From Lentzea sp. NBRC 105346 (GTDB taxonomy: Bacteria > Actinomycetota > Actinomycetes > Mycobacteriales > Pseudonocardiaceae), in assembly GCF_030269605.1 (NCBI RefSeq), contig NZ_BSTQ01000005.1:28192-92191 (forward strand): a stretch of 64,000 nucleotides of DNA, read 5' to 3'. A program made the translations under genes and the position numbers. Each line of letters starts with the position of its first letter. Position 1 is the first letter of the stretch. Under the pieces are notes generated by a model. The model was not told the DNA's origin. It ran no database searches and saw nothing but the letters and a program-made list of their open reading frames with translations. Shown here piece after piece: positions 1-64,000 of the stretch.

Positions 1-330
1 GCGCCCGAGCTCATGGCTTCGGCGTCGGCGGGCAGGCCACGCCCGCGCACGTGATCGGCGCGGACACCTTCGACCAGCAGTGGTCGGTGAAACCGTCGGC
101 GGTCGTCAACGGCTGGAAGTACGCCTCGACCCCGGTGACCACGTCCGCGGGCGCGCGCCTGCCGTGGCAGAAGCTCAAGCGGATGGGCGCGGCCGGTCAG
201 GACGCGCCCGAGCTCATGGCTTCGGCGTCGGCGGGCAGGCCACGCCCGCGCACGTGATCGGCGCGGACACCTTCGACCAGCAGTGGTCGGTGAAACCGTC
301 GGCGGTCGTCAACGGCTGGAAGTACGCCTC
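1..330. repeat. Direct repeat, period 203 bp (1-127 and 204-330)
   Basis: Bases 1-127 recur without visible mismatch at 204-330; identity stops after the shared gtacgcctc. The spacing is 203 bp, not a multiple of three, so reading frames shift between copies. The right copy holds the 3' end of the lipoprotein gene on the minus strand; the left copy repeats that 3' end (stop at about 11-13) with unrelated sequence before it. This fits a tandem duplication whose left end lies outside the window, or an assembly artefact near a contig end. Confidence 0.9.
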
Positions 331-657
331 ATAGCCCTCGACGCGATCCCCGGCCAGTCCGACCCCCGCCACGCCCGCGGGTTGCTCACGCTTCGCCACG
401 CCGTCCGCGTCCGTCCGCACGTACTGAGGCATCCCGCCACTGCCGCCCAGCTCCGACTTGATCGCGAACGCGAGCCCCACGCTGGCGCCCACGACCGGGT
501 GCCCGTCCCGCGTCAGCCGCGCGCTGAGCGAAATGGGGCTCGTCACGTCCGGTACGTCGATCGGTGACACATCGAGCTTGGTGGGCAGGCAGTCCGGCTG
601 GTCGGAGCAGCCCGCCACCGGCAGCGCGAGCAGCATCACGAGCCACAGGCGAGTCAC
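214..657 (-). CDS. Small secreted lipoprotein, unknown function
   Basis: About 147 residues. The N-terminus (VTRLWLVMLLALPVAGCS) is a lipoprotein signal with a lipobox ending VAGC, so the mature protein should be lipid-anchored outside the membrane. The middle part (SPISLSARLTRDGHPVVGASVGLAF) resembles an Ig-like beta-sandwich fold, and the C-terminal tail holds three cysteines and a Pro-rich end. GTG at 657 is chosen because it follows the stop of the giant upstream gene by 4 bp and has a GGGGGA Shine-Dalgarno; a longer start at 699 would overlap that gene. The two genes are probably one operon. The last 38 codons lie in the 203-bp-period repeat, so the true end may be affected by duplication or misassembly. 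I do not recognise a family. Confidence 0.72.
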   Translation of the reverse strand: MTRLWLVMLLALPVAGCSDQPDCLPTKLDVSPIDVPDVTSPISLSARLTRDGHPVVGASVGLAFAIKSELGGSGGMPQYVRTDADGVAKREQPAGVAGVGLAGDRVEGYEAYFQPLTTADGFTDHCWSKVSAPITCAGVACPPTPKP

Positions 658-661
658 GATG

Positions 662-3600
662 TCAGCATCCCCCTTCACCAGCGTCGATCTTGCCGCCACC
701 GAACGGCCACACGTAGTGCGCCAGCATCTTCATGATCTCGCGTCGCTGCTTCAACCCGGTCTCGTCGTCACCCGCACGGGTGGGCTCGATGATGGCGATC
801 ATCTGCGGTGAGCCGCCCGGCACGGTGATCCGGTTGATCGAGGGCTCCGCGGCAAGGCCCGGCGTCGCGGTCATCTCCTTGTCCGGCGCGTTGTCGATCT
901 CGATCGTGATCTTGCTCTCGTGCGCCAGGTCGTAGCGGTGCATCCGGAGCTGGTCGAACCGGCCCTGCCTGGTGACCTCGAGACCGCCCTTCACGGTCAG
1001 GATCGACGTGTCGATCTTGAGTTGGAAGTCGACGTCGAGCTCGACACCGGCCACGGAGACCTCGAGCCGGTTGTAGTCGCCGTTGAACGCCTGGAACAGG
1101 TAGCCGATGATCGGGGGGAACTGCGGATCAGTCGGCTTCCCCGGTTCCGCGATCAGCGTTTTCACGTCGAACAGTTCCACGTACAGGTCGTTGATCTTGC
1201 TCTTGCCGAGCTGGAAGTGGCCGTAGAGGTCGGCGTGCGCGTACCAGCAGTCGAGGATGCGCTTCTTCTCGATCTCGGCCCGCGGAACCTCGACAGCCAG
1301 GTTTCCACCCACCCTGAGCCGGCCGGTGACCGGTGTGGACGTGATCTGCAGCCGTTGCTCGTCGCGGTTCACGGTGATGGTGGTGTCGTGACCGAGCTTG
1401 TCGAACTGGAGGTCGAGGTCGTCCGCCGAGGCGACGCCCTCCGCGATCGCCACCTTCGCCTCGACCTTCACGCTGCCGCTCAACGTGTCCGCGCCAGGTC
1501 CCTGCGTGCCACCGGGTTCCCACGCCTGGTACTTGAGCGTCGGCATGTTGAACACCTGTGGCGTGCCCTGCGTGAACCCGCCGCCCTGCCAGTTCGTCTT
1601 GGCCGGAACGCCCGTCAGCACGAGTTCGCCGGAGGCCGGGCTGTTGCCGTACGTGCCGGTCGCCCGCAGCGACAACGAGTTCACCGGAGCCGCGTTGTCG
1701 ACAGTCAGGTTCGTCGTCGCGCCGAGCTTGCCCGTCACGTGCACCGAGGCCGGGATCGGGTTGAGCTCCACCTTGGCGCGCAACGTGTCCAGCAGCGGTA
1801 CCCCGGACGCCTCGGCGTGGATCTTCAGCGTCGCGTTGCTGCCGATGTTGGACGTGTACTGGACGTCGACGTTGTCGCCGGTGTTGATCGGGCCGAGCGT
1901 GAACGTCATGGGTGACGGCAGCCCGACCAGGTCGACCAGCGTCTTGAACCCGGTCAGCGTGCCGGGCGAGAACACCTTGTCCCCGGCCAGGTACAGCTGC
2001 AGGTTCTTGCCCGCGGGCTGCAGGCCCTCGAAGCCGTACTTCTTGTTGGCCAGGTCGGCGGTGAGCTTCGTGGGCAGGCCGACGAGGTTGAAGAACCCGA
2101 CCATGCCGTAGCAGCCCTTGTCGTTGCAGAACGCGCTGTCGTCACGCGGGCAGCCCTGGCCCTCGGCGCAGCTGCCCTCCACCAGCGCGATGCCGTTGTC
2201 GAACTTCGGCGCGCCGCCGGCGGCGCTGATGCCGTTGACCTTGCCGAACCACAGCTTCGCCTGCAGTTCCAGGGACTTGTCGGACGTGTAGGTGAGTGGG
2301 CCGCCCTTGGGCGCGGACACCTCGACCGTGCCGGGCAGGTCGGAGATCCGGCCGAGCACTCCGTACCGGATGTCGCCGGGCGAGATCGCGTTGCCGTCGA
2401 TCGTGACGGCCTGCTGTGCCGCGTCGACGTTCACCTTGAACCCGGTCGGCGTCTCGGCGTACTCGGCGCTGCGCAGACCGACGACCGACAGCGACGCGTC
2501 GAGGTCGCCGTTGCCGGTGTTGGCGTGCGCGGCGAGGTGTGACGGGTCGACCGGTGAGGTCGCGCCGTCGTGGTTGGTGACCGCGAACGCCGCCGAGCCG
2601 AGTGGGCCGGACTCGCCTGAGAAGCGGTAGCGCCCGTTGCCGAAGTCGGCCTGGAACTTCGCCGGGATCCCGGTCAGCCCCAGGTACGCCGACCAGCGCC
2701 GGCCCTGCACCGGGATGTCACGCAGCAACGCCGTGACGGCCCGGATCGGGGCGGACATGGTGACCTCGGAGTGCTTCGCGGGCACGTCCACGAACACGTC
2801 GGCCGTGGCGGGCAGGCCTTCCAGCGAGGCCTGCAGGTAGCCGGACTGCGTGCCCGTGATCGTCATGCCGAGCCCGTCGATCGGCGCGGAGTTCCGCACC
2901 GCGATGGACGTCCTGTCCCCCAGCGTGCCGGTGATCCGCATGGTCGACGGCAGCTTCGACACCGTCGCCCGGCCACGCAGCACGGGGAACGTCTGGTTCG
3001 TGGTCGTCGTGTCCACGTCGACCTGCAACGCGCCCAGCGGCGCGGACGCCGTGTAGCCGACGTCGAGGCCGGTGCCGACCGAGATCGGCCCGACGGTCAG
3101 GTCGAGCGGCGAGGGCACACCGGAAAGCGTTGCCTTGGCCCGGAAGTCGGGCAGGTCGGCGAGCAGGCCGTCCAGTCGCAGATACGCCTCCAGCGGCGCC
3201 TGCGGCGGCTGGTAGCCGGTCAGCACGACGGATCGCGCGCCGAGGTCGGCGACGACGCTCGTCGGCAGGCCGGACAGGTTGATCGTGCCGACGACGCCGA
3301 AGCAGCGGGTGAAGCCCTTGCAGAACGTGCCCTCGTCCTTCACGCAGCCGTCGCCCTGGCAGCCTCGCGCGGACGCGGCGACGCCGTTGCCGAACAGCGG
3401 TGCGCCGTTGCCGTTCAGCGCGGCGACCTTGCCGAACTGCACACCCAACGCGAGCCCGATGCGCTTGTTCGCGCCGTACGTCAGCTTGCCGCCGCCGTAG
3501 TCGACCCGCAGGGTGCTGGGCAGGTTGTCGATCCGGCCGAGCGCGGCGAGCTTGAGGTCACCGTCGAGGAGCACGTCCACGTCGGTGAACACCGGGGCGC

Positions 3601-6352
3601 CCGCGGTGTCGGTGTCCAGGCGGAACGTCTGGTTCTCCGGGGTGCGCGAGTACTCGACGTGCGACAGGTTCCTCGTCGCCGCACTGACGTCCAAGTCCCC
3701 ATTGGACTGTCGATAGTGGACGGCCAGGTGGAGGTCCTTCGGTGCGATGGCGTTGCGATGGTTGTTGATCGCCAGCCGCGCGGAGCCGAGCGGCCCGGTG
3801 ATGCCGCGGAACCGGTAGGTGCCGTCCGGCCAGTCGGCGTCGAACTTCGCGGGCACGCCGGCGAGGTCCGCGATGGCGGTCCAGTCCCGGCCCTGCATCG
3901 GGAAGCGGGCGACGGCCGCGACGGAGTCCATCGGCGACTCGAGCTCACCCTGCAGGTGCTTGGCGGGCAGGTCGACCAGCACGTCCACCAGCTTCGGCAC
4001 GCCGACGGTGACCGCGGAGAGGTACTGGTCGTCCTCCGGCCGCAGGTTCTCGATGTGCTGCGGGCTGCCGAACAGCTCGACCTTCGCGACCCGGCTGGAC
4101 GCCTCGTAGCGCAGCTTCGGCTTCTCACCGAGGTCGTAGTTCAGCGTGACCTTGGCGGGCACCTCGTGCACCGCCGCGAAGACCGTCGGACCCGACTGCG
4201 TGTTGGTGTAACCGACGTGGGCGCGGTGGATGACCTCGCTCGCCTCGTACACGATCTTGCGCGCGGCGGTGTCCGCGTCCAGGGACAGCGTCTTGGGCAG
4301 ATTGGAGATCTCCAGCCGGGCCTTGTGCACGCCCTCGATGTCGCCCGCGCCGGTGAACGCCTGCCCGCCCGGTTCGAACACCGACTTCAGCCGCGGGTGC
4401 GCGTCGTAGTACAGGTCCACCGACTTCATGCCGGTGACGCGGGCGCTCGCGCCGAGCTGCGCCCCCTTGGTGATCAACGTGGCGTGGTCGCCGTCGAGCG
4501 GGGCGAACGCACCGAGGTTGCGGGACAGCGCGACCTCCGCCGAGCCGAGCGCCTGCTCGCCGGTGAAGTTCACGTGGCTCGCCGGCTGGTCGGCCAGCAG
4601 GTTGAGCTTGGTCGGCAGTCCGCGCAGCTTGCCGCGCAACACGATCGACGGGTCGCGGTCGTAGAACGCGGCGTCCAGCGCCTGCAGCGAGCTGCTCGCC
4701 TGGTAGTCGAGCGTCACCTTGTCCTGACCGGACTTCAGCACGCCGTTCCACGTCGCGGGGATCGCCTTGGCGGTGGTGAGCACCGCGCGGTCCAGCCCCT
4801 GGCCGTCGTAGACGAAGTCGGCGAACATCGCGTCGTCGATGGTCGAGTCGGCGCGGTAGTCGACCCGCGCCTCGCCGCCCTCCTTCGGGCGGTTGAGCGC
4901 GACCTGCACCGACGTGGGCAGCTCGTCGGCCTTGAGCTGGTCGAACCGGCCCGGCGAGAGCACCTGCGTGTCGAGGTGGGTGCGCTTGTCGCTGCGGGCG
5001 TCGACGGTCGCCTTCTGGTCGCGGTCGGCCGCTCCCGGATCGACGAACGCGTGCGCGGCGAAAACCGTTGGCACCGGGGAGAAGCGCGCGCTGGCGACCG
5101 TCGCGTCGTAGGCCTCGCCACGGTCGTCCTCGCGAACGGACGCGAGACCCGCGGTCACCGCCATCGACTCGCCCGCACCGATCTGCAGCAGGGTCGCCTT
5201 GATGTCGTAGATGCCACGCAGCAGCTGCGTTGGGCTGAACGTGTAGACGCCGATCCCGGCCGTGGCCAGGCTGCTGCCGCGCCGGAACCCGTCGAAGCCG
5301 AGCGAGAGCCGCTTGTGCGTCGGCACGTCGTAGACGGCCCACACGTGCGCGGGCAGGTCCGCGCCGGCGTGCTCACTCGTCGGCAGGCGCAGGGTGACCA
5401 GTCCGAGTCCCAAGTGGACGATGTCGAGCAGCTTGGTGATCTTCTCCTGCAATGTCGCGGTCAGCAGGGCGAGCAGGCCGCGACGTGACGTCAGTTCAGC
5501 GATCAGCACAGGCAGGTCGAGCACGTTCTCCGGGTTCGCGATCAGCTCGAGGAGCTTCGCGATCCGGGCGTTGACCTCGGCGATCTGGCGTTCGAGATCC
5601 AGCACCTCGCGCGCGGCGCTAACGACATCGCCGACGCCGGCGGCGGGCACCAGGTCGGCCAGCACGTCCGGCGTGCGGTCGCCGGTGACGTCGACGATCG
5701 CGGGCACGGCGAGCGGCAGCGTGAGCGAACAGCTGACCTGCTTGGTGCGGGACTCGGAGCAGACGCGGTAGGTGATGCGCGGCAGGCCGTCGGGCAGCTG
5801 CTGCAACAGCGCCAGCGGGTCGACCGGCAGCGGTGGCGGGATGTTGCCCGAGGTGAGCGCGTCGATCAGCTCCTGCAGCGTCGCCGGCCGGCTCGGGTCG
5901 ACGACCTGCGCGGACGGAACCTGCGGCTGCAGCTTGTTCGGGTCGAGGTCCGGCTTGCCGTCCGGGGTGAGCCGGCCCGCGCGGCCGAGCGTGGCGAGCG
6001 CGTCGGCGGCGGTCGCGTCGACCAACTCCTGACCGGGGCGCTGCGGCATCGTCAGCGGGTAGGGGCCGTACGGCGGCTGGGGCTTCACCGGCACCCGGTC
6101 GACCGGGACCGTGCCCGGCGCCGGGTCGAGGTGCGGCAGCGCGTCGATCGGCTGCAACGCCTTGGAGCGCGCGGTCTTCACGTCGACCTGGCCGTCGGCG
6201 GGTACCGTCACCGGCTCGATCTCAGGCACGTCCATCGCGACGGCGGCGGGCGCGACCGGTGCCGGTTGTGGTGGAGCGGCCGCCGCTTCGGTGGTCGCGA
6301 CACCTAATTGCGCGGCGATCAAGACAGCGACAAGCGCATGCTTCAACGACAT
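662..6352 (-). CDS. Giant repetitive secreted protein, unknown function
   Basis: About 1896 residues with a Sec signal peptide (hydrophobic LKHALVAVLIAAQLGVA, then AAAAP). Residues 30-200 are Pro-rich; a possible coiled stretch (DLERQIAEVNARIAKLLELI) follows near 250. The rest is built of 50-90-residue beta-rich modules, most opening with a (G/N/D)(L/V/I)P(S/T/A)-x motif followed by alternating hydrophobic residues. Two long units of about 400 residues (roughly 790-1190 and 1190-1590) repeat in order, each with one four-cysteine cluster (near residues 996 and 1394). No membrane anchor or catalytic motif is visible. ATG 6352 is 6 nt after GGGGGG; the GTG at 6355 is too close to it. The downstream lipoprotein starts 4 bp after the stop. 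An extended amphipathic beta structure, as in lipid-transfer or AsmA-type proteins, is a guess from pattern only. Confidence 0.85.
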   Translation of the reverse strand: MSLKHALVAVLIAAQLGVATTEAAAAPPQPAPVAPAAVAMDVPEIEPVTVPADGQVDVKTARSKALQPIDALPHLDPAPGTVPVDRVPVKPQPPYGPYPLTMPQRPGQELVDATAADALATLGRAGRLTPDGKPDLDPNKLQPQVPSAQVVDPSRPATLQELIDALTSGNIPPPLPVDPLALLQQLPDGLPRITYRVCSESRTKQVSCSLTLPLAVPAIVDVTGDRTPDVLADLVPAAGVGDVVSAAREVLDLERQIAEVNARIAKLLELIANPENVLDLPVLIAELTSRRGLLALLTATLQEKITKLLDIVHLGLGLVTLRLPTSEHAGADLPAHVWAVYDVPTHKRLSLGFDGFRRGSSLATAGIGVYTFSPTQLLRGIYDIKATLLQIGAGESMAVTAGLASVREDDRGEAYDATVASARFSPVPTVFAAHAFVDPGAADRDQKATVDARSDKRTHLDTQVLSPGRFDQLKADELPTSVQVALNRPKEGGEARVDYRADSTIDDAMFADFVYDGQGLDRAVLTTAKAIPATWNGVLKSGQDKVTLDYQASSSLQALDAAFYDRDPSIVLRGKLRGLPTKLNLLADQPASHVNFTGEQALGSAEVALSRNLGAFAPLDGDHATLITKGAQLGASARVTGMKSVDLYYDAHPRLKSVFEPGGQAFTGAGDIEGVHKARLEISNLPKTLSLDADTAARKIVYEASEVIHRAHVGYTNTQSGPTVFAAVHEVPAKVTLNYDLGEKPKLRYEASSRVAKVELFGSPQHIENLRPEDDQYLSAVTVGVPKLVDVLVDLPAKHLQGELESPMDSVAAVARFPMQGRDWTAIADLAGVPAKFDADWPDGTYRFRGITGPLGSARLAINNHRNAIAPKDLHLAVHYRQSNGDLDVSAATRNLSHVEYSRTPENQTFRLDTDTAGAPVFTDVDVLLDGDLKLAALGRIDNLPSTLRVDYGGGKLTYGANKRIGLALGVQFGKVAALNGNGAPLFGNGVAASARGCQGDGCVKDEGTFCKGFTRCFGVVGTINLSGLPTSVVADLGARSVVLTGYQPPQAPLEAYLRLDGLLADLPDFRAKATLSGVPSPLDLTVGPISVGTGLDVGYTASAPLGALQVDVDTTTTNQTFPVLRGRATVSKLPSTMRITGTLGDRTSIAVRNSAPIDGLGMTITGTQSGYLQASLEGLPATADVFVDVPAKHSEVTMSAPIRAVTALLRDIPVQGRRWSAYLGLTGIPAKFQADFGNGRYRFSGESGPLGSAAFAVTNHDGATSPVDPSHLAAHANTGNGDLDASLSVVGLRSAEYAETPTGFKVNVDAAQQAVTIDGNAISPGDIRYGVLGRISDLPGTVEVSAPKGGPLTYTSDKSLELQAKLWFGKVNGISAAGGAPKFDNGIALVEGSCAEGQGCPRDDSAFCNDKGCYGMVGFFNLVGLPTKLTADLANKKYGFEGLQPAGKNLQLYLAGDKVFSPGTLTGFKTLVDLVGLPSPMTFTLGPINTGDNVDVQYTSNIGSNATLKIHAEASGVPLLDTLRAKVELNPIPASVHVTGKLGATTNLTVDNAAPVNSLSLRATGTYGNSPASGELVLTGVPAKTNWQGGGFTQGTPQVFNMPTLKYQAWEPGGTQGPGADTLSGSVKVEAKVAIAEGVASADDLDLQFDKLGHDTTITVNRDEQRLQITSTPVTGRLRVGGNLAVEVPRAEIEKKRILDCWYAHADLYGHFQLGKSKINDLYVELFDVKTLIAEPGKPTDPQFPPIIGYLFQAFNGDYNRLEVSVAGVELDVDFQLKIDTSILTVKGGLEVTRQGRFDQLRMHRYDLAHESKITIEIDNAPDKEMTATPGLAAEPSINRITVPGGSPQMIAIIEPTRAGDDETGLKQRREIMKMLAHYVWPFGGGKIDAGEGGC

Positions 6353-6479
6353 CACAGGCCCCCCAGCGATGCACGGCGATCCCTCCCCGGACCGCTTCGC
6401 GTCTTACCGAAGCAGGTGGAATGGCGCAGGGCAATCGACCGTTCGGCCCCACACACCTCGCGCGACCTGCGAGGATCCC

Positions 6480-7088
6480 TCACATATAGGTGAAGGCGAA
6501 GTCGCCGGCCTCGATCCGCTCGATCAGCTCACGCACGTCGCCGGCCTGCGTGACGGCGCCTTCCCAGCCCCCGCTGGCGATGTCGACGAGCCGCACGGAC
6601 GGCTCAGCCTCGCGCAGGTCGAGCGCGAGCTGTTCCCGGCCCCCGTCACCGCCGATGATCGCGATGCCGGGGTGCAGTGCCGTGGCCTCACCCCAGGCGT
6701 CCTGAAGCTCGAGCATCTCCACGGGTGAATAGAGATGTACGTAGGTCTCGTCGTTCACCCAGCCGCGGCGCAACCAGGACTCGCCCCGCAGGTATGTGCG
6801 CCAGGCTTCGGGCAGCCCCAGCCCGTCGAACTGCTCGTCCGGCACGGGCCCGCGGTACTCGGCGACGTTCTCGATGGCGCCGACGACATGGTCGTCGCAC
6901 ACGCGGAACCGCGTGACGTAACCGACGCCGCCCGCCGGCACGAGTTGCTGGCGCGCGATGGTCGTGGCCTCCGAGCGACTGCGCATCGGATCGTGCAGCG
7001 GCAGCGCGGGCCATGCCCGCCACCCGGACGCCGCGACGAGGTCCAGCCCGGCCTGTCCGACCGGCCGCCACAGCTCCACGTGATCCAC
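6480..7088 (-). CDS. SMI1/KNR4 (SUKH) family protein
   Basis: 202 residues. The C-terminal half has the actinobacterial SUKH pattern: a leucine-rich strand (YVHLYSPVEMLELQDAW), IAIIGGDGGREQLALDLRE, then a strand and a closing helix (GDVRELIERIEAGDF). SUKH proteins are often immunity proteins of polymorphic toxins, but many are housekeeping or unassigned. No toxin gene is adjacent: upstream is divergent deoC, downstream the giant secreted protein. A second SUKH protein lies at 13452-13988. The family call is fairly firm, the role open. Confidence 0.75.
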   Translation of the reverse strand: MDHVELWRPVGQAGLDLVAASGWRAWPALPLHDPMRSRSEATTIARQQLVPAGGVGYVTRFRVCDDHVVGAIENVAEYRGPVPDEQFDGLGLPEAWRTYLRGESWLRRGWVNDETYVHLYSPVEMLELQDAWGEATALHPGIAIIGGDGGREQLALDLREAEPSVRLVDIASGGWEGAVTQAGDVRELIERIEAGDFAFTYM

Positions 7089-7124
7089 GCTTGCAGCCTA
7101 GGTGACCTGGGCGAACGGTCTCAC

Positions 7125-7154
7125 TTAGGACGGGCGTCCCATTCCGCCTAGACT
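7125..7154 (+). promoter_or_regulatory. Probable deoC promoter, leaderless transcript
   Basis: A -10-like TAGACT at 7149-7154 is followed by 7 nt and then the ATG at 7162, so transcription should start at or next to the start codon. A weak -35 (TTAGGA, 7125-7130) sits 18 bp upstream. No Shine-Dalgarno is present, which agrees with a leaderless mRNA. Confidence 0.5.
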
Positions 7155-7161
7155 CCAGTTC

Positions 7162-8118
7162 ATGGCTGCTCCAACGACATTGCCGTCGGCCTTGGCTGAC
7201 GCCGTGCGCGACGAGTCGTCGCTGCGGCGTTTCCTCCACGGGCTTCCCGGCGTCGACCAGGTCGGCGTCGAGCAACGAGCCGCGGGCCTCGGCACGCGGA
7301 GCATCAAGAAGGCCTCGAAGATGCAGGCCATCGACACCGCGATCAGCATGGTCGACCTCACCACGCTGGAGGGGGCGGACACCCCCGGCAAGGTGCGCTC
7401 GCTCGCCGCGAAGGCGCGCCGCCCGGACCCGGAGCGACCGGACGTCCCGAAGGTGGCCGCGGTCTGCGTCTACCCGGACATGGTCAAGACCGCCGCGGAC
7501 GAGCTGAAGGGCACGGGCATCAACGTCGCCAGCGTCGCGACGGCGTTCCCGAGCGGCCGCTCGACGCTGGAGATCAAGCTCGCGGACACGCGGTTCGCCG
7601 TCGAGCAGGGCGCGACCGAGGTCGACATGGTGATCGACCGGGGCGCGTTCCTCAGCGGGCGCTACGGGCTGGTGTTCGACGAGATCGTGCGGGTGAAGGA
7701 AGCCTGTGGTGACGCGCACCTCAAGGTGATCCTGGAGACCGGCGAGCTGGTGACGTACGACAACGTGCGCCGCGCGTCGTGGCTCGCGCTGCTCGCCGGT
7801 GGTGACTTCATCAAGACGTCGACCGGCAAGGTGCAGCCCGCCGCGACCCTGCCGGTGACGCACGTGATGCTGCAGGCGGTGCGGGACTGGCACACGCAGA
7901 CCGGCGAGCTGCGCGGTGTGAAGCCCGCCGGCGGCATCCGCACGACGAAGGACGCGATCAAGTACCTGGTGGCCGTGCACGAGGTCGCGGGGCCGGAGTG
8001 GCTGAACAACCACCTGTTCCGGTTCGGCGCGTCGACCCTGCTGAACGATCTGCTGATGCAGCGGCGGACCCAGACTGATGGGCACTACAGCGGCCCCGAC
8101 TACGTGACGGTGGACTGA
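7162..8118 (+). CDS. deoC: Deoxyribose-phosphate aldolase
   Basis: 318 residues, longer than E. coli DeoC through an N-terminal extension typical of actinobacteria. The enzyme splits 2-deoxyribose-5-phosphate into glyceraldehyde-3-phosphate and acetaldehyde. Visible landmarks are the Asp strand EVDMVID, the lysine strand HLKVILETGEL and the Schiff-base strand GGDFIKTSTGK, followed by GVKPAGGIRTTKDA. It starts 7 nt after a TAGACT -10 box and is followed 3 nt later by an aldehyde dehydrogenase gene, which could oxidise the acetaldehyde. It completes the nucleoside catabolism encoded at 18.5-28 kb. Confidence 0.95.
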   Translation: MAAPTTLPSALADAVRDESSLRRFLHGLPGVDQVGVEQRAAGLGTRSIKKASKMQAIDTAISMVDLTTLEGADTPGKVRSLAAKARRPDPERPDVPKVAAVCVYPDMVKTAADELKGTGINVASVATAFPSGRSTLEIKLADTRFAVEQGATEVDMVIDRGAFLSGRYGLVFDEIVRVKEACGDAHLKVILETGELVTYDNVRRASWLALLAGGDFIKTSTGKVQPAATLPVTHVMLQAVRDWHTQTGELRGVKPAGGIRTTKDAIKYLVAVHEVAGPEWLNNHLFRFGASTLLNDLLMQRRTQTDGHYSGPDYVTVD

Positions 8119-8121
8119 GAG

Positions 8122-9549
8122 ATGTGGGAATACGCCCCGGCCCCTGAGTCGCGGGACATCGCGAACCTCAAGCCGAACTACCGGATGTTCGTGGACGGCC
8201 AGTTCGTCGAGGGCACCGGCGAACCGCTGAAGACGGTCAACCCGGCCACGGAGGAAGTGCTCGCCGAGGTCTCCACAGCGTCCAAAGAGGACGTTGACAA
8301 GGCCGTGAAGGCCGCGCGCCGCGCCTACGACCGCACCTGGTCGAAGATGCCCGGATCCGAGCGCGCCAAGTACATCTACCGGATCGCCCGGCTGATCCAG
8401 GAACGCTCGCGCGAGCTGGCGGTGCTCGAGTCGCTGGACAACGGCAAGCCGATCAAGGAGTCGCGCGACGTCGACGTGCCGACGGCCGCGGCGCACTTCT
8501 TCTACCACGCGGGGTGGGCGGACAAGCTGTCCTACGCGGGCTACGGCCCGGACCCGAAGCCGCTCGGCGTGGCCGGTCAGGTCATCCCGTGGAACTTCCC
8601 GCTGCTGATGGCGGCGTGGAAGATCGCGCCCGCGCTGGCGTGCGGCAACACCGTCGTGCTGAAGCCGGCGGAGACGACGCCTCTCTCGGCGTTGGTGCTG
8701 GCGGAGATCATCCAGCAGGCCGACCTGCCGCCGGGTGTCGTGAACATCATCCCGGGCGCGGGCGACATCGGCGCCACGCTGGTGGAGCACCCGGATGTCA
8801 ACAAGGTCGCGTTCACCGGGTCGACCGAGGTCGGCAAGATCATCCAGCGGCAGCTGGCCGGAACGTCGAAGAAGCTCACGCTGGAGCTCGGCGGCAAGGC
8901 CGCGAACGTCGTGTTCGACGACGCGCCGCTGGACCAGGCGGTCGAGGGCATCGTCAACGGCATCTTCTTCAACCAGGGCCACGTCTGCTGCGCCGGATCC
9001 CGCCTGCTGGTGCAGGAGTCGGTGGCGGACGAGCTGCTGGAGAAGCTGCGGGTGCGCGTGTCGACGCTGCGCGTCGGCGACCCGCTGGACAAGAACACCG
9101 ACGTCGGCGCGATCAACTCGCGCGAGCAGCTGACCAAGATCCAGGAGCTGGTCGAGTCGGGTGAGGGCGAAGGCGCCTCTCGCTGGACGTCGGCGTGCCC
9201 GTTGCCGGACAAGGGTTTCTTCTTCGCCCCGACGGTGTTCTCCAACGTCTCGCAGGCGATGCGCATCGCCCGTGAGGAGATCTTCGGGCCGGTGCTGTCG
9301 GTGCTCACGTTCCGCACGCCGGACGAGGCCGTGGCCAAGGCGAACAACACGCCGTACGGCCTGTCCGCGGGTGTCTGGACGGAGAAGGGCTCGCGGATTC
9401 TCTGGATGGCACAACGGATGCGCGCCGGCGTGGTGTGGTCCAACACGTTCAACCGCTTCGACCCGACGGCGCCGTTCGGCGGCTACCAGGAGTCGGGCTT
9501 CGGCCGCGAGGGCGGCCGCACCGGGCTGGAGGCGTACCTCGATGTCTGA
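8122..9549 (+). CDS. Aldehyde dehydrogenase, complete
   Basis: 475 residues, full length for the NAD(P)-dependent ALDH superfamily. The nucleotide-binding region shows QVIPWNFPLLMAAWKIAPAL and VAFTGSTEVGK; the general base Glu is in LTLELGGKAANVVFDD and the nucleophile Cys in FFNQGHVCCAGSRLL. C-terminal EEIFGPVLSVLTF and APFGGYQESGFGREGG are typical. The gene follows deoC by 3 nt and overlaps the next, truncated ALDH gene by 8 nt, so all three are probably co-translated. Acetaldehyde from the DeoC reaction is the likely substrate, by context. Confidence 0.92.
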   Translation: MWEYAPAPESRDIANLKPNYRMFVDGQFVEGTGEPLKTVNPATEEVLAEVSTASKEDVDKAVKAARRAYDRTWSKMPGSERAKYIYRIARLIQERSRELAVLESLDNGKPIKESRDVDVPTAAAHFFYHAGWADKLSYAGYGPDPKPLGVAGQVIPWNFPLLMAAWKIAPALACGNTVVLKPAETTPLSALVLAEIIQQADLPPGVVNIIPGAGDIGATLVEHPDVNKVAFTGSTEVGKIIQRQLAGTSKKLTLELGGKAANVVFDDAPLDQAVEGIVNGIFFNQGHVCCAGSRLLVQESVADELLEKLRVRVSTLRVGDPLDKNTDVGAINSREQLTKIQELVESGEGEGASRWTSACPLPDKGFFFAPTVFSNVSQAMRIAREEIFGPVLSVLTFRTPDEAVAKANNTPYGLSAGVWTEKGSRILWMAQRMRAGVVWSNTFNRFDPTAPFGGYQESGFGREGGRTGLEAYLDV

Positions 9550-10405
9550 CCGGATCTCGGTCGCGAAGACCTACAAGCTCTACATCGGCGGCGCGTTCCC
9601 GCGCTCCGAGTCGGGTCGCAGCTACCCGGTCACCGACCACAAGGGCGCGTTCCTCGCCAACGCCGCACAGGGTTCCCGCAAGGACGCCCGGGACGCGGTC
9701 GGCGCGGCGCGCAAGGCGTTCCCCGGCTGGTCCGGCGCCACCGCGTACAACCGCGGCCAGGTGCTGTACCGCGTCGCGGAGATGCTGGAGGGCCGTCGCG
9801 AGCAGTTCATCGCGGAGGTCTCGGCGGCCGAGGGCGTGCCCGCGAAGAAGGCACAGTCCCTTGTGGACGCCGCCATCGACCGCTGGGTCTGGTACGCGGG
9901 CTGGACGGACAAGATCGCGTCCGTGCTGGGTGCCGCGAACCCCGTGGCGGGGCCGTACTTCTCGTTCTCCACGCCCGAGCCGACCGGTGTGGTCGCCGTG
10001 CTGGCGCCGCAGCAGTCCTCACTGCTGGGCCTGGTGTCCGTCGTCGCACCGGTGATCGCCTCCGGCAACACCGCGGTCGTGGTGACGTCGCAGGACCGGC
10101 CGTTGCCCGCGATCACGCTGTCCGAGGTGCTCGCGACGTCCGACCTGCCGGGCGGTGTGGTGAACCTGCTCACCGGCCGGACCGCGGAGATCGCGCCGTG
10201 GCTGGCGTCGCACGCCGACGTCAACGCGCTGGACCTGACCGGTGCGCCGGAGTCGATCCGGGCGGACCTGGAGCGTTCGGCCGCCGGGACGGTGAAGCGG
10301 GTGCTGCGGGCACGTCCGTCCGAGGACTTCACGCGCGAGCCGGACCTGTCACGCATCCGCGCGTACCTGGAGACGAAGACGGTCTGGCACCCGATGGGCG
10401 TGTGA
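9542..10405 (+). CDS. Truncated aldehyde dehydrogenase-like protein, no catalytic Cys
   Basis: 287 residues. ATG 9542 overlaps the end of the preceding ALDH gene. It matches the N-terminal NAD-binding part of ALDHs (KLYIGGAFPRSESGRSYPV, PTGVVAVLAPQQSSLLGLVS, LPGGVVNLLTG) but ends where the catalytic domain should begin. It contains no cysteine and lacks the ELGG glutamate motif, so it cannot be an active dehydrogenase by itself. The frame is intact with normal codon use, which argues for a maintained partner or regulatory subunit rather than decay. Its last 57 bp overlap the convergent VanZ-like gene. Confidence 0.85.
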   Translation: MSDRISVAKTYKLYIGGAFPRSESGRSYPVTDHKGAFLANAAQGSRKDARDAVGAARKAFPGWSGATAYNRGQVLYRVAEMLEGRREQFIAEVSAAEGVPAKKAQSLVDAAIDRWVWYAGWTDKIASVLGAANPVAGPYFSFSTPEPTGVVAVLAPQQSSLLGLVSVVAPVIASGNTAVVVTSQDRPLPAITLSEVLATSDLPGGVVNLLTGRTAEIAPWLASHADVNALDLTGAPESIRADLERSAAGTVKRVLRARPSEDFTREPDLSRIRAYLETKTVWHPMGV

Positions 10406-10858
10406 GAACGCCACGGCGAGCCCGTAGCCGACCAGCGCGCCGGTCGTGTTGGTCATGAGGTCGTCGACGTCGAAGATCCGGTGGCCCAGTGAGAGCTGGG
10501 CCACCTCGATCGCGAGGCTGACCGTGAAGCCGAGCGCCACGGCCTGCCTGCGCGTCATCGTCCAGAAGTGCCGTGCCAGGAAACCGAGCGGCACGAACAG
10601 CAGGATGTTCAGCGTCATCTGCTCGAACGCGATGTCGCCGTCGCGCATCCAGTCCGCGATCCACTGGAACGGCACCGGCTGCACCGCCTGGGACGGGTGC
10701 CCGCCCAGCGGCAGGAACACCGCCGCGGCCAGCATGCTGAAGTAGACCGTGATCGTCGCACCGCGCCAGGTCAGCTGCCGGAAGAACAGTTGGGGCAGCA
10801 GGAAGACGACGCTCAGGAACAGTCCCCATTGGACGCTGACGAGCTGTGCATTGGTCAT
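10349..10858 (-). CDS. VanZ-like integral membrane protein
   Basis: 169 residues with about four membrane segments. The VanZ-like core is visible: NILLFVPLGFLARHFW, then LAIEVAQLSLGHRIFDVDDL and a final membrane segment (TTGALVGYGLAVAF). VanZ proteins are linked to low-level teicoplanin resistance, but most family members have no known role. The start lies 6 nt after a TACGTT box (10865-10870), suggesting a leaderless transcript divergent from the histidine kinase gene. The 3' end overlaps the convergent truncated ALDH gene by 57 bp. Confidence 0.82.
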   Translation of the reverse strand: MTNAQLVSVQWGLFLSVVFLLPQLFFRQLTWRGATITVYFSMLAAAVFLPLGGHPSQAVQPVPFQWIADWMRDGDIAFEQMTLNILLFVPLGFLARHFWTMTRRQAVALGFTVSLAIEVAQLSLGHRIFDVDDLMTNTTGALVGYGLAVAFSHAHRVPDRLRLQVRADA

Positions 10859-10949
10859 GAATACAACGTAGGAATTTGCACGTCAGCGGACATCCGGCTG
10901 GAGACCAGAACCGGGGTCGGCCACATGGCCGATGGCCGGGGCCGGACCT

Positions 10950-10962
10950 AGACCTCAGGTCT
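10950..10962. promoter_or_regulatory. Perfect 13-bp palindrome upstream of the two-component genes
   Basis: AGACCTCAGGTCT is perfectly symmetric around base 10956. It lies about 25 bp upstream of the proposed -10 box of the kinase gene and about 90 bp from the divergent VanZ-like start. Its position suits an operator for autoregulation by the NarL-type response regulator encoded downstream; this is inference. Confidence 0.4.
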
Positions 10963-10986
10963 GATGCCGGGGTGCTCCCCTGGTCC

Positions 10987-10999
10987 TACCTTGTCCGTT
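10987..10999 (+). promoter_or_regulatory. -10 box of the kinase gene, leaderless GTG start
   Basis: TACCTT at 10987-10992 is followed by exactly 7 nt and GTG at 11000. There is no Shine-Dalgarno before this GTG, nor before the possible ATG at 10964. The spacing decides the start in favour of 11000. Confidence 0.45.
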
Positions 11000-12139
11000 G
11001 TGGACAGGATTCTGGACAGGTTCAAGGGCCAGCAGTGGCCGATCGCCGCCGGGCTGGCGGTCCTACTGGCCGTGGAGCTGCTGCGGTTAACCGGCGGAGG
11101 GCCAACGGATGCCCTGGTGTGGCTGCTGACCGTACCCGCGTGCGGCGCGGCGGTGATGGCGTCGCGGTACCGCACACCCTCACTCGTGGTCGCGACCGCG
11201 TCGATCTTCGTCACGACCATCGCGGCCAGCATGTTCAGGTCCTATCCGATGAGCCTGCTCAGCCCGATCAGCATCGCCGAGACCGCGGCGTGCATGTGGA
11301 TCGTGGCGGTCACCGTGCGGACGGCGTCCGTGCGGGCCTCGGCGGTGACCATCGCGGTGCTGATCGCGGTGAGCACGCACGCCGCGCTCGTCCGCAACAC
11401 CTGGTGGTGGCGCAGCGACTCGGAGGTCGCGGGGGCGGTGCTGCTGGGCATCCTCGCGATCGGGACCGGTCTGTACCTGCGGATGCGCGACAGGGAACGC
11501 GAGCGCCTGGTGGCGACCGCGGTCATCGGGGCGCAACGTGAGGAGCGGATCTCGCTCGCTCGTGAGCTGCACGACGTCGTCGCCCACCACGTCACCGGCA
11601 TGCTTGTGCAGGCGCAGGCCGCGCTGGAGGTCTCCGACGAAGACCCGCAGGCCGCGCACCGCCTGTTGCCCGGCATCGTGCGCAGCGGCACGGACGCGCT
11701 CGGCGCGATGCGCAGGCTCGTCGGCACGTTGCGGCAGGGCGAGATCGACATGGCCACGACCGACCCAGGCGCCGACGTGCTCGCCCTCGTGGAACGCACG
11801 CGCGAGCTGGGCCTGGAGGTGCGGGCACGGATCGACCTGCCCGCGGGCCTGCAGCCCGAGGTGGGCCGGTCGGTGCTGCGGCTGGTCCAGGAGTCCCTGA
11901 CCAACGTGCACAAGCACGCCGTCGCGCCGACCATGATCGAGGTCGAGCTGTCACGGGTGGAGGACCGGTTGCGCGTGGTGGTGAGCGACGACGGCCGCGG
12001 CGGGCCCGTGCAGGCCGGTGGCTACGGTCTGGTGGGCATGCGGGAGCGGGTCGACCTGCTGGGCGGCCACTTCGAGGCCGGCCCCGCCGAGCACGGCTGG
12101 CAGGTCACCGCCGAACTGCCGCTGGAAGGAGCCAAGTGA
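11000..12139 (+). CDS. Sensor histidine kinase, NarL/DesK type
   Basis: About 379 residues. The N-terminal half has several membrane helices with little extracellular sequence, as in DesK-type kinases. A cytosolic HisKA_3 helix carries the phosphorylated His in ISLARELHDVVAHHVTG; the ATPase domain shows the N box QESLTNVHKHA, then DDGRGG and GYGLVGMRERVDLLGG. GTGA couples it to the response regulator gene. The signal is unknown. Codon 30 (11087-11089) is TTA, so translation may depend on a bldA-type tRNA. Confidence 0.9.
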   Translation: MDRILDRFKGQQWPIAAGLAVLLAVELLRLTGGGPTDALVWLLTVPACGAAVMASRYRTPSLVVATASIFVTTIAASMFRSYPMSLLSPISIAETAACMWIVAVTVRTASVRASAVTIAVLIAVSTHAALVRNTWWWRSDSEVAGAVLLGILAIGTGLYLRMRDRERERLVATAVIGAQREERISLARELHDVVAHHVTGMLVQAQAALEVSDEDPQAAHRLLPGIVRSGTDALGAMRRLVGTLRQGEIDMATTDPGADVLALVERTRELGLEVRARIDLPAGLQPEVGRSVLRLVQESLTNVHKHAVAPTMIEVELSRVEDRLRVVVSDDGRGGPVQAGGYGLVGMRERVDLLGGHFEAGPAEHGWQVTAELPLEGAK

Positions 12140-12762
12140 TCTCGGTCCTGATCGCCGACGACCAGGAGATGGTCCGCGTCGGCTTCCGGATGATCCTGGA
12201 GAAGCAGCCGGACATCACCGTGGTCGCGGACGTCCCCGACGGCGTGGCGGCCGTGACGGCGGCCCGCTCGCTGCAGCCCGACGTGTGCCTCGTGGACATC
12301 CGCATGCCCGGACTCGACGGCCTCGAGGTGACCAAACGGCTGGCCGGCTCCACCAAGGTCGTCGTCGTCACCACGTTCGATCTCGACGAGTACGTGCACA
12401 CGGCGTTGCAGCACGGCGCTTCGGGCTTCCTGACGAAGGACGCGGGCCCCGCCCTGCTCGTCGAGGCCGTGCGCGCGGCGGCCCGGGGCAACGCGCTGAT
12501 CTCCCCGCAGGTGACCGTGCGGATGCTGGAGCACTTCGCGCGGCCCGTCGAGAAGGTGGACACCTCGCAGCTCACCGCGCGCGAGCAGGACGTGGTGCGG
12601 GAGGTGGCGCGCGGGCTGACGAACCAGGAGATCGCGGCGGCGCTGTTCCTGTCGCTGTCCACGGTGAAGACGCACCTGGCGTCCGTGCAGGGCAAGCTGG
12701 GTGTGCGCAATCGGGTGGAGATCGCGTCCTGGGCGTGGCGGGCGGGCCTGGTCGGCACCTGA
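12136..12762 (+). CDS. Two-component response regulator, NarL/LuxR family
   Basis: 208 residues, standard length. The receiver domain has the acidic pair LIADDQEMVR and the phosphoacceptor Asp in DVCLVDIRMPGLDGLE, with the conserved Lys in GFLTKDAG. The C-terminal HTH (LTAREQDVVREVARGLTNQE, then STVKTHLASVQGKLGV) is LuxR-type. The start GTG overlaps the kinase stop in GTGA. A decayed copy of its 3' end lies about 70 bp downstream, beyond a palindrome. Confidence 0.93.
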   Translation: MISVLIADDQEMVRVGFRMILEKQPDITVVADVPDGVAAVTAARSLQPDVCLVDIRMPGLDGLEVTKRLAGSTKVVVVTTFDLDEYVHTALQHGASGFLTKDAGPALLVEAVRAAARGNALISPQVTVRMLEHFARPVEKVDTSQLTAREQDVVREVARGLTNQEIAAALFLSLSTVKTHLASVQGKLGVRNRVEIASWAWRAGLVGT

Positions 12763-12768
12763 CCGGGA

Positions 12769-12825
12769 GTGCCGTGAAGGGCACCCTCAGGACACCAGAC
12801 GCCCTCAGGGTGCCCTTCACGGCAC
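12769..12825. terminator. Long inverted repeat after the response regulator gene
   Basis: Perfect 19-bp arms (12769-12787 and 12807-12825; left arm GTGCCGTGAAGGGCACCCT) enclose a 19-nt loop. No T-tract follows. It probably acts as a terminator, but its size and perfection also fit a dispersed intergenic palindromic repeat. Confidence 0.7.
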
Positions 12826-12826
12826 C

Positions 12827-12878
12827 CGCGATCGGGTGGAGATCCGGGCGTGGGCGGGCCGCGCGGCTGGTGGTCGGA
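12827..12878 (+). pseudogene. Decayed fragment of a response-regulator C-terminus
   Basis: This stretch resembles 12706-12755, the 3' end of the preceding gene: both read (a/g)atcgggtggagatc, then ggcgtgg/ggcgtgggcgg, then ctgg...gtcgg, with small gaps. In one frame it encodes DRVEIRAWAGRAAGG, close to NRVEIASWAWRAGLVG of the intact gene. It lies just past the palindrome and before the MarC-like gene. Confidence 0.55.
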
Positions 12879-12891
12879 TGACCATGACCGC

Positions 12892-13455
12892 ATGACGTTC
12901 ATCGAGGCGTTCAGCATCCTCGTGGCGGTGGTGGGGCCGCCGAAGATCCTGCTGCCGTTCCTGGTCGACACCGAGGGCGCGGACGCCCGCCGCCGGTGGC
13001 AGGTGGCGCTGACGTCAACGGCACTCGCCATCGCCACGGGCCTGTTCGTCATCGTGGCGGGCCGGCTGCTGGTCGCGGTGTTCCACATCAGCAGCGGCGC
13101 GTTGATGCTGGCGAGCGGCGTGATCCTGTTCGTGCACGCGCTGGACCTGGTACTGGGCCGCAACCACAGCGAGGACAACCGCGAGCTGGCGACCGCGTAC
13201 TACGCGAACCCGGTCGCGGTGGCCTACCTGTTCCTGATGGCCGACGCGAGCGACATCAAGTACACGTTCGTGCTCGCGGGCGGCTTCCTGGCGGTGATCG
13301 CGCTGGACCTGGCGGCGATCGCCGTGCTGGGGATTCTGCTGCGCTGGGTGCGCACGACCTACGTGTGGGTGCTGGTGCGCATCCTCGGCGTGCTGCTCGC
13401 GGCGCTGGGCGTCGACCTGATCATCAACGGACTCACCGAACTGAAGGTGCTCTAG
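12892..13455 (+). CDS. MarC-family-like integral membrane protein
   Basis: 187 residues with about six membrane helices, the length and layout of MarC-type proteins. Visible traits are the opening FIEAFSILVAVVGPPKILLPFL, a helix ending ASGVILFVHALDLVL and ANPVAVAYLFLMADASD. MarC proteins have no established transport substrate. ATG 12892 is chosen because upstream codons fall in the repeat-like spacer. Its stop shares CTAG with the convergent SUKH gene. The family call is moderate; another six-helix family is possible. Confidence 0.65.
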   Translation: MTFIEAFSILVAVVGPPKILLPFLVDTEGADARRRWQVALTSTALAIATGLFVIVAGRLLVAVFHISSGALMLASGVILFVHALDLVLGRNHSEDNRELATAYYANPVAVAYLFLMADASDIKYTFVLAGGFLAVIALDLAAIAVLGILLRWVRTTYVWVLVRILGVLLAALGVDLIINGLTELKVL

Positions 13456-13988
13456 TCCGTGTACCAGCTCAGCTCGCCGGCCGAGTTGACCACCGGCTGG
13501 CAGTGCCCGAGCCGGCCGCGCGTCTCCAGCGCGGTGGCGACCTCGTCGAACATGTCGGCGACGCTGTTCCACTCCGGCTTGACCATCTCGCGCTTCTCGC
13601 GGTCCCACTCGACGACGCAGCCGCGCAGCGCGCCCGGCCGCAGGTCCACCGCGAGCACGTCGCCGATGCCGTCGAACGCGATCGGCAGCCACTCGCGGTG
13701 GAAGCCCGCGATCGGCGTGCCCGCCTGGGACGGCAGGTCCCCGGTGAAGAACGGGCGGAACCGCTCCCGCAGCTCCACCGCGCGGTCCGCGCCGAGCGGC
13801 GAGTAGAAGGGCGGGAGGATCTCGGCGAAGTCCGTGGTGCCGCCGAACTGGTTCCACCAACGCCGAAGGTCGGCGGGAACCTCCAGGTCCAGCCGCACGT
13901 CAGACCCCGGACGGAGCACGGCTCGGGTGGCCGGCGCGTGCTCCGCCAGCCATGCCAGGATCCGGTCCCAGTGCTCGATCAGGCCCAC
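13452..13988 (-). CDS. SMI1/KNR4 (SUKH) family protein
   Basis: 178 residues with a full SUKH domain: VPADLRRWWNQFGG, FLPFYSPL-type strand ILPPFYSPLGAD, then WLPIAFDGIGDVLAVDL, RGCVVEWDREKREMV and the closing helix SVADMFDEVATALE. This pattern is typical of actinobacterial SMI1/KNR4 proteins. It lies just before the ESX-type effector cluster on the opposite strand, so an immunity role is conceivable, but no toxin is seen. Its stop codon shares CTAG with the MarC-like gene. Confidence 0.88.
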   Translation of the reverse strand: MGLIEHWDRILAWLAEHAPATRAVLRPGSDVRLDLEVPADLRRWWNQFGGTTDFAEILPPFYSPLGADRAVELRERFRPFFTGDLPSQAGTPIAGFHREWLPIAFDGIGDVLAVDLRPGALRGCVVEWDREKREMVKPEWNSVADMFDEVATALETRGRLGHCQPVVNSAGELSWYTD

Positions 13989-14066
13989 GGTTCCATGATC
14001 TTGTGCGAATGGCGGGCGAGGTACCGCTCATCGGGGCAGGATCTGTGGTGAACACGAGGGGGAACC

Positions 14067-14393
14067 ATGAGCACCCAGGGCCTTCAGGTCGATCTCGACG
14101 CGCTCGCGACCTACGCCTCCACGGCGAGTGGGTTGTCGGGCGACGTGGGCACGGTCGGCACGTCGACGTTGACCGGGGTCACCTCGCTGCCCGGTGACGC
14201 CTTCGGCAAGATCGGCGAGGAGGTCGGCATCGGCTCGGCGTTCCAGCAGGCGGCGCAGCGTCAGCTCGACGGCATCCGCGAGGTGTCGCAGGGCCTGTCC
14301 AACCTGGGCACCGCCGTGGCGAAGGCCCGCGAGGCCTACATCGCTCAGGAAGAGCAGCACGCGGCCGACATCGGGCGCGCTTACAAGGTCTGA
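14067..14393 (+). CDS. EspC-like type VII secretion substrate
   Basis: 108 residues forming two predicted helices separated by a short Gly/Pro-containing turn, as in EspC/DUF2580 and WXG100-type proteins exported by ESX systems. It ends in a YxxxE-like tail (AYIAQEEQHAADIGRAYKV). A strong Shine-Dalgarno (GAGGGGGAACC) precedes ATG 14067. The NlpC/P60 gene follows after 20 bp. It probably serves as a co-secreted partner of that hydrolase. No ESX core genes occur in the window. Confidence 0.75.
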   Translation: MSTQGLQVDLDALATYASTASGLSGDVGTVGTSTLTGVTSLPGDAFGKIGEEVGIGSAFQQAAQRQLDGIREVSQGLSNLGTAVAKAREAYIAQEEQHAADIGRAYKV

Positions 14394-14413
14394 CACAGGG
14401 GGAAGTCGCTGCA

Positions 14414-15589
14414 GTGAGCGGAGACGTCGCGGGCTTTATCGGCGGGCTGATCGCGCCGATGAAACAGAACCTGGCCAAGCTGGACGGCGACACGGGCAGC
14501 GCCACGCGCGCCGGTGACGCGTTCGGCAAGGCCAATACCGCACTCACGGATCTCGACGGCCGGCACACCAGCGCCGCGAACAGCGCGATGGCGAACTGGT
14601 ACGGCGACCGCGCGACCGCGTTCCAGGGGCGGGTGGCCGCCTTCTCCGGCGCGGTGCAGACGCTGGCGCGCAACAGTTCCACCGCGCAGACCGTCGCTTC
14701 GACCGGCGTGTCCGCGGTGACCGGCGGGCGTACGGCCATCCAGGGCCTGATCGACGAGTTCGTCGGCTACGCGACGCCCCGGCTCGCCGCCGCGATGGCG
14801 ATCGGCGTGTTCGGCGGCATCGGGGCCGTGCTCGCCGTGATGGCCGAGCTGTCGGGCAAGGCCGACGAGTACACCTCGCGCACGGACACCGAGCTGAACA
14901 AGGTCCGCGAACAGCTGACGCAGCTCGTGGGGCAGCTCAACGCGTTGCAGAAGCCCGACGTGGCCGGCCTCGGCGAGTCGCTCGGCGCGGGCAACGACTC
15001 GACGTCCACCTCCAGCGCGGGCGGTGGCGACCAGCACAAGCAGCCGGACGGCAACGGATCCTCGGGTGGATCTTCCGGCGGCGGAGGCGGTCACTCTGGC
15101 GGCGGTGGCGGCGGAGGTAGTGGCGGCGGAGGCGGTGGTGGCGGCGGCGCTCACGGCCCGCGCCTGCCCGTCGCGATCCCGCCGCAGCCCGGTACCGGCG
15201 TCGGCGTGAACCTGCCGGACGGTTCGTCGGCCGAGGCGCCGAACGAGACGGCGGCCCGCGCGGTGCGCAACGCGTTGTCCGCGCTGGGCACGCCGTACGT
15301 GTGGGGTGGCGCGAACCCGCCGCAGGGCACGGACTGCTCCGGCCTCACGCAGTGGGCGTACAAGGGCGCCGGGTTCGACATCCCGCGGCCCGCGTCGTCG
15401 CAGTGCATGGGCGCTTCGGTGCCACAGGACCAGCTGCTGCCCGGCGACCTCGTCGTGTGGGACGGGCACGTCGCGATGGTGATCGGCAACGGCCAGATGG
15501 TCGAGGCCGGTGACCCGGTACAGGTCAACCCCATCCGCACGTCCAACTGCGGCATGGGTTTCATGGGTTTCTACCGGCCGACGGGGTGA
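14414..15589 (+). CDS. Secreted NlpC/P60 peptidoglycan hydrolase with ESX-type N-terminus
   Basis: 391 residues. Residues 1-190 are alpha-helical with a WxG-like turn (ANWYGDRATAF) and one hydrophobic stretch near 130 (RLAAAMAIGVFGGIGAVLAVM). A Ser/Gly-rich linker (about 200-250, almost all Gly) leads to a C-terminal NlpC/P60 domain: GTPYVWGGANPPQGTDCSGL holds the catalytic Cys and DLVVWDGHVAMVIG the His. No Sec signal is present, so export by a type VII system fits. It likely cuts stem peptides in the cell wall. GTG 14414 follows the EspC-like gene by 20 bp, and two YbaB-like genes follow. Confidence 0.88.
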   Translation: MSGDVAGFIGGLIAPMKQNLAKLDGDTGSATRAGDAFGKANTALTDLDGRHTSAANSAMANWYGDRATAFQGRVAAFSGAVQTLARNSSTAQTVASTGVSAVTGGRTAIQGLIDEFVGYATPRLAAAMAIGVFGGIGAVLAVMAELSGKADEYTSRTDTELNKVREQLTQLVGQLNALQKPDVAGLGESLGAGNDSTSTSSAGGGDQHKQPDGNGSSGGSSGGGGGHSGGGGGGGSGGGGGGGGGAHGPRLPVAIPPQPGTGVGVNLPDGSSAEAPNETAARAVRNALSALGTPYVWGGANPPQGTDCSGLTQWAYKGAGFDIPRPASSQCMGASVPQDQLLPGDLVVWDGHVAMVIGNGQMVEAGDPVQVNPIRTSNCGMGFMGFYRPTG

Positions 15590-15593
15590 TGGC

Positions 15594-15926
15594 GTGAACG
15601 AGGCTGAGCGCGCCGCCGAGCAGGTGGCGGCGGTCGAGAACCAGGTGCGGGAGCTCGCCGCGCGCACCGGTCCCGTGCTGGGCCGGGCGTCCTCTTCGGA
15701 CGGTGCGGTGACGGTCGTGGCCGCCGCGGGCGGTCCGCCGCAGTCGATCCAGGTGGCGCCGTTCGCGTTGCGCATGGGGCCGCAGGCTTTGGGGCAGGAG
15801 ATCGTGCGCGTGGCGCAGCAGGCGTCCCGGGAAGCGGCGGCGCAGCTGCACCGCACGGTCGGTCACGTGGTGCCCGCGGCGGAGCTGTCCGCGCTGGGCT
15901 TCGAGGAGGGTGGCCGGTCGTGGTGA
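15594..15926 (+). CDS. YbaB/EbfC-like protein of the ESX effector cluster
   Basis: 110 residues. N-terminal helix (NEAERAAEQVAAVENQVREL), a short beta part (SDGAVTVVAAAGGPPQSIQV) and a C-terminal helix (LGQEIVRVAQQASREAAAQL) give the helix-sheet-helix order of YbaB/EbfC nucleoid proteins. Actinobacterial ESX loci often encode such proteins. GTG 15594 is 4 bp after the NlpC/P60 stop, and the 3' end overlaps the next gene by 7 bp. DNA binding is not shown by the sequence itself. Confidence 0.65.
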   Translation: MNEAERAAEQVAAVENQVRELAARTGPVLGRASSSDGAVTVVAAAGGPPQSIQVAPFALRMGPQALGQEIVRVAQQASREAAAQLHRTVGHVVPAAELSALGFEEGGRSW

Positions 15927-16345
15927 GCGAGGAGCGGCTCCAGGAGACCGCGAAGCTGCAGCAGGTGCTGGCAGCGACCGTCGGTGTCGCCGAGCACCCC
16001 TCCGGCATGGCCACCGTGCACGCGAGCGCGCAGGGCGAGCTGCGAGCGGTGTACCTGCACCCGCAACTGTTGAACCAGGGGCATGTGGCCGTGGGGCAGA
16101 TCGTCACGGAGACCGCGGCGATGGCCGTTTCGTCGGCCGTACAGACGAGCTTCAACGAGATCGCGAAGTCGTTGGGTGACGGGATGGCCATGGTCATCGA
16201 GGGCATCGCCGGCGACGCGCCCTTCCGGTCCGCGGCTGTTCCGGTCGAACCTCCGGCGGCTCCCGCTCCTGCTCGTCGTCCACGTCCACCGGTGGATGAC
16301 GAGGACGAGGACGCGTTCTTCCAAGACCCCTTCGGACGCAGGTGA
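15920..16345 (+). CDS. YbaB/EbfC-like protein with acidic tail
   Basis: 141 residues. A helix, a beta region (GMATVHASAQGELRAVYLHP) and a second helix repeat the YbaB-like layout of the preceding protein. A Pro-rich, acidic tail follows (PPVDDEDEDAFFQDPFGRR). It overlaps the upstream gene by 7 bp and probably forms a heteromeric partner. Two adjacent GTG codons (15920, 15923) could start translation. Confidence 0.65.
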   Translation: MVSEERLQETAKLQQVLAATVGVAEHPSGMATVHASAQGELRAVYLHPQLLNQGHVAVGQIVTETAAMAVSSAVQTSFNEIAKSLGDGMAMVIEGIAGDAPFRSAAVPVEPPAAPAPARRPRPPVDDEDEDAFFQDPFGRR

Positions 16346-16394
16346 TCGATCCCGGTAACCTGCGCACATCTACAGGCGTGACCGGGAGGTCGTG

Positions 16395-17600
16395 ATGGCG
16401 CAGGACATCGTCCCGATCGAGCTGGGACTGACGCAGGGTGACGTGGTCACGCTGTGGGCACCCCGCTGGCGGGAGGAAGGCGAGGAGTGGGAGGCGTTCC
16501 TCGGTGACGAGGAGGACCTGTTCGTCTTCCCCGACGCCGCGCACCTCGCCGCCTTCGTGCGCACCGCCGAGGAGCACGACCTGGCCGACCACCCGGCGTG
16601 GCACGTGGTGCCGGACCTGGGTGTCGCGGACCTCTCGCCGGACGACAACCACCAGTTCGACCTGGTCGGCGTGCCCGAGCTGGTCGCCGAGGACCCCGAC
16701 ACGTGGGTGATCGGCGAGCTGGCCGACGTGGTGTCGATCGTGCGGTCCATCGCCGACGTGTGCGAGCTGGACAAGGTGCACGAGATCCTCGACTCCGCCG
16801 AGGGTTTCTCGCTGCTGCCGCAGGGCACGTTGCCGTTCACCGGCCGCGAGGGCGTCAAGCTGTGGAACGAGCTGTCGTCCGTCGTCTCCGAGAAGTGGGA
16901 CGAGGTCCTGGACGAGATCGACGGCGTCGTCGCGACGCCCGACGTCGACGAGAAGGCCCTTTCCGTCGCGCAGGAGGAGCTCGCCGAGCTCGAGGCCGAG
17001 GCTCCCGCCGCGGACTCCTCGGATGAGTCGTCGAAGGAGTCCGCCGCACCGACCGGCTTCTGGGCCGAGGTGGGCATCGACCCCATCAAGATCATCACGA
17101 CCGCCGGCGAGCTGTACACGCTGCGCTGCTACCTCGACGACAAGCCGCTCTTCCTGGGCCACCGCGGCAAGATCGAGGTCTTCACGTCGCCGCGCGCCCT
17201 GTCTCGCTACCTCGTCGAGACCGACGACCACGACCTCGCCGAGGTGACGACCTGGCAGGACGTCAAGGTCAAGGCCACCGCGGGCGAGCTGGACGTCAAG
17301 GTCGAGGACGACAACGTCTACGTGCTGCTGGGCCTCGCCGAGGACATCTCCGAGGGCCCGGACGCCATCGACCCGGCACAGCTCGACCTCGTCGTCGAGC
17401 TGTTCGAGGACGCGGCCGAGTGGGCCGAGGACGACAGCGTGAAGGAAGCCCTCAACCCGTCCGAGTCGCTCGGCTGGCTGATCTCCTTCGTGCTGCGACC
17501 GGACCCGACGCGCCTCGCGCCGTCGGCGCCGTTCGACGCCGAGGTGTCGGCGTTCCGCACGCTGCAGGCGAACTTCGAGGACCGCCTGCAGTCACACTGA
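16395..17600 (+). CDS. Acidic two-domain protein, unknown function
   Basis: 401 residues, strongly acidic, no signal peptide or membrane helix. Two similar halves are seen: residues 14-70 (GDVVTLWAPRW, then LFVFPDAAHLAAFVRTAEEHDLAD) and about 230-290 (GELYTLRCYLDD, then IEVFTSPRALSRYLVETDDHD) repeat the same strand-turn-helix order, separated by an Asp/Glu/Ser-rich linker (about 185-225). I know of similar unannotated actinobacterial proteins but no function. ATG 16395 follows GGGAGGTCGTG; the GTG at 16392 is an alternative. A strong terminator follows. Confidence 0.8.
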   Translation: MAQDIVPIELGLTQGDVVTLWAPRWREEGEEWEAFLGDEEDLFVFPDAAHLAAFVRTAEEHDLADHPAWHVVPDLGVADLSPDDNHQFDLVGVPELVAEDPDTWVIGELADVVSIVRSIADVCELDKVHEILDSAEGFSLLPQGTLPFTGREGVKLWNELSSVVSEKWDEVLDEIDGVVATPDVDEKALSVAQEELAELEAEAPAADSSDESSKESAAPTGFWAEVGIDPIKIITTAGELYTLRCYLDDKPLFLGHRGKIEVFTSPRALSRYLVETDDHDLAEVTTWQDVKVKATAGELDVKVEDDNVYVLLGLAEDISEGPDAIDPAQLDLVVELFEDAAEWAEDDSVKEALNPSESLGWLISFVLRPDPTRLAPSAPFDAEVSAFRTLQANFEDRLQSH

Positions 17601-17612
17601 CCTGTCGATTTC

Positions 17613-17655
17613 AATAGGCTCTCGCGATTGTTGCCGCGGGAGCCTATTGTTTTTT
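17613..17655 (+). terminator. Intrinsic terminator directly before a start codon
   Basis: A 14-bp stem (17613-17626 with 17635-17648, one G-T pair) encloses an 8-nt loop and is followed by G and six T (17649-17655). It terminates the acidic-protein gene. The ATG of the next gene is the following base. Confidence 0.9.
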
Positions 17656-18102
17656 ATGAGCAGAATTCTTAGAAGAACGCTCGTATTCTTGTCGACTATT
17701 TGTGCGGTCGGCTCACTTTCCACCACTCCCGCATCTGCGGCCGCGGCCGGCGCGGCGACCTTCACCGAAGACGTCGTCGGCGAGGTGACGGTGACGAGCT
17801 CGGCCTTGACCGGCGTGCGGCTGTCCGGCGCCTTCAGCGACGGCTTCGAGAGCGCGGATCCCAGCGAGTACGACATCCTGATCGAAACCGAGACCACGTC
17901 CTGCGTCACGGAGATGGACGGGGTGACGATCTCCCCGCCCGCGGTGGAGGCGTTCACCATCCCCAGTGACTGCGCGGTCGAATCTTCGGGCGGCTTCGGC
18001 ACCCAGGCGGTTCAGAACACATATGTGACGATCCGCCACGACAATCACAAGATCGGGACTCGCCAGCCGGTCAACTGGATCGTCGATTGGAACGAACCGT
18101 GA
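17656..18102 (+). CDS. Small secreted protein, first of a tandem pair
   Basis: 148 residues with a Sec signal peptide (SRILRRTLVFLSTICAVGSL, cleavage after ASA). The mature part has two cysteines (TTSCVTEMDG and IPSDCAVES), probably one disulfide, and looks all-beta. No known domain. ATG 17656 follows the T-tract of a terminator with no Shine-Dalgarno; TATTGT (17645-17650) could be the -10 of a leaderless mRNA. The gene overlaps its paralogue in GTGA. The first 70 bases are AT-richer than the neighbours. Confidence 0.75.
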   Translation: MSRILRRTLVFLSTICAVGSLSTTPASAAAAGAATFTEDVVGEVTVTSSALTGVRLSGAFSDGFESADPSEYDILIETETTSCVTEMDGVTISPPAVEAFTIPSDCAVESSGGFGTQAVQNTYVTIRHDNHKIGTRQPVNWIVDWNEP

Positions 18103-18518
18103 ACGGATTGACGAGAAGGACGCTCATATTTCTGACGGCTATTTGTGCGGTCATCTCACTTTCCACCGCACCCGCCTCCGCGAGCACCGTGGGATCGGCG
18201 ACGTTCACCGACAACGCCATCGGTGAGGTCGCGTGGACGAACGTGCCACTCGTGGGGATGCGACTGTCAGGATCCTTCACCGACGGGTTCCACAGTTCGG
18301 ACGCGAGCCGCTACGAGATCGTCATCGTGGTGGACGGCGTCTCCTGCACCACCGAGATGGACGGCGTGACGATCTCTCCACCCGCCGTGGAGGCCTTCAC
18401 CATCCCGACCACCTGCTCGATCGACTCGGGTAGCGCCGTCTCAGTGCAGCAGGAGGCTTACATGCGGATCAACGATGGTGGCGACTTCTACGCGCAAGCG
18501 CCGATCAACGAGATCTGA
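18099..18518 (+). CDS. Small secreted protein, second of a tandem pair
   Basis: 139 residues, paralogous to the preceding protein: both share the signal peptide pattern, (L/M)RLSG(A/S)F(S/T)DGF, and EMDGVTISPPAVEAFTIP with flanking cysteines. The C-terminus differs (ends INDGGDFYAQAPINEI). GTG 18099 overlaps the upstream stop. The pair is a recent tandem duplication that has diverged; function unknown, probably extracellular. Confidence 0.78.
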   Translation: MNGLTRRTLIFLTAICAVISLSTAPASASTVGSATFTDNAIGEVAWTNVPLVGMRLSGSFTDGFHSSDASRYEIVIVVDGVSCTTEMDGVTISPPAVEAFTIPTTCSIDSGSAVSVQQEAYMRINDGGDFYAQAPINEI

Positions 18519-18521
18519 CCG

Positions 18522-18547
18522 AAAAGGGGGCCGCCCGGCCCCCTTTT
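18522..18547. terminator. Bidirectional terminator between convergent genes
   Basis: AAAAGGGGGCC and GGCCCCCTTTT (11-bp arms, 18522-18532 and 18537-18547) enclose a 4-nt loop. A/T runs on both sides make it work in both directions, ending the secreted-protein pair and the adenosine deaminase gene. Confidence 0.92.
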
Positions 18548-18548
18548 C

Positions 18549-19637
18549 TCACGCCATCAGCTTGGCGTAGCCCGGCTTCACCAGCTCGTTGATGATCGCC
18601 AGCCGCTCGTCGAACCCGATGAACGCGGACTTCATCGCGTTGATCGTGAACCACTGCAGGTCGGCCCACCCGTAGCCGAACGTCTCGACGAGCCGCTCGA
18701 ACTCCGAAGTCAGCGTGCAGTAGGACATCAGCCGGTTGTCGGTGTTGACCGTGACGCGGAACCGCAACCGGGCCAGCAGCCCGATGGGGTGCTCGGCGAT
18801 CGACGCCGCGGCGCCGGTCTGCAGGTTGGACGTCGGGCACATCTCCAGCGGGATGCGGCGGTCGCGCACGTAGGACGCGAGCCGGCCGAGCTGGACTGTG
18901 CCGTCGCCGGAGACCTTGATGTCGTCGACGATCCGCACGCCGTGGCCGAGGCGCTCGGCGCCGCAGTGCTGGATCGCCTCCCAGATGGACGGCAGGCCGA
19001 ACGCCTCACCCGCGTGGATGGTGAAGTGCGCGTTCTGCTGGCGCAGGTACTCGAACGTGTCCAGGCCCCTGGTGGGCGGGAAGCCCGCTTCGGGACCGGC
19101 GATGTCGAAGCCGACGACGCCGAGGTCGCGGTAGCGGACGGCCAGTTCGGCGATCCGCAGCCAGCCCTCGTTCTGGCGCATCGCGCACAGCAGGGTGCCG
19201 ATGCGGATGCGGCCACCCGACGCGGCGACGCGTTCCGTGCCGACCCGGAAGCCTTCCTGCACGGCCTCCACGATCTGTTCCAGCGAGAGCCCACGTTCGA
19301 CGAACAGCTCGGGGGCGTAGCGCACCTCGGCGTAGACAACGCCATCCGCGGCCAGGTCCTCGACAGCCTCGGCGGCGACGCGGACGAGCGCGGCCTCGTC
19401 CTGCATCACGCCGCACGTGTGGGCGAAGCCCTCGAGGTAGCGGACCAGCGAGCCGGAGTTCGCGTTGTCACGGAACCAGACGCCGAGTTCCCCGGCGTCG
19501 GTGGTGGGCAGACCCTGGTAGCCGGACGCGTCGGCGAGGTCGATCACCGTCTGCGGGCGGAGGCCACCGTCCAGGTGGTCGTGCAGCAGGACCTTGGGCG
19601 CGCTGCGGATGGTCTCCGGGGTAAGGGGCGTGGACAT
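18549..19637 (-). CDS. add: Adenosine deaminase
   Basis: 362 residues, normal for the family. It converts (deoxy)adenosine to (deoxy)inosine with a zinc ion. Metal and catalytic motifs are in order: HDHLDGG near the N-terminus, HAGEAFG around 220, ERLGHGVR, and the Asp motif NTDNRLMS near 300. It lies on the same strand as deoA, cdd and the nucleoside ABC genes but is separated from them by a convergent coiled-coil gene. The ATG lies 6 nt after TAACGT (19644-19649), suggesting a leaderless mRNA. Confidence 0.95.
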
Positions 19638-19643
19638 GGAGAC

Positions 19644-19649
19644 ACGTTA
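19644..19649 (-). promoter_or_regulatory. -10 box of add, leaderless start
   Basis: On the minus strand TAACGT is followed by 6 nt (GTCTCC) and the ATG. No Shine-Dalgarno is present. Confidence 0.4.
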
Positions 19650-19681
19650 TACCTGGCGACACACCGCGCCGCCTGCGGCCG

Positions 19682-19710
19682 AATTGATCTTGATACCGCT
19701 AAGATCAATT
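19682..19710. promoter_or_regulatory. AT-rich perfect inverted repeat upstream of add
   Basis: AATTGATCTT (19682-19691) and AAGATCAATT (19701-19710) form perfect 10-bp arms around 9 nt. It lies 45-75 bp upstream of the add start and is AT-rich in a GC-rich setting, which suits a repressor operator. The remaining spacer 19711-19974 holds no gene I can support. Confidence 0.5.
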
Positions 19711-19974
19711 GCAGCGACACACATGTTGCCGACTCGTGATGATGAACTTTGTGCGACCGATTGCGAGGCTTTAGTCACCCCGAAGTAGGAACTTCACCGC
19801 CCGCGACCGCGTGCCTGCACCTAGTTACCGAGGCGTACAGACCAACCCTGTAGCCTGATCGGGCTAGTAGCCTGTCCGCGCCCGGCGGTTTCTTTACGGG
19901 GGTGGTACTTACCCGTCCTCCGACGCGGATAGGCTCCCGTGGTCTCCCCCTCCCCTGGACGAAGGCACTCAGCC

Positions 19975-21210
19975 GTGACAGAGAACAACAACTCCACGAT
20001 GTCCTTCGATCGGATGCGCAACATGCTCACGCGCGCCGCGGAGATTCGTGAGAGCGAGCAGCAGCAGATCTTCGACGCTCTGGACGAGATCCACGCGCGA
20101 ATGTCCCCGCTGGAGTCGCTGGGGTCGGTTCGCAAGCGTCTGTCGGAGCTCCCGGACCGGACCGAGGTCAGCGTCCTGGCGGAGCGGCTCGACGAGGCAC
20201 TCGCCAAGCTGGAGGCGCAGGACAACGCGGTTCAGGACATCGGCCGCGCCGTCGACGGTCTCGTCGACAAGCTGGCCAAGCCCTTCGCACAGCTCGACGG
20301 CCGCCTCGACGGTGTCGCCGGTCGCTTCGAGGGCGTCGCCGGCCGCATGGACGGCCTCGAGGACAAGCTGTCGCACATCCACAAGCGACTCGACGACCTC
20401 GACCTCCACCTGGACAAGCAGGACGGCAAGGTCGACACGATCCCCGGCGCCGTCACCGCGCCGCTGCGCGAGCGCATCGAGGCCCTGGAAGCCGCGCTGC
20501 GCGGCCGCCTCGACGAGGTGGACGAGGGTGTGCACGAGCACCTGGACGGCACCCGCGAGGCGCTGCAGAAGACGTTCGGCGACGCCGTCACCGGCCTGCA
20601 GACCCGCCACGACGAGGCGCGCGACGCCCTCGCCGCCGCGGTCGCCGACACGCACACGAACATCAACTCCACCCGCGACTCGCTGTCGTCGGCAATCGCC
20701 GACACCCGCAGCACGGTCAACGGCAAGCTCGACGAGGCCCGCACCGCGCTGTACGCGGCCATCGAGCAGTCCCGCGACCAGGTCGACGCGGCGGACCGCC
20801 TGGAGAACCTGGCCCAGCGCCTGGAGCAGGTCACCTCGCGCCTGGACACCATGACGACGCGCCTCGACAAGGTCGAGGACGACTTCGCCGCCCGCCTGGG
20901 CGAGCTGTCCACCGCCGTCGACTCCGGACTGTCCAAGGTCTCCGAGACCGTGGGCGCCCGGCCCGATGCCGACGCGCTGCAGTCCCTGGTGCGCAAGTCC
21001 AACCAGGAGTCCGAGCTGCGCATCGGCGGTCAGCTGGACGAGGCCATGGCCACGTTCGCCGAGCTCATCCTCGGTGGTGGCTCGCCGACGCCGCCTCCGC
21101 CGCCCACCGCGTTGCCGCGTCCGCAGCGCCGCACCCGCAAGAACGGCCCCAAGCCGGCGGGCGGCGGCAAGGAGCACGAGGACGACGACTTGGCCGCCGA
21201 GGGCGCCTGA
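19975..21210 (+). CDS. Long coiled-coil protein, unknown function
   Basis: About 411 residues. After a polar N-terminus (VTENNNSTMSFDRMRNMLTR), residues 20-340 are almost all heptad-like helix with repeated segments such as LDGRLDGVAGRFEGVAGRMDGLEDKL and RLDTMTTRLDKVEDDFAARL. Ala/Asp/Thr-rich repeats in the middle resemble apolipoprotein-type helices. The C-terminus is Pro-rich then basic and acidic (ALPRPQRRTRKNG). There is no signal peptide. GTG 19975 has GAAGG upstream; an earlier frame start lacks one. A structural or scaffold role is possible; I do not recognise a family. Confidence 0.85.
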   Translation: MTENNNSTMSFDRMRNMLTRAAEIRESEQQQIFDALDEIHARMSPLESLGSVRKRLSELPDRTEVSVLAERLDEALAKLEAQDNAVQDIGRAVDGLVDKLAKPFAQLDGRLDGVAGRFEGVAGRMDGLEDKLSHIHKRLDDLDLHLDKQDGKVDTIPGAVTAPLRERIEALEAALRGRLDEVDEGVHEHLDGTREALQKTFGDAVTGLQTRHDEARDALAAAVADTHTNINSTRDSLSSAIADTRSTVNGKLDEARTALYAAIEQSRDQVDAADRLENLAQRLEQVTSRLDTMTTRLDKVEDDFAARLGELSTAVDSGLSKVSETVGARPDADALQSLVRKSNQESELRIGGQLDEAMATFAELILGGGSPTPPPPPTALPRPQRRTRKNGPKPAGGGKEHEDDDLAAEGA

Positions 21211-21223
21211 TCACGGTTGTCTT

Positions 21224-21257
21224 CGAGGGGCGCTTCCGGATTCGGAGGCGCCCCTCG
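21224..21257. terminator. Terminator after the coiled-coil gene
   Basis: CGAGGGGCGC (21224-21233) pairs perfectly with GCGCCCCTCG (21248-21257); part of the loop can extend the stem. No T-tract follows. Confidence 0.75.
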
Positions 21258-21269
21258 GCGTTGCCGGGA

Positions 21270-21355
21270 CCGGAACGTAAGACGCAAGGGGCCGGAGCGT
21301 AAGACTCGCGCGAGTCTTACGCTCCGGCCCGTTGAGTTTTACGCTCCGGCCCCTT
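21270..21355. repeat. Palindromic intergenic repeat, four copies of ccgg(a)gcgtaagac
   Basis: A 42-bp perfect palindrome spans 21289-21330. Its half-site CCGGAGCGTAAGAC occurs four times: 21270-21283 (one change), 21292-21305, inverted at 21314-21327, and inverted at 21336-21349 (one change). An alternative larger hairpin pairs 21286-21307 with 21334-21355. It separates the coiled-coil and deoA genes at their 3' ends. It looks like a REP-type element. Confidence 0.85.
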
Positions 21356-21360
21356 GGCGT

Positions 21361-22635
21361 TCAGCCTCGGATGGTGTCGATGACCAGCGGCGACTGCTCC
21401 GGAGCCGCGTCACCGATGGTGTAGCCGCCGTCCAGAGCGGCCAGTGCACCGGCGAAGGCGTCCGGGGTGTCGGTGAAGAGTTCCAGCAGCGGCTGGCCCA
21501 CTTCGACCCGGTCGCCCGGCTTGGCCAGGCACAGGATCCCGGCCCCGGCCTGCACCGGATCCTCCTTGCGAGCCCGCCCCGCGCCCAGGCGCCACGCCGC
21601 CACACCCACCGCGTAAGCGTCCAAAGTAGACAGAACACCCGCGATCGGCGCCTCGACCACGTGCTTGTGCTTGCCGATCGGCAGCGGGGCCTCGGGGTCA
21701 CCGCCCTGCGCCCGGATCATGCGCGCCCACGACTCGTAAGCCTCACCAGACGCGAGCACAGCGGCCGGATCCGCCGAAATCCCCGCCAGGGACAGCATTT
21801 CCGCCGCCAGCGCCACGGTCAGCTCGACGACATCGGACGGGCCGCCACCGCGCAGCACCTCGACGGACTCGGTGACCTCCACGGCGTTGCCCACGGCCCG
21901 CCCGAGAGGCACGGACATGTCCGTCAGCAGAGCAGAGATCTTCTTGCCATGCTCAACGCCGATGGCCACCAACGCCTGGGCCAGAGCCCGCGCGTCGTCC
22001 AGCGACTTCATGAACGCGCCCGAGCCGACCTTCACGTCGAGCACCAGCGCGTCGGCACCCTCGGCGATCTTCTTCGACATGATCGAGGAAGCGATCAGCG
22101 GAATCGCCTCGACCGTCCCGGTCACGTCCCGCAGCGCGTAGAGCTTGCGGTCCGCGGGAGCGAGCCCTTCGGTGGCGGCACAAACCACTGCGCCAACGGA
22201 GGAAAGCTGTGCCTGAATCTCCGAAGTGGACAGTGCGGCCCGCCACCCCGGAATCGACTCGAGCTTGTCCAGCGTCCCGCCGGTGTGCCCCAGTCCGCGT
22301 CCGGACAACTGCGGCACCGCGGCACCGCAGGCGGCGACCAGCGGCGCGAGCGGCAGGGTGATCTTGTCGCCGACGCCGCCCGTGGAGTGCTTGTCCACGG
22401 TCGGCCGCGAGACGTCCAGCGACAACCGCTCGCCGGACGAGATCATCGCCTGCGTCCAGCGCGCGGTCTCCGCGGAGGTCATGCCCTGGAAGAAGATCGC
22501 CATGGCGAGCGCCGACATCTGCTCGTCCGCCACGACGCCGTGCGTGTAGGCGTCGATCACCCAGTCGATCTGCTCGTCGGACAACACCTGGCCGTCGCGC
22601 TTGGCGCGGATGATGTCCACAGCTGAAAAGCTCAT
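21361..22635 (-). CDS. deoA: Thymidine (pyrimidine-nucleoside) phosphorylase
   Basis: 424 residues, normal length. The enzyme splits thymidine or deoxyuridine with phosphate to base and 2-deoxyribose-1-phosphate. Signature VDKHSTGGVGDKITLPLAP is present near residue 80, with GRGLGHTGGTLDKLESIPG and a C-terminal barrel-sandwich domain (AGILCLAKPGDRVEVGQPLL). ATG 22635 overlaps the cdd stop in ATGA. It is the last gene of the BMP/ABC/cdd/deoA operon. Confidence 0.96.
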   Translation of the reverse strand: MSFSAVDIIRAKRDGQVLSDEQIDWVIDAYTHGVVADEQMSALAMAIFFQGMTSAETARWTQAMISSGERLSLDVSRPTVDKHSTGGVGDKITLPLAPLVAACGAAVPQLSGRGLGHTGGTLDKLESIPGWRAALSTSEIQAQLSSVGAVVCAATEGLAPADRKLYALRDVTGTVEAIPLIASSIMSKKIAEGADALVLDVKVGSGAFMKSLDDARALAQALVAIGVEHGKKISALLTDMSVPLGRAVGNAVEVTESVEVLRGGGPSDVVELTVALAAEMLSLAGISADPAAVLASGEAYESWARMIRAQGGDPEAPLPIGKHKHVVEAPIAGVLSTLDAYAVGVAAWRLGAGRARKEDPVQAGAGILCLAKPGDRVEVGQPLLELFTDTPDAFAGALAALDGGYTIGDAAPEQSPLVIDTIRG

Positions 22636-23015
22636 GGCAGGTCCTCCGGTCCGAACGCGTCCGGCAGCACCTCGCGCATCTCCACGACACCGCGCGGTGT
22701 GTCCACCAGACAGGAAGCGCCGCCCAGCTCGAACAGGACCTGGCGGCATCGGCCGCACGGCATCAGCAGCTCACCGGTGCCGGAGCGGCAGGCGACGGCC
22801 ACGAAACGACCGCCGCCGGTCAGCCGGAGCTGACCGGCCATCGTGCATTCCGCGCAGAGCCCCACGCCGTAGGCCGCGTTCTCCACGTTGCAGCCCACGA
22901 CGATCCGGCCGTCGTCGCACAACGCGGCGGAGCCGACCTGCAGGCCCGAGTACGGGCAGTAGGCCGACTGCGCGGCCTCTACTGCCCGTTCCCGCAACAA
23001 CTCCCAATCAACCAC
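22632..23015 (-). CDS. cdd: Cytidine deaminase
   Basis: 127 residues, the short tetrameric type. It converts cytidine and deoxycytidine to (deoxy)uridine. Motifs are CNVENAAYG, the catalytic CAE (GLCAECTM) and the zinc ligands PCGRCRQ. GTG 23015 overlaps the upstream permease by 8 nt and the stop overlaps deoA in ATGA, so production is coupled with uptake and phosphorolysis. Confidence 0.96.
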   Translation of the reverse strand: MVDWELLRERAVEAAQSAYCPYSGLQVGSAALCDDGRIVVGCNVENAAYGVGLCAECTMAGQLRLTGGGRFVAVACRSGTGELLMPCGRCRQVLFELGGASCLVDTPRGVVEMREVLPDAFGPEDLP

Positions 23016-24258
23016 GGCGATACACCACGCCGTCCGCCGCCGGCATGCGCAGGCGTTGGGACGCGACGGCCAGCACGACCAGCGTCACCATGTGCGGCGC
23101 GTACGACGTGAGCTCGGACGGGATCTCGTCGAGGCTGTAGTACAGGAAGTACAGCACCAGCGCGGCCAGCACCCCGAACGCGGCGGCGAACCACTGGCGC
23201 CGCGTCAGCTGCAGGATCACCAGCAGGCCCAGCAGGATCACCGCGCCGTACACCAGTGCCAGCACGGTCTCACCGCCCGAGCGCAGCTGCAGGCCGTCGG
23301 CGTAACCGAACAGCGCGGCACCACCGAGCAGCCCGCCCGGACGCCAGTTGCCGAAGATCATCGCGGCGAGGCCGATGAAGCCGCGGCCACCCGTCTGACC
23401 TTCGAGATAACCGGGCTGGCCGGGGTTCAGGACCAGTGCGGCGCCACCGATGCCCGCCAGGGCACCAGAAGCGATGACCGCGATGTACTTGTAGAGGTAC
23501 ACGTTCACGCCGAGCGACTCGGACGCGTGCGGGTTCTCACCGCACGACCGCAGGCGCAGGCCGAAGCGCGTCTTCCACAGCAACAGGTACGAGCCCGGCA
23601 CGAGCAGGATCGCGATCATCGTCAACGGCGAGACGCCGGTGACCAGACCGCCGAGGATGCCCGCCACGTCCGAGATGCCGACGCGCTGCTGCTCTTCCAG
23701 CGACTTCAGCCCGTCCGACAGACCGGCGGCCGAGTAGGTGTCGAACTTGGGCACCGGCGGCGACTCGCGCGGGTTGTGCGACACCGGGAAGAACAGCAGC
23801 GTCGACAGGTACTTGGTGACGCCCGCGCCCAGCAGGTTGATCGCCACACCGGACACGATGTGGTTGACGCCGAACGTGACCGTGGCGACCGCGTGCAGCA
23901 GGCCGCCCAGCGCGCCGAACACGACCGCGGAGATCAGGGCAGCCCAAGGGCCCCACTGGTATCCGGCCCACGCCGCACCCCACGTGCCCATGATCATCAT
24001 GCCTTCGAGGCCGATGTTCACGACGCCCGCGCGCTCCGCCCACAGGCCGCCGAGGCCGGCGAGCAGGATCGGCAACGCCAGGCGCACGGCGGTCTGGGTG
24101 GTGCCGCTCGACGTCAGCTGCGGGAAGCCCGTCAGGTACGAGGTCGTGGACAGCAGGGCGATCGCGCCCGCGACGCCCAGCATCGCGACGGCCCAGCCGG
24201 GCAGCACGCGACGGCGCTTCGGCGTGGCGGCAACGGGTTTGGTGATCAACGCGCTCAC
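23008..24258 (-). CDS. Nucleoside ABC transporter permease (second)
   Basis: 416 residues with about ten membrane segments. The conserved core (LWAERAGVVNIGLEGMMIMG, GFRLRSCGENP-like LRLRSCGENPHASESLGVN, YLYKYIAVIASGALAGIGGA) marks the BMP-associated branch_transp family, as in B. subtilis YufQ/NupQ. It forms a heterodimer with the preceding permease. Start and stop overlap neighbours (ATGA with the other permease, 8 nt with cdd). The N-terminal 25 residues are basic and cytosolic. Confidence 0.92.
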   Translation of the reverse strand: MSALITKPVAATPKRRRVLPGWAVAMLGVAGAIALLSTTSYLTGFPQLTSSGTTQTAVRLALPILLAGLGGLWAERAGVVNIGLEGMMIMGTWGAAWAGYQWGPWAALISAVVFGALGGLLHAVATVTFGVNHIVSGVAINLLGAGVTKYLSTLLFFPVSHNPRESPPVPKFDTYSAAGLSDGLKSLEEQQRVGISDVAGILGGLVTGVSPLTMIAILLVPGSYLLLWKTRFGLRLRSCGENPHASESLGVNVYLYKYIAVIASGALAGIGGAALVLNPGQPGYLEGQTGGRGFIGLAAMIFGNWRPGGLLGGAALFGYADGLQLRSGGETVLALVYGAVILLGLLVILQLTRRQWFAAAFGVLAALVLYFLYYSLDEIPSELTSYAPHMVTLVVLAVASQRLRMPAADGVVYRRG

Positions 24259-25327
24259 GCCGCACCTCCCGCGGCCGCGAGCTCACGGCCGACCCGGCGC
24301 TGCTCGGAGGCGAGCTCGAAGCGGCGCACCACCTCGTAGGCCACGACGACCGACAGCACGATCGTTCCCTGCATGATCGTCACGATCTCCCTCGGCACGC
24401 CGACGTTGTCCAGTGCCAGTCCGGACTTGTCCAGGAACGCCCACAGCAGCGCGCCGAACGCGATGCCGCCGGGGTGGTTGCGGCCGAGCAGCGCGATCGC
24501 GATGCCCGAGAAACCGATGCCGCCTGGGAAGTTCAGGTTGTACGTGTGGTCGCGGCCGAGGATCTCCGGCATCGAGACCAGGCCCGCGATCGCGCCGGAC
24601 AGCAGCATCGACACCAGGACCATCTTCTTGGCGTTGACACCACCGGCCGCCGCCGCGGTCGCCGATTCACCGGACGCCCGCAGCTCGAAGCCGAACCGGG
24701 TGCGGTTCATCATGACCCAGTAGGCGATGCCGAGCGCCGCCGCGAGGAACACCAGGCCGAAGACCGTGCCGGACGAGCCGAGCTTGATGCCCGGCACCCA
24801 GCCGGACTCCGCGATCTCCGGCGTGCGGATGTTGTTGCCCCGCAGCTCACCGAAGACGTCCCGGCGGATCAGGTAGGCGGCCACGCCGAGCGCGATGCCG
24901 TTCATCATGATCGTCGAGATGACCTCGTTGACGCCGCGCGTCACCTTGAGGATCGCGGGGATCGCGGCCCACGCGGCGCCGGCGATCGCGGCGACGATGA
25001 TGATCGCCAGCGCGTGCAGGCCGGTCGGCAGCGCGAACGAGCCACCGAAGATCGCCGCCACCACGGCCGCGACGCGGTACTGGCCCTCGACACCGATGTT
25101 GAACAGGTTCATCTGGAACCCGATCGCCACCGCGAGCGCCGCGATGTAGTAGATGCCGGTGCTGTTGATGATGTCGACGGCCGTCGTGCCCTCGCCGACC
25201 TGGTTCACCATGGCGCCGAACGCCTTCAGCGGGTTCGCCCCGGACAAGACCAGGGCGAGGCCGCACAGCAACGCCGAGAAGACGATCGCCAGTGCGGGCG
25301 GCAGCAGGTTGCCGCGCAACTTGCTCA

Positions 25328-25328
<1 letters not shown>
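24255..25328 (-). CDS. Nucleoside ABC transporter permease (first)
   Basis: 357 residues with about nine membrane segments. Core motifs are GFQMNLFNIGVEGQYRVAAV, GVNEVISTIMMNGIAL, FELRASGESATAAAAGGVNA and a membrane helix with PGGIGFSGIAIALLGRNHP, as in YufP/NupP-type permeases. It overlaps the ATPase gene by 1 nt and the second permease gene by 4 nt. It forms the import channel for nucleosides delivered by the BMP lipoprotein. Confidence 0.93.
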
Positions 25329-26890
<1,562 letters not shown>

Positions 26891-26911
26891 CGTCGAGGCT
26901 CCTCCTACCAC

Positions 26912-26951
26912 GCGCCGGGCCCTGCGAGGTGATCCTCACAGGGCCCGGCGC
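26912..26951 (-). terminator. Hairpin between BMP lipoprotein and ATPase genes
   Basis: GCGCCGGGCCCTG (26912-26924) pairs perfectly with 26939-26951, and an inner GAGG/CCTC extends it. No T-tract follows. Such hairpins between a binding-protein gene and its ABC genes often protect the upstream mRNA or attenuate readthrough, giving more binding protein than transporter. Confidence 0.75.
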
Positions 26952-26966
26952 AGGACTGCGGTGGGG

Positions 26967-28112
26967 TTACGGCTTGTCCGCGACCTTGATCTTGCCCTCG
27001 ATGATCTGGGCCTTGTAGCCCTCGAGGATGCCCTTCAGCTTGTCGTCGATCTTGCCACCCGAGGTGGCGTAACCGACACCGTCGACCTTGAGGTCGAACA
27101 CCTTGGGCAGCGACGCGAGGTCGTTCTTCGCGACGGCCTTGACGTAGTCGAAGACCGCGACGTCGACGCGCTTGAGCATGGACGACACGATGACGTCCTT
27201 GGAGTCGGCGACGGTCGCCTGGTTGTACTGGTCGGAGTCGACGCCGATGGCCTTGACACCGGCCTGCTTGGCGGCGGAGAAGACGCCCTTACCCGAGGCA
27301 CCGGCCGCGTGGTAGAGCACGTCGGCCTTCTTGTCGATCTGGCCCTTCGCGGCCTCCTGGCCCTTCGCGGGGTCCTGGAAACCGGTGAAGTCACCGGCCG
27401 GGGTCAGGTACTTCTTCTCGATCTCGATCTTCGGGGCGGCCGCCTTCGCACCCTGGAAGTAGCCGGCCTCGAACTTCTGGATCAGCGGGATCTCGACGCC
27501 GCCGACGAAGCCCACGTGGCACGCCTTGCTCTGGTACGCGGCGATGACGCCGGCGAGGAACGAGCCCTCGTGCTCGGCGAAGGTCAGGCCCGTGACGTTC
27601 GGCGCGTCGACGACCGCGTCGACGATCGCGAACTTGACGTTCGGGAACTGCGGCGCGACGACCTTGAGCGACTCGGCGTAGGCGAACCCGACCGCCACGA
27701 TCGGGTTGTAGCCGTCACCCGCGAGCTGCTTCAAACGCGTCTGCTTCGCGTCCTCGGCCTCGTTCGGGGCGGCGGTCAGCTCCTTGACGTTCTCCTTCTT
27801 CACGCCCAGGTCGGCCACGGCCTTGTCCAGGCCCGCCGCGGCGGAGTCGTTGAAGGAAGCGTCACCACGGCCGCCGATGTCGTAGGCCAGACCGACCTTC
27901 AGCGCGCTGCCGTCGACCTTGTCGCCGGCGCTCGCGGCGCTGGACGAGGTCGCGGGCGCGGCGGGCGGTGAGGCGTACTCACAGCCGGAGCCACCACTAC
28001 CGGTGTTCTGCCCGGCGTTGCCGCCGCCCGAGTCCTTGGCGCAAGCACTCATGGACATCACGCTGGTCAGCGCGATCGCGGCAACGGCGATGCCACGCAT
28101 ACGAGGACGCAC
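26967..28112 (-). CDS. BMP-family nucleoside-binding lipoprotein
   Basis: About 381 residues. The signal peptide ends in a lipobox (VMSMSACAK), followed by a Gly/Ser linker. The mature domain is of the basic membrane protein (BMP/PnrA/Med) family: LKVGLAYDIGGRGDASFNDSA, IVAVGFAYAESL, FAIVDAVVDAPNVTGLTFAE, EGSFLAGVIAAYQSK and VLYHAAGASGKGVFSAAKQAG. Such proteins bind purine or pyrimidine nucleosides outside the membrane. GTG 28112 has GGGAGGAG 7 nt upstream; longer frames lack one. It heads the operon with ATPase, two permeases, cdd and deoA. Confidence 0.94.
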   Translation of the reverse strand: MRPRMRGIAVAAIALTSVMSMSACAKDSGGGNAGQNTGSGGSGCEYASPPAAPATSSSAASAGDKVDGSALKVGLAYDIGGRGDASFNDSAAAGLDKAVADLGVKKENVKELTAAPNEAEDAKQTRLKQLAGDGYNPIVAVGFAYAESLKVVAPQFPNVKFAIVDAVVDAPNVTGLTFAEHEGSFLAGVIAAYQSKACHVGFVGGVEIPLIQKFEAGYFQGAKAAAPKIEIEKKYLTPAGDFTGFQDPAKGQEAAKGQIDKKADVLYHAAGASGKGVFSAAKQAGVKAIGVDSDQYNQATVADSKDVIVSSMLKRVDVAVFDYVKAVAKNDLASLPKVFDLKVDGVGYATSGGKIDDKLKGILEGYKAQIIEGKIKVADKP

Positions 28113-28329
28113 GGCTCGTCTCCTCCCTAGGGTCGCCCCGACCACGCTGTCGGGTTCCAAGGGGTGGACCGTACCTCTTGGTAATCACACCCGCTCCCGG
28201 CCGCACCCGTGCGTGACCCAATCGTTTACGTGATCGATGCTCTTCGCCACCCGAAGTGATCCGCCGTACCCGGCGCGTGTTGAGACGCACCGCGAACCGC
28301 CTTCGGTGATCGTTCGTTCTAGTTGTCAT

Positions 28330-28506
28330 GCAGGGTGACCTGCAGCGGAGGGCGAGGACCACGGCGGAGTCCTCGCCTTCCGGCAACAAAGTTCCAAAAA
28401 AGTTCGTGGATCTTCGAACCGGATCCGCGGGCCCCTCGTGTAGAGGGTGGCAAGTGCCCTTGCCAAGACGGCGGCTGAGACCAAGGCGGAGGTCTCGGCC
28501 GCCGTC
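28330..28506 (+). ncRNA. Structured intergenic region, candidate non-coding RNA
   Basis: Between the divergent bmp and sdhC genes four hairpins follow in order: 28330-28343 (GCAGG/CCTGC), 28351-28377 (9-bp stem), 28449-28464 (6-bp stem) and 28467-28506 (16-bp stem, one mismatch, then GCTTTGT). The second and fourth have similar loops (CACGGCGGA and AAGGCGGA). No convincing ORF exists here. It could be a small RNA ending at the last hairpin or an sdh leader; the strand is a guess. Confidence 0.35.
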
Positions 28507-28596
28507 GCTTTGTGGCCTGCCTCATGCTTCTAAAACGGTCCAGACCGCTTGGGCGATGGACAGCGTGTCTCGTCGATCACAGAGCGACGCGGGTCA

Positions 28597-28627
28597 TTGG
28601 GTCAGCCCCAGCGTGCGGGACTAGCAT
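28597..28627 (+). promoter_or_regulatory. Possible sdhC promoter
   Basis: TTGGGT (28597-28602) and TAGCAT (28622-28627) are 19 bp apart, 60 bp before the sdhC ATG. An inverted repeat CGGTC-CA-GACCG (28536-28547) lies further upstream and could be an operator. Spacing is long, so this is tentative. Confidence 0.3.
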
Positions 28628-28686
28628 TTCCCGGTCATGGTCGGGTTCGACCGACCAGTCCACCACTGACGTTGGAGGCCGGGCAC

Positions 28687-29103
28687 ATGGCCAGCACCAC
28701 CGCATCCGAGCGGTCGGGCACCTCCCGAGGCGGCGGGACGCTCTATCGCGGCGATCTTGGCATGTGGTCTTGGGTCGCACACCGGATCACCGGCGTCCTG
28801 ACGTTCTTCTTCCTCTTCGTGCACGTGCTCGACACCGCGCTCGTGCGCGTGTCGCCGAACGCGTACGACTCGGTCGTCGAGACCTACAAGAACCCGGTCG
28901 TGAACCTCTTCGAGGTCGGGCTCGTGGGTGCCGTGCTCTACCACGCGCTCAACGGCATCCGGGTCATGCTGGTCGACTTCTGGGAGAAGGGCGCGAAGTA
29001 CCAGCGCCTGATGCTGTGGATCATCCTCGCCATCTGGGTCGTCGTGATGATCCCCGGCGCGTACTTCATGTTGGAGCGCACGATCTCGGAACTGGGGCGC
29101 TGA
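28687..29103 (+). CDS. sdhC: Succinate dehydrogenase cytochrome b subunit SdhC
   Basis: 138 residues with three membrane helices. The first helix follows SWVAHRITGVLTFFFLF, the SdhC signature; the second carries the heme-type His in LYHALNGIRVMLVDFWEKG. With SdhD it anchors the dehydrogenase and reduces menaquinone. ATG 28687 has GGAGG 10 nt upstream; upstream codons of the frame lie in non-coding DNA. sdhD follows after 2 nt. Confidence 0.93.
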   Translation: MASTTASERSGTSRGGGTLYRGDLGMWSWVAHRITGVLTFFFLFVHVLDTALVRVSPNAYDSVVETYKNPVVNLFEVGLVGAVLYHALNGIRVMLVDFWEKGAKYQRLMLWIILAIWVVVMIPGAYFMLERTISELGR

Positions 29104-29105
29104 CC

Positions 29106-29513
29106 ATGTCTCTCGCACTCGACAAGCCCCGCTCGCCGCGCCGACCGGCCGCCCGCCGCAGCAACGGCGAGCTCTACAGCTGGCTGTTCATGCGCCTGTC
29201 CGGCCTGCTGCTGGTCGTGCTGGTGCTCGGCCACCTGTTCATCATGAACATCCTCGACGGCGGTGTGCACAAGATCAACTTTGGTTTTGTGGCCGGCCGG
29301 TGGGCCTCGCCGTTCTGGCAGTTCTGGGACCTCTCGATGCTGTGGCTCGCGCAGATCCACGGCGGCAACGGCCTGCGGACGGTCATCAACGACTACGCCC
29401 GCAAGGACGCCACCCGGTTCTGGTTGAAGATCCTGCTCTACATCTCGATGGTGCTGATCATCTCGCTCGGCACGTTCGTGATCTTCACCTTCGACCCGAA
29501 CATCACGAACTGA
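29106..29513 (+). CDS. sdhD: Succinate dehydrogenase membrane anchor SdhD
   Basis: 135 residues with three membrane helices. LFMRLSGLLLVVLVLGHLF opens the first helix and WLAQIHGGNGLRTVINDYA holds a second His, matching the di-heme type found in actinobacteria. The N-terminal 20 residues are basic. It lies 2 nt after sdhC and 22 nt before sdhA. Confidence 0.92.
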   Translation: MSLALDKPRSPRRPAARRSNGELYSWLFMRLSGLLLVVLVLGHLFIMNILDGGVHKINFGFVAGRWASPFWQFWDLSMLWLAQIHGGNGLRTVINDYARKDATRFWLKILLYISMVLIISLGTFVIFTFDPNITN

Positions 29514-29535
29514 CCCGCGCGGGGAGCCCACCACC

Positions 29536-31286
<1,751 letters not shown>

Positions 31287-31287
<1 letters not shown>

Positions 31288-32060
31288 TGACCGCCACTGT
31301 TGAAGGCGCGCGCGGCACGCAGCCCCCGGTCCCGGACGGGGCCGTCACGGTCACCGTGAAGATCCGCCGGTTCAACCCCGAGGTCGACGACGAGCCGCGC
31401 TGGGACACGTTCGACATCCCCGCGCTGCCCTCGGACCGCGTGCTGAACCTGCTGCACTACATCAAGTGGTACGTCGACGGCACGCTGACGTTCCGCCGCT
31501 CCTGTGCCCACGGCATCTGCGGCTCGGACGCCATGCGCATCAACGGCGTGAACCGCCTGGCGTGCAAGGTGCTGCTGAAGGACCTGCTGTCCGCTGGCGG
31601 GAAGCCGACCACGATCACCATCGAGCCCATCAAGGGCCTTCCGGTGAACAAGGACCTGCTGGTCGACATGGAGCCCTTCTTCGAGGCGTTCCGTGCCGTC
31701 AAGCCGTACCTCATCACCTACGGCAACGAGCCCACGCGGGAGCGGATCCAGTCGGCGGCGGACCGCGAGCGGTTCGACGACACCACCAAGTGCATCCTGT
31801 GCGCGTGCTGCACCACGTCGTGCCCCGTGTACTGGACCGAGGGGTCCTACTTCGGGCCCGCGGCGATCGTCAACGCGCACCGGTTCATCTTCGACTCCCG
31901 GGACGAGGGGGCGGAGGAGCGGCTCGACATCCTGAACGACATCGATGGCGTGTGGCGGTGCCGCACGACGTTCAACTGCACCGACGCCTGCCCTCGTGGC
32001 ATCCAGGTGACGAAGGCGATCCAGGAAGTGAAGCGCGCGCTGCTGTTCAAGCGCGTCTGA
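31287..32060 (+). CDS. sdhB: Succinate dehydrogenase iron-sulfur subunit SdhB
   Basis: 257 residues. The plant-type [2Fe-2S] site is SCAHGICGSDAM plus a further Cys near residue 93 (NRLACKVLL); the [4Fe-4S] and [3Fe-4S] ligands are CILCACCTTSCP and CRTTFNCTDACPRGI. It passes electrons from SdhA to the membrane anchor. The N-terminal 20 residues are a variable extension. A strong terminator closes the sdhCDAB operon. Confidence 0.97.
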
Positions 32061-32066
32061 TCGGTT

Positions 32067-32113
32067 CTCCAGCAGCTCGTGTCGCGAACGGCCCGTTCGT
32101 GACACGAGCTGCT
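32067..32113. terminator. Large hairpin terminator after sdhB
   Basis: 23-bp arms (32067-32089 and 32091-32113, one mismatch) nearly abut, followed by CTTTCTG. The size is more than termination needs, so it may also be a dispersed palindromic repeat. Confidence 0.85.
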
Positions 32114-32148
32114 GGCTTTCTGGGACTGAGGCCGACCAGGCTGGCTCC

Positions 32149-33012
32149 ATGGACGTCCGCCTCGTCTCCGCCCTCGACATCTCCCACGCCGCCGCATACC
32201 GGCGCTGCAAGCCGGGCGGCCCGTGGCAGCGCCTCTTCCCAGGCGTGGTGCTGCTCCACAACGGACCACCGACCCGCGACCAACTGGTCGCGGGCGCACT
32301 CCTGAAAGCCGGCCCGGACGCCCTCATCACCGGCCCAGAGGCCTGCCGCCGCTACGGCCTGCGCCTACCGGGCAACGAGGTCCACGTGCTGTCCCCCAGA
32401 CGCATCCAGGGCGCGGGCTACCTGGTGGTACTCACCTCGACGAAGATGCCCGCCGCGGTCCAGGTGGACGGTTTCCCACTGGCCCCACCGGCGCGAGCCG
32501 TAGCGGACGCGTGCCGCACACTCAAAACGGACGACGACGTGACAGGCCTGGTGGCAGCTGCGGTGCAGCAGGGACTGTGCGATCCCGCACACCTGGCAAT
32601 AGAAGCCGCGGGTTTCGGCACAAAAGACCTGCGGCGGCTACTGAAAGACCTGTCACAGGTGAGATCGGTGGCAGAGCGGGACGCACGGGCGTTGTCCAGG
32701 AAGATCGGGCTCACCACGAAGTACTGGAACCGCACCATCGAGAGTCCCGACGGGACGGTCATCGGCACGCCCGACGCGTGGTTCGACGACGTGGGCCTCG
32801 CCTGGGAGATCGACTCGAAGAGCTTCCACCTGGCGCCCAAGGACTACGCGAGAACCCTGGAGCGCAACACGCGGTACGCAAGAGCAGGGATCCTCGTCGT
32901 GCAGACGCTGCCGGCCCGCATCAGGACGGAGCCCGACGAGGTCGGGCGCGAGCTGAAACAAGCACACCAGGCGGCCGCGAACAGGCCGCGGCCGCCGGTC
33001 CGGATGACCTAG
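32149..33012 (+). CDS. DUF559/AbiEi-like protein with PD-(D/E)XK-type C-terminus
   Basis: 287 residues. The N-terminus resembles the winged-helix AbiEi-type antitoxin domain found in many actinobacterial proteins (GGPWQRLFPGVVLLHNGPPT, then ALITGPEACRRYGLRL). The C-terminus has a Vsr/DUF559-like endonuclease pattern: GTPDAWFDDVGLAWEIDSKS gives the Asp and the E-x-D pair, FHLAPKDYARTLERNTRYA the following helix, GILVVQTLPARI the last strand. No AbiEii toxin gene is adjacent. Its stop shares CTAG with a convergent gene. Substrate and role unknown. Confidence 0.75.
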   Translation: MDVRLVSALDISHAAAYRRCKPGGPWQRLFPGVVLLHNGPPTRDQLVAGALLKAGPDALITGPEACRRYGLRLPGNEVHVLSPRRIQGAGYLVVLTSTKMPAAVQVDGFPLAPPARAVADACRTLKTDDDVTGLVAAAVQQGLCDPAHLAIEAAGFGTKDLRRLLKDLSQVRSVAERDARALSRKIGLTTKYWNRTIESPDGTVIGTPDAWFDDVGLAWEIDSKSFHLAPKDYARTLERNTRYARAGILVVQTLPARIRTEPDEVGRELKQAHQAAANRPRPPVRMT

Positions 33013-33356
33013 CTCCAGAAGACGGCGAGGCCGACGTTGAACACGACCAGGCCGGACAGAGCGGGCAGCAGCCACTTCGGGGACGCGGGCTTGCGCAGGT
33101 TCATCATCACAAGGACACCGATGACCACGAGGACCAGCAGCTTCACGCCCAGCTTGATGTGGTTGTAGTCCTGGTGCGTCAACGGGGCCAGGCCCATCAG
33201 GGCCACCCCGGTCAGCAGCTGCAGGCCCAGGCCGTGCAGCCAGCCCTTGTTCACCGGCGCCTCCAGGCCCTCACGGCGCTGCACGAAGACCATCGCGATC
33301 AGCATGCCCATGCCGAGCAGGTGCAGGAACACCAGCAACAGACGCACGAACTCCAC
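33009..33356 (-). CDS. Small four-helix membrane protein, unknown function
   Basis: 115 residues with four membrane segments; the first (EFVRLLLVFLHLLGMGMLIAM) contains a His and the loop FVQRREGLE a basic patch. Length and layout resemble small unassigned membrane proteins of actinobacteria. It is co-directional with the SCO4848-like gene, 6 nt downstream of it. The stop shares CTAG with the DUF559-like gene. Confidence 0.78.
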   Translation of the reverse strand: MEFVRLLLVFLHLLGMGMLIAMVFVQRREGLEAPVNKGWLHGLGLQLLTGVALMGLAPLTHQDYNHIKLGVKLLVLVVIGVLVMMNLRKPASPKWLLPALSGLVVFNVGLAVFWS

Positions 33357-33362
33357 AGCTAC

Positions 33363-33590
33363 TTACCTCCGCTTCAGGGCGAACAGGCCTCGGGTGCCCA
33401 GCACGCCGATGATCGTGCCGAAGACCAGTGAAACGATCACGAGCACCAGGTGCACGGTGAAGAACGCGGTCGGCCCATCCGCCCAGGAGCGCGGGTCTTT
33501 CCAGATGTTGCGAAGGAAAGTGGGCCAGATCACCCACGACCACACCCCGAAGGCCACGAGGAACATCGACATCCCACGGGAGAGCTTCAC
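33363..33590 (-). CDS. SCO4848-family-like small membrane protein
   Basis: 75 residues with two membrane segments (SMFLVAFGVWSWVIWPTFLR and FFTVHLVLVIVSLVFGTIIG) and a basic end. The pattern WPTFLRNIWKDPRSW with a Trp-rich first helix, and the position next to a D-Ala-D-Ala carboxypeptidase gene near sdh, match the SCO4848-type family of Streptomyces. Function unknown; possibly linked to envelope synthesis by conserved context. Confidence 0.75.
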   Translation of the reverse strand: MKLSRGMSMFLVAFGVWSWVIWPTFLRNIWKDPRSWADGPTAFFTVHLVLVIVSLVFGTIIGVLGTRGLFALKRR

Positions 33591-33638
33591 CGGAGCAGTA
33601 TCCGACGTGGCGGATGCAAGTCACTCAACCGGGGTGGA

Positions 33639-33651
33639 TAGCCTGACCCCC
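33639..33651 (+). promoter_or_regulatory. -10 box, leaderless start of the carboxypeptidase gene
   Basis: TAGCCT (33639-33644) is followed by 7 nt and GTG 33652. No Shine-Dalgarno is present. It decides between GTG 33652 and an upstream GTG at 33634. Confidence 0.45.
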
Positions 33652-34902
33652 GTGCCCTTCACCAAACGGCTCATCGTCGCCCTGGTCCTGATGACGGCCA
33701 CCGCTGCGTTCGCCGCGCCGACCGGCACCGCCCAGCCGACGTCCTCGAACGCGTCTGCCTGCGCGAACCGCGAGACTCCGCCGCCTCCGGTGGACACTTC
33801 CGAACAGCCGAAGCCCGGCACCAAGGCGCCCGGACCGCTCGAGGTCCCGGAATCACCCGTCGGTGGCGACCGGCTCGGCGAATGCGGGCTCATCCTGCCG
33901 CCGAACGCGCAGCCGTTGCCGAACATCACGGCCGCCTCGTGGCTGCTCGCGGACATCGACAGCGGCGCCGTGCTCGCCGCGTACGACCCGCACGGGCGGC
34001 AGCGGCCGGCGAGCGTCATCAAGGTGCTGCTCGCCATGGTCGTGGCGAAGGAGCTGCGCGGCGACATCGTCGCCACCGCCACCGCCGAGGACATCGAGCA
34101 GGAGTGCACCTGCGTCGGCCTGCGCGACGGCGGCCAGTACACGGTGCGGCAGCTGCTGCAGGCGCTGCTGCTGTCGTCCGGCAACGACGTGGCGCACACG
34201 CTGGCCCGCCAGCTCGGCGGCGTGCCGAACGCGCTGCGCAAGATGAACGCGCTCGCCAAGGAGCTCGGCGCGCTCGACACCCGCGCGGTCACGCCGTCCG
34301 GTCTGGACGGTCCGGGCACCAGCACGTCGGCCTACGACGTGGCGCTGATCTTCCGCGGCGCGATGAAGTACCCGGAGTTCGCCGACGCGATCAAGCTGCA
34401 GCAGACTGAGTTCCCCGGTCGCAACGGCGGCACCATCACGCTGAACAGCGACAACAAGCTGCTCACCAGCTACGAGGGCGCGCTGGGCGGCAAGACCGGC
34501 TTCACCGACGACGCGCAGCACACCTACGTCGGCGCCGCGGAACGCAACGGCCGCCGCCTCGTCGTCACCCTGCTGCGCGGCCAGCAGACGCCGACCAGGA
34601 TCGTCGACCAGGCCGCCAAGCTGCTCGACTACGGCTTCGCGATGGGCCCCGGCGGGGTCGGCCAGCTGGTCAACGGCGCGCCGCAGCCCAAGCAGAAGGT
34701 GACCACCACCCAGCCGCCCAACGTCGCGGACACCGCGGCGACCGGCGGCGACGGCAGGTCCGAGCGCTCCGCCCCGTCGGCTTTCGGCAACGTCGGCGGC
34801 CCCATCACCGCGGTCGCGGGCCTCGGCCTGCTGGCGGCGTTGTTCATGTACTTCCGCAAGAAGCGGGCCAGGGCCCGCAGGCAGGCCGCCCAGAGCGCCT
34901 GA
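33652..34902 (+). CDS. D-alanyl-D-alanine carboxypeptidase (S11, DacA-like)
   Basis: About 416 residues. The signal peptide (KRLIVALVLMTATAAFA) is followed by a Pro-rich linker. The penicillin-binding domain has SxxK (PASVIKVLLAMVV), SxN (LLSSGNDVAHTLA) and KTG (LGGKTGFTDDA) motifs. A C-terminal Pro/Gln linker ends in one membrane helix and a basic tail (LGLLAALFMYFRKKRARARR), so the enzyme is held outside the membrane. It trims pentapeptide stems. The start follows a TAGCCT box by 7 nt. Confidence 0.93.
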   Translation: MPFTKRLIVALVLMTATAAFAAPTGTAQPTSSNASACANRETPPPPVDTSEQPKPGTKAPGPLEVPESPVGGDRLGECGLILPPNAQPLPNITAASWLLADIDSGAVLAAYDPHGRQRPASVIKVLLAMVVAKELRGDIVATATAEDIEQECTCVGLRDGGQYTVRQLLQALLLSSGNDVAHTLARQLGGVPNALRKMNALAKELGALDTRAVTPSGLDGPGTSTSAYDVALIFRGAMKYPEFADAIKLQQTEFPGRNGGTITLNSDNKLLTSYEGALGGKTGFTDDAQHTYVGAAERNGRRLVVTLLRGQQTPTRIVDQAAKLLDYGFAMGPGGVGQLVNGAPQPKQKVTTTQPPNVADTAATGGDGRSERSAPSAFGNVGGPITAVAGLGLLAALFMYFRKKRARARRQAAQSA

Positions 34903-34917
34903 CCCACCGCACACCCG

Positions 34918-34947
34918 AACGCCGCCCGGCTCCTGCCGGGCGGCGTT
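34918..34947 (+). terminator. Terminator after the carboxypeptidase gene
   Basis: AACGCCGCCCGGC (34918-34930) pairs with GCCGGGCGGCGTT (34935-34947) around TCCT, followed by T and C. The spacer 34950-35137 is AT-richer than its surroundings and holds the NRPS leader. Confidence 0.88.
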
Positions 34948-35075
34948 TCGCTTACCACGAGCGGTTCCAAAAACTTATCCAATTCAAAACAACCAGCTGA
35001 GACGGCACTAATTTAGTAAAGAGCCGCACTTCGTTGACTGATGACCGACCCCTCGGATAGCTTCGACCGAGCCCC

Positions 35076-35135
35076 GGGTTCTATTCACCCTGCCCGAATG
35101 GAACCCGTAAATTCCACCCTGACCTTTGGGGAATT
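35076..35135 (+). promoter_or_regulatory. Inverted repeats in the NRPS leader
   Basis: GGGTTCTATTC (35076-35086) pairs with GAATGGAACCC (35096-35106), with one G-T pair and a 9-nt loop. Further on, AATTCC (35110-35115) can pair with GGAATT (35130-35135), covering the GGGG Shine-Dalgarno (35128-35131) of the GTG at 35138. The first may be an operator, the second could limit ribosome access. Confidence 0.45.
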
Positions 35136-35137
35136 CC

Positions 35138-38100
35138 GTGTCGAACAATGCGGTTCTGCCAGCGTCCTCCCCCTGCCTGCCGGATTTGCTGGCACAACAG
35201 GTCGAGTTATACCGCCATAACACAGCGGTTATTTGTGGCAACGCAAATCTGAGCTTCGGCGAACTTCAGGAGAAAAGCCGGGCTCTGGCGGCCGAACTGC
35301 ACGCGCTGGGTGTGGAACAGGACCATCCGGTCGGCATGTTCGTCGAGCCGTCCCTCGACCTGGTGATCGGGGTGTGGGGCGTCCTGTTCGCCGGCGCCGC
35401 CTACCTGCCGCTCTCGCCGGAGTACCCGGAGGAGCGCCTGCGGTACATGATCTCCGACTCCGGCACGAAGATCGTGTTCACGCAGGCGTCGCTGCGCACG
35501 CGGCTCGCCGGGCTGGTTCCCGCCGGTACGCGGATCATCACGCTGGACGACGTGGACAGACCTGATGGCGAGCCGGTCGGCCCACGTCCCGATGGTCTGG
35601 CGTACGTCATCTACACCTCGGGCAGCAGCGGCAGACCCAAGGGCGTGCTGATCGAGCACCGAAGCATCGTCAACCAGATGCGCTGGCTCGCGTCCGCGCA
35701 CGGGCTGGACCGCACCAAGGTGGTCCTGCAGAAGACGCCGATGAGCTTCGACGCGGCGCAGTGGGAGATCCTGGCCTCGGCGGTCGGCAGCACGGTGGTA
35801 CTGGGCAGACCCGGCGTGTACCGCGATCCGGAAGGCATCATCGACGCGATCCGCGCGCACGAGATCACCACGCTGCAATGCGTGCCGACGTTGTTGCAGG
35901 CGCTGGTCGACACCGAAGAACTGCAGACCTGCCACACGCTGCGGCAGATCTTCAGCGGAGGCGAGGCGCTGTCACGGATTCTGGCGACGAGCTGTCTGGA
36001 GAGTATTCCCGACATTACCTTAATCAACCTGTACGGGCCGACCGAATGCACCATCAACTCGTCGTCCCACGTCGTGGATCGCGCAGATCTGACGGAGGGT
36101 TCTCATTCCGTTTCGATCGGAACACCCGTAGACAACACGATCTATCGAATTCTTGACGGGAACCGCGAACCCGTCGCGGTGGGCGAGGTGGGTGAGCTCT
36201 ACATCGGCGGAGTCCAGGTCGCGCGCGGCTATCTGAACCGGCCGGACCTGACCGCGGAACGCTTTGTCGGAAACCCTCCGCTGTTCCGGACCGGCGACCT
36301 CGCGTACTGGAACCCGGACGGCACCGCGCAGTTCGTCGGCCGGGCGGACAACCAGGTCAAGCTGCGCGGCTTCCGGGTCGAGCTGGACGAGATCAAGCTC
36401 GCCATCGAGACGCACGACTGGGTCCGCAACGCCGCGGTCATCGTCAAGGACGATCCCCGCACCGGCCATCAGAACCTGATCGCCTGCGTCGAGTTGAACT
36501 CGAAGGAAGCGGCCCTGATGGACCAGGGCAACGCCGGCGCGCACCACCAGTCGAAGTCGAGCCGGCTCCAGGTGCGGGCCCAGCTGTCCAACCCCGGTGT
36601 GCGCACCGACCTCGACGACCGCGAGACGATCGATCTGCCGGGCGCGGTCGCGACGCCCGCGCAGCGCAGGCAGGCGTTCGCGCGCAAGACCTACCGGTTC
36701 TACGAGGGTGGCCACGTCACGGCCGCGGACGTGCTGAAGCTGTTGGGCCACAGGGTCGAGGGCCGGGAACCGCGCGAGCCGGCGGCCCTGCCGTTCGCCG
36801 AGTTCGGGGAGATCCTCCGGTACTTCGGCCAGCACCTCAGCGACGAGCGGCTGCTGCCGAAGTACGGCTACGCCTCGCCCGGTTCGTTGTACGCGACGCA
36901 GTTGTACTTCGAGCTGCACCACATCGGCGACCTGCGGTCCGGGCTGTACTACTACCACCCGCAACGGCACCAGCTGGTGCTGATCACCGAGGTCCCCCGG
37001 GCAGAAGCGGCTCGGGTGCGGGTGCACTTCGTCGGCCACCGGCAGGCGATCGAGCCGGTCTACCAGAACAACATCCTCGAGGTGCTGGAGATCGAGACCG
37101 GGCACGCCGTCGGGCTGTTCGAGCAGGTGCTGCCCGCGTACGGCCTGGACATCCGCCCGGCCGGGTACACGCCCGAGGTGCGCGACCGGCTGGACTGCGC
37201 GGACGACGACCACTACCTGGGCTCGTTCGAGCTGGTCCCCTATGCCGGGCCCCGTGACGACGACGTCGACATCTACGTCCAGGCCCATCCCGGAAAGATC
37301 GCCGACCTGCCCGCCGGTCAGTACCGCTACGCGGGCGGCGAGCTGGCCCGTGTCTCGGACGAACTGGTGCTGCGCAAGCAGGTCATCGCCATCAACCAGG
37401 CGGTGTACGAGCGGGCGAGCCTCGGCATCAGCGTGATCAGCCGCAACGATGAGGACTGGCTGCGCTACATCGATCTGGGCCGCGTGCAGCAGCGGCTGTC
37501 GATGAACGACCTCGGCCTCGGCTTCATGTCGTCCGGATACAGCTCGAAGTCCGGCCACGACCTGCCGTCGGCGAAGCGGATCACCGCCGTGCTCGACGAG
37601 ATCGGTGCGAAGAGCGGCCCGTCTTACTTCTTCGTCGGCGGCCGCGTATCGGAGGAGCAGCTGCTGCACGAGGGCATGAAGGAAGACGTCGTCCACATGA
37701 AGGGACCGGCGGAGATGATCAAGGACGACCTGGTCGACTTCCTGCCGGACTACATGATCCCGAACAAGGTCGTGGTGCTCGACGCGTTGCCGACGACCGC
37801 CAACGGCAAGATCGACGTGCTCGCGCTGCGCGCGTCCAGCCAGACGGACGTGGACGTCACCGACCGGCCGTTCGTCGCGCCGCGCACCGCCACCGAGCGG
37901 ATCGTCAGCGGCTTCTGGAAGAAGCTGATGCGACGCGAGACGGTGTCCACACAGGACGATTTCTTCTCCACCGGCGGCAATTCGCTGATCGCGGTCGGCC
38001 TGGTCAACCGGATCAACCGCGAGTTCGGCAGCTCGCTGCCGTTGCAGGTGCTCTTCGAGGCGCCGACGATCGAACAGCTCGCGCGCCGCGTGGAGCGCGA

Positions 38101-38932
38101 CCAGGGCATCGCCACGTCGCGTCTGGTCCCGCTGGCGCCGAGCGGGACGGGCGCCCCGGTGTTCTGCTGGCCGGGTCTCGGCGGCTACCCGATGAACCTG
38201 CGGACGCTGGCGTCGTACGCGCAGCGGCCGTTCTTCGGTGTGCAGGCCTACGGGATCAACGAGGGCGAGACGCCGTACGACACGATCCGCGACATGGCGG
38301 CCGCGGACGTCGAGGCGATCAAGGAGGTGCAGCCGCAAGGGCCCTATCGGTTGTGGGGCTACTCCTTCGGCGCCCGTGTCGCGTTCGAGACCGCGTTCCA
38401 GCTGGAGAGCGCGGGCGACGAGGTCGAGCACGTGTTCCTGATCGCGCCGGGATCACCGAAGGTGCGCGCCGAAGGCGATCCGGCCGACGCCTCGTACGAC
38501 AACAAGGCGTTCGTGACGATCCTCTACTCCGTTTTCTCAGGCAGCATCAGCGATCCCGGTGTGCGTGCGTGCCTGGAGTCCACAAAGGACGCGGATACGT
38601 TCGCCGAGTTCATCGCCCAGCGGTTCCGCGACATCGATTCCGGTCTGGTGCGCCGGATCATGCGGATCGTCGACCAGACCTTCACGTTCGAGTACACGTT
38701 CAGCGAGCTCGCCGAACGCCGTGTCTCGGCGCCGATCACGATCTTCAAGGCGACCGGCGACGACTACTCGTTCATCGAGAACGCCGCCGGCTACTCGGCG
38801 CGGCCGCCCGCGGTCGTCGATCTCGCGGGCGACCACTACGGCCTGCTCAGGGAACCGGACATCGGCGAGCTGGTGCGGGCGATCCACCACCGCATCGAAC
38901 GCCAGGTCGCGCTCGAGTCCCACGCCTGCTGA
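35138..38932 (+). CDS. Indigoidine synthetase-like single-module NRPS (A-Ox-T-TE)
   Basis: About 1264 residues, near the roughly 1280 of BpsA/IndC/IdgS. The adenylation domain has AYVIYTSGSSGRPKG, NLYGPTECTI, RTGDLAYWNPDG and the Lys in NGKIDVLAL. Aligned with GrsA its pocket reads D, A, W, Q, F, G, L, I, N, the L-glutamine code. A flavin oxidase (nitroreductase/SagB-like) lies inside it at about 515-840 (SPGSLYATQLYFELHHIG). A carrier domain (FFSTGGNSLIAVGLVNRI) and a thioesterase (LWGYSFGARVAFE, late GDHYGLL) follow. It should oxidise and cyclise glutamine to the blue pigment indigoidine. GTG 35138 has GGGG 6 nt upstream. TTA codons lie at 35207 and 36020. A DMT transporter gene follows; no indA/indB genes or carrier-activating transferase are seen. 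Confidence 0.9.
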   Translation: MSNNAVLPASSPCLPDLLAQQVELYRHNTAVICGNANLSFGELQEKSRALAAELHALGVEQDHPVGMFVEPSLDLVIGVWGVLFAGAAYLPLSPEYPEERLRYMISDSGTKIVFTQASLRTRLAGLVPAGTRIITLDDVDRPDGEPVGPRPDGLAYVIYTSGSSGRPKGVLIEHRSIVNQMRWLASAHGLDRTKVVLQKTPMSFDAAQWEILASAVGSTVVLGRPGVYRDPEGIIDAIRAHEITTLQCVPTLLQALVDTEELQTCHTLRQIFSGGEALSRILATSCLESIPDITLINLYGPTECTINSSSHVVDRADLTEGSHSVSIGTPVDNTIYRILDGNREPVAVGEVGELYIGGVQVARGYLNRPDLTAERFVGNPPLFRTGDLAYWNPDGTAQFVGRADNQVKLRGFRVELDEIKLAIETHDWVRNAAVIVKDDPRTGHQNLIACVELNSKEAALMDQGNAGAHHQSKSSRLQVRAQLSNPGVRTDLDDRETIDLPGAVATPAQRRQAFARKTYRFYEGGHVTAADVLKLLGHRVEGREPREPAALPFAEFGEILRYFGQHLSDERLLPKYGYASPGSLYATQLYFELHHIGDLRSGLYYYHPQRHQLVLITEVPRAEAARVRVHFVGHRQAIEPVYQNNILEVLEIETGHAVGLFEQVLPAYGLDIRPAGYTPEVRDRLDCADDDHYLGSFELVPYAGPRDDDVDIYVQAHPGKIADLPAGQYRYAGGELARVSDELVLRKQVIAINQAVYERASLGISVISRNDEDWLRYIDLGRVQQRLSMNDLGLGFMSSGYSSKSGHDLPSAKRITAVLDEIGAKSGPSYFFVGGRVSEEQLLHEGMKEDVVHMKGPAEMIKDDLVDFLPDYMIPNKVVVLDALPTTANGKIDVLALRASSQTDVDVTDRPFVAPRTATERIVSGFWKKLMRRETVSTQDDFFSTGGNSLIAVGLVNRINREFGSSLPLQVLFEAPTIEQLARRVERDQGIATSRLVPLAPSGTGAPVFCWPGLGGYPMNLRTLASYAQRPFFGVQAYGINEGETPYDTIRDMAAADVEAIKEVQPQGPYRLWGYSFGARVAFETAFQLESAGDEVEHVFLIAPGSPKVRAEGDPADASYDNKAFVTILYSVFSGSISDPGVRACLESTKDADTFAEFIAQRFRDIDSGLVRRIMRIVDQTFTFEYTFSELAERRVSAPITIFKATGDDYSFIENAAGYSARPPAVVDLAGDHYGLLREPDIGELVRAIHHRIERQVALESHAC

Positions 38933-38942
38933 GGAGAATGCG

Positions 38943-39824
38943 GTGCAGAACAACAGACTGCTGCTCGACTCGGCCATCACCGCGCTGGCGCCGGCCATCT
39001 GGGGCAGCACCTACCTGGTGACGACCGAGCTGCTGCCGCCGGACCGGCCACTGCTCGCGGCGACGCTGCGTGCGCTGCCCTCGGGGCTGGTGCTGGTGCT
39101 GATGTTCGGCCGGGTCCTGCCGACCGGAATCTGGTGGTGGCGGGCGCTGGTGCTCGGCACGCTCAACATCGGCGCGTTCTTCTTCCTGCTCTTCTACGCG
39201 GCGTACCACCTGCCGGGCGGCGTGGCGGCGCTCGTCACCTCCGTCCAGCCGTTCCTGGTGCTGGTGCTGGCAGCGCTGCTGCTCGGCGACCGGATCCGGC
39301 CGCTGCACGTGATGGCCTGCGTGTGCGCGTCGGCCGGGGTCGCGCTGCTGGTGCTGAAGGCGACGGCACGGCTCGACTTCGTCGGTGTCGTGGCCGCGCT
39401 GGCCGGGGCGGCCTGTATGGCGTCGGGCATCGTGCTCACCAAGCGGTGGAAGCGGCCGGTCGGCCTGCTGCCGTTCACCGGCTGGCAGCTCACGGCCGGT
39501 GGTCTCGTGCTGCTGCCCGCGTTGCTGGTGTTCGAAGGACTGCCGAGCGAGATCACCACGACGAACGCCATCGGGTTCGGGTACCTGACGGTGCTCGGGG
39601 CGATCTTCAGCTACGCGGTCTGGTTCCGCGGCACCGATCGGCTGCCCGCGATCGGGATGTCGTTCCTCGGGTTCCTCAGCCCGCTCGTGGCGACGATCCT
39701 CGGCTACCTGTTCAAGGACCAGACGCTGACGATCCCGCAACTGGCCGGCGCCGTGATCCTGATCGGCTCGATCGTGCTGGTCCAGGTCACTCCGGCGCGC
39801 CGGCCGGAGCTGGTCCGTGCCTAG
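38943..39824 (+). CDS. EamA/DMT-family transporter, probable exporter
   Basis: 293 residues, ten membrane helices in two EamA repeats (about 10-135 and 150-285). The first repeat shows LAPAIWGSTYLVTTELLP and VTSVQPFLVLVLAALLLGDR, the second VLGAIFSYAVWFRGTDRL and LSPLVATILGYLF. GTG 38943 has GAGGAG 6 nt upstream and lies 10 nt after the NRPS stop, so both are probably one transcript. Export of the pigment or a related product is inferred from this position. The stop shares CTAG with the convergent yihY-like gene. Confidence 0.9.
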   Translation: MQNNRLLLDSAITALAPAIWGSTYLVTTELLPPDRPLLAATLRALPSGLVLVLMFGRVLPTGIWWWRALVLGTLNIGAFFFLLFYAAYHLPGGVAALVTSVQPFLVLVLAALLLGDRIRPLHVMACVCASAGVALLVLKATARLDFVGVVAALAGAACMASGIVLTKRWKRPVGLLPFTGWQLTAGGLVLLPALLVFEGLPSEITTTNAIGFGYLTVLGAIFSYAVWFRGTDRLPAIGMSFLGFLSPLVATILGYLFKDQTLTIPQLAGAVILIGSIVLVQVTPARRPELVRA

Positions 39825-40813
39825 CGGCGTCTCCGGACGAGCAACGCCCCCGCCAGCGCGCCGACGCCGAGCAGACCGGCGGCGGTGCGCGGCGACGGGC
39901 CGGACCGCACTTCGACGATCGGCTGGATCACCGCGGGCGGCGGGGCCTGCACGGGTTCCGGCCGCAGGTTCTCGCGCGCGGTCGCCGTCCAGGCCGTCAT
40001 GTACAGCAGGAACTGCGCGACCAGGTTGGCGAAGACCAGCACACCGATCACGGAACCGAACGCCGCGGCCGTAGGCGAGGAGGTCACCGTGGACAGGAAG
40101 AGGCTCGCGGCCTGCTTCAGCACCTCGAAGCCGATCGCGGCGGCGAGCGCGCCCCGCAGACCGGAAGTCCATCCGACGGGCTCGCGCGGCAACCGGGTCA
40201 GCACCCACAGGAACACGATCCAGTTGGCCAGCAAGGACAACACGACCGCGGCGAGCTGCACGAGGAACCGCGCCCAGCCGGCGTCCTCCAGTCCGAGCCA
40301 GCGCAGCACCAGGTCCGCGAAGCCGGTGCCCAGCACGGTGATGCCGAACGACACCAAGATCGCGAGTCCGAGGCCGATCAGCGCGGCGAAGTCCTTGACC
40401 ATGGTCGACAGGAACGGCCGGTCCGCCTTCGGGTGCCCCCATTGCGCGGTCAGCGCGTCGCGCAGGTTGCTCATCCACCCGAGCCCCGAGAAGAGCGCAC
40501 CGCCGAGACCGATGAGCCCGACCGTGCCCTTCGACTTCAGCGCCGTGGTCACCGCGGTGTTGAGCTCCTCGCCGAGATCACCGGGCACCGCCTTGGTGAT
40601 GCTGTGCTGAAGGTCCGCCAGCAACTCGGGTTGCGCCTGCAGCACGAACCCCGCGATCGAGAAGCCGATCATCAGGATCGGCACCAGCGAGAGCACGCTG
40701 AAGTACGTGACCGCTGCGGCGTAATGGGTTCCGTAGCTCTCGGTGTAGCGCTCGTAGGCGCGCATGATGTGATCGAGCCAGGCGTACTTGCGCCGCAACT
40801 TGTCCACGATCAA
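39821..40813 (-). CDS. YihY/BrkB-family membrane protein
   Basis: 330 residues with about six membrane helices. The family opening ERYTESYGTHYAAAVTYFSV with a following LSLVPILMIGFSIAGFVL, and VIGVLVFANLVAQFLLYMTA near the end, are typical of YihY/virulence factor BrkB proteins. The C-terminus has a Pro-rich linker and a last membrane helix with an RRRR tail. It lies 18 nt downstream of trpS on the same strand, an order also seen in mycobacteria. Function unresolved in the family. Confidence 0.9.
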   Translation of the reverse strand: MIVDKLRRKYAWLDHIMRAYERYTESYGTHYAAAVTYFSVLSLVPILMIGFSIAGFVLQAQPELLADLQHSITKAVPGDLGEELNTAVTTALKSKGTVGLIGLGGALFSGLGWMSNLRDALTAQWGHPKADRPFLSTMVKDFAALIGLGLAILVSFGITVLGTGFADLVLRWLGLEDAGWARFLVQLAAVVLSLLANWIVFLWVLTRLPREPVGWTSGLRGALAAAIGFEVLKQAASLFLSTVTSSPTAAAFGSVIGVLVFANLVAQFLLYMTAWTATARENLRPEPVQAPPPAVIQPIVEVRSGPSPRTAAGLLGVGALAGALLVRRRR

Positions 40814-40831
40814 GACGCTAGCCCACCAGGA

Positions 40832-41851
<1,020 letters not shown>

Positions 41852-42043
41852 TCAGACCTGCTCGGGGTCCGGGACGACGCGCTGGTTTTGGGGTGCCACG
41901 GGCGCGGGCTTGCGCCTGCGGACCAGGCCGTACACCAGGCCGCCGATGCCCGCGGTCACCGCGATCAGACCAACCGGACCAGCGGCGGAGATGGTCGTGC
42001 TGCTCTCCGCTACAGCACTCATGACCAGAGTCAAGCCGTGCAC
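41852..42043 (-). CDS. Small single-pass membrane protein
   Basis: 63 residues with one membrane helix (AAGPVGLIAVTAGIGGLVYGLV) followed by a basic stop-transfer RRRKP and a short Pro-rich tail. GTG 42043 has GGAGG 7 nt upstream, which supports expression; ATG 42022 is an alternative. It precedes trpS by 12 nt. Function unknown. Confidence 0.68.
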   Translation of the reverse strand: MHGLTLVMSAVAESSTTISAAGPVGLIAVTAGIGGLVYGLVRRRKPAPVAPQNQRVVPDPEQV

Positions 42044-42097
42044 TGCCCAGCCTCCATCACCGTTACGGGTGAACTCTCATCACTGAATGGTCGCCAA

Positions 42098-42116
42098 GCT
42101 ACCGAACATCGGTAGC
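42098..42116. terminator. Small hairpin downstream of fbiC
   Basis: GCTACCGA and TCGGTAGC (8-bp perfect arms) enclose ACA. It lies about 30 bp past the fbiC stop and about 55 bp before the small membrane-protein start, so it may be a terminator or an operator. Confidence 0.45.
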
Positions 42117-42143
42117 GCGCATGGGGTGTTTGGAGACTATCGG

Positions 42144-44666
42144 TCACCGATCTTGGGTTGTCACCCGCCCATATGTAGTAGTCCGCTGCCTGGCCGTGCG
42201 ACCGGCCAGCGCGGCCGTCGCGACCAGCTCCTCGACCGTGCGCGCGGAGCCGTGCTCGGACCCGGCCATGCGGCTGATGGTCTCCTCCATCAGCGTGCCA
42301 CCCAGGTCGTTCGCACCGCCCCTGAGCACCTCGGCGGTGCCGTCGTCGCCGAGCTTGACCCACGAGCACTGGATGTTGTCGATCCGGCCGTGCAGCGCGA
42401 GCCGGGCGAAGGCGTGCACCGCTCGGTTGTCCCGCCGCGTGGGGCCGGGCCGGGCGACGCCGGCCAGGTAGATGGGCGCGTTGCGGTGCACGAACGGCAG
42501 GCCGACGAACTCGGTGAGCCCGCCGGTGCGGTCCTGCAGCGCCGCGAGCGCCCGGAAGTGCCCGAGCCAGTGGCCGGGATGGTCGACGTGGCCGTACATC
42601 ATCGTGCTCGACGAGCGAATGCCCAGCTCGTGGGCGGTGCCGACGACGTCGAGCCAGGTCGCGGCGGGGAGCTTGCCCTTGGTGAGCACCCAGCGCACGT
42701 CGTCGTCGAGGATCTCCGCGGCGGTGCCGGGAATCGTGTCGAGGCCGGCGTCGCGCAGCTCGGTGAGCCACTCCTTCACGCTCACGCCCGCCTTGGCCGC
42801 GGCGCTGACGATCTCCATCGGGCTGAACGCGTGCACGTGCATGCCCGGAACACGCCGCTTGATCGCCCGGACGATGTCCGCGTAGTACGTGACCGGCAGC
42901 TTCGGGTCGATGCCACCCTGCATGCAGACCTCGGTCGCACCCTCCCGCCACGCCTCCTCGGCGCGGTCGGCGACCTCGTCCACGCTCAGCCGGAACGCGT
43001 CCGCGTCCCGCTCACGCTGGGCGAACGCGCAGAACCGGCAGCCCACGTAGCAGACGTTCGAGAAGTTGATGTTGCGGTTGACGACGTAGGTGACGTCGTC
43101 GCCGACGGTTGCCGCGCGCAGCTCGTCCGCGAGGCGCGTCATGGTCTCCAGGGCGGCACCGTCGGCCGTCAGGAGCGCCATGGCGGCGTCGGTGTCCTCC
43201 AGGAGCCGCGCCGGGTCGTCAGCGGCGATCCTGAGCGCGCGGGCGGCGTCCTCGGGCAACCGCTCCGGGGCGCTCGGGACGGTCAGCTCGGACCAGTCGC
43301 CGTAGACCTCGTTGAAGTCGCCGCGCCGGTCGGACGTGCGGCCCTCGGTGTCGATCGCGGTGTTCAGGTCCGCGCGGCCGAACGTGTCGAGGCCACCGTC
43401 CGGCTCGTGCCAGTCGCGGCCCACGACCTGCGCGGAAGCGTTTGCGAGGCCGTCTGCCTGCGCCAACGCCTGGACGTGCTCGGTGATCCGGGTGTCGATC
43501 CACTGGCCGGGCGCGGCCCGCACGTAGCGCGGGTAGACGTTGAGGCGTTCCTTGAGCCGGAACCCCTCGGCCTCGGTGATCTTGGTCAGCAGGTCGATGT
43601 GCGGCCACGGCTGCTCGGGGTTGACGTGGTCCGGCGTGACGGGCGACACGCCGCCCCAGTCGTCGATGCCGGCCCTGAGCATGAGCGCGAACTCGTCGCC
43701 GACCAGGTTCGGCGGCGCCTGCACGCTGACCGTCGACGGCATGAGCAGCCGGGCGACCGCGATCGTGGCGGCGAGGTCCTCCAGGTCGGCGTCCGGGGTG
43801 TTGCGCATCGCGGTGTCCGGCTTGGCCCGGAAGTTCTGGATGATCACTTCCTGGATGTGGCCGTACTGCTTGGCGATGCCGCGCATGGCGTGGATCGACT
43901 CGGCACGCTCGGTGAGCGTCTCGCCGATGCCGATGAGGATGCCGGTGGTGAACGGGACGTTGACCCGGCCCGCGTCCGTCAGCACGCGCAGGCGGGTTTT
44001 CGGATCCTTGTCCGGGCTGCCGTAGTGCGGGCCGGTCTTCTCGGTGAAGAGCCGCTCGGCCGTCGTCTCCAGCATCATGCCCATGCTGGACGCGACGGGC
44101 CGCAGCCTGGTCAACTCCTCCCAGCTCAGCACACCGGGGTTGAGGTGCGGCAGCAGGCCGGTCTCCTCCAGCACCGCGATGGCGCACGCGCGCACGTAGT
44201 CCAAAGTGGACTCGTAGCCGCGCGCCTCCAGCCACTCCTTCGCCTGCGGCCACCGGTCCTCCGGCCGGTCGCCCAGCGTGAAGAGGGCCTCCTTGCAGCC
44301 CTGCTCCGCGCCCTGTTTGGCGATGGCGATGACCTCATCGCGTTCGAGGAACGCGGCGGGCAGCTTGTGCGGGACGGTGGCGAACGTGCAGTAGTGGCAC
44401 CGGTCCCGGCACAGCCTGGTCAGCGGGATGAACACCGACCGGCTGTAGGTGACGACGCCCTGCCGTCCTTCGGCCGTGAGGTGCGCGTCCCGCACCCGGC
44501 CGGCGGCGGCGAGCAGTGTGTCTAAGTCCGCGCCACGCGCATGCAACAGCACGGCCGCCTCGGTCACGTCCAGCACGGCGCCGTCCGAGGCCCGCCGCAG
44601 GGCGCGCCGCATCGCGGCCTCGCTCGGGCGGGGCTCGGGCGGAGTTACGGAGATGTCCACTGCCAC
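42144..44666 (-). CDS. fbiC: FO synthase FbiC (fused CofG/CofH)
   Basis: About 840 residues, as for actinobacterial FbiC. It makes the deazaflavin FO of cofactor F420 from tyrosine and a pyrimidine precursor using two radical-SAM domains. The N-terminal (CofG) site is [16 protein letters not shown]; the C-terminal (CofH) site is [35 protein letters not shown] and [20 protein letters not shown] are further landmarks. GTG 44666 follows a TATCGT box by 7 nt, with no Shine-Dalgarno; a TTG at 44684 is less likely. The genes for FO maturation are not in the window. Confidence 0.95.
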
Positions 44667-44679
44667 GTCAACGACGATA
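44667..44679 (-). promoter_or_regulatory. -10 box of fbiC, leaderless start
   Basis: On the minus strand TATCGT (44679-44674) is followed by 7 nt and GTG 44666. No Shine-Dalgarno is visible. Confidence 0.45.
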
Positions 44680-44718
44680 GGCAACGGGCATTCCCATTCA
44701 CTTGTCGAGACCTGTGAC

Positions 44719-46314
44719 CTAACGCACCGTCAGTAACAGTTCCGTGTTCCGGTCCTGCGGCTGACCGAGCCTGGCCGAGTTGAGATGCACGTCGTTGTAC
44801 TGGAACTCGCGGGCCAGCGAGGCGAGGCCCCGCTCGCTGAAGTCGTCGTAACTCGCCTGGTAAGGGGCGTCCGGCTCGATCAACGTCGTGAACAGACTGA
44901 GCGTGCCGTCGCCGTTGTCGACGACCTCGATGATCCGGGCGTGCTGCGGGTAGTCGACGTGCGCCGCGGTGTTGATCTCCCAGAACGTGCCGTGCGGGGT
45001 GATCTCGTTGCGGTGCGTGTGCCCGTTCACCCACGCGATGACCTTCGGGTACTTCTGCAACAGCCGCACCAGCGCGTCCCCGGTGAGCCGCGGGTCGAGC
45101 GGGCGCCGCCGGTCCGGCAGGACATTGCCCATGCTCCGGCTGGTGTGGTGGCTGAACACGATCACGAAGTCGCTGGTCCGCCGGAGCTGGTCCTCCAGCC
45201 ACCGGTACTGGTACCAGCCGATCGACCCGTCCGCGAAGCCCGCCAGGTTGGTCGTGTCGAGGCTGATGCCGGTGACGCCCGGCGCGATGCGGAACGTGTA
45301 GAAGACGTCCTTGCCGTCGGCGTTGTCCGACGTGTAGCCGTGCCCGACGGGTCCGGGGCCGGTGTTCTGGAGGTGTGCCCTGACGAACTGGCTCGTGCTG
45401 AACGGCGCGCGCCGCGCGTCCGGCGTCACCGTGCGGACGACGCCCTTGGTGGTGATGAGGCCGATCGCTTCTGGGACGTATTTTGGATCGTGCAGGGCCT
45501 GCGCCACCTTCGCCGTCTCCGTGGTCGTGCCGAAGCCGACGATCTTGTGGCGACCCGTGTAGAGGCTGTCGAGCAGGCCGTCCGGCAGTGAGCCGACGAC
45601 GCTGTCGTCGTGGTTGCCGATCGTGCTGTACCACGGGATGTTCAGGCCGGGGCTGGTGAACGGCTGGATCGCCTTGTGCAGCAGATCCGGCACGTATGGG
45701 AAGCCCTTGGCCTTGTAGTCGTCTTTCGCGGTCGTTTCGGGCTGCCAGTACTGGGCAAGACTCGCGTTCTGCACGCCCTCGAACCGCGCCGGGTCGCCGG
45801 TGTTGGGTGTGATCGTGCCGCCGTTGAGTACCTTCAGGAACCATTCCAGCTCAACGGTTTCGTGGTTGTCGGTGTTGTCGCCGGTGGTCATCAGGAAGTC
45901 GAACCCGCGACCGGTGAACGGGCCCTGCTTCAGCTGGTTCACCTTGCGCACCAACGCCGTCGACGCCTGGTTCGTCAGCGTCTCATGTGGACGATGTGCG
46001 CCACTTCCGATGTACGGGTGCACATACTCGAAGCGCATCGGGCTCTGCGCGTCGCAGATGTGCATGTCCGAGAACTGGACGAAGGCCGCCAGCGCTGTGC
46101 GCGTGGTTTCCCTCTTGGGTAAGGCGTTCGCGAGATCTGTGCGTACTACGAGTGGCCAGCCCGGTCCCGCCTGCAGGCGCCGGTAGCCCGTCGATCCGAT
46201 CGGAGTTGCCGCTACTTCCAACGTGGTGCCGGTCGTGCTCCCGGCCGCGATGAGCGGCACTCCGGAGATTCCGACCCCGACCGCTTGCAGGAACTGACGC
46301 CGGTTGAACCCCAT
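44719..46314 (-). CDS. Tat-exported metallophosphoesterase
   Basis: About 531 residues. A Tat-type signal ([20 protein letters not shown]) precedes a calcineurin-like domain with metal motifs in order: [30 protein letters not shown] and NGHTHRNE. It resembles the long actinobacterial TIGR03767-type phosphoesterases. ATG 46314 has GGGAGAG 8 nt upstream. Codon 65 is TTA (46120-46122), a possible bldA control point. The substrate is unknown. fbiC follows after about 50 bp and may have its own promoter. Confidence 0.9.
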
Positions 46315-46396
46315 GACCGTCTCTCCCATCCCCGTTGATGAGACCGTTTCAGGTTCCGGGAACGGGCAGGTGAAGTCGATCGGTCAGACGGCGTAC

Positions 46397-46678
46397 TCAG
46401 CGGTAACGTTCGTGCTCCGAAAGTTCTAGATCGATAAAAGCCCTGATCATCGCCCGCCAGACGGACTCGGCGACGTCCGGAGCGAGGCCGGCCTGCTCGG
46501 CTTTCGCCCGAACGTTCGCGATCACCTGTTCGACTCGGTCGGGGGCGCGGACGGCGTTCTCGTCCTTCTTGAACTTCGCGGCTTGTTCGACCAACTGCTG
46601 GCGGTCGGCGAGGAGGCGGACGAGTTCGGTGTCGATCGCGTCGATGCGGGCGCGGACTTCGGCGAGCGATTCGGGCAC
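46397..46678 (-). CDS. Chorismate mutase, AroQ type
   Basis: 93 residues forming the three-helix AroQ fold: LAEVRARIDAIDTELVRLLA, the catalytic-type stretch RQQLVEQAAKFKKDENAVRA and the last helix SVWRAMIRAFIDLELSEHER. It converts chorismate to prephenate for Phe/Tyr synthesis. GTG 46678 lies 3 nt past the stop of the HepT-like gene on the same strand, so the two are likely co-transcribed. No other aromatic pathway gene is near. Confidence 0.9.
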   Translation of the reverse strand: MPESLAEVRARIDAIDTELVRLLADRQQLVEQAAKFKKDENAVRAPDRVEQVIANVRAKAEQAGLAPDVAESVWRAMIRAFIDLELSEHERYR

Positions 46679-46681
46679 GGG

Positions 46682-47029
46682 TCAACCGTCCCGCTCAGCC
46701 AAGAGCTGTCGAAGCTTTCGCTCCAGGGCCGGCAGTTTGTCGGTGAGAACCTGCCACACCAGTGCGTCATCGACGGAGGCGTACCCGTGGATGAGGATGT
46801 TGCGGAAAGCGACGATGCGCGGCAGCTCGGCGATAGAGGCTGCAAGCTCGGCATCGACCTTCGACAGGCTGTTCAGCGCCTCACCGATGATCTCGAACTG
46901 CCGCTCGACCGCCGAGCTCAGCAATGCATCGGCCTGATAGTCCGCGAACGACTTGCCCTTGCTGAACTCGGCCAGCAGCTCGGCGGCGCGCACCGCATCC
47001 CACAGATACGTTCGCGGATCACGCTGCAT
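46682..47029 (-). CDS. hepT: HepT-like HEPN toxin
   Basis: 115 residues, a four-helix HEPN (DUF86) protein. The Rx4-6H motif is FRNILIHGYASVD, which gives RNILIHGY as in HepT. Such proteins are RNases or targets of AMPylation by their cognate MntA. The gene overlaps the mntA-like gene by 11 nt. ATG 47029 lies inside it. The chorismate mutase gene follows. Confidence 0.9.
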   Translation of the reverse strand: MQRDPRTYLWDAVRAAELLAEFSKGKSFADYQADALLSSAVERQFEIIGEALNSLSKVDAELAASIAELPRIVAFRNILIHGYASVDDALVWQVLTDKLPALERKLRQLLAERDG

Positions 47030-47327
47030 ACAACGTTTCCCTGGTGTCCATGACCTGCTGCCGGAAGTACGGGTTGCGGATGCTCGAACTGCTGACGAGG
47101 TCGACCGGACGGTCGAAGATGCGCTCCAGCCCTTCCTTCAACGCGAAGTAGCTGCCGAAGTAGTCGAATCCGGGGCGAGCGTCGAAGTCCACGAGAATGT
47201 CGACGTCGCTGGACGTGACGTCGAACGTCTCACCGACCGCCGAACCGAACACGTCGAGGCGACGGACGCCCAGCGTCCGGCACAGGTCCCCGATCTCGGC
47301 CAGCTTGGCCGCGACGGTCTCGTGCAC
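47019..47327 (-). CDS. mntA: MntA-like nucleotidyltransferase antitoxin
   Basis: About 102 residues. The minimal nucleotidyltransferase motif GSx10DxD is intact: FGSAVGETFDVTSSDVDILV, with a later third carboxylate region (PVDLVSSSS). It should neutralise HepT, by AMPylation in known cases. GTG 47327 has AGGAGG 8 nt upstream; the GTG at 47336 overlaps that site. Confidence 0.9.
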   Translation of the reverse strand: MHETVAAKLAEIGDLCRTLGVRRLDVFGSAVGETFDVTSSDVDILVDFDARPGFDYFGSYFALKEGLERIFDRPVDLVSSSSIRNPYFRQQVMDTRETLYAA

Positions 47328-47502
47328 GCTCGTCACCTCCTGGTCACGATTGTGCCCGATCTCCGCCCTGCGACCAGTCAGACGCCGCGCGCGTCACCGT
47401 CCGTCACTCGAATTGAGATCAACTTCGCCGGATCGATCTCTCCAGCATTGATCGATCGGGGCCGAATGATCATGCAGACCCACGAGCGAAGGAGAGCACG
47501 AG

Positions 47503-47763
47503 ATGCGGAAGACGATGTCAGCGGTGGTCGTGACGGTGGCAGCCATGGCGTTGACGGCGGGTGTGGCGCAGGCGGACAACGACTCCAACTTCGGAGGCGG
47601 GGTCAACGCTGCTAACAACTGGAACTTCACCGCTGCGGCTGTGTGCCTCCAGGAGGTCGCGGTCGTGCCCGTGCTCGGCGACTGGGTGGGCGACCACGTC
47701 AACAACTGCTCCAACGGCAACGTCATCGACCACTCGGGCGGCGTGGGCCTCCAGATCGGCTAG
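47503..47763 (+). CDS. Small secreted protein with two cysteines
   Basis: 86 residues with a clear signal peptide (KTMSAVVVTVAAMALTAGVAQA). The mature 62 residues start DNDSNFGGGVN and contain an Asn-rich beta-like segment, VPVLGDWVGDHVNNC and two cysteines. A strong Shine-Dalgarno (AAGGAG) precedes ATG 47503. It recalls small hydrophobic surface proteins of actinomycetes such as rodlins and chaplins in size, but has no diagnostic motif. The stop shares CTAG with the exonuclease III gene. Confidence 0.75.
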   Translation: MRKTMSAVVVTVAAMALTAGVAQADNDSNFGGGVNAANNWNFTAAAVCLQEVAVVPVLGDWVGDHVNNCSNGNVIDHSGGVGLQIG

Positions 47764-48551
47764 GCGTAGGTCACCGTGACCGGCGCGTGGTCGGACCAGC
47801 GCTCCGCATACGTCGGCGCGCGCTCGACCACCGCCGACACGGCCCGCCCGGCCAACCCGGCAGTGGCGACGTGATAGTCGATCCGCCACCCGGAGTCGTT
47901 GTCGAAAGCCTTGCCGCGGTAGGACCACCACGAGTAGGGCCCGGCGACCTCGGGATGCAGTGACCGCACCACATCCGAGTACCCGGAAGCGAACACGGAG
48001 TCCATCCACGCCCGCTCCGAGGGCAGGAACCCGGAGGACTTCTGGTTGGTCTTCCACGCCTTCAGGTCAAGAGCCGTGTGCGCGATGTTCCAGTCACCAC
48101 ACACGAGCACCTCACGCCCGTCCGCGGCCGCCTTCTCGCGCAGCTCCACGAGATACGGCAGGAACGAGGCCATGAACCGGTCCTTCTCGTCCTGCTTCGG
48201 CGTGCCGACATCGCCCGAAGGCAGGTACAGCGATCCGACGACGACCTCGGGCAGCTCGATCTCCACGTAGCGGCCGGACGCGTCGAACTCCGCGGAGCCG
48301 TAACCGATCCGCACCGCGAGCGGCTCGACCCGCGACAACAGCCCGACACCGCTGCGCCCCTTCACGGAGCCGTGCGCGTAGATGGCGTGCCAACCAGAAG
48401 GCTCGCGGACGGACGAAGGAAGCTCGGCCGACTCGGCGCGGACCTCCTGCAGGCACACGACATCGGCCGACGTGGCGGCGAGCCACGGGAGGAAGCCCTT
48501 GCGGGCGGCCGCGCGCAGGCCGTTGACGTTCACGGTGGAGACTGTGAGCAC
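47760..48551 (-). CDS. xth: Exodeoxyribonuclease III
   Basis: 263 residues, standard for the AP-endonuclease family (EEP fold). Landmarks: VSTVNVNGLRAAARKGFLPW, the metal Glu in VVCLQEVRAE, GDWNIAHTALDLK, and the C-terminal WRIDYHVAT and SDHAPVTVTY with the catalytic His. It repairs abasic sites and degrades 3' ends. GTG 48551 lies 12 nt after the upstream small-protein gene; longer frames run over that gene. Confidence 0.93.
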   Translation of the reverse strand: MLTVSTVNVNGLRAAARKGFLPWLAATSADVVCLQEVRAESAELPSSVREPSGWHAIYAHGSVKGRSGVGLLSRVEPLAVRIGYGSAEFDASGRYVEIELPEVVVGSLYLPSGDVGTPKQDEKDRFMASFLPYLVELREKAAADGREVLVCGDWNIAHTALDLKAWKTNQKSSGFLPSERAWMDSVFASGYSDVVRSLHPEVAGPYSWWSYRGKAFDNDSGWRIDYHVATAGLAGRAVSAVVERAPTYAERWSDHAPVTVTYA

Positions 48552-48562
48552 GACGCCGGAGC

Positions 48563-48784
48563 CTAGTCGCGGCCGAGAACCGCCCAGCCGTGCGGGTATT
48601 GCGCACCGCACCCCGTGCAGTGCGCCTTCAGGCCGAGGTACGACACCAGCGTCGCGTTGCCCTCCGGCTTGGGCACGCCGGTCAGGCGCTGTCCGTCGAG
48701 TTCGGTCACCAGACCGGGCCACTCCGGCGAGCAGGCGCAGGTGGTCACGCCCTTGCGGCCCCACCGGAACACGTTGAACAGCAT
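48563..48784 (-). CDS. Small zinc-ribbon-like protein
   Basis: 73 residues. Four cysteines occur as CAC (VTTCACSPEW) and CTGCG (KAHCTGCGAQYPHG), enough for a metal site. The chain is otherwise mixed alpha/beta with a polar surface. It lies 11 nt upstream of xth and is probably co-transcribed. No family known to me; the neighbourhood hints at DNA maintenance. Confidence 0.65.
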   Translation of the reverse strand: MLFNVFRWGRKGVTTCACSPEWPGLVTELDGQRLTGVPKPEGNATLVSYLGLKAHCTGCGAQYPHGWAVLGRD

Positions 48785-48945
48785 GCCGCCATTTTGCCAT
48801 ACGCCACCGAAGGCGTTTGCGTTAGGGATGCCGCGCTTCGGCGACCACGAATTGTTTACGTTGAACCCTTGTCGATCTCAACTGGAATAGGCAGGTTGTC
48901 GGTGGGCCCAGAAATCTTTCCCCCGAGTTCGACAAGGAGAAAGAA

Positions 48946-49257
48946 ATGAACGCGATCAAGGGTGTTCTCGTCGGTCTCGCCGCCACCGGCGTCCTGTTCT
49001 CCGGCGCGCAGGCCGTCGCCGCTCCCACCCCGACCTCCGCCTCCACCGAGGCGAGCGCCACCGTGACCGGCGAGGTCGTGGCCATCGTCGACACGAAGAC
49101 CATCAAGGTCAAGGTCGACGCCGGCACCACCGTCACCGTGAAGATCGACGCCACGACGATCATCTCCGGCGAGATCGAGGTCGGCGCCACGATCAACGTG
49201 AACGGCAAGAAGGTCGACGGGTCGATCGTCGCTTCGGGCATCATCGTCATCGGCTGA
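48946..49257 (+). CDS. Small secreted beta-rich protein
   Basis: 103 residues with a signal peptide (IKGVLVGLAATGVLFSGAQAVAA). The mature part alternates Val/Ile/Thr/Lys (VTGEVVAIVDTKTIKVKVDA, TTIISGEIEVGATINVNGKK) as in DUF5666-like beta-barrels. No cysteine. A strong AAGGAG precedes ATG 48946. A perfect terminator follows. Function unknown, probably extracellular. Confidence 0.78.
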   Translation: MNAIKGVLVGLAATGVLFSGAQAVAAPTPTSASTEASATVTGEVVAIVDTKTIKVKVDAGTTVTVKIDATTIISGEIEVGATINVNGKKVDGSIVASGIIVIG

Positions 49258-49263
49258 TACGAG

Positions 49264-49294
49264 CGGGGGCCGGTTACACAAAAACCGGCCCCCG
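49264..49294. terminator. Terminator between convergent genes
   Basis: CGGGGGCCGGTT (49264-49275) pairs perfectly with AACCGGCCCCCG (49283-49294) around ACACAAA. It ends the secreted-protein gene and the LuxR regulator gene. Confidence 0.9.
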
Positions 49295-49296
49295 AC

Positions 49297-51924
49297 TCAG
49301 TTCAGCACATCGGAGAGAAATCGTCGCCCACGAATTCCGAGTTTTCGGTAGGCGCGGGTGAGGTGCAGTTCCACGGCACGCGGGGTGACGAACAGCTCCT
49401 CTGCGATCTGCCGGTTGGTGAGACCCAGCATCGCGCGCCGCACGATGTGCTCCTCTTGCGCGGTGAGCGCCTTCGGGTCGGCGTTGACCGTCCGCGACGG
49501 CCGGCCGCCCGAGGCCCTCAGCTCCCGCGCCGCGATGCCCATCAACGGCACCGCGCCGCACCGCTTCGCCAGGTCATGGCCCTGTCGCAGGGCCGCCTGT
49601 GCCTCCGCCACGCGATCACACCCGCGCAGCGCCGCACCCCAGTCCACCAACGCGCGCGCCAGCTCCAGCCGCGCGGACGTGGCGCGCAACGTCGCGACCG
49701 CCTCGCCGAGCACCGTCACGGACGACGTGACGAGCCCGCAGGCCCGTTGCGCCACACCGATCGGCACGGGTTTGCCCCACTCCCGCGCGAGCCGCAGTTC
49801 CTCCGCGGCCAGCTGGCGGGCGCGGTGGACGTCCCCGAGCGCGAAGTACGCGAGCGCGGCGTGCGAACGCCACGGGTGGATCGCCGGACTGCGCGCGCCG
49901 CCGCGTTCCATCCGCCGGCCGCACTCCAGGTGGTCGCGCAGCGCGCCCTCGACGTCGCCGAGCGCGGACCGCAGCCGGCCCCGCTGGTGCAGCACGGCAT
50001 AGAAGTGCGCGTACTCGGGCAGGTCCGCCTCGAGGTCCATCTCCTTCAACAGGTTCAGCGCCGCCCGCGCGTTGCCCGCGTCGACCCGCGTGCCCACCAG
50101 ACCCGACACCGTGATGACGACGTTGCCGTCCTTGTTGACGCCCAACGTGTCCAGCAGCGCCAGCGAGGCGAGGCCACAGATCTCCGCGTCCCGCAGGTCG
50201 CCGAGCCGGCGCGCCACGTGACACCGCAGGCCCTGCACCAGCGCGGTGCACATCGTGAGGTCGTTCTCCTCGGCGGTCCGCAGCACCTCGGCGCACTTCT
50301 CGTCGGCGAGCTCGTACTCGCCCAGGCCGAGCAGCGCGACGACGAGATGCGCGAACGACCACTGGTCGATCAGGTCCCGGCCGATCCGCACCGGCAACGC
50401 CGACCGCACGCGGCGATGTGTCTCCCGCGCGTTGGTGCCGACCATCGAACCTCGGTAGGCGAGCAGCAGGTTGAGGAACCGGTCGTTCTGCACGGACGTC
50501 ATCCGGGCGTCCGACAGCCGGGCCACGCGAGCCTCGACGTCAGCCGATTGGAACGACTCCTCCAACGCCAGCGCAAGCGCGTACATGTCCAGCCGCTGCG
50601 CCAGATCTGGATCCATTGTGGACACACGCGAGGTCGCGGTCTCCAATGTGGCGATGGCATCCGGGTAAAGCCTCCGGCTCGCCAGCTCCCACGCGAGCAG
50701 CAACGCCATGCGCCCTTCGGCGGAGGCGTCCATGTGCTGCCCGGCCGCCTTCGTCAGCGACGCGCGCGCCGCCTCCGGGTCCACGTGGGACTGCGCCTCG
50801 CCCAGCTCGATCAGCACCTCGGCGCGCACGTCGTCGGGCAACGGCTCGCGCAGCAGCCGATGCAGGTACTTGATCGCCTTCTCCGGGGTGGCCCGCCGCG
50901 CCGCGTCGAGCAGCGTCTCGCGGACCCAGTCCGTGCCATTTTGGGGACCGATCACCGATGCGCCGAGCAACTGGTCCGCGACCCGTGCGACCGGCGCCTG
51001 GTCCCGGTGGCAGAACAACGCAGCCCTGGTGTGGATCTCCGAACGGTCCAGCTCGGTCATCGCGGTCAGCAACGAGGTCCCGATCATCGGCACGTCGGCG
51101 AACCCCATGCCTGCGAGCGTGCGCGCGGCGGCGACGGCCGACTGCGGGTCGAGTCCGGCGCCGGCCGCCGCGAGGGGCAGGTCCTCGCCGCCGAGCACCG
51201 CACGGGCCAGCGCCAGCGCCACCACCGGCTCGCCGTGTTCCCGCATGCGCGCGACCAGGTCGGCGGCGCGTTCCGCGGGGTCGCGGCGGCACAGGGCCAG
51301 CAGGTACGGGTTGCCGCCCGTGGCGATGCGCCAGCCGGTGATCAGCTCGTCGGTGGCGCTGGAACGGAAGTCCGCGCGGATCATGCGGGCACACGCGTCC
51401 TGACCGAGCCCAAGGAGCCGGATCCGCCGTGCGTCACCGACGATCTCGCGCAGCAACACGGGATCGACGCCATCGGTGGCCAGGCCGCGCGTCACGGCGA
51501 GCAACACGGGCAGCTCACCGAGTCGTCTTCGCAGGTATGCCAGGAACTGCAGGGACGGCCGGTCCGCGTGCTCCAGGTCGTCGACCGCGAGCAGCACGGG
51601 TCCCCGCGCGGCCAGGCCCTGCACGGTCCGGTGCAGCCGGTGCAGCGCGGCCTGGTCGGAGAGCTCGAGGATGCCGTCGGCCTCGGCGTCGAACAGCTGG
51701 CTGGCCGCCCCGAACCGGAACTCCGTCTCCGACGCCGAGCATTGCGCGTGGAACGTCCGGAAGCCGTGTTCCTTGGCGAGCCTGAGAACCTGCGCGAGCA
51801 CCGCGGTCTTGCCCATCCCGACGCGCCCCTCGACCGACACGACCGCGGGCACCTCGGCCAGCGCCGCCCGCACCGCGGCCAGCTCCGCTTTGCGGTCGAG
51901 GGAAACAGGATTCGCAACCGCCAC
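49297..51924 (-). CDS. Large LuxR-family ATP-binding regulator (LAL type)
   Basis: 875 residues. The N-terminal ATPase has Walker A VEGRVGMGKTAVLAQ and Walker B LLAVDDLEHADRP; the middle is a helical TPR-like region; the C-terminal LuxR HTH (LTAQEEHIVRRAMLGLTNRQ, then FVTPRAVELHLTRAYRKLGI) binds DNA. LAL regulators activate secondary-metabolite and catabolic operons. GTG 51924 has GGGAGGG 8 nt upstream. It lies 63 nt downstream of the P450 gene on the same strand, so it may be co-transcribed with it and may regulate it. Confidence 0.93.
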   Translation of the reverse strand: MAVANPVSLDRKAELAAVRAALAEVPAVVSVEGRVGMGKTAVLAQVLRLAKEHGFRTFHAQCSASETEFRFGAASQLFDAEADGILELSDQAALHRLHRTVQGLAARGPVLLAVDDLEHADRPSLQFLAYLRRRLGELPVLLAVTRGLATDGVDPVLLREIVGDARRIRLLGLGQDACARMIRADFRSSATDELITGWRIATGGNPYLLALCRRDPAERAADLVARMREHGEPVVALALARAVLGGEDLPLAAAGAGLDPQSAVAAARTLAGMGFADVPMIGTSLLTAMTELDRSEIHTRAALFCHRDQAPVARVADQLLGASVIGPQNGTDWVRETLLDAARRATPEKAIKYLHRLLREPLPDDVRAEVLIELGEAQSHVDPEAARASLTKAAGQHMDASAEGRMALLLAWELASRRLYPDAIATLETATSRVSTMDPDLAQRLDMYALALALEESFQSADVEARVARLSDARMTSVQNDRFLNLLLAYRGSMVGTNARETHRRVRSALPVRIGRDLIDQWSFAHLVVALLGLGEYELADEKCAEVLRTAEENDLTMCTALVQGLRCHVARRLGDLRDAEICGLASLALLDTLGVNKDGNVVITVSGLVGTRVDAGNARAALNLLKEMDLEADLPEYAHFYAVLHQRGRLRSALGDVEGALRDHLECGRRMERGGARSPAIHPWRSHAALAYFALGDVHRARQLAAEELRLAREWGKPVPIGVAQRACGLVTSSVTVLGEAVATLRATSARLELARALVDWGAALRGCDRVAEAQAALRQGHDLAKRCGAVPLMGIAARELRASGGRPSRTVNADPKALTAQEEHIVRRAMLGLTNRQIAEELFVTPRAVELHLTRAYRKLGIRGRRFLSDVLN

Positions 51925-51987
51925 TCGCGCGCCCTCCCGAGCATTGACCCGGCGAACACCGCGGCGTTGCGTTCGACTGGCTCTGGG

Positions 51988-53298
51988 TTAGGCCAGCTGG
52001 CGCAACAGTATCGAAGCGGGCTCGACCGTGGAAAGGGCTTTCCGCGACCGGTATCCCACCCGGCACGGAGAGGCCGGCCACTTCGTCTTCATACCCCGCA
52101 CCGGCCGGGGTGTGCCGTCGAGCAGTTCGAGGTCGAAATGGGACAACAGCCGGGAGATGACGATCCTCATTTCCAGGTGCGCGAAGTGCACGCCGGTGCA
52201 TCGGTGCAGGCCACCGCCGAACCCGATCAGCTTGGCCCGTTCCCGCCTGCCCGCCTCGAACCGGTCCGGCCAGTAGTCGTCCGGCCGCTCGTGCTCCTCG
52301 GGCAACCGATGTGAGACGCAGGGCGCGGAGAAGACGAGCGTCCCATTTGGAACGGTGAACCCGTCCATCTCGAAGTCCTCGACCGCCTGACGCGCCTGGA
52401 TGTACGCGACCGGGTGCAGCCGTTCGGTCTCGTGCAGGCAGCGGTCGAGGTGCTTGGTGTCCTCCCGCGCCCGGCGGAGATCGTCCGGGCTGCCGAGCAG
52501 GTCGGCGACGGCCCACGCGATGTGCCCCGTCGTCGTCTCGTGCCCGGCCCACGTGAGCAGCAGCACCAGGTTCACCAGCACGAGATCCGGTACGCGGGCA
52601 CCGTTCTCATACCGCGCCTCGGCGAGCGTCTGCAGGAAGTCAGCCGGCCGCACCGGGTTGCGGCGCCGGTCGCGGAGCATGTCGCCGATGGCGCGGCGCA
52701 ACCGGTCGCGCGACCGGCGGCTGCGGATCAGCCGCGGCAACGGCAGCCAGTCCGGCAGGAAGAATCCCATGCCGCCGGAGAACCGCCGGAACTCCGCGAA
52801 GAAGTCGCGGTCCATTCTGGACGCGAAGTCGGGTCCGAGGAAGCAGCGCGCGGCGATGCGCAGCACCAACGGTCCGAGCTCGTCGACGAGGTTGAACTCC
52901 CCCTGGTCACCGAGCTGTGCGATGAACTTCGCGGTCTCGCACTCGATCGCCGCGACGTAGCCGTCGAGCTGCGCGCCCTGGAACCGCGACAGGACGATGC
53001 CCCGCTGGCGCCGGTACTCCTCGGGGTCGGCGAAGACGTAGAACTCGGGCGCGAACATCCGGTCGAAGAACGGATAGGCGACCCGGATCGACAGCCTCTT
53101 GTCCGTCTCGCCGTAGAAGAACCGGTTGCGCTCCTGACCGAGCAGCACGACGGCCCGACGTCCGGGCAGGTCCAGCGAGAACAGCCCGCCGTGCTCGGCG
53201 TGACCGCGCCGGATCAGGCGTTCGGGCGCGGCGAAGAACTCGGCGAGATGGCCGATCACCGGCTTGGCGCCGGAGACCATCGGTGGCGTGTGCGACAT
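51988..53298 (-). CDS. Cytochrome P450, CYP51-like group
   Basis: 436 residues, soluble. The I-helix oxygen motif is LTWAGHETTTGHIAWAV, the ExxR motif CLHETERLHP, and the heme Cys region FGGGLHRCTGVHFAHLEMRI. Early PVIGHLAEFFAAPERLIRRG and SRFQGAQLDGYVAAIECE resemble the CYP51/CYP3A-type group more than most actinobacterial P450s. ATG 53298 lies 9 nt after TACGGT, with no Shine-Dalgarno. No ferredoxin gene is adjacent. Substrate unknown. Confidence 0.92.
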   Translation of the reverse strand: MSHTPPMVSGAKPVIGHLAEFFAAPERLIRRGHAEHGGLFSLDLPGRRAVVLLGQERNRFFYGETDKRLSIRVAYPFFDRMFAPEFYVFADPEEYRRQRGIVLSRFQGAQLDGYVAAIECETAKFIAQLGDQGEFNLVDELGPLVLRIAARCFLGPDFASRMDRDFFAEFRRFSGGMGFFLPDWLPLPRLIRSRRSRDRLRRAIGDMLRDRRRNPVRPADFLQTLAEARYENGARVPDLVLVNLVLLLTWAGHETTTGHIAWAVADLLGSPDDLRRAREDTKHLDRCLHETERLHPVAYIQARQAVEDFEMDGFTVPNGTLVFSAPCVSHRLPEEHERPDDYWPDRFEAGRRERAKLIGFGGGLHRCTGVHFAHLEMRIVISRLLSHFDLELLDGTPRPVRGMKTKWPASPCRVGYRSRKALSTVEPASILLRQLA

Positions 53299-53372
53299 AG
53301 GGTGCGCACCGTACAAGCCAGTTGGGACGCACACCCGTCATCTGTCTCAATTGGACAGTCGCGTGTGGACTG

Positions 53373-53684
53373 CTACTTGCAGGTGCTGTCCGACGTGAGC
53401 GCCACGAACTGCGAGCTGACCCACCGCCGGTCGCTCAGCATCCGGTACCCGTTCTCGACGCGCCCCTCGGCGTTGGCCACCGCGTCGCGCTGCATCGTCG
53501 ACACGATGGGCTGCATGTCGCCCGGACCGCTGCGCACGTTCAGGATGTCGGCGGTCACCGTGATCTTGCAGATCTGCGGACCGTTCGTGTCCTGCATCGG
53601 CTTGCCGCCGTTGACCAGGTACATGACCCCGGCCACGCCGAGGACCCCGATCACGATCATGCCCCTGACTGGGATGCCCAACAT
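53373..53684 (-). CDS. Membrane-anchored SH3-like domain protein
   Basis: 103 residues. One N-terminal membrane helix (VRGMIVIGVLGVAGVMYLVN) precedes an SH3_3-type core (KITVTADILNVRSGPGDMQP, then RWVSSQFVAL) and two cysteines (ICKIT, STCK) likely forming a disulfide. Bacterial SH3 domains often bind peptidoglycan. ATG 53684 has AGGAGG 6 nt upstream. It lies between the NACHT and P450 genes; no functional link is evident. Confidence 0.78.
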   Translation of the reverse strand: MLGIPVRGMIVIGVLGVAGVMYLVNGGKPMQDTNGPQICKITVTADILNVRSGPGDMQPIVSTMQRDAVANAEGRVENGYRMLSDRRWVSSQFVALTSDSTCK

Positions 53685-53798
53685 TGGCCGCCTCCTGCGT
53701 CGCACCCGCCCTGCGCTGCAGATATAGCGCCTATTCGGCGTGATCGGCGGCGGCGTCGCCCGAACCACCCAGCAATCGCACCGAACGGGTGAAGGGCT

Positions 53799-56645
53799 TC
53801 AGCCCGCGATTACGGAGGTGCGAGCGCGGGCGGCGCTCTCGTCGAGCTCGAGGAGCCCGCGCAGCGGGTTGCGGGCCGCCCGCTCCCGCCGGGTGCCGTG
53901 CACCATCAGGCAGGTGATCAGGACGGCGACGACCGCCAGCGCGCCCAGGAACAGCCACCCGCCCGTGACGTACGCGAGGCCTGCGACCGCGGGTATCCAC
54001 AGCGACAGCAGGATCCACACCACCGCATTGGCGAAGGCCGTCCAGTCGTCCCAGGTCACTCCGCGGCGGAACTCGTCAAAGGTCGCCAAGGCCACCATGA
54101 AGACGTCGACCGGACCGACATCGGAGAAGGAGATCGCGATGAGAACGGCCCCGGTGATCACCACGTAGCCGGCCCATCCCCAGATGAGCCAACTCGGTGC
54201 GGTCTTCGCGATCGCCGTCCACACCACCAGGCCACAGAACCCCGCCACGAGCGCCTGACACAGCACGTTGACGGGACTGCGGTTCAGCCGGAACGAGTCG
54301 TCCTCACTGCGGACCTCGACCCAGTCCCGCTCGCGTACCCCGACGTCGTTCCGGTGCAGGTTCGCGACGAGATGGGCGCGCAGCCGGGGGGCCATCCAGC
54401 GGAGGAGATGACGATGCGTGCTGCTTCCGGTCGCCTCTTTGACCCACTCGGACAGCGCGAGGTCGACGTGCTCGGGCAGTTCCCGGTTGGCCGACACGCG
54501 CTGCAACTTGTCGAAACCCTTGATCCAGTCGATGACCACGGCGGGCAGGCTCAGACTTCGCCCCACGTGCATCGCGCACAGCGGAACGCTGATCCGCGGA
54601 TCGATGTACTGCGGAGCCCACTGGTAGGGGTGCTCCACTGTTCCCGCCACCAGATGGGCAATCCGGCCCATCGTGCGGGTGATGTCCGCGGACTCGTCGT
54701 CGAACGGAGCCCATACCCAGTCACTGCGCGGCCAGCCGTCGCGTGGCTGTGCGTCGCGCAGGGCCAGCTCGATGTCCGGGCTGGAGACCAGCTCCGCCAG
54801 GTACCAGGCCGCGCGTGCGGCGATCGGGTCATCGCTCCAGATGAGCTCGCTCAACGCGAGCGCTGCCGCCGGTGTGCCGATTCGGTGGAGCGCCGATGGC
54901 GCCGCCATGTCACGGACACCGCGCAAGGCCACGACGGCGAGGTCGCCCATGGCGATCAGCTCGTCGAACGCACCGAGCTGGAACAGCACGCCGGCCGCCT
55001 GGGGAAGCTTCGTGGCGGCCAGTGCCTGCTTCGCCGCCAGCCCACGGTCTCCGCCCTCCGAGGCCGCGTTCACCAGGTAGTTGTAGATCCGGCGGCCGCG
55101 CACCCGTGGATCCGCCGCGACCGCGCCGAATGCCTTGATGACCGCGGGATGCAGGTCGCCGAGCCGCTCCTGGAAGTGCCGGGTGATGCGGTCGGCGAGC
55201 GCGTCGTCGATCAGCTGCGCGTCGGCGAGGCACTCGAAGGCGAGCACGTCGTCGAGCTCGAACACCTCCCGGACGACCGGCGCGCAGTCGGTGCTCACCG
55301 AGCCGCACCACAGCTTCACGGTCTCCCGCCAGTCGTCCGGCGCCCACCGGTACCGCTCGAGCAGCCCGGCCGGATCGTCCTTCAACGCCTCGGCGGCGAG
55401 GAACTCCTGCAAACTGAGGTGCGCGAACTGGTAGCGCTCGCCACCGTCCACCGCGATCAGCAGGCCGCTGCGCGTGACGATCTCGTCGAGCACCGCGCCG
55501 ACCTGGTCGCTCGCGAGGTTGAGCCGGGGCAGCAGGTCGCCGATCTCCTGGACAACGCGTTCGTAGGACAACGTGCGGCGGTCCGCGTCGTGCACCGGGA
55601 TGTCCTGCGCCACCAGGGCGAGTCGCTTGAGCACAGCCTTCTTCGCGGGACCGGGGAAGCGGTTCGCGGTGTGCTTGAGCTTGCTCAGCAGCTCCTGCGT
55701 CGCCTCCTGGTAGAACTCGGCGCGGGAGTGCGGCAGCGTCTGCCCGTTGCCGTACAGGTAGGCGATCATGGTGAGCAGCAACGGGTTCCGGGCAAGCTGC
55801 ATGATCCTCGGGTTGTCCCGCAACGCGGTCATCACCTGCTCGACCGAGTCGAGTCCCGGCCACTGCCGCAGGAAGCGCCGGACGAGCCGTTCGTCGAACT
55901 CCAGCACGTGGAACGTCGCGGTGATGTCCGGCGCGAGCTGGCGGTGGTAGATCGCGGTGCGGCACGTCACGACGATCTGGCACGCGGGATAGGCCTGGGC
56001 GAAGTCGCGCAGCCGTTCCGCGACCCGGTCGCGGTCGGCGGCGTTGACCTCGTCCAGACCGTCGAACAGCAGCGCCAGCCCGCCCATGCGCAGCGCGCGG
56101 TCGACGAACCGGTGCGCCTTGGGGAAGCCGCCGCGTTCGAACTGCTCGACGACCAGCTGCTCGAGCGAGCTGGTGTTGCCGTTGCAGCGGTGCAACTCCA
56201 GCAGCACCGGCACGCGGCCCCGGCCGTTGCCCTGCGCCCACGTGAGCATGGAATGCCGCAGCAGCATGGATTTCCCCGCGCCCGGCGGACCGAGGACGAC
56301 CACGTGCTCGGTGTCGCGGATCTGCTGGTAGGCGTCGTCGGCGCCGCTGACGCCGACCGCCTGCAGCGGCACGTAGATCGTGCTGACGTCGAGGCCGAAG
56401 TCGGCGGTGAACAGCACGGGCAGCTTGGCGGACGTCAGCGCCACCTGCTCGCGGTACGCGCGCAACGCGTGCCGGCGCATGATCCGGGTGCCCGCGAGTG
56501 CCGCGCCGATCCGTTTGACCAGCTTCTCGACCAACGCGGGCAGCCACTTCTTCGCGCCCTCCCACAGCAGGAGCAGCAGCACGACACCGACGACCGCCCA
56601 GCCCCAGCCGATGTCCGCGATCCGGTTGAGCTGATCGAGGTTCAC
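53799..56645 (-). CDS. Membrane-anchored NACHT NTPase
   Basis: About 948 residues. One N-terminal membrane helix (WGWAVVGVVLLLLLWEGAKK) is followed near 130 by the NACHT domain: Walker A VVVLGPPGAGKSMLLRHSM, Walker B LALLFDGLDEVNAADRD, sensor TCRTAIY and NPLLLTMIAYLYG. A helical-repeat sensor-like region spans about 430-750. The C-terminus has about four membrane helices and a basic tail. STAND NTPases of this kind act in stress signalling or antiphage defence. GTG 56645 is chosen because residues then match a normal N-terminus; GTGs at 56672 and 56699 are possible. No effector domain (TIR, nuclease, protease) is visible. Confidence 0.85.
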   Translation of the reverse strand: MNLDQLNRIADIGWGWAVVGVVLLLLLWEGAKKWLPALVEKLVKRIGAALAGTRIMRRHALRAYREQVALTSAKLPVLFTADFGLDVSTIYVPLQAVGVSGADDAYQQIRDTEHVVVLGPPGAGKSMLLRHSMLTWAQGNGRGRVPVLLELHRCNGNTSSLEQLVVEQFERGGFPKAHRFVDRALRMGGLALLFDGLDEVNAADRDRVAERLRDFAQAYPACQIVVTCRTAIYHRQLAPDITATFHVLEFDERLVRRFLRQWPGLDSVEQVMTALRDNPRIMQLARNPLLLTMIAYLYGNGQTLPHSRAEFYQEATQELLSKLKHTANRFPGPAKKAVLKRLALVAQDIPVHDADRRTLSYERVVQEIGDLLPRLNLASDQVGAVLDEIVTRSGLLIAVDGGERYQFAHLSLQEFLAAEALKDDPAGLLERYRWAPDDWRETVKLWCGSVSTDCAPVVREVFELDDVLAFECLADAQLIDDALADRITRHFQERLGDLHPAVIKAFGAVAADPRVRGRRIYNYLVNAASEGGDRGLAAKQALAATKLPQAAGVLFQLGAFDELIAMGDLAVVALRGVRDMAAPSALHRIGTPAAALALSELIWSDDPIAARAAWYLAELVSSPDIELALRDAQPRDGWPRSDWVWAPFDDESADITRTMGRIAHLVAGTVEHPYQWAPQYIDPRISVPLCAMHVGRSLSLPAVVIDWIKGFDKLQRVSANRELPEHVDLALSEWVKEATGSSTHRHLLRWMAPRLRAHLVANLHRNDVGVRERDWVEVRSEDDSFRLNRSPVNVLCQALVAGFCGLVVWTAIAKTAPSWLIWGWAGYVVITGAVLIAISFSDVGPVDVFMVALATFDEFRRGVTWDDWTAFANAVVWILLSLWIPAVAGLAYVTGGWLFLGALAVVAVLITCLMVHGTRRERAARNPLRGLLELDESAARARTSVIAG

Positions 56646-56711
56646 GCTGGTGTCTTCGACCCGCTCGCGCACCGTGCTACGGCACCCGGCGCATCTCACC
56701 CGAACAGCGCA

Positions 56712-56742
56712 AAGGGCCGCCCCGGCGTGCGGGGCGGCCCTT
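56712..56742 (-). terminator. Terminator after icd
   Basis: AAGGGCCGCCCC (56712-56723) pairs perfectly with GGGGCGGCCCTT (56731-56742); on the minus strand it is followed by T and GCGC. It ends the icd transcript. Confidence 0.9.
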
Positions 56743-56757
56743 CAACGAACCGTCAGA

Positions 56758-57981
56758 TCAGAAGGAAGCCATCTTCTTCTGCAGGTTCTCGTCCAGCGTG
56801 GCGAGGAAGTCCTCGGTGGTCTGCCACTCGGCGTCCGAGCCGACCAGCAGCGCGAGGTCCTTGGTCATCTTGCCGCTCTCGACGGTCTCGATGACGGTCT
56901 GCTCCAGCGCCTCGGCGAAGCGGATGACGTCCGGGGTGCCGTCCAGCTTGCCACGGTGCATGAGGCCGCGGGTCCACGCGAAGATCGAGGCGATCGGGTT
57001 CGTGGAGGTCGGCTTGCCCTGCTGGTGCTGGCGGTAGTGGCGCGTCACCGTGCCGTGCGCGGCCTCGGCCTCGACGGTCTTGCCGTCCGGGGTCATGAGG
57101 ACCGACGTCATCAGGCCGAGCGAGCCGAAGCCCTGCGCGACCGTGTCGGACTGCACGTCACCGTCGTAGTTCTTGCAGGCCCAGACGTAGCCGCCCTCCC
57201 ACTTCATGGCCGCGGCGACCATGTCGTCGATGAGGCGGTGCTCGTAGGTGAGGCCCTTGGCGTCGAACTCGGCCTTGAACTCCTCGTCGAACACCCTCTG
57301 GAAGATGTCCTTGAACTGGCCGTCGTAGGCCTTGAGGATCGTGTTCTTGGTCGACATGTAGACCGGGTAGCCGCGCTGCAGGCCGTAGGAGAACGAAGCC
57401 CGCGCGAAGTCCTCGATGGACTTGTTGTAGTTGTACATGCCCATCGCGACACCGCCCGTCTCCGGGTACTCGGTCACGACGTGCTCGATCGGCTCGGAGC
57501 CGTCGGCGGGCTGGAACGTGATCGTCAGCTTGCCGGCGCCGGGGACCTTGAAGTTGGTCGCCTTGTACTGGTCGCCGTGGGCGTGACGGCCGATGATGAT
57601 CGGCTTGGTCCAGCCGGGCACGAGCCGCGGGATGTTCGAGATGATGATCGGCTCGCGGAAGACGACACCGCCGAGGATGTTGCGGATCGTGCCGTTCGGC
57701 GAGACCCACATCTTCTTGAGGCCGAACTCCTCGACGCGCGCCTCGTCCGGGGTGATGGTGGCGCACTTGACGCCCACGCCGTGCTTCTTGATGGCGTTGG
57801 CGGCGTCGATGGTGACCTGGTCGTCGGTCGCGTCCCGGTGCTCGATGCCCAGGTCGTAGTACTCCAGAGTGACGTCCAGGTACGGGTGGATCAGCTTGTC
57901 CTTGATGAACTGCCAGATGATCCGGGTCATCTCGTCGCCGTCGAGCTCGACGACGGTGCCCTGAACCTTGATCTTGCCCAT
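56758..57981 (-). CDS. icd: NADP-dependent isocitrate dehydrogenase
   Basis: 407 residues, the homodimeric type also found in eukaryotes, not the larger monomeric type common in actinobacteria. Signature residues: [19 protein letters not shown], the phosphate/isocitrate loop [19 protein letters not shown], and [20 protein letters not shown] for NADP. It decarboxylates isocitrate to 2-oxoglutarate. Its stop is followed by a strong terminator. The 330-bp spacer upstream (57982-58311) holds no other gene I can see. Confidence 0.96.
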
Positions 57982-58311
57982 AACTGCGGGCGCTCCTCTC
58001 GCGACGATGCAAGCAAGACAAGCGTACTGGTAAACCGGCGGCGCCCGTCTGCGACCCTGCTCACCCTGTCACACGGCGGCGCGGTCCGTCCTCCGGCCGG
58101 AGGGATCCACTCGTCGCCGAGCAACACCGCCGCCAGTCTCGTCCGTTCAGGGCCGCGCCGCCTCTTGGCCCTGTCCGGGGCACGCGCTCAACGTCCAGCC
58201 CCTGGCCGGCCATCGACCGTTGAGCCGGGTCTGGGCGATATCCGTGAGAACTGTCGGTGCGCACGGCTACTGTGCGCTCGTTCAGGTGATCTTGCAGAGG
58301 GGGCGGCTGGG

Positions 58312-59118
58312 TTGTCGACCGGACCAACGCATGCGATGAGCGGACTGCTGGCGTGGTCGGCGGTGACCGCGCTGGCCGCGAACCACCCCATCGGCCAGCT
58401 GAACGTGCAGAGCTGGGCCGTCGGCGCGGTGCTGGCGACCGGCGCGGCGCTGCTGCCGGACCTCGACCACCCCGGTTCGACGATCTCCCGCACGTTCGGC
58501 GCGATCAGCCAGGGGTTCTCGGCCGGCATCAACGCGCTGAGCAGCGTCGTCTACCGCACCACGCGCCTGAAGAAGGACTCCAAGCGCGACGGCGGGCACC
58601 GCGGGCTGACCCACACGCTGATCTTCGCGGTGTTCGCGGCGGTGTTCACGACGACGGTCGTGCAGACCAGCCAGAAGTGGGCGCTGCCGGTGATGATGTT
58701 CCTGTTCGCCGGCCTCGCCGTGCGCGGGATCATGAACGACTGGTGCCCGCGTCAGGACGCGTTGTGGATCACGCTCGTGTCCGGCGGCATCACGTGGGCG
58801 ATGATCGCGTGGACCGCGCGGACGGACGCGAGCGCCGCGGCGTGCGGCATCGCGGTCGGCGTCGGGTGCGTCGCGCACTACGTCGGTGACGCGATCACCG
58901 AACAGGGCTGCCCGATGCTCTGGCCGATCCCGATCGCGGGCAAGACGTGGTTCCCGGTCGCGCCGCCGAAGATCCTGCGGATGAAGACCGGTGGCGTGGT
59001 CGAGATGGCGATCGTCGGCCCGATCGTGACGATCCTCGCGGTGTGGCTGGGCCTCGCGGCCCTGCAGAACACCGGTGTTCTGCCGTTCCTGAGGGGTTTC
59101 GACCTGCTTCCGCTTTAG
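58312..59118 (+). CDS. YdjM-like metal-dependent membrane hydrolase
   Basis: 268 residues with about five membrane helices. The family traits are the N-terminal GPTHAMSGLLAW, ALLPDLDHPGSTISR and GGHRGLTHTLIFAVF with its His pairs, and HYVGDAITEQGCPMLWPIP. The TTG at 58312 is preceded by GAGGGGG 8 nt upstream and preserves the conserved THAMSG; ATG 58336 would remove it. It is expected to sit in the membrane with the metal site facing the cytosol. Substrate unknown. Confidence 0.9.
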   Translation: MSTGPTHAMSGLLAWSAVTALAANHPIGQLNVQSWAVGAVLATGAALLPDLDHPGSTISRTFGAISQGFSAGINALSSVVYRTTRLKKDSKRDGGHRGLTHTLIFAVFAAVFTTTVVQTSQKWALPVMMFLFAGLAVRGIMNDWCPRQDALWITLVSGGITWAMIAWTARTDASAAACGIAVGVGCVAHYVGDAITEQGCPMLWPIPIAGKTWFPVAPPKILRMKTGGVVEMAIVGPIVTILAVWLGLAALQNTGVLPFLRGFDLLPL

Positions 59119-59213
59119 TCTGTTCGCTTTCCAGCCAATCGGCGGATACCTCCTCCTCACCCAATCGGACTAGCCTCCACGCGCCGCGATCAGTCCTTGC
59201 CGGGGAGGCCTCT

Positions 59214-60722
59214 GTGCGTGAAGTTGCCCGTCGCCGCTTTCTTCAGGGAGCGGGCGTGCTGGGGGTGGCGGGAGCACTCGGTTCGGGACGCGCGGAAGCG
59301 TCGTCGGGTTACCAGTGGCTCTCCGGCGACCACCACGTGCACACGCAGTACTCCTACGACGGCATGTACACGATCGAACAGCAGCTCCGGGGCGCGTTGC
59401 GGCACGGGACCGACTGGCTCGTCGTCACCGACCACGGGCACTCCTCGCACGAGGCGCACTCCGTCGAGGCCACGGCCGAGGACGTGCGGCGCGCCCAGCG
59501 GAAGTTCCCGCAGCTGCTGCTGTGGCACGGCATGGAGTGGAACATGCCCGGCGCCGAGCACGGCACGCTGTTCTTCGAGGACTGCCGGGACGAGGCCGCG
59601 GTGCTGCGCGACTTCGAGCGGCAGTTCGACTGGCGGTTGAACGGCCAGGAGGCGTCCACGCCTGCGAACGAGGCCAAGACGCTCGACGCGATCCGCTGGC
59701 TGCAGACCAAGATCGGCAACGGCACCATGAAGTCCGCACTGGTGTTCGTCAACCACCCGATGCGCAATGGCCGCATCGCGCCGTACGAGCTGCGTAACCT
59801 GCGCGACCTGGCGCCTGACATCGTTGTCGGGATGGAGGGCGCGCCTGGTGCGCAGGGCGACGGCGACCCGTTGCGCGGGCCGGGCGGGCACCGCGGCGGC
59901 TACGCGAACAGCCCCGGTTCGAACTCGTGGCCGAACTTCCCGGCCGAGGCCTACCGCACGTACGGCGGGTTCGACTGGATGACCGCGAAGGTCGGCGGCG
60001 TGTGGGACTCGCTGCTCGCCGAGGGCCGCAACTGGTGGATCACCAGCAACTCGGACTCGCACTTCAACTCACGCGACACGATCGTCCGCGTGCCCGAGCC
60101 CGGCGACCAGTTCGACCTGGCCGGCAAGCACCTCGACCCGATCGAGGGCACGGTGCCGCAGGTGCTGCCGCCGTATGTCGACTTCTTCCCGTGCGAGTTC
60201 AGCCGGACCGTCGTCGGCGCCCGCAGACGGTCGCGCGGCGCCGTCATGGAGGGCCTGCGCGCGGGCCGCGTGTGGGTGTCGCACGGCGGGCTCGTCGACG
60301 ACCTCAGGTTCAGCGTCTACGGCACGGGCGGCGGCGCGACGCTCGGCGAGCGGCTGCGGGTGCGGCGCGGCTCGGATGTGACAGTCGTCATACGCGCACG
60401 TCTCGCTACCCGCCCGAACAGCGCGGGGTTCATCCCCCGGCTGCGGCGAATCGACCTGATTCGCGGCGCGGTTAGCGGCCCATCCGCTGATCCTGCGGCT
60501 ATGGTCAGCCCTCGCGTGGACGTGGCGAGATCGTTCGAGCCGCGATGGCACTACGCCGTCTTCACGCACACGTTCCGGAACGTTCGTGAACCGTTTTACC
60601 TGCGTCTGCGTGGTACCGACGGCAATCGCGGCTTCGAGCCGCAGGCGGACGTGCCGGGTGCGGCGAACCCGTGGGAGGACCTCTGGTGTTACAGCAATCC
60701 GATCTTCGTGGAGGTCAGGTGA
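59214..60722 (+). CDS. Tat-exported PHP-domain metallohydrolase (CehA/McbA-like)
   Basis: About 502 residues. The Tat-type signal is REVARRRFLQGAGVLGVAGA. The PHP domain shows DHHVHTQYSYDG, VVTDHGHSSHE, WHGMEWNMPG, VNHPMRNG and the late SNSDSHFNSRD, all likely metal ligands. A C-terminal beta domain follows. GTG 59214 has GGGAGG 6 nt upstream. CehA/McbA-type members hydrolyse esters, phosphoesters or carbamates; the substrate here is unknown. The stop overlaps the next gene in GTGA. Confidence 0.9.
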   Translation: MREVARRRFLQGAGVLGVAGALGSGRAEASSGYQWLSGDHHVHTQYSYDGMYTIEQQLRGALRHGTDWLVVTDHGHSSHEAHSVEATAEDVRRAQRKFPQLLLWHGMEWNMPGAEHGTLFFEDCRDEAAVLRDFERQFDWRLNGQEASTPANEAKTLDAIRWLQTKIGNGTMKSALVFVNHPMRNGRIAPYELRNLRDLAPDIVVGMEGAPGAQGDGDPLRGPGGHRGGYANSPGSNSWPNFPAEAYRTYGGFDWMTAKVGGVWDSLLAEGRNWWITSNSDSHFNSRDTIVRVPEPGDQFDLAGKHLDPIEGTVPQVLPPYVDFFPCEFSRTVVGARRRSRGAVMEGLRAGRVWVSHGGLVDDLRFSVYGTGGGATLGERLRVRRGSDVTVVIRARLATRPNSAGFIPRLRRIDLIRGAVSGPSADPAAMVSPRVDVARSFEPRWHYAVFTHTFRNVREPFYLRLRGTDGNRGFEPQADVPGAANPWEDLWCYSNPIFVEVR

Positions 60723-61189
60723 GCGCTTGGCTCGGGACCGATGCCGGCCACCACAACCGCTGGGAAGCAGAGAAGATCGCGATCGAGCTGCACGAGACGC
60801 TGCTGACCACCGCCAGAACGGTGTGCGTGCACGATGTCAACGACCACCACGCGATGTCCTTCATGCTGCCGCTGGCGCCGTCCGAGGCCGTGCTGGCGAC
60901 GCTCGTCGCGCAGGGGTTCGGCGTGGCGTCGTCGTCGGGGTTCGTCGGCGGCCCGGAGATGCTGCGACTGGGTGCCGCCCAGGCCGTGTCGGCGCACAAA
61001 CAGCGCCGTGAGGGCCGCGCGCTGCGGTTCCCCGGCCAGCGCTCGCTGCGCGGCAGGCACGGTGTGTCGGACATCCTCGCGTTCAGCGCGATCGAACAGG
61101 TGCTGCCGCACGGCATCACCGCGGTCGACACGCGCGGGAACCTCCAGCCGTTCTTCCGGGACGGCAAGCTGGTGCTCGAGATCGACTAG
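60719..61189 (+). CDS. Conserved protein of unknown function, coupled to the PHP gene
   Basis: 156 residues, no signal peptide or membrane helix. Notable are CVHDVNDHHAMSFMLPL (several Asp/His), GFVGGPEMLRLGAAQAVSAH, an Arg-rich stretch (RREGRALRFPGQRSLRGR) and GITAVDTRGNLQPFFRDGKL. The start overlaps the PHP stop in GTGA, so translation is coupled. I recognise no family. The C-terminus reads like an alpha/beta fold. Confidence 0.75.
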   Translation: MSAWLGTDAGHHNRWEAEKIAIELHETLLTTARTVCVHDVNDHHAMSFMLPLAPSEAVLATLVAQGFGVASSSGFVGGPEMLRLGAAQAVSAHKQRREGRALRFPGQRSLRGRHGVSDILAFSAIEQVLPHGITAVDTRGNLQPFFRDGKLVLEID

Positions 61190-61194
61190 GCCTG

Positions 61195-61226
61195 GGCCTG
61201 TCCGGCGGGATCCCGCCGGACAGGCC
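61195..61226. terminator. Palindromic terminator between convergent genes
   Basis: A 32-bp perfect palindrome (arms GGCCTGTCCGGCGGGA) spans 61195-61226. It serves as terminator for the + gene and for the convergent DUF1062 gene. Confidence 0.85.
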
Positions 61227-61234
61227 TCAGTGCT

Positions 61235-61777
61235 TCAGTGGTTCGGCGCTTCGCGCTTCAGCGTGAAGGTGAAGTCGCTGGAGATCTTGCTGTTCAACCG
61301 GACCGCCGAGACGAGCTTGCCGTCCGTGATCAGCCGCTCGACCTCGGCCCGCGACAGTGCGCACCCCTCGGCGATCAGTCGCACCGGCCGGACCGGGATC
61401 CGCGCCGCGAAGCGGACCGAGATGTCGATCACCTCGCGGTCCAGGTGATCCGTTCCGCCGGTGTCCAGGCGCCAGGCGTTGTCCCAGTCCAGCGCGATGC
61501 GGTTGCGGTGCTGCACGACCGGGTCCTGGAGCAGTTCGGCGATCAGGCCGGCGTCGTTGTCGTGCAGCCGGTCCAGCAGCTCGGGTCGCACGGAGCGCAC
61601 GTGCACTCGCTCCAGCAGCGGGAGCTTCGCGGTGTCCCCGCAACCCGTGCACAGCACGAGGAGCCAGGCGTCGAGGACCTTGTGGTTCGCGTTGACGCGA
61701 AACTTCCCGCTGGCCCGGAAGCGTTCGGACGCGCACACGTGGCAACGACGGCGAACGAGGGGCAGAGCGGTGGGCAT
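61235..61777 (-). CDS. DUF1062-family protein
   Basis: About 180 residues. RRRCHVCASERFRASGKFRV and VLCTGCGDTAKLPLLERVH give two CxxC pairs, and NRIALDWDNAWRLDTGG plus SRAEVERLITDGKLVSAVRL complete the DUF1062 pattern. Two CxxC pairs suggest a zinc site. ATG 61777 is chosen since it starts right before the conserved part. The RNA- or tRNA-related roles suggested for its S4-like helix (SRAEVERLI) are inference. Confidence 0.85.
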   Translation of the reverse strand: MPTALPLVRRRCHVCASERFRASGKFRVNANHKVLDAWLLVLCTGCGDTAKLPLLERVHVRSVRPELLDRLHDNDAGLIAELLQDPVVQHRNRIALDWDNAWRLDTGGTDHLDREVIDISVRFAARIPVRPVRLIAEGCALSRAEVERLITDGKLVSAVRLNSKISSDFTFTLKREAPNH

Positions 61778-61907
61778 GACCAACCAGTTTTTGAGCACAG
61801 AAGTACACCGATCTCTGTGAGAAATCCGCAGCAAAAAGAAGCGCGGCGCAAAGGCGCACGCGCGACGAATTCAGCGCTTGGGAGGTCTCACACGGTGTAC
61901 AACGGCA

Positions 61908-61943
61908 CGTCCCCTGCTAGACGACTTGGTCTGGCAGGGGACG
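61908..61943. terminator. Hairpin terminator between DUF1062 and metallothionein-like genes
   Basis: CGTCCCCTGCTAGAC (61908-61922) pairs with GTCTGGCAGGGGACG (61929-61943), one wobble. It lies about 40 bp past the stop of the metallothionein-like gene, which is on the minus strand. Confidence 0.75.
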
Positions 61944-61980
61944 GTAACGGTGCACGGCGGCGCCGTTCCACCGATTTTTT

Positions 61981-62238
61981 CTAGCCGGGATGCGCGCCCA
62001 CGGTGTCCCGGATCTCGGCGCCCAGAGAGGCGCCTTCACGGGCGCAGTGCGCACAGCAGAAGAACTGGCCGGAGACCTCGACCCCGTGGCCGAGGATCCG
62101 GCAGTCGCAGTGCTCGCAGCGCGGCGCCAGCTTCTGGATCGCGCACTCGAAGCTGTCGAAGTGGTACACGCCGCCGCCGACGGTGCGCACCTCGAAGGCC
62201 ATCCAGTAGTCGTTTCCGCATACGTCACAGGTCGCCAT
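61981..62238 (-). CDS. Prokaryotic metallothionein-like protein
   Basis: 85 residues. Cysteines are arranged as in small metal-binding proteins of this group: ATCDVCGNDY, FDSFECAIQK, RCEHCDCRILGHG and FFCCAHCARE. The protein is cytosolic and likely binds zinc. ATG 62238 is chosen because the conserved core starts there; an upstream frame start at 62307 adds a basic tail with no conserved look. It lies about 80 bp from the chitinase stop on the same strand. Confidence 0.8.
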   Translation of the reverse strand: MATCDVCGNDYWMAFEVRTVGGGVYHFDSFECAIQKLAPRCEHCDCRILGHGVEVSGQFFCCAHCAREGASLGAEIRDTVGAHPG

Positions 62239-62317
62239 GCGGGCAGGGTGCGCCAGGTCGGTCGGGGCGGCAACTCGAGGGGCACGGTTTTCGTGCCCCT
62301 CGGTCACCGAACCCGCG

Positions 62318-63538
62318 TCAGCCGATACCCGAACGGATGGCGCTGATCAGTTCGCCGTTCGTCGTGTCACCGGAGAGCTCCCAGAAGAACACGCCGCCCA
62401 TGTTCTGACCCTTGGCCCACGAGATCTTGCTCTTCACCGTGGCCGGTGTGTCGTAGCTCCACCACTGGCTGCCGCACTTCGCGTACGACGTGCCCGCGAC
62501 GGATCCGTTGGCGGGACAACGACCCTTGATGACCTTGTAGTCCTCGATGCCCTGTTCGTAGGTTCCCGGAGCCGGCCCGGTGGCCGTGCCGCCCGGCGCG
62601 GACTGCGTGACACCGTTCCATCCGCGACCGTAGAACCCGAGTCCCAGCAACAACTTGCCGGACGGGATGCCCTTGCTCTTCAGCTTCTGGATCGCGGCGT
62701 CCGTCCAGAATCCCTGCTGCGGGATGCCGGGGTAGCTGGTGAGCGGCGAGTGCGGTGCCGTCGGCCCCTGCGCCGCCCACGCGCCGAAGAAGTCGTACGT
62801 CATCGGGTTGTACCAGTTGACGTACTGCGCCGCACCGGCGTAGTCGGCCTTGTCGATCTTGCCACCGGTACTCGCGTCCGCGGTGATCGCGGCGGTGACG
62901 AGGTTGCCGGAGCCGAACCGGTTGCGCACGGCCTGCATCAGGGTCTTGAAGCTGCCGTAACCGCTGGCGTCACAGGAGAGTCCGCACGCGTTGGGGTATT
63001 CCCAGTCGATGTCGATGCCGTCGAACACGTCCGCCCAGCGCGGGTCCTCGACGAGCTTGTAGCAGGAGTCCGCGAACGCCGCCGCGTTGGCCGCCGCCTG
63101 CCCGAAGCCACCGGACCAGGTCCAGCCGCCGAACGAGAAGAGCACCTTCAGGCCGGGGTTCAGCTTCTTCAGCTTGCGCAGCTGGTTGAAGTTGCCGCGC
63201 AGCGCACCCGCGTCCCAGGTGTCCGAAGTACCGTCCACACTGGACGCCGCGTCGTAGAACTTGTCGTAGTCGGCGTACGCGTCGCCCAGCGCGCACCGGC
63301 CGCCGGTGACGTTGCCGAAGGCGTAGTTGATGTGGGTGAGCTTGCCGGCCGAACCGCTCGTGCGGATGTTCTTCACGTGGTAGTTGCGCTGGTAGACGCC
63401 CCACTGGACGAAGTAGCCGACGACCCGGTTGGTGATGGCCTGCGCGCCGACGTCCGCCTGCGCGGTCTGCACGGGGGTGACAACCGTTGCCGCTGCGAGC
63501 AGTGCCACTGCCGCGGCAAGCGTTCTGCGCCTGAACAT
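62318..63538 (-). CDS. Secreted GH18 chitinase
   Basis: About 406 residues. A signal peptide (FRRRTLAAAVALLAAATVVT) precedes a GH18 barrel. The catalytic DxxDxDxE motif is FDGIDIDWEYP; SFGGWTWSGGFGQAA and MTYDFFGAWA are other GH18 strands. It has no chitin-binding domain. ATG 63538 has GGAG 8 nt upstream. A DasR-like operator (63585-63600) lies about 50 bp before the start. Confidence 0.95.
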   Translation of the reverse strand: MFRRRTLAAAVALLAAATVVTPVQTAQADVGAQAITNRVVGYFVQWGVYQRNYHVKNIRTSGSAGKLTHINYAFGNVTGGRCALGDAYADYDKFYDAASSVDGTSDTWDAGALRGNFNQLRKLKKLNPGLKVLFSFGGWTWSGGFGQAAANAAAFADSCYKLVEDPRWADVFDGIDIDWEYPNACGLSCDASGYGSFKTLMQAVRNRFGSGNLVTAAITADASTGGKIDKADYAGAAQYVNWYNPMTYDFFGAWAAQGPTAPHSPLTSYPGIPQQGFWTDAAIQKLKSKGIPSGKLLLGLGFYGRGWNGVTQSAPGGTATGPAPGTYEQGIEDYKVIKGRCPANGSVAGTSYAKCGSQWWSYDTPATVKSKISWAKGQNMGGVFFWELSGDTTNGELISAIRSGIG

Positions 63539-63584
63539 ACGGTCTCCTCGGTGGGTGACAGCGCGGCGGCGCACTCTCAAGCTA

Positions 63585-63600
63585 AGTGGACTAGACCATT
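63585..63600. promoter_or_regulatory. DasR-like operator (dre) upstream of the chitinase gene
   Basis: AGTGGACTAGACCATT matches 14 of 16 positions of the DasR consensus as I recall it (A-S-TGGTCTAGACCA-S-T). It is 47-62 bp upstream of the chitinase ATG, a normal position for repression by DasR, which is released by glucosamine-6-phosphate. Confidence 0.65.
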
Positions 63601-63854
63601 GAGTCAATGCCCAACGACCGCGAAACCGCTTCCAGGTTGGACGAAACGAAATTCAGGGGTGGGTCGCGGGGTCTGGAGATGGGGGGGCTCGGGGTGCGGG
63701 ATTCGCCGCGGGAGTCCGCAGAGTGCGCCACGGGGCCCAGGAGGTGGGTCAGGGTGCGGAGGGGCCACGGGATCCGGTGTGCGCCACGGGTCCAGGTGCA
63801 CCGGGAGGGTCCAGCGACCGCCACGGGGGTCCGGGGGCTTGCCCCCGGCGGGGG

Positions 63855-63875
63855 TGTGGGGGCTCGGCCCCCACA
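63855..63875. terminator. GC-rich hairpin in the last intergenic region
   Basis: TGTGGGGGC and GCCCCCACA (9-bp arms) enclose TCG; a second GC-rich pair (63841-63854) lies next to it. No T-tract. It sits about 60 bp beyond the tRNA-like 3' end. The spacer 63601-63935 holds no credible gene. Confidence 0.5.
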
Positions 63876-63935
63876 AAACACCCGAGCCCGGCGATGGTCC
63901 GCGCATTCCGCGGACACACGTGTCCGCCAGCGAGG

Positions 63936-64000
63936 CGGGACCGGCCGGATTCGAACCGGCGTGTTCCCTCCCGGGGGAGGGCGCGACGACCACTGCGCTA
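63936..64000 (-). tRNA. Partial tRNA-like gene, 3' part, anticodon not assigned
   Basis: On the minus strand the T arm is canonical (GCCGG-TTCGAAT-CCGGC), followed by the acceptor half CGGTCCC and a discriminator G; CCA is not encoded. The D arm (TAGCGCAGTGGTCGTCGC) is normal. The anticodon stem CCCTC/GAGGG encloses only six bases (CCCCGG), one fewer than usual and without T33. The 5' acceptor half lies past the window end. It may be a tRNA with an unusual loop, a pseudogene, or a homopolymer error. Confidence 0.6.

Follow-up and report, generated by a model that had tools for sequence, protein, structure and literature searches.

In the window, by which we mean the whole stretch of 64,000 nucleotides of Lentzea sp. 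NBRC 105346 that was analysed (contig NZ_BSTQ01000005.1), an indigoidine synthetase gene is followed immediately by a gene for a DMT transporter, and the two are probably the remainder of a minimycin/indigoidine operon. The C-nucleoside genes would have been lost, the pair relocated or acquired, and a locus left that makes indigoidine only and retains an exporter of the MinT type. The combination of indC and a MinT-type exporter without C-nucleoside genes was seen once in the 54 loci scored, and no recognisable report of such a reduced pair was among the openly licensed papers that literature searches listed. All positions are those of the window, and papers are cited by PMC number from excerpts.

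As described in PMC8724604, five genes are essential for minimycin (oxazinomycin), namely minA (NRPS), minB (C-glycosynthase), minC (HAD phosphatase with DUF4243), minD (uracil phosphoribosyltransferase) and minT (transporter). Self-resistance is attributed there to MinT, an exporter, to MinD and to part of MinC, and an intermediate shared by minimycin and indigoidine is said to couple spontaneously to indigoidine. The surroundings of S. albus SSHG_00313 include an IndA-like protein, an IndB-like protein, a transmembrane transporter and a phosphoribosyl transferase, according to the excerpts of PMC3992020. Like the minimycin cluster, the locus of the window has a MinA-type NRPS and, in the MinT position, a transporter, but it lacks minB (PF04227), minC, minD and the tautomerase gene.

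The indigoidine synthetase

The synthetase gene occupies positions 35138..38932 of the forward strand, from a GTG start to a TGA stop, and encodes 1264 residues. Starting instead from the TTG at 35126 would lengthen the protein by 4 residues, but that codon lies inside the probable ribosome site of the GTG. Four Pfam matches were obtained, AMP-binding over residues 19-366, the AMP-binding_C tail over 856-891, PP-binding over 927-985 and thioesterase over 1007-1120, and about 400 residues separate motif A8 from the AMP-binding_C tail. The protein is a single A-Ox-T-TE module with the oxidase inserted between A8 and A9 (motif names in part from the excerpts of PMC8795117). The adenylation core up to A8 (residues 19-440) lies at 35192..36457, the inserted oxidase region (455-868) at 36500..37741, the carrier domain with the phosphopantetheine site Ser949 at 37916..38092, and the thioesterase domain with Ser1076 and His1233 at 38156..38887, its end being estimated.

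Ten pocket residues were placed by alignment, in the GrsA pocket numbering, and they read DAWQFGLINK, the last being K891. The same ten letters are found in 30 of the 38 sequences aligned, including that of the window, and each of the remaining 8 deviates at one position. The nine letters that the earlier note had read from the sequence are right, and misplacement of the pocket residues was ruled out, since our own alignment gave the same letters. DAWQFGLINK is also the signature for L-glutamine printed for S. albus SSHG_00313 (excerpts of PMC3992020).

The synthetase of the window is 45-70% identical to the 37 other IndC-type sequences, and 63% to the IndC-type protein on pSA3239 of S. lavendulae. 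Eighteen motif positions were checked in the 38 sequences; 13 are invariant (38/38) and the other 5 are shared by 35-37 of the sequences, with the majority residue present in the window at every one of the 18. The invariant positions include K517, Y519, Y642, N645, S949, S1076, H1233, D387 and K891. Tyr642 aligns with position 665 of the pSA3239 protein; the base of BpsA is Tyr665, and Tyr642 is the presumed base in the window. The synthetase shares with BpsA, IndC and LbpA the A-Ox-T-TE order, the glutamine code, the position of the oxidase within the adenylation domain and the conserved catalytic positions; unlike theirs, its gene has no adjoining indA or indB. It also differs from the pSA3239 locus, whose SARP regulator has no match within 8 kb of the gene. 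Within the BpsA/IndC/MinA family, the synthetase is an ordinary one.

No Pfam family was found on the inserted oxidase region when it was scanned alone, and a PF00881 search of the strain's own genome missed it. A phmmer search with the region gave only weak matches, BmdC and CyaGox, with a best E of 5e-5. Therefore, a structure model was made with AlphaFold2 (residues 455-868, 13-row alignment, mean pLDDT 84.3). The best Foldseek match of the model is the nitroreductase 3eo7 (487 residues; E 6.5e-11), followed by BmdC (7ly7; E 4.6e-10); ThcOx was also matched, and McbC stood lower in the list. The region is thus predicted to adopt an FMN nitroreductase pseudodimer fold, and the oxidase domain would be expected to bind flavin. 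An oxidase without a flavin-type fold was ruled out by these matches of the predicted model. The predicted fold agrees with the statement, in the excerpts of PMC8795117, that the oxidase of IndC is a pseudodimer between A8 and A9.

The earlier note had assigned the gene to an indigoidine-type NRPS acting on L-glutamine, with an adenylation domain holding an inserted oxidase, then a carrier and a thioesterase, and had proposed alignment and structure prediction of the adenylation and oxidase domains. Pfam and the structure model give the same domain order, and the pocket code, the predicted nitroreductase-type fold and the conserved residues (Tyr642 in 38/38) support the assignment.

The adjacent transporter

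The transporter gene (38943..39824, forward strand, 293 residues) begins with GTG 10 nt past the synthetase stop. Its ribosome site, GAGGAG at 38931..38936, lies 6 nt upstream of the start and overlaps the stop codon of the synthetase; the distance of 10 nt and a strong ribosome site had been given in the earlier note. Two EamA stretches were recognised by Pfam, and the transporter stop overlaps the stop of the convergent yhjD by 4 nt. In the tree, the protein belongs to the same clade as 14 transporters of loci that carry indA and upp. Since the gene sets of Lentzea and S. lavendulae fit the min gene set, the transporter is a putative exporter of the MinT type, a label drawn from gene position alone.

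With respect to the transporter of L198, dN is 0.154 for the window; six transporters taken from complete Lentzea loci have values of 0.148-0.201, and a simple count puts dN/dS between the window and these six at about 0.3-0.4. The transporter therefore appears to have been kept, with no sign of relaxed constraint. The same constraint would be equally expected if the other operon genes were lost recently, and a new function would look no different.

Missing partner genes

The absence of indA and indB beside the synthetase, which had been noted before, holds at the locus and extends further. One PF04227 gene was found in the genome, on another contig, and there is no second indA copy; all 24 Lentzea genomes have at least one PF04227 gene that scores this high. 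No orthologue of indB was found in the genome, where the best match to IndB of L034 is 28% identical, compared to 77-92% identity to IndB of L037 for the matches in 12 other loci of Lentzea group I (see below). Neither the HAD phosphatase of minC nor the uracil phosphoribosyltransferase of minD/upp was matched within 8 kb of the synthetase. The tautomerase was not matched in the genome at all; the same query in five other Lentzea found it in G010, G016 and G023, a fragment in G011 and none in G020. Because it is missing or fragmentary in two otherwise complete Lentzea loci, its loss from the window says little. The assembly consists of 67 contigs with 98.3% completeness, and a missed gene is therefore possible but unlikely.

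indC loci in Lentzea

Of 24 Lentzea genomes, own genome included, 16 have a full-length IndC match. Copies 68-70% identical to the window, here called group I, occur in 14 other Lentzea genomes, and five further copies (58-61%) are spread over four genomes. According to their gene content, the 14 group I loci take three forms. Six are complete, in the order indC, indA, indB, upp and DMT; a tautomerase gene follows indC in four of these, and L034 and L040 have no match. In six others, IndA has lost two residues, the Glu of ALES(N/T) and the Lys in CAGAK, presumed counterparts of the catalytic Glu31 and Lys166 of PsuG, and Upp and the transporter are also missing. In the remaining two (L039 and L045), IndA, Upp and the transporter are all absent. 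The window shows a different state, in which tautomerase, IndA, IndB and Upp are absent and the transporter is present. This survey suggests that the minimycin branch erodes in Lentzea and the indigoidine synthetase stays, which bears on the purpose of the pigment. Indigoidine clusters have been reported in Lentzea from antiSMASH (excerpts of PMC9120177).

Co-occurrence in other genomes

In total, 120 genomes of the family and 246 of the class were surveyed, own genome included, and, apart from the window, 53 different indC neighbourhoods were scored (47, less the duplicate L084/L049, plus 7). Most cover 8 kb per side; some are truncated by contig edges, those of L049 and L096 shortly past indC, and absences in such loci are therefore weak. 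From the contig search, the best 15 of at least 80 loci (L082-L096) were used, the other 65 being weaker, with 35-44% best-segment identity. The transporter profile was built from the clade of the window plus one member of a second clade and, being mostly of the first, could miss more distant transporters. The counts represent related genomes rather than independent events.

IndA is present in 27 of the 53 loci. Fourteen of the 53 have a transporter of the window's clade no more than 8 kb from indC, and each of these 14 has both indA and upp as well; among these transporters, those in L092 (48%) and L223 (42%) are the most distant, and in L082 the gene is 6 kb from indC. The 26 other loci that lack IndA do not have this clade; the window, the 27th such locus, is alone in having it. 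Conversely, 13 loci have IndA and no such transporter. In six of them IndA is degenerate, and in seven (L051, L091, L093, L199, L200, L217 and L218) it has not lost those residues; therefore, the transporter is not required with IndA.

The earlier note had suggested a compact pigment-and-export pair, and a survey of transporters beside such synthetases. One part of that suggestion stands, in that a same-clade transporter is conserved beside such synthetases in 14 of the 53 other loci; it is therefore no chance neighbour, and that possibility was ruled out by this recurrence. The other part does not, as the clade is always accompanied elsewhere by indA and upp (14/14), and a compact pair is therefore not its usual setting.

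Insertion site and phylogeny

The pair lies between dac, a D-Ala-D-Ala carboxypeptidase gene of family S11 (33439..34902, forward strand), and a gene for a YhjD-like membrane protein (39821..40813, reverse strand), here called yhjD. The latter is matched in 23 of 24 Lentzea genomes, own included, and dac adjoins it in relatives. The gap between dac and yhjD is without the NRPS in 16 of the 22 other Lentzea with yhjD; the end of dac is 57-476 nt from that of yhjD in these 16, and 57-67 nt in 12 of them. The remaining 6 of the 22 could not be scored, with dac outside the 1.5 kb examined (5) or the locus cut by a contig end (1). In 11 of 12 other genomes of the family, dac lies within 1.5 kb of a yhjD homologue, three of them in the opposite orientation, and there is therefore no room for the NRPS. 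In G044, indC is 3 Mb away from the yhjD site. A 13-bp perfect inverted repeat follows dac (34918..34947), each of the 13 empty gaps listed likewise contains a hairpin, and a promoter and terminator consensus scan that included it called nothing. Conservation of the pair at this site across Lentzea was thus ruled out by the empty gap in relatives, which indicates that the pair most likely arrived at dac-yhjD within the lineage of the window, by relocation or transfer.

In the IndC tree, which was computed with a quick method on 45 rows (L026, L084 and L170 dropped), the window stands beside the 14 group I sequences of Lentzea with an SH-aLRT of 96, and of 90.9 with 22 rows. The indC of L170 has two in-frame stops. 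In the transporter tree, the window falls in the same Pseudonocardiaceae group, just outside G044 and Lentzea; support for this placement is 96/92 with 14 rows and drops to 84/88 with 20. The two trees differ in where G044 joins, and the conflict is not significant (p-AU 0.139 and 0.059, with L092 and L223 left out for the transporter and the 22-row subset used for IndC). In the YhjD tree, the genome of the window is on a long branch within the genus.

Comparison with other EamA transporters

PecM of Dickeya is an EamA transporter that has been described as exporting indigoidine (excerpts of PMC6391409, PMC9048822 and PMC12288460); the link between EamA proteins and indigoidine is therefore not new. 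The title of the original paper of 2001, as given in the reference list of PMC8707732, speaks of 'possible involvement'. PecM of Dickeya dadantii and the transporter of the window have in common two EamA domains and linkage to an indigoidine synthetase. However, no divergent pecS (MarR) is present in the window, where the neighbours are indC and the convergent yhjD.

In five loci without IndA (L094, L163, L165, L219 and L221), an EamA gene of the second clade lies some 0.3 kb past the indC match. These are IndC-EamA-CysE-CysK clusters of S. clavuligerus pCLA1, the Streptomyces-like G177 and G372, Rhizobium sp. ICMP 5592 and K84. They resemble the window in that EamA follows shortly after indC (5/5) and no indA or upp lies within 8 kb. 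They differ in the clade of EamA, whose proteins are 22-32% identical to the first clade in the pairs listed, and in having a tautomerase between indC and EamA. No CysE or CysK match was found beside the synthetase of the window, and no paper naming indigoidine was among the literature matches listed for CysE/CysK.

Origin of the pair

With the anatomy, the conserved residues, the co-occurrence pattern, the empty site and the lack of indA, indB and tautomerase partners in the assembly observed, we infer the order of events, the product and the cargo of the transporter as follows. The synthetase would activate L-glutamine and load it on the carrier domain, the FMN oxidase domain would oxidise the bound glutamine at C2-C3, and the thioesterase would release a cyclised monomer that couples spontaneously to blue indigoidine, a chemistry taken from the literature. 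In related clusters, the tautomerase, IndA/MinB, the HAD phosphatase IndB/MinC and Upp/MinD make up the branch to the C-nucleoside antibiotic minimycin, which MinT exports. The four genes between synthetase and transporter in complete Lentzea operons are absent here, probably through loss, and the two ends abut; the strain would make indigoidine and no minimycin. The retained transporter may then carry a new cargo, most simply the product of the synthetase or its monomer. More specifically, it is possible, but doubtful, that an operon which lost its toxic branch kept the self-resistance pump, and that this pump now exports indigoidine or the reactive monomer.

Other origins can also be considered. 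If the two genes were selected as a unit, with the transporter a dedicated indigoidine exporter like PecM, the 10-nt gap, the ribosome site overlapping the synthetase stop and the continuing constraint on the transporter would be readily understood. The EamA gene directly past indC in the five indA-less loci and the export described for PecM (excerpts of PMC6391409, PMC9048822 and PMC12288460) point the same way. Nevertheless, that EamA is of another clade, the clade of the window is accompanied by indA and upp at all 14 other loci, and the NRPS is enough by itself to form the pigment (excerpts of PMC3992020). We lean against this origin, while regarding it as a serious candidate. The transporter is the sole member of its clade without C-nucleoside genes among the loci scored, and the transporter is also gone in the 8 Lentzea group I loci that lack IndA or whose IndA has lost the two presumed catalytic residues; both facts would suit a mere remainder of the operon after deletion, with no present role and undecayed so far. 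However, its reading frame is intact, its ribosome site is in place and its rate is not increased, and such a bystander is unlikely. Indigoidine is poorly soluble, which counts against a dedicated pair for pigment export.

The pattern would be the same if the pair had been acquired already reduced, by horizontal transfer from an unsampled actinomycete. The empty site in relatives and outgroups would fit such a transfer, as would the GC3 of the first 400 codons of the synthetase gene (0.77-0.89, lower than the 0.93-0.97 of four neighbouring genes) and its two TTA codons, unlike the five group I copies tested. On the other hand, the IndC of the window is sister to the group I copies of Lentzea, and no such pair was seen beside the indC genes found in the 120 family and 246 class genomes, own included, which leaves this origin rather improbable. 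If the cluster were split, with indA, indB and upp located elsewhere in the genome and minimycin production continuing, it could draw on the PF04227 gene at C17:43639. However, such a high-scoring gene occurs in 24/24 genomes of the genus, with or without indC, and neither an indB orthologue nor a tautomerase was found in this genome; a split cluster is therefore most improbable. The locus offers a clean case of an indigoidine synthetase and a MinT-type exporter that occur without C-nucleoside genes, in which the cargo of the exporter can therefore be asked directly.

Variation of the accompanying genes

As seen in six indC loci (L035, L038, L041, L043, L044, and L046), the cluster copy of the C-glycosynthase IndA has lost both a Glu and a Lys, which we take to be its catalytic residues. 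Glu is replaced by Pro, Ala, or Thr, and Lys by Arg or Glu. All six loci belong to Lentzea, and all lack upp (uracil phosphoribosyltransferase) as well as the DMT transporter.

Additionally, a second cluster type extends across phyla, in which homologues of CysE (serine acetyltransferase) and CysK (cysteine synthase) lie at most 8 kb from IndC. This type comprises L163 (S. clavuligerus pCLA1), L219, L221, L094, L165, L047-L050, L201, L205, L222, and L087, and the first five of these loci also carry an EamA transporter of the clade separate from that of the window. Neither indA nor upp was found in these neighbourhoods within 8 kb. Such clusters might yield a compound built from O-acetylserine and the IndC monomer.

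Codon composition and gene integrity

In codons 1-400 of the window NRPS (35138-36337), GC3 per 100 codons is 0.77-0.89, below most of the remaining gene, and TTA codons occupy positions 24 and 295. Among seven relatives compared, one (L166, genome G044) likewise combines low GC3 in this region with two TTA codons, and no TTA codon was found in five group I copies (68-70% identical Lentzea IndC) and one group II copy.

The IndC gene of L170, from another member of the family (genome G126), is a broken copy with two in-frame stops, one TGA and one TAG. Genome G000 is rich in NRPS sequences, with 117 matches to the query at E <= 1e-20, only 1 of them full length.
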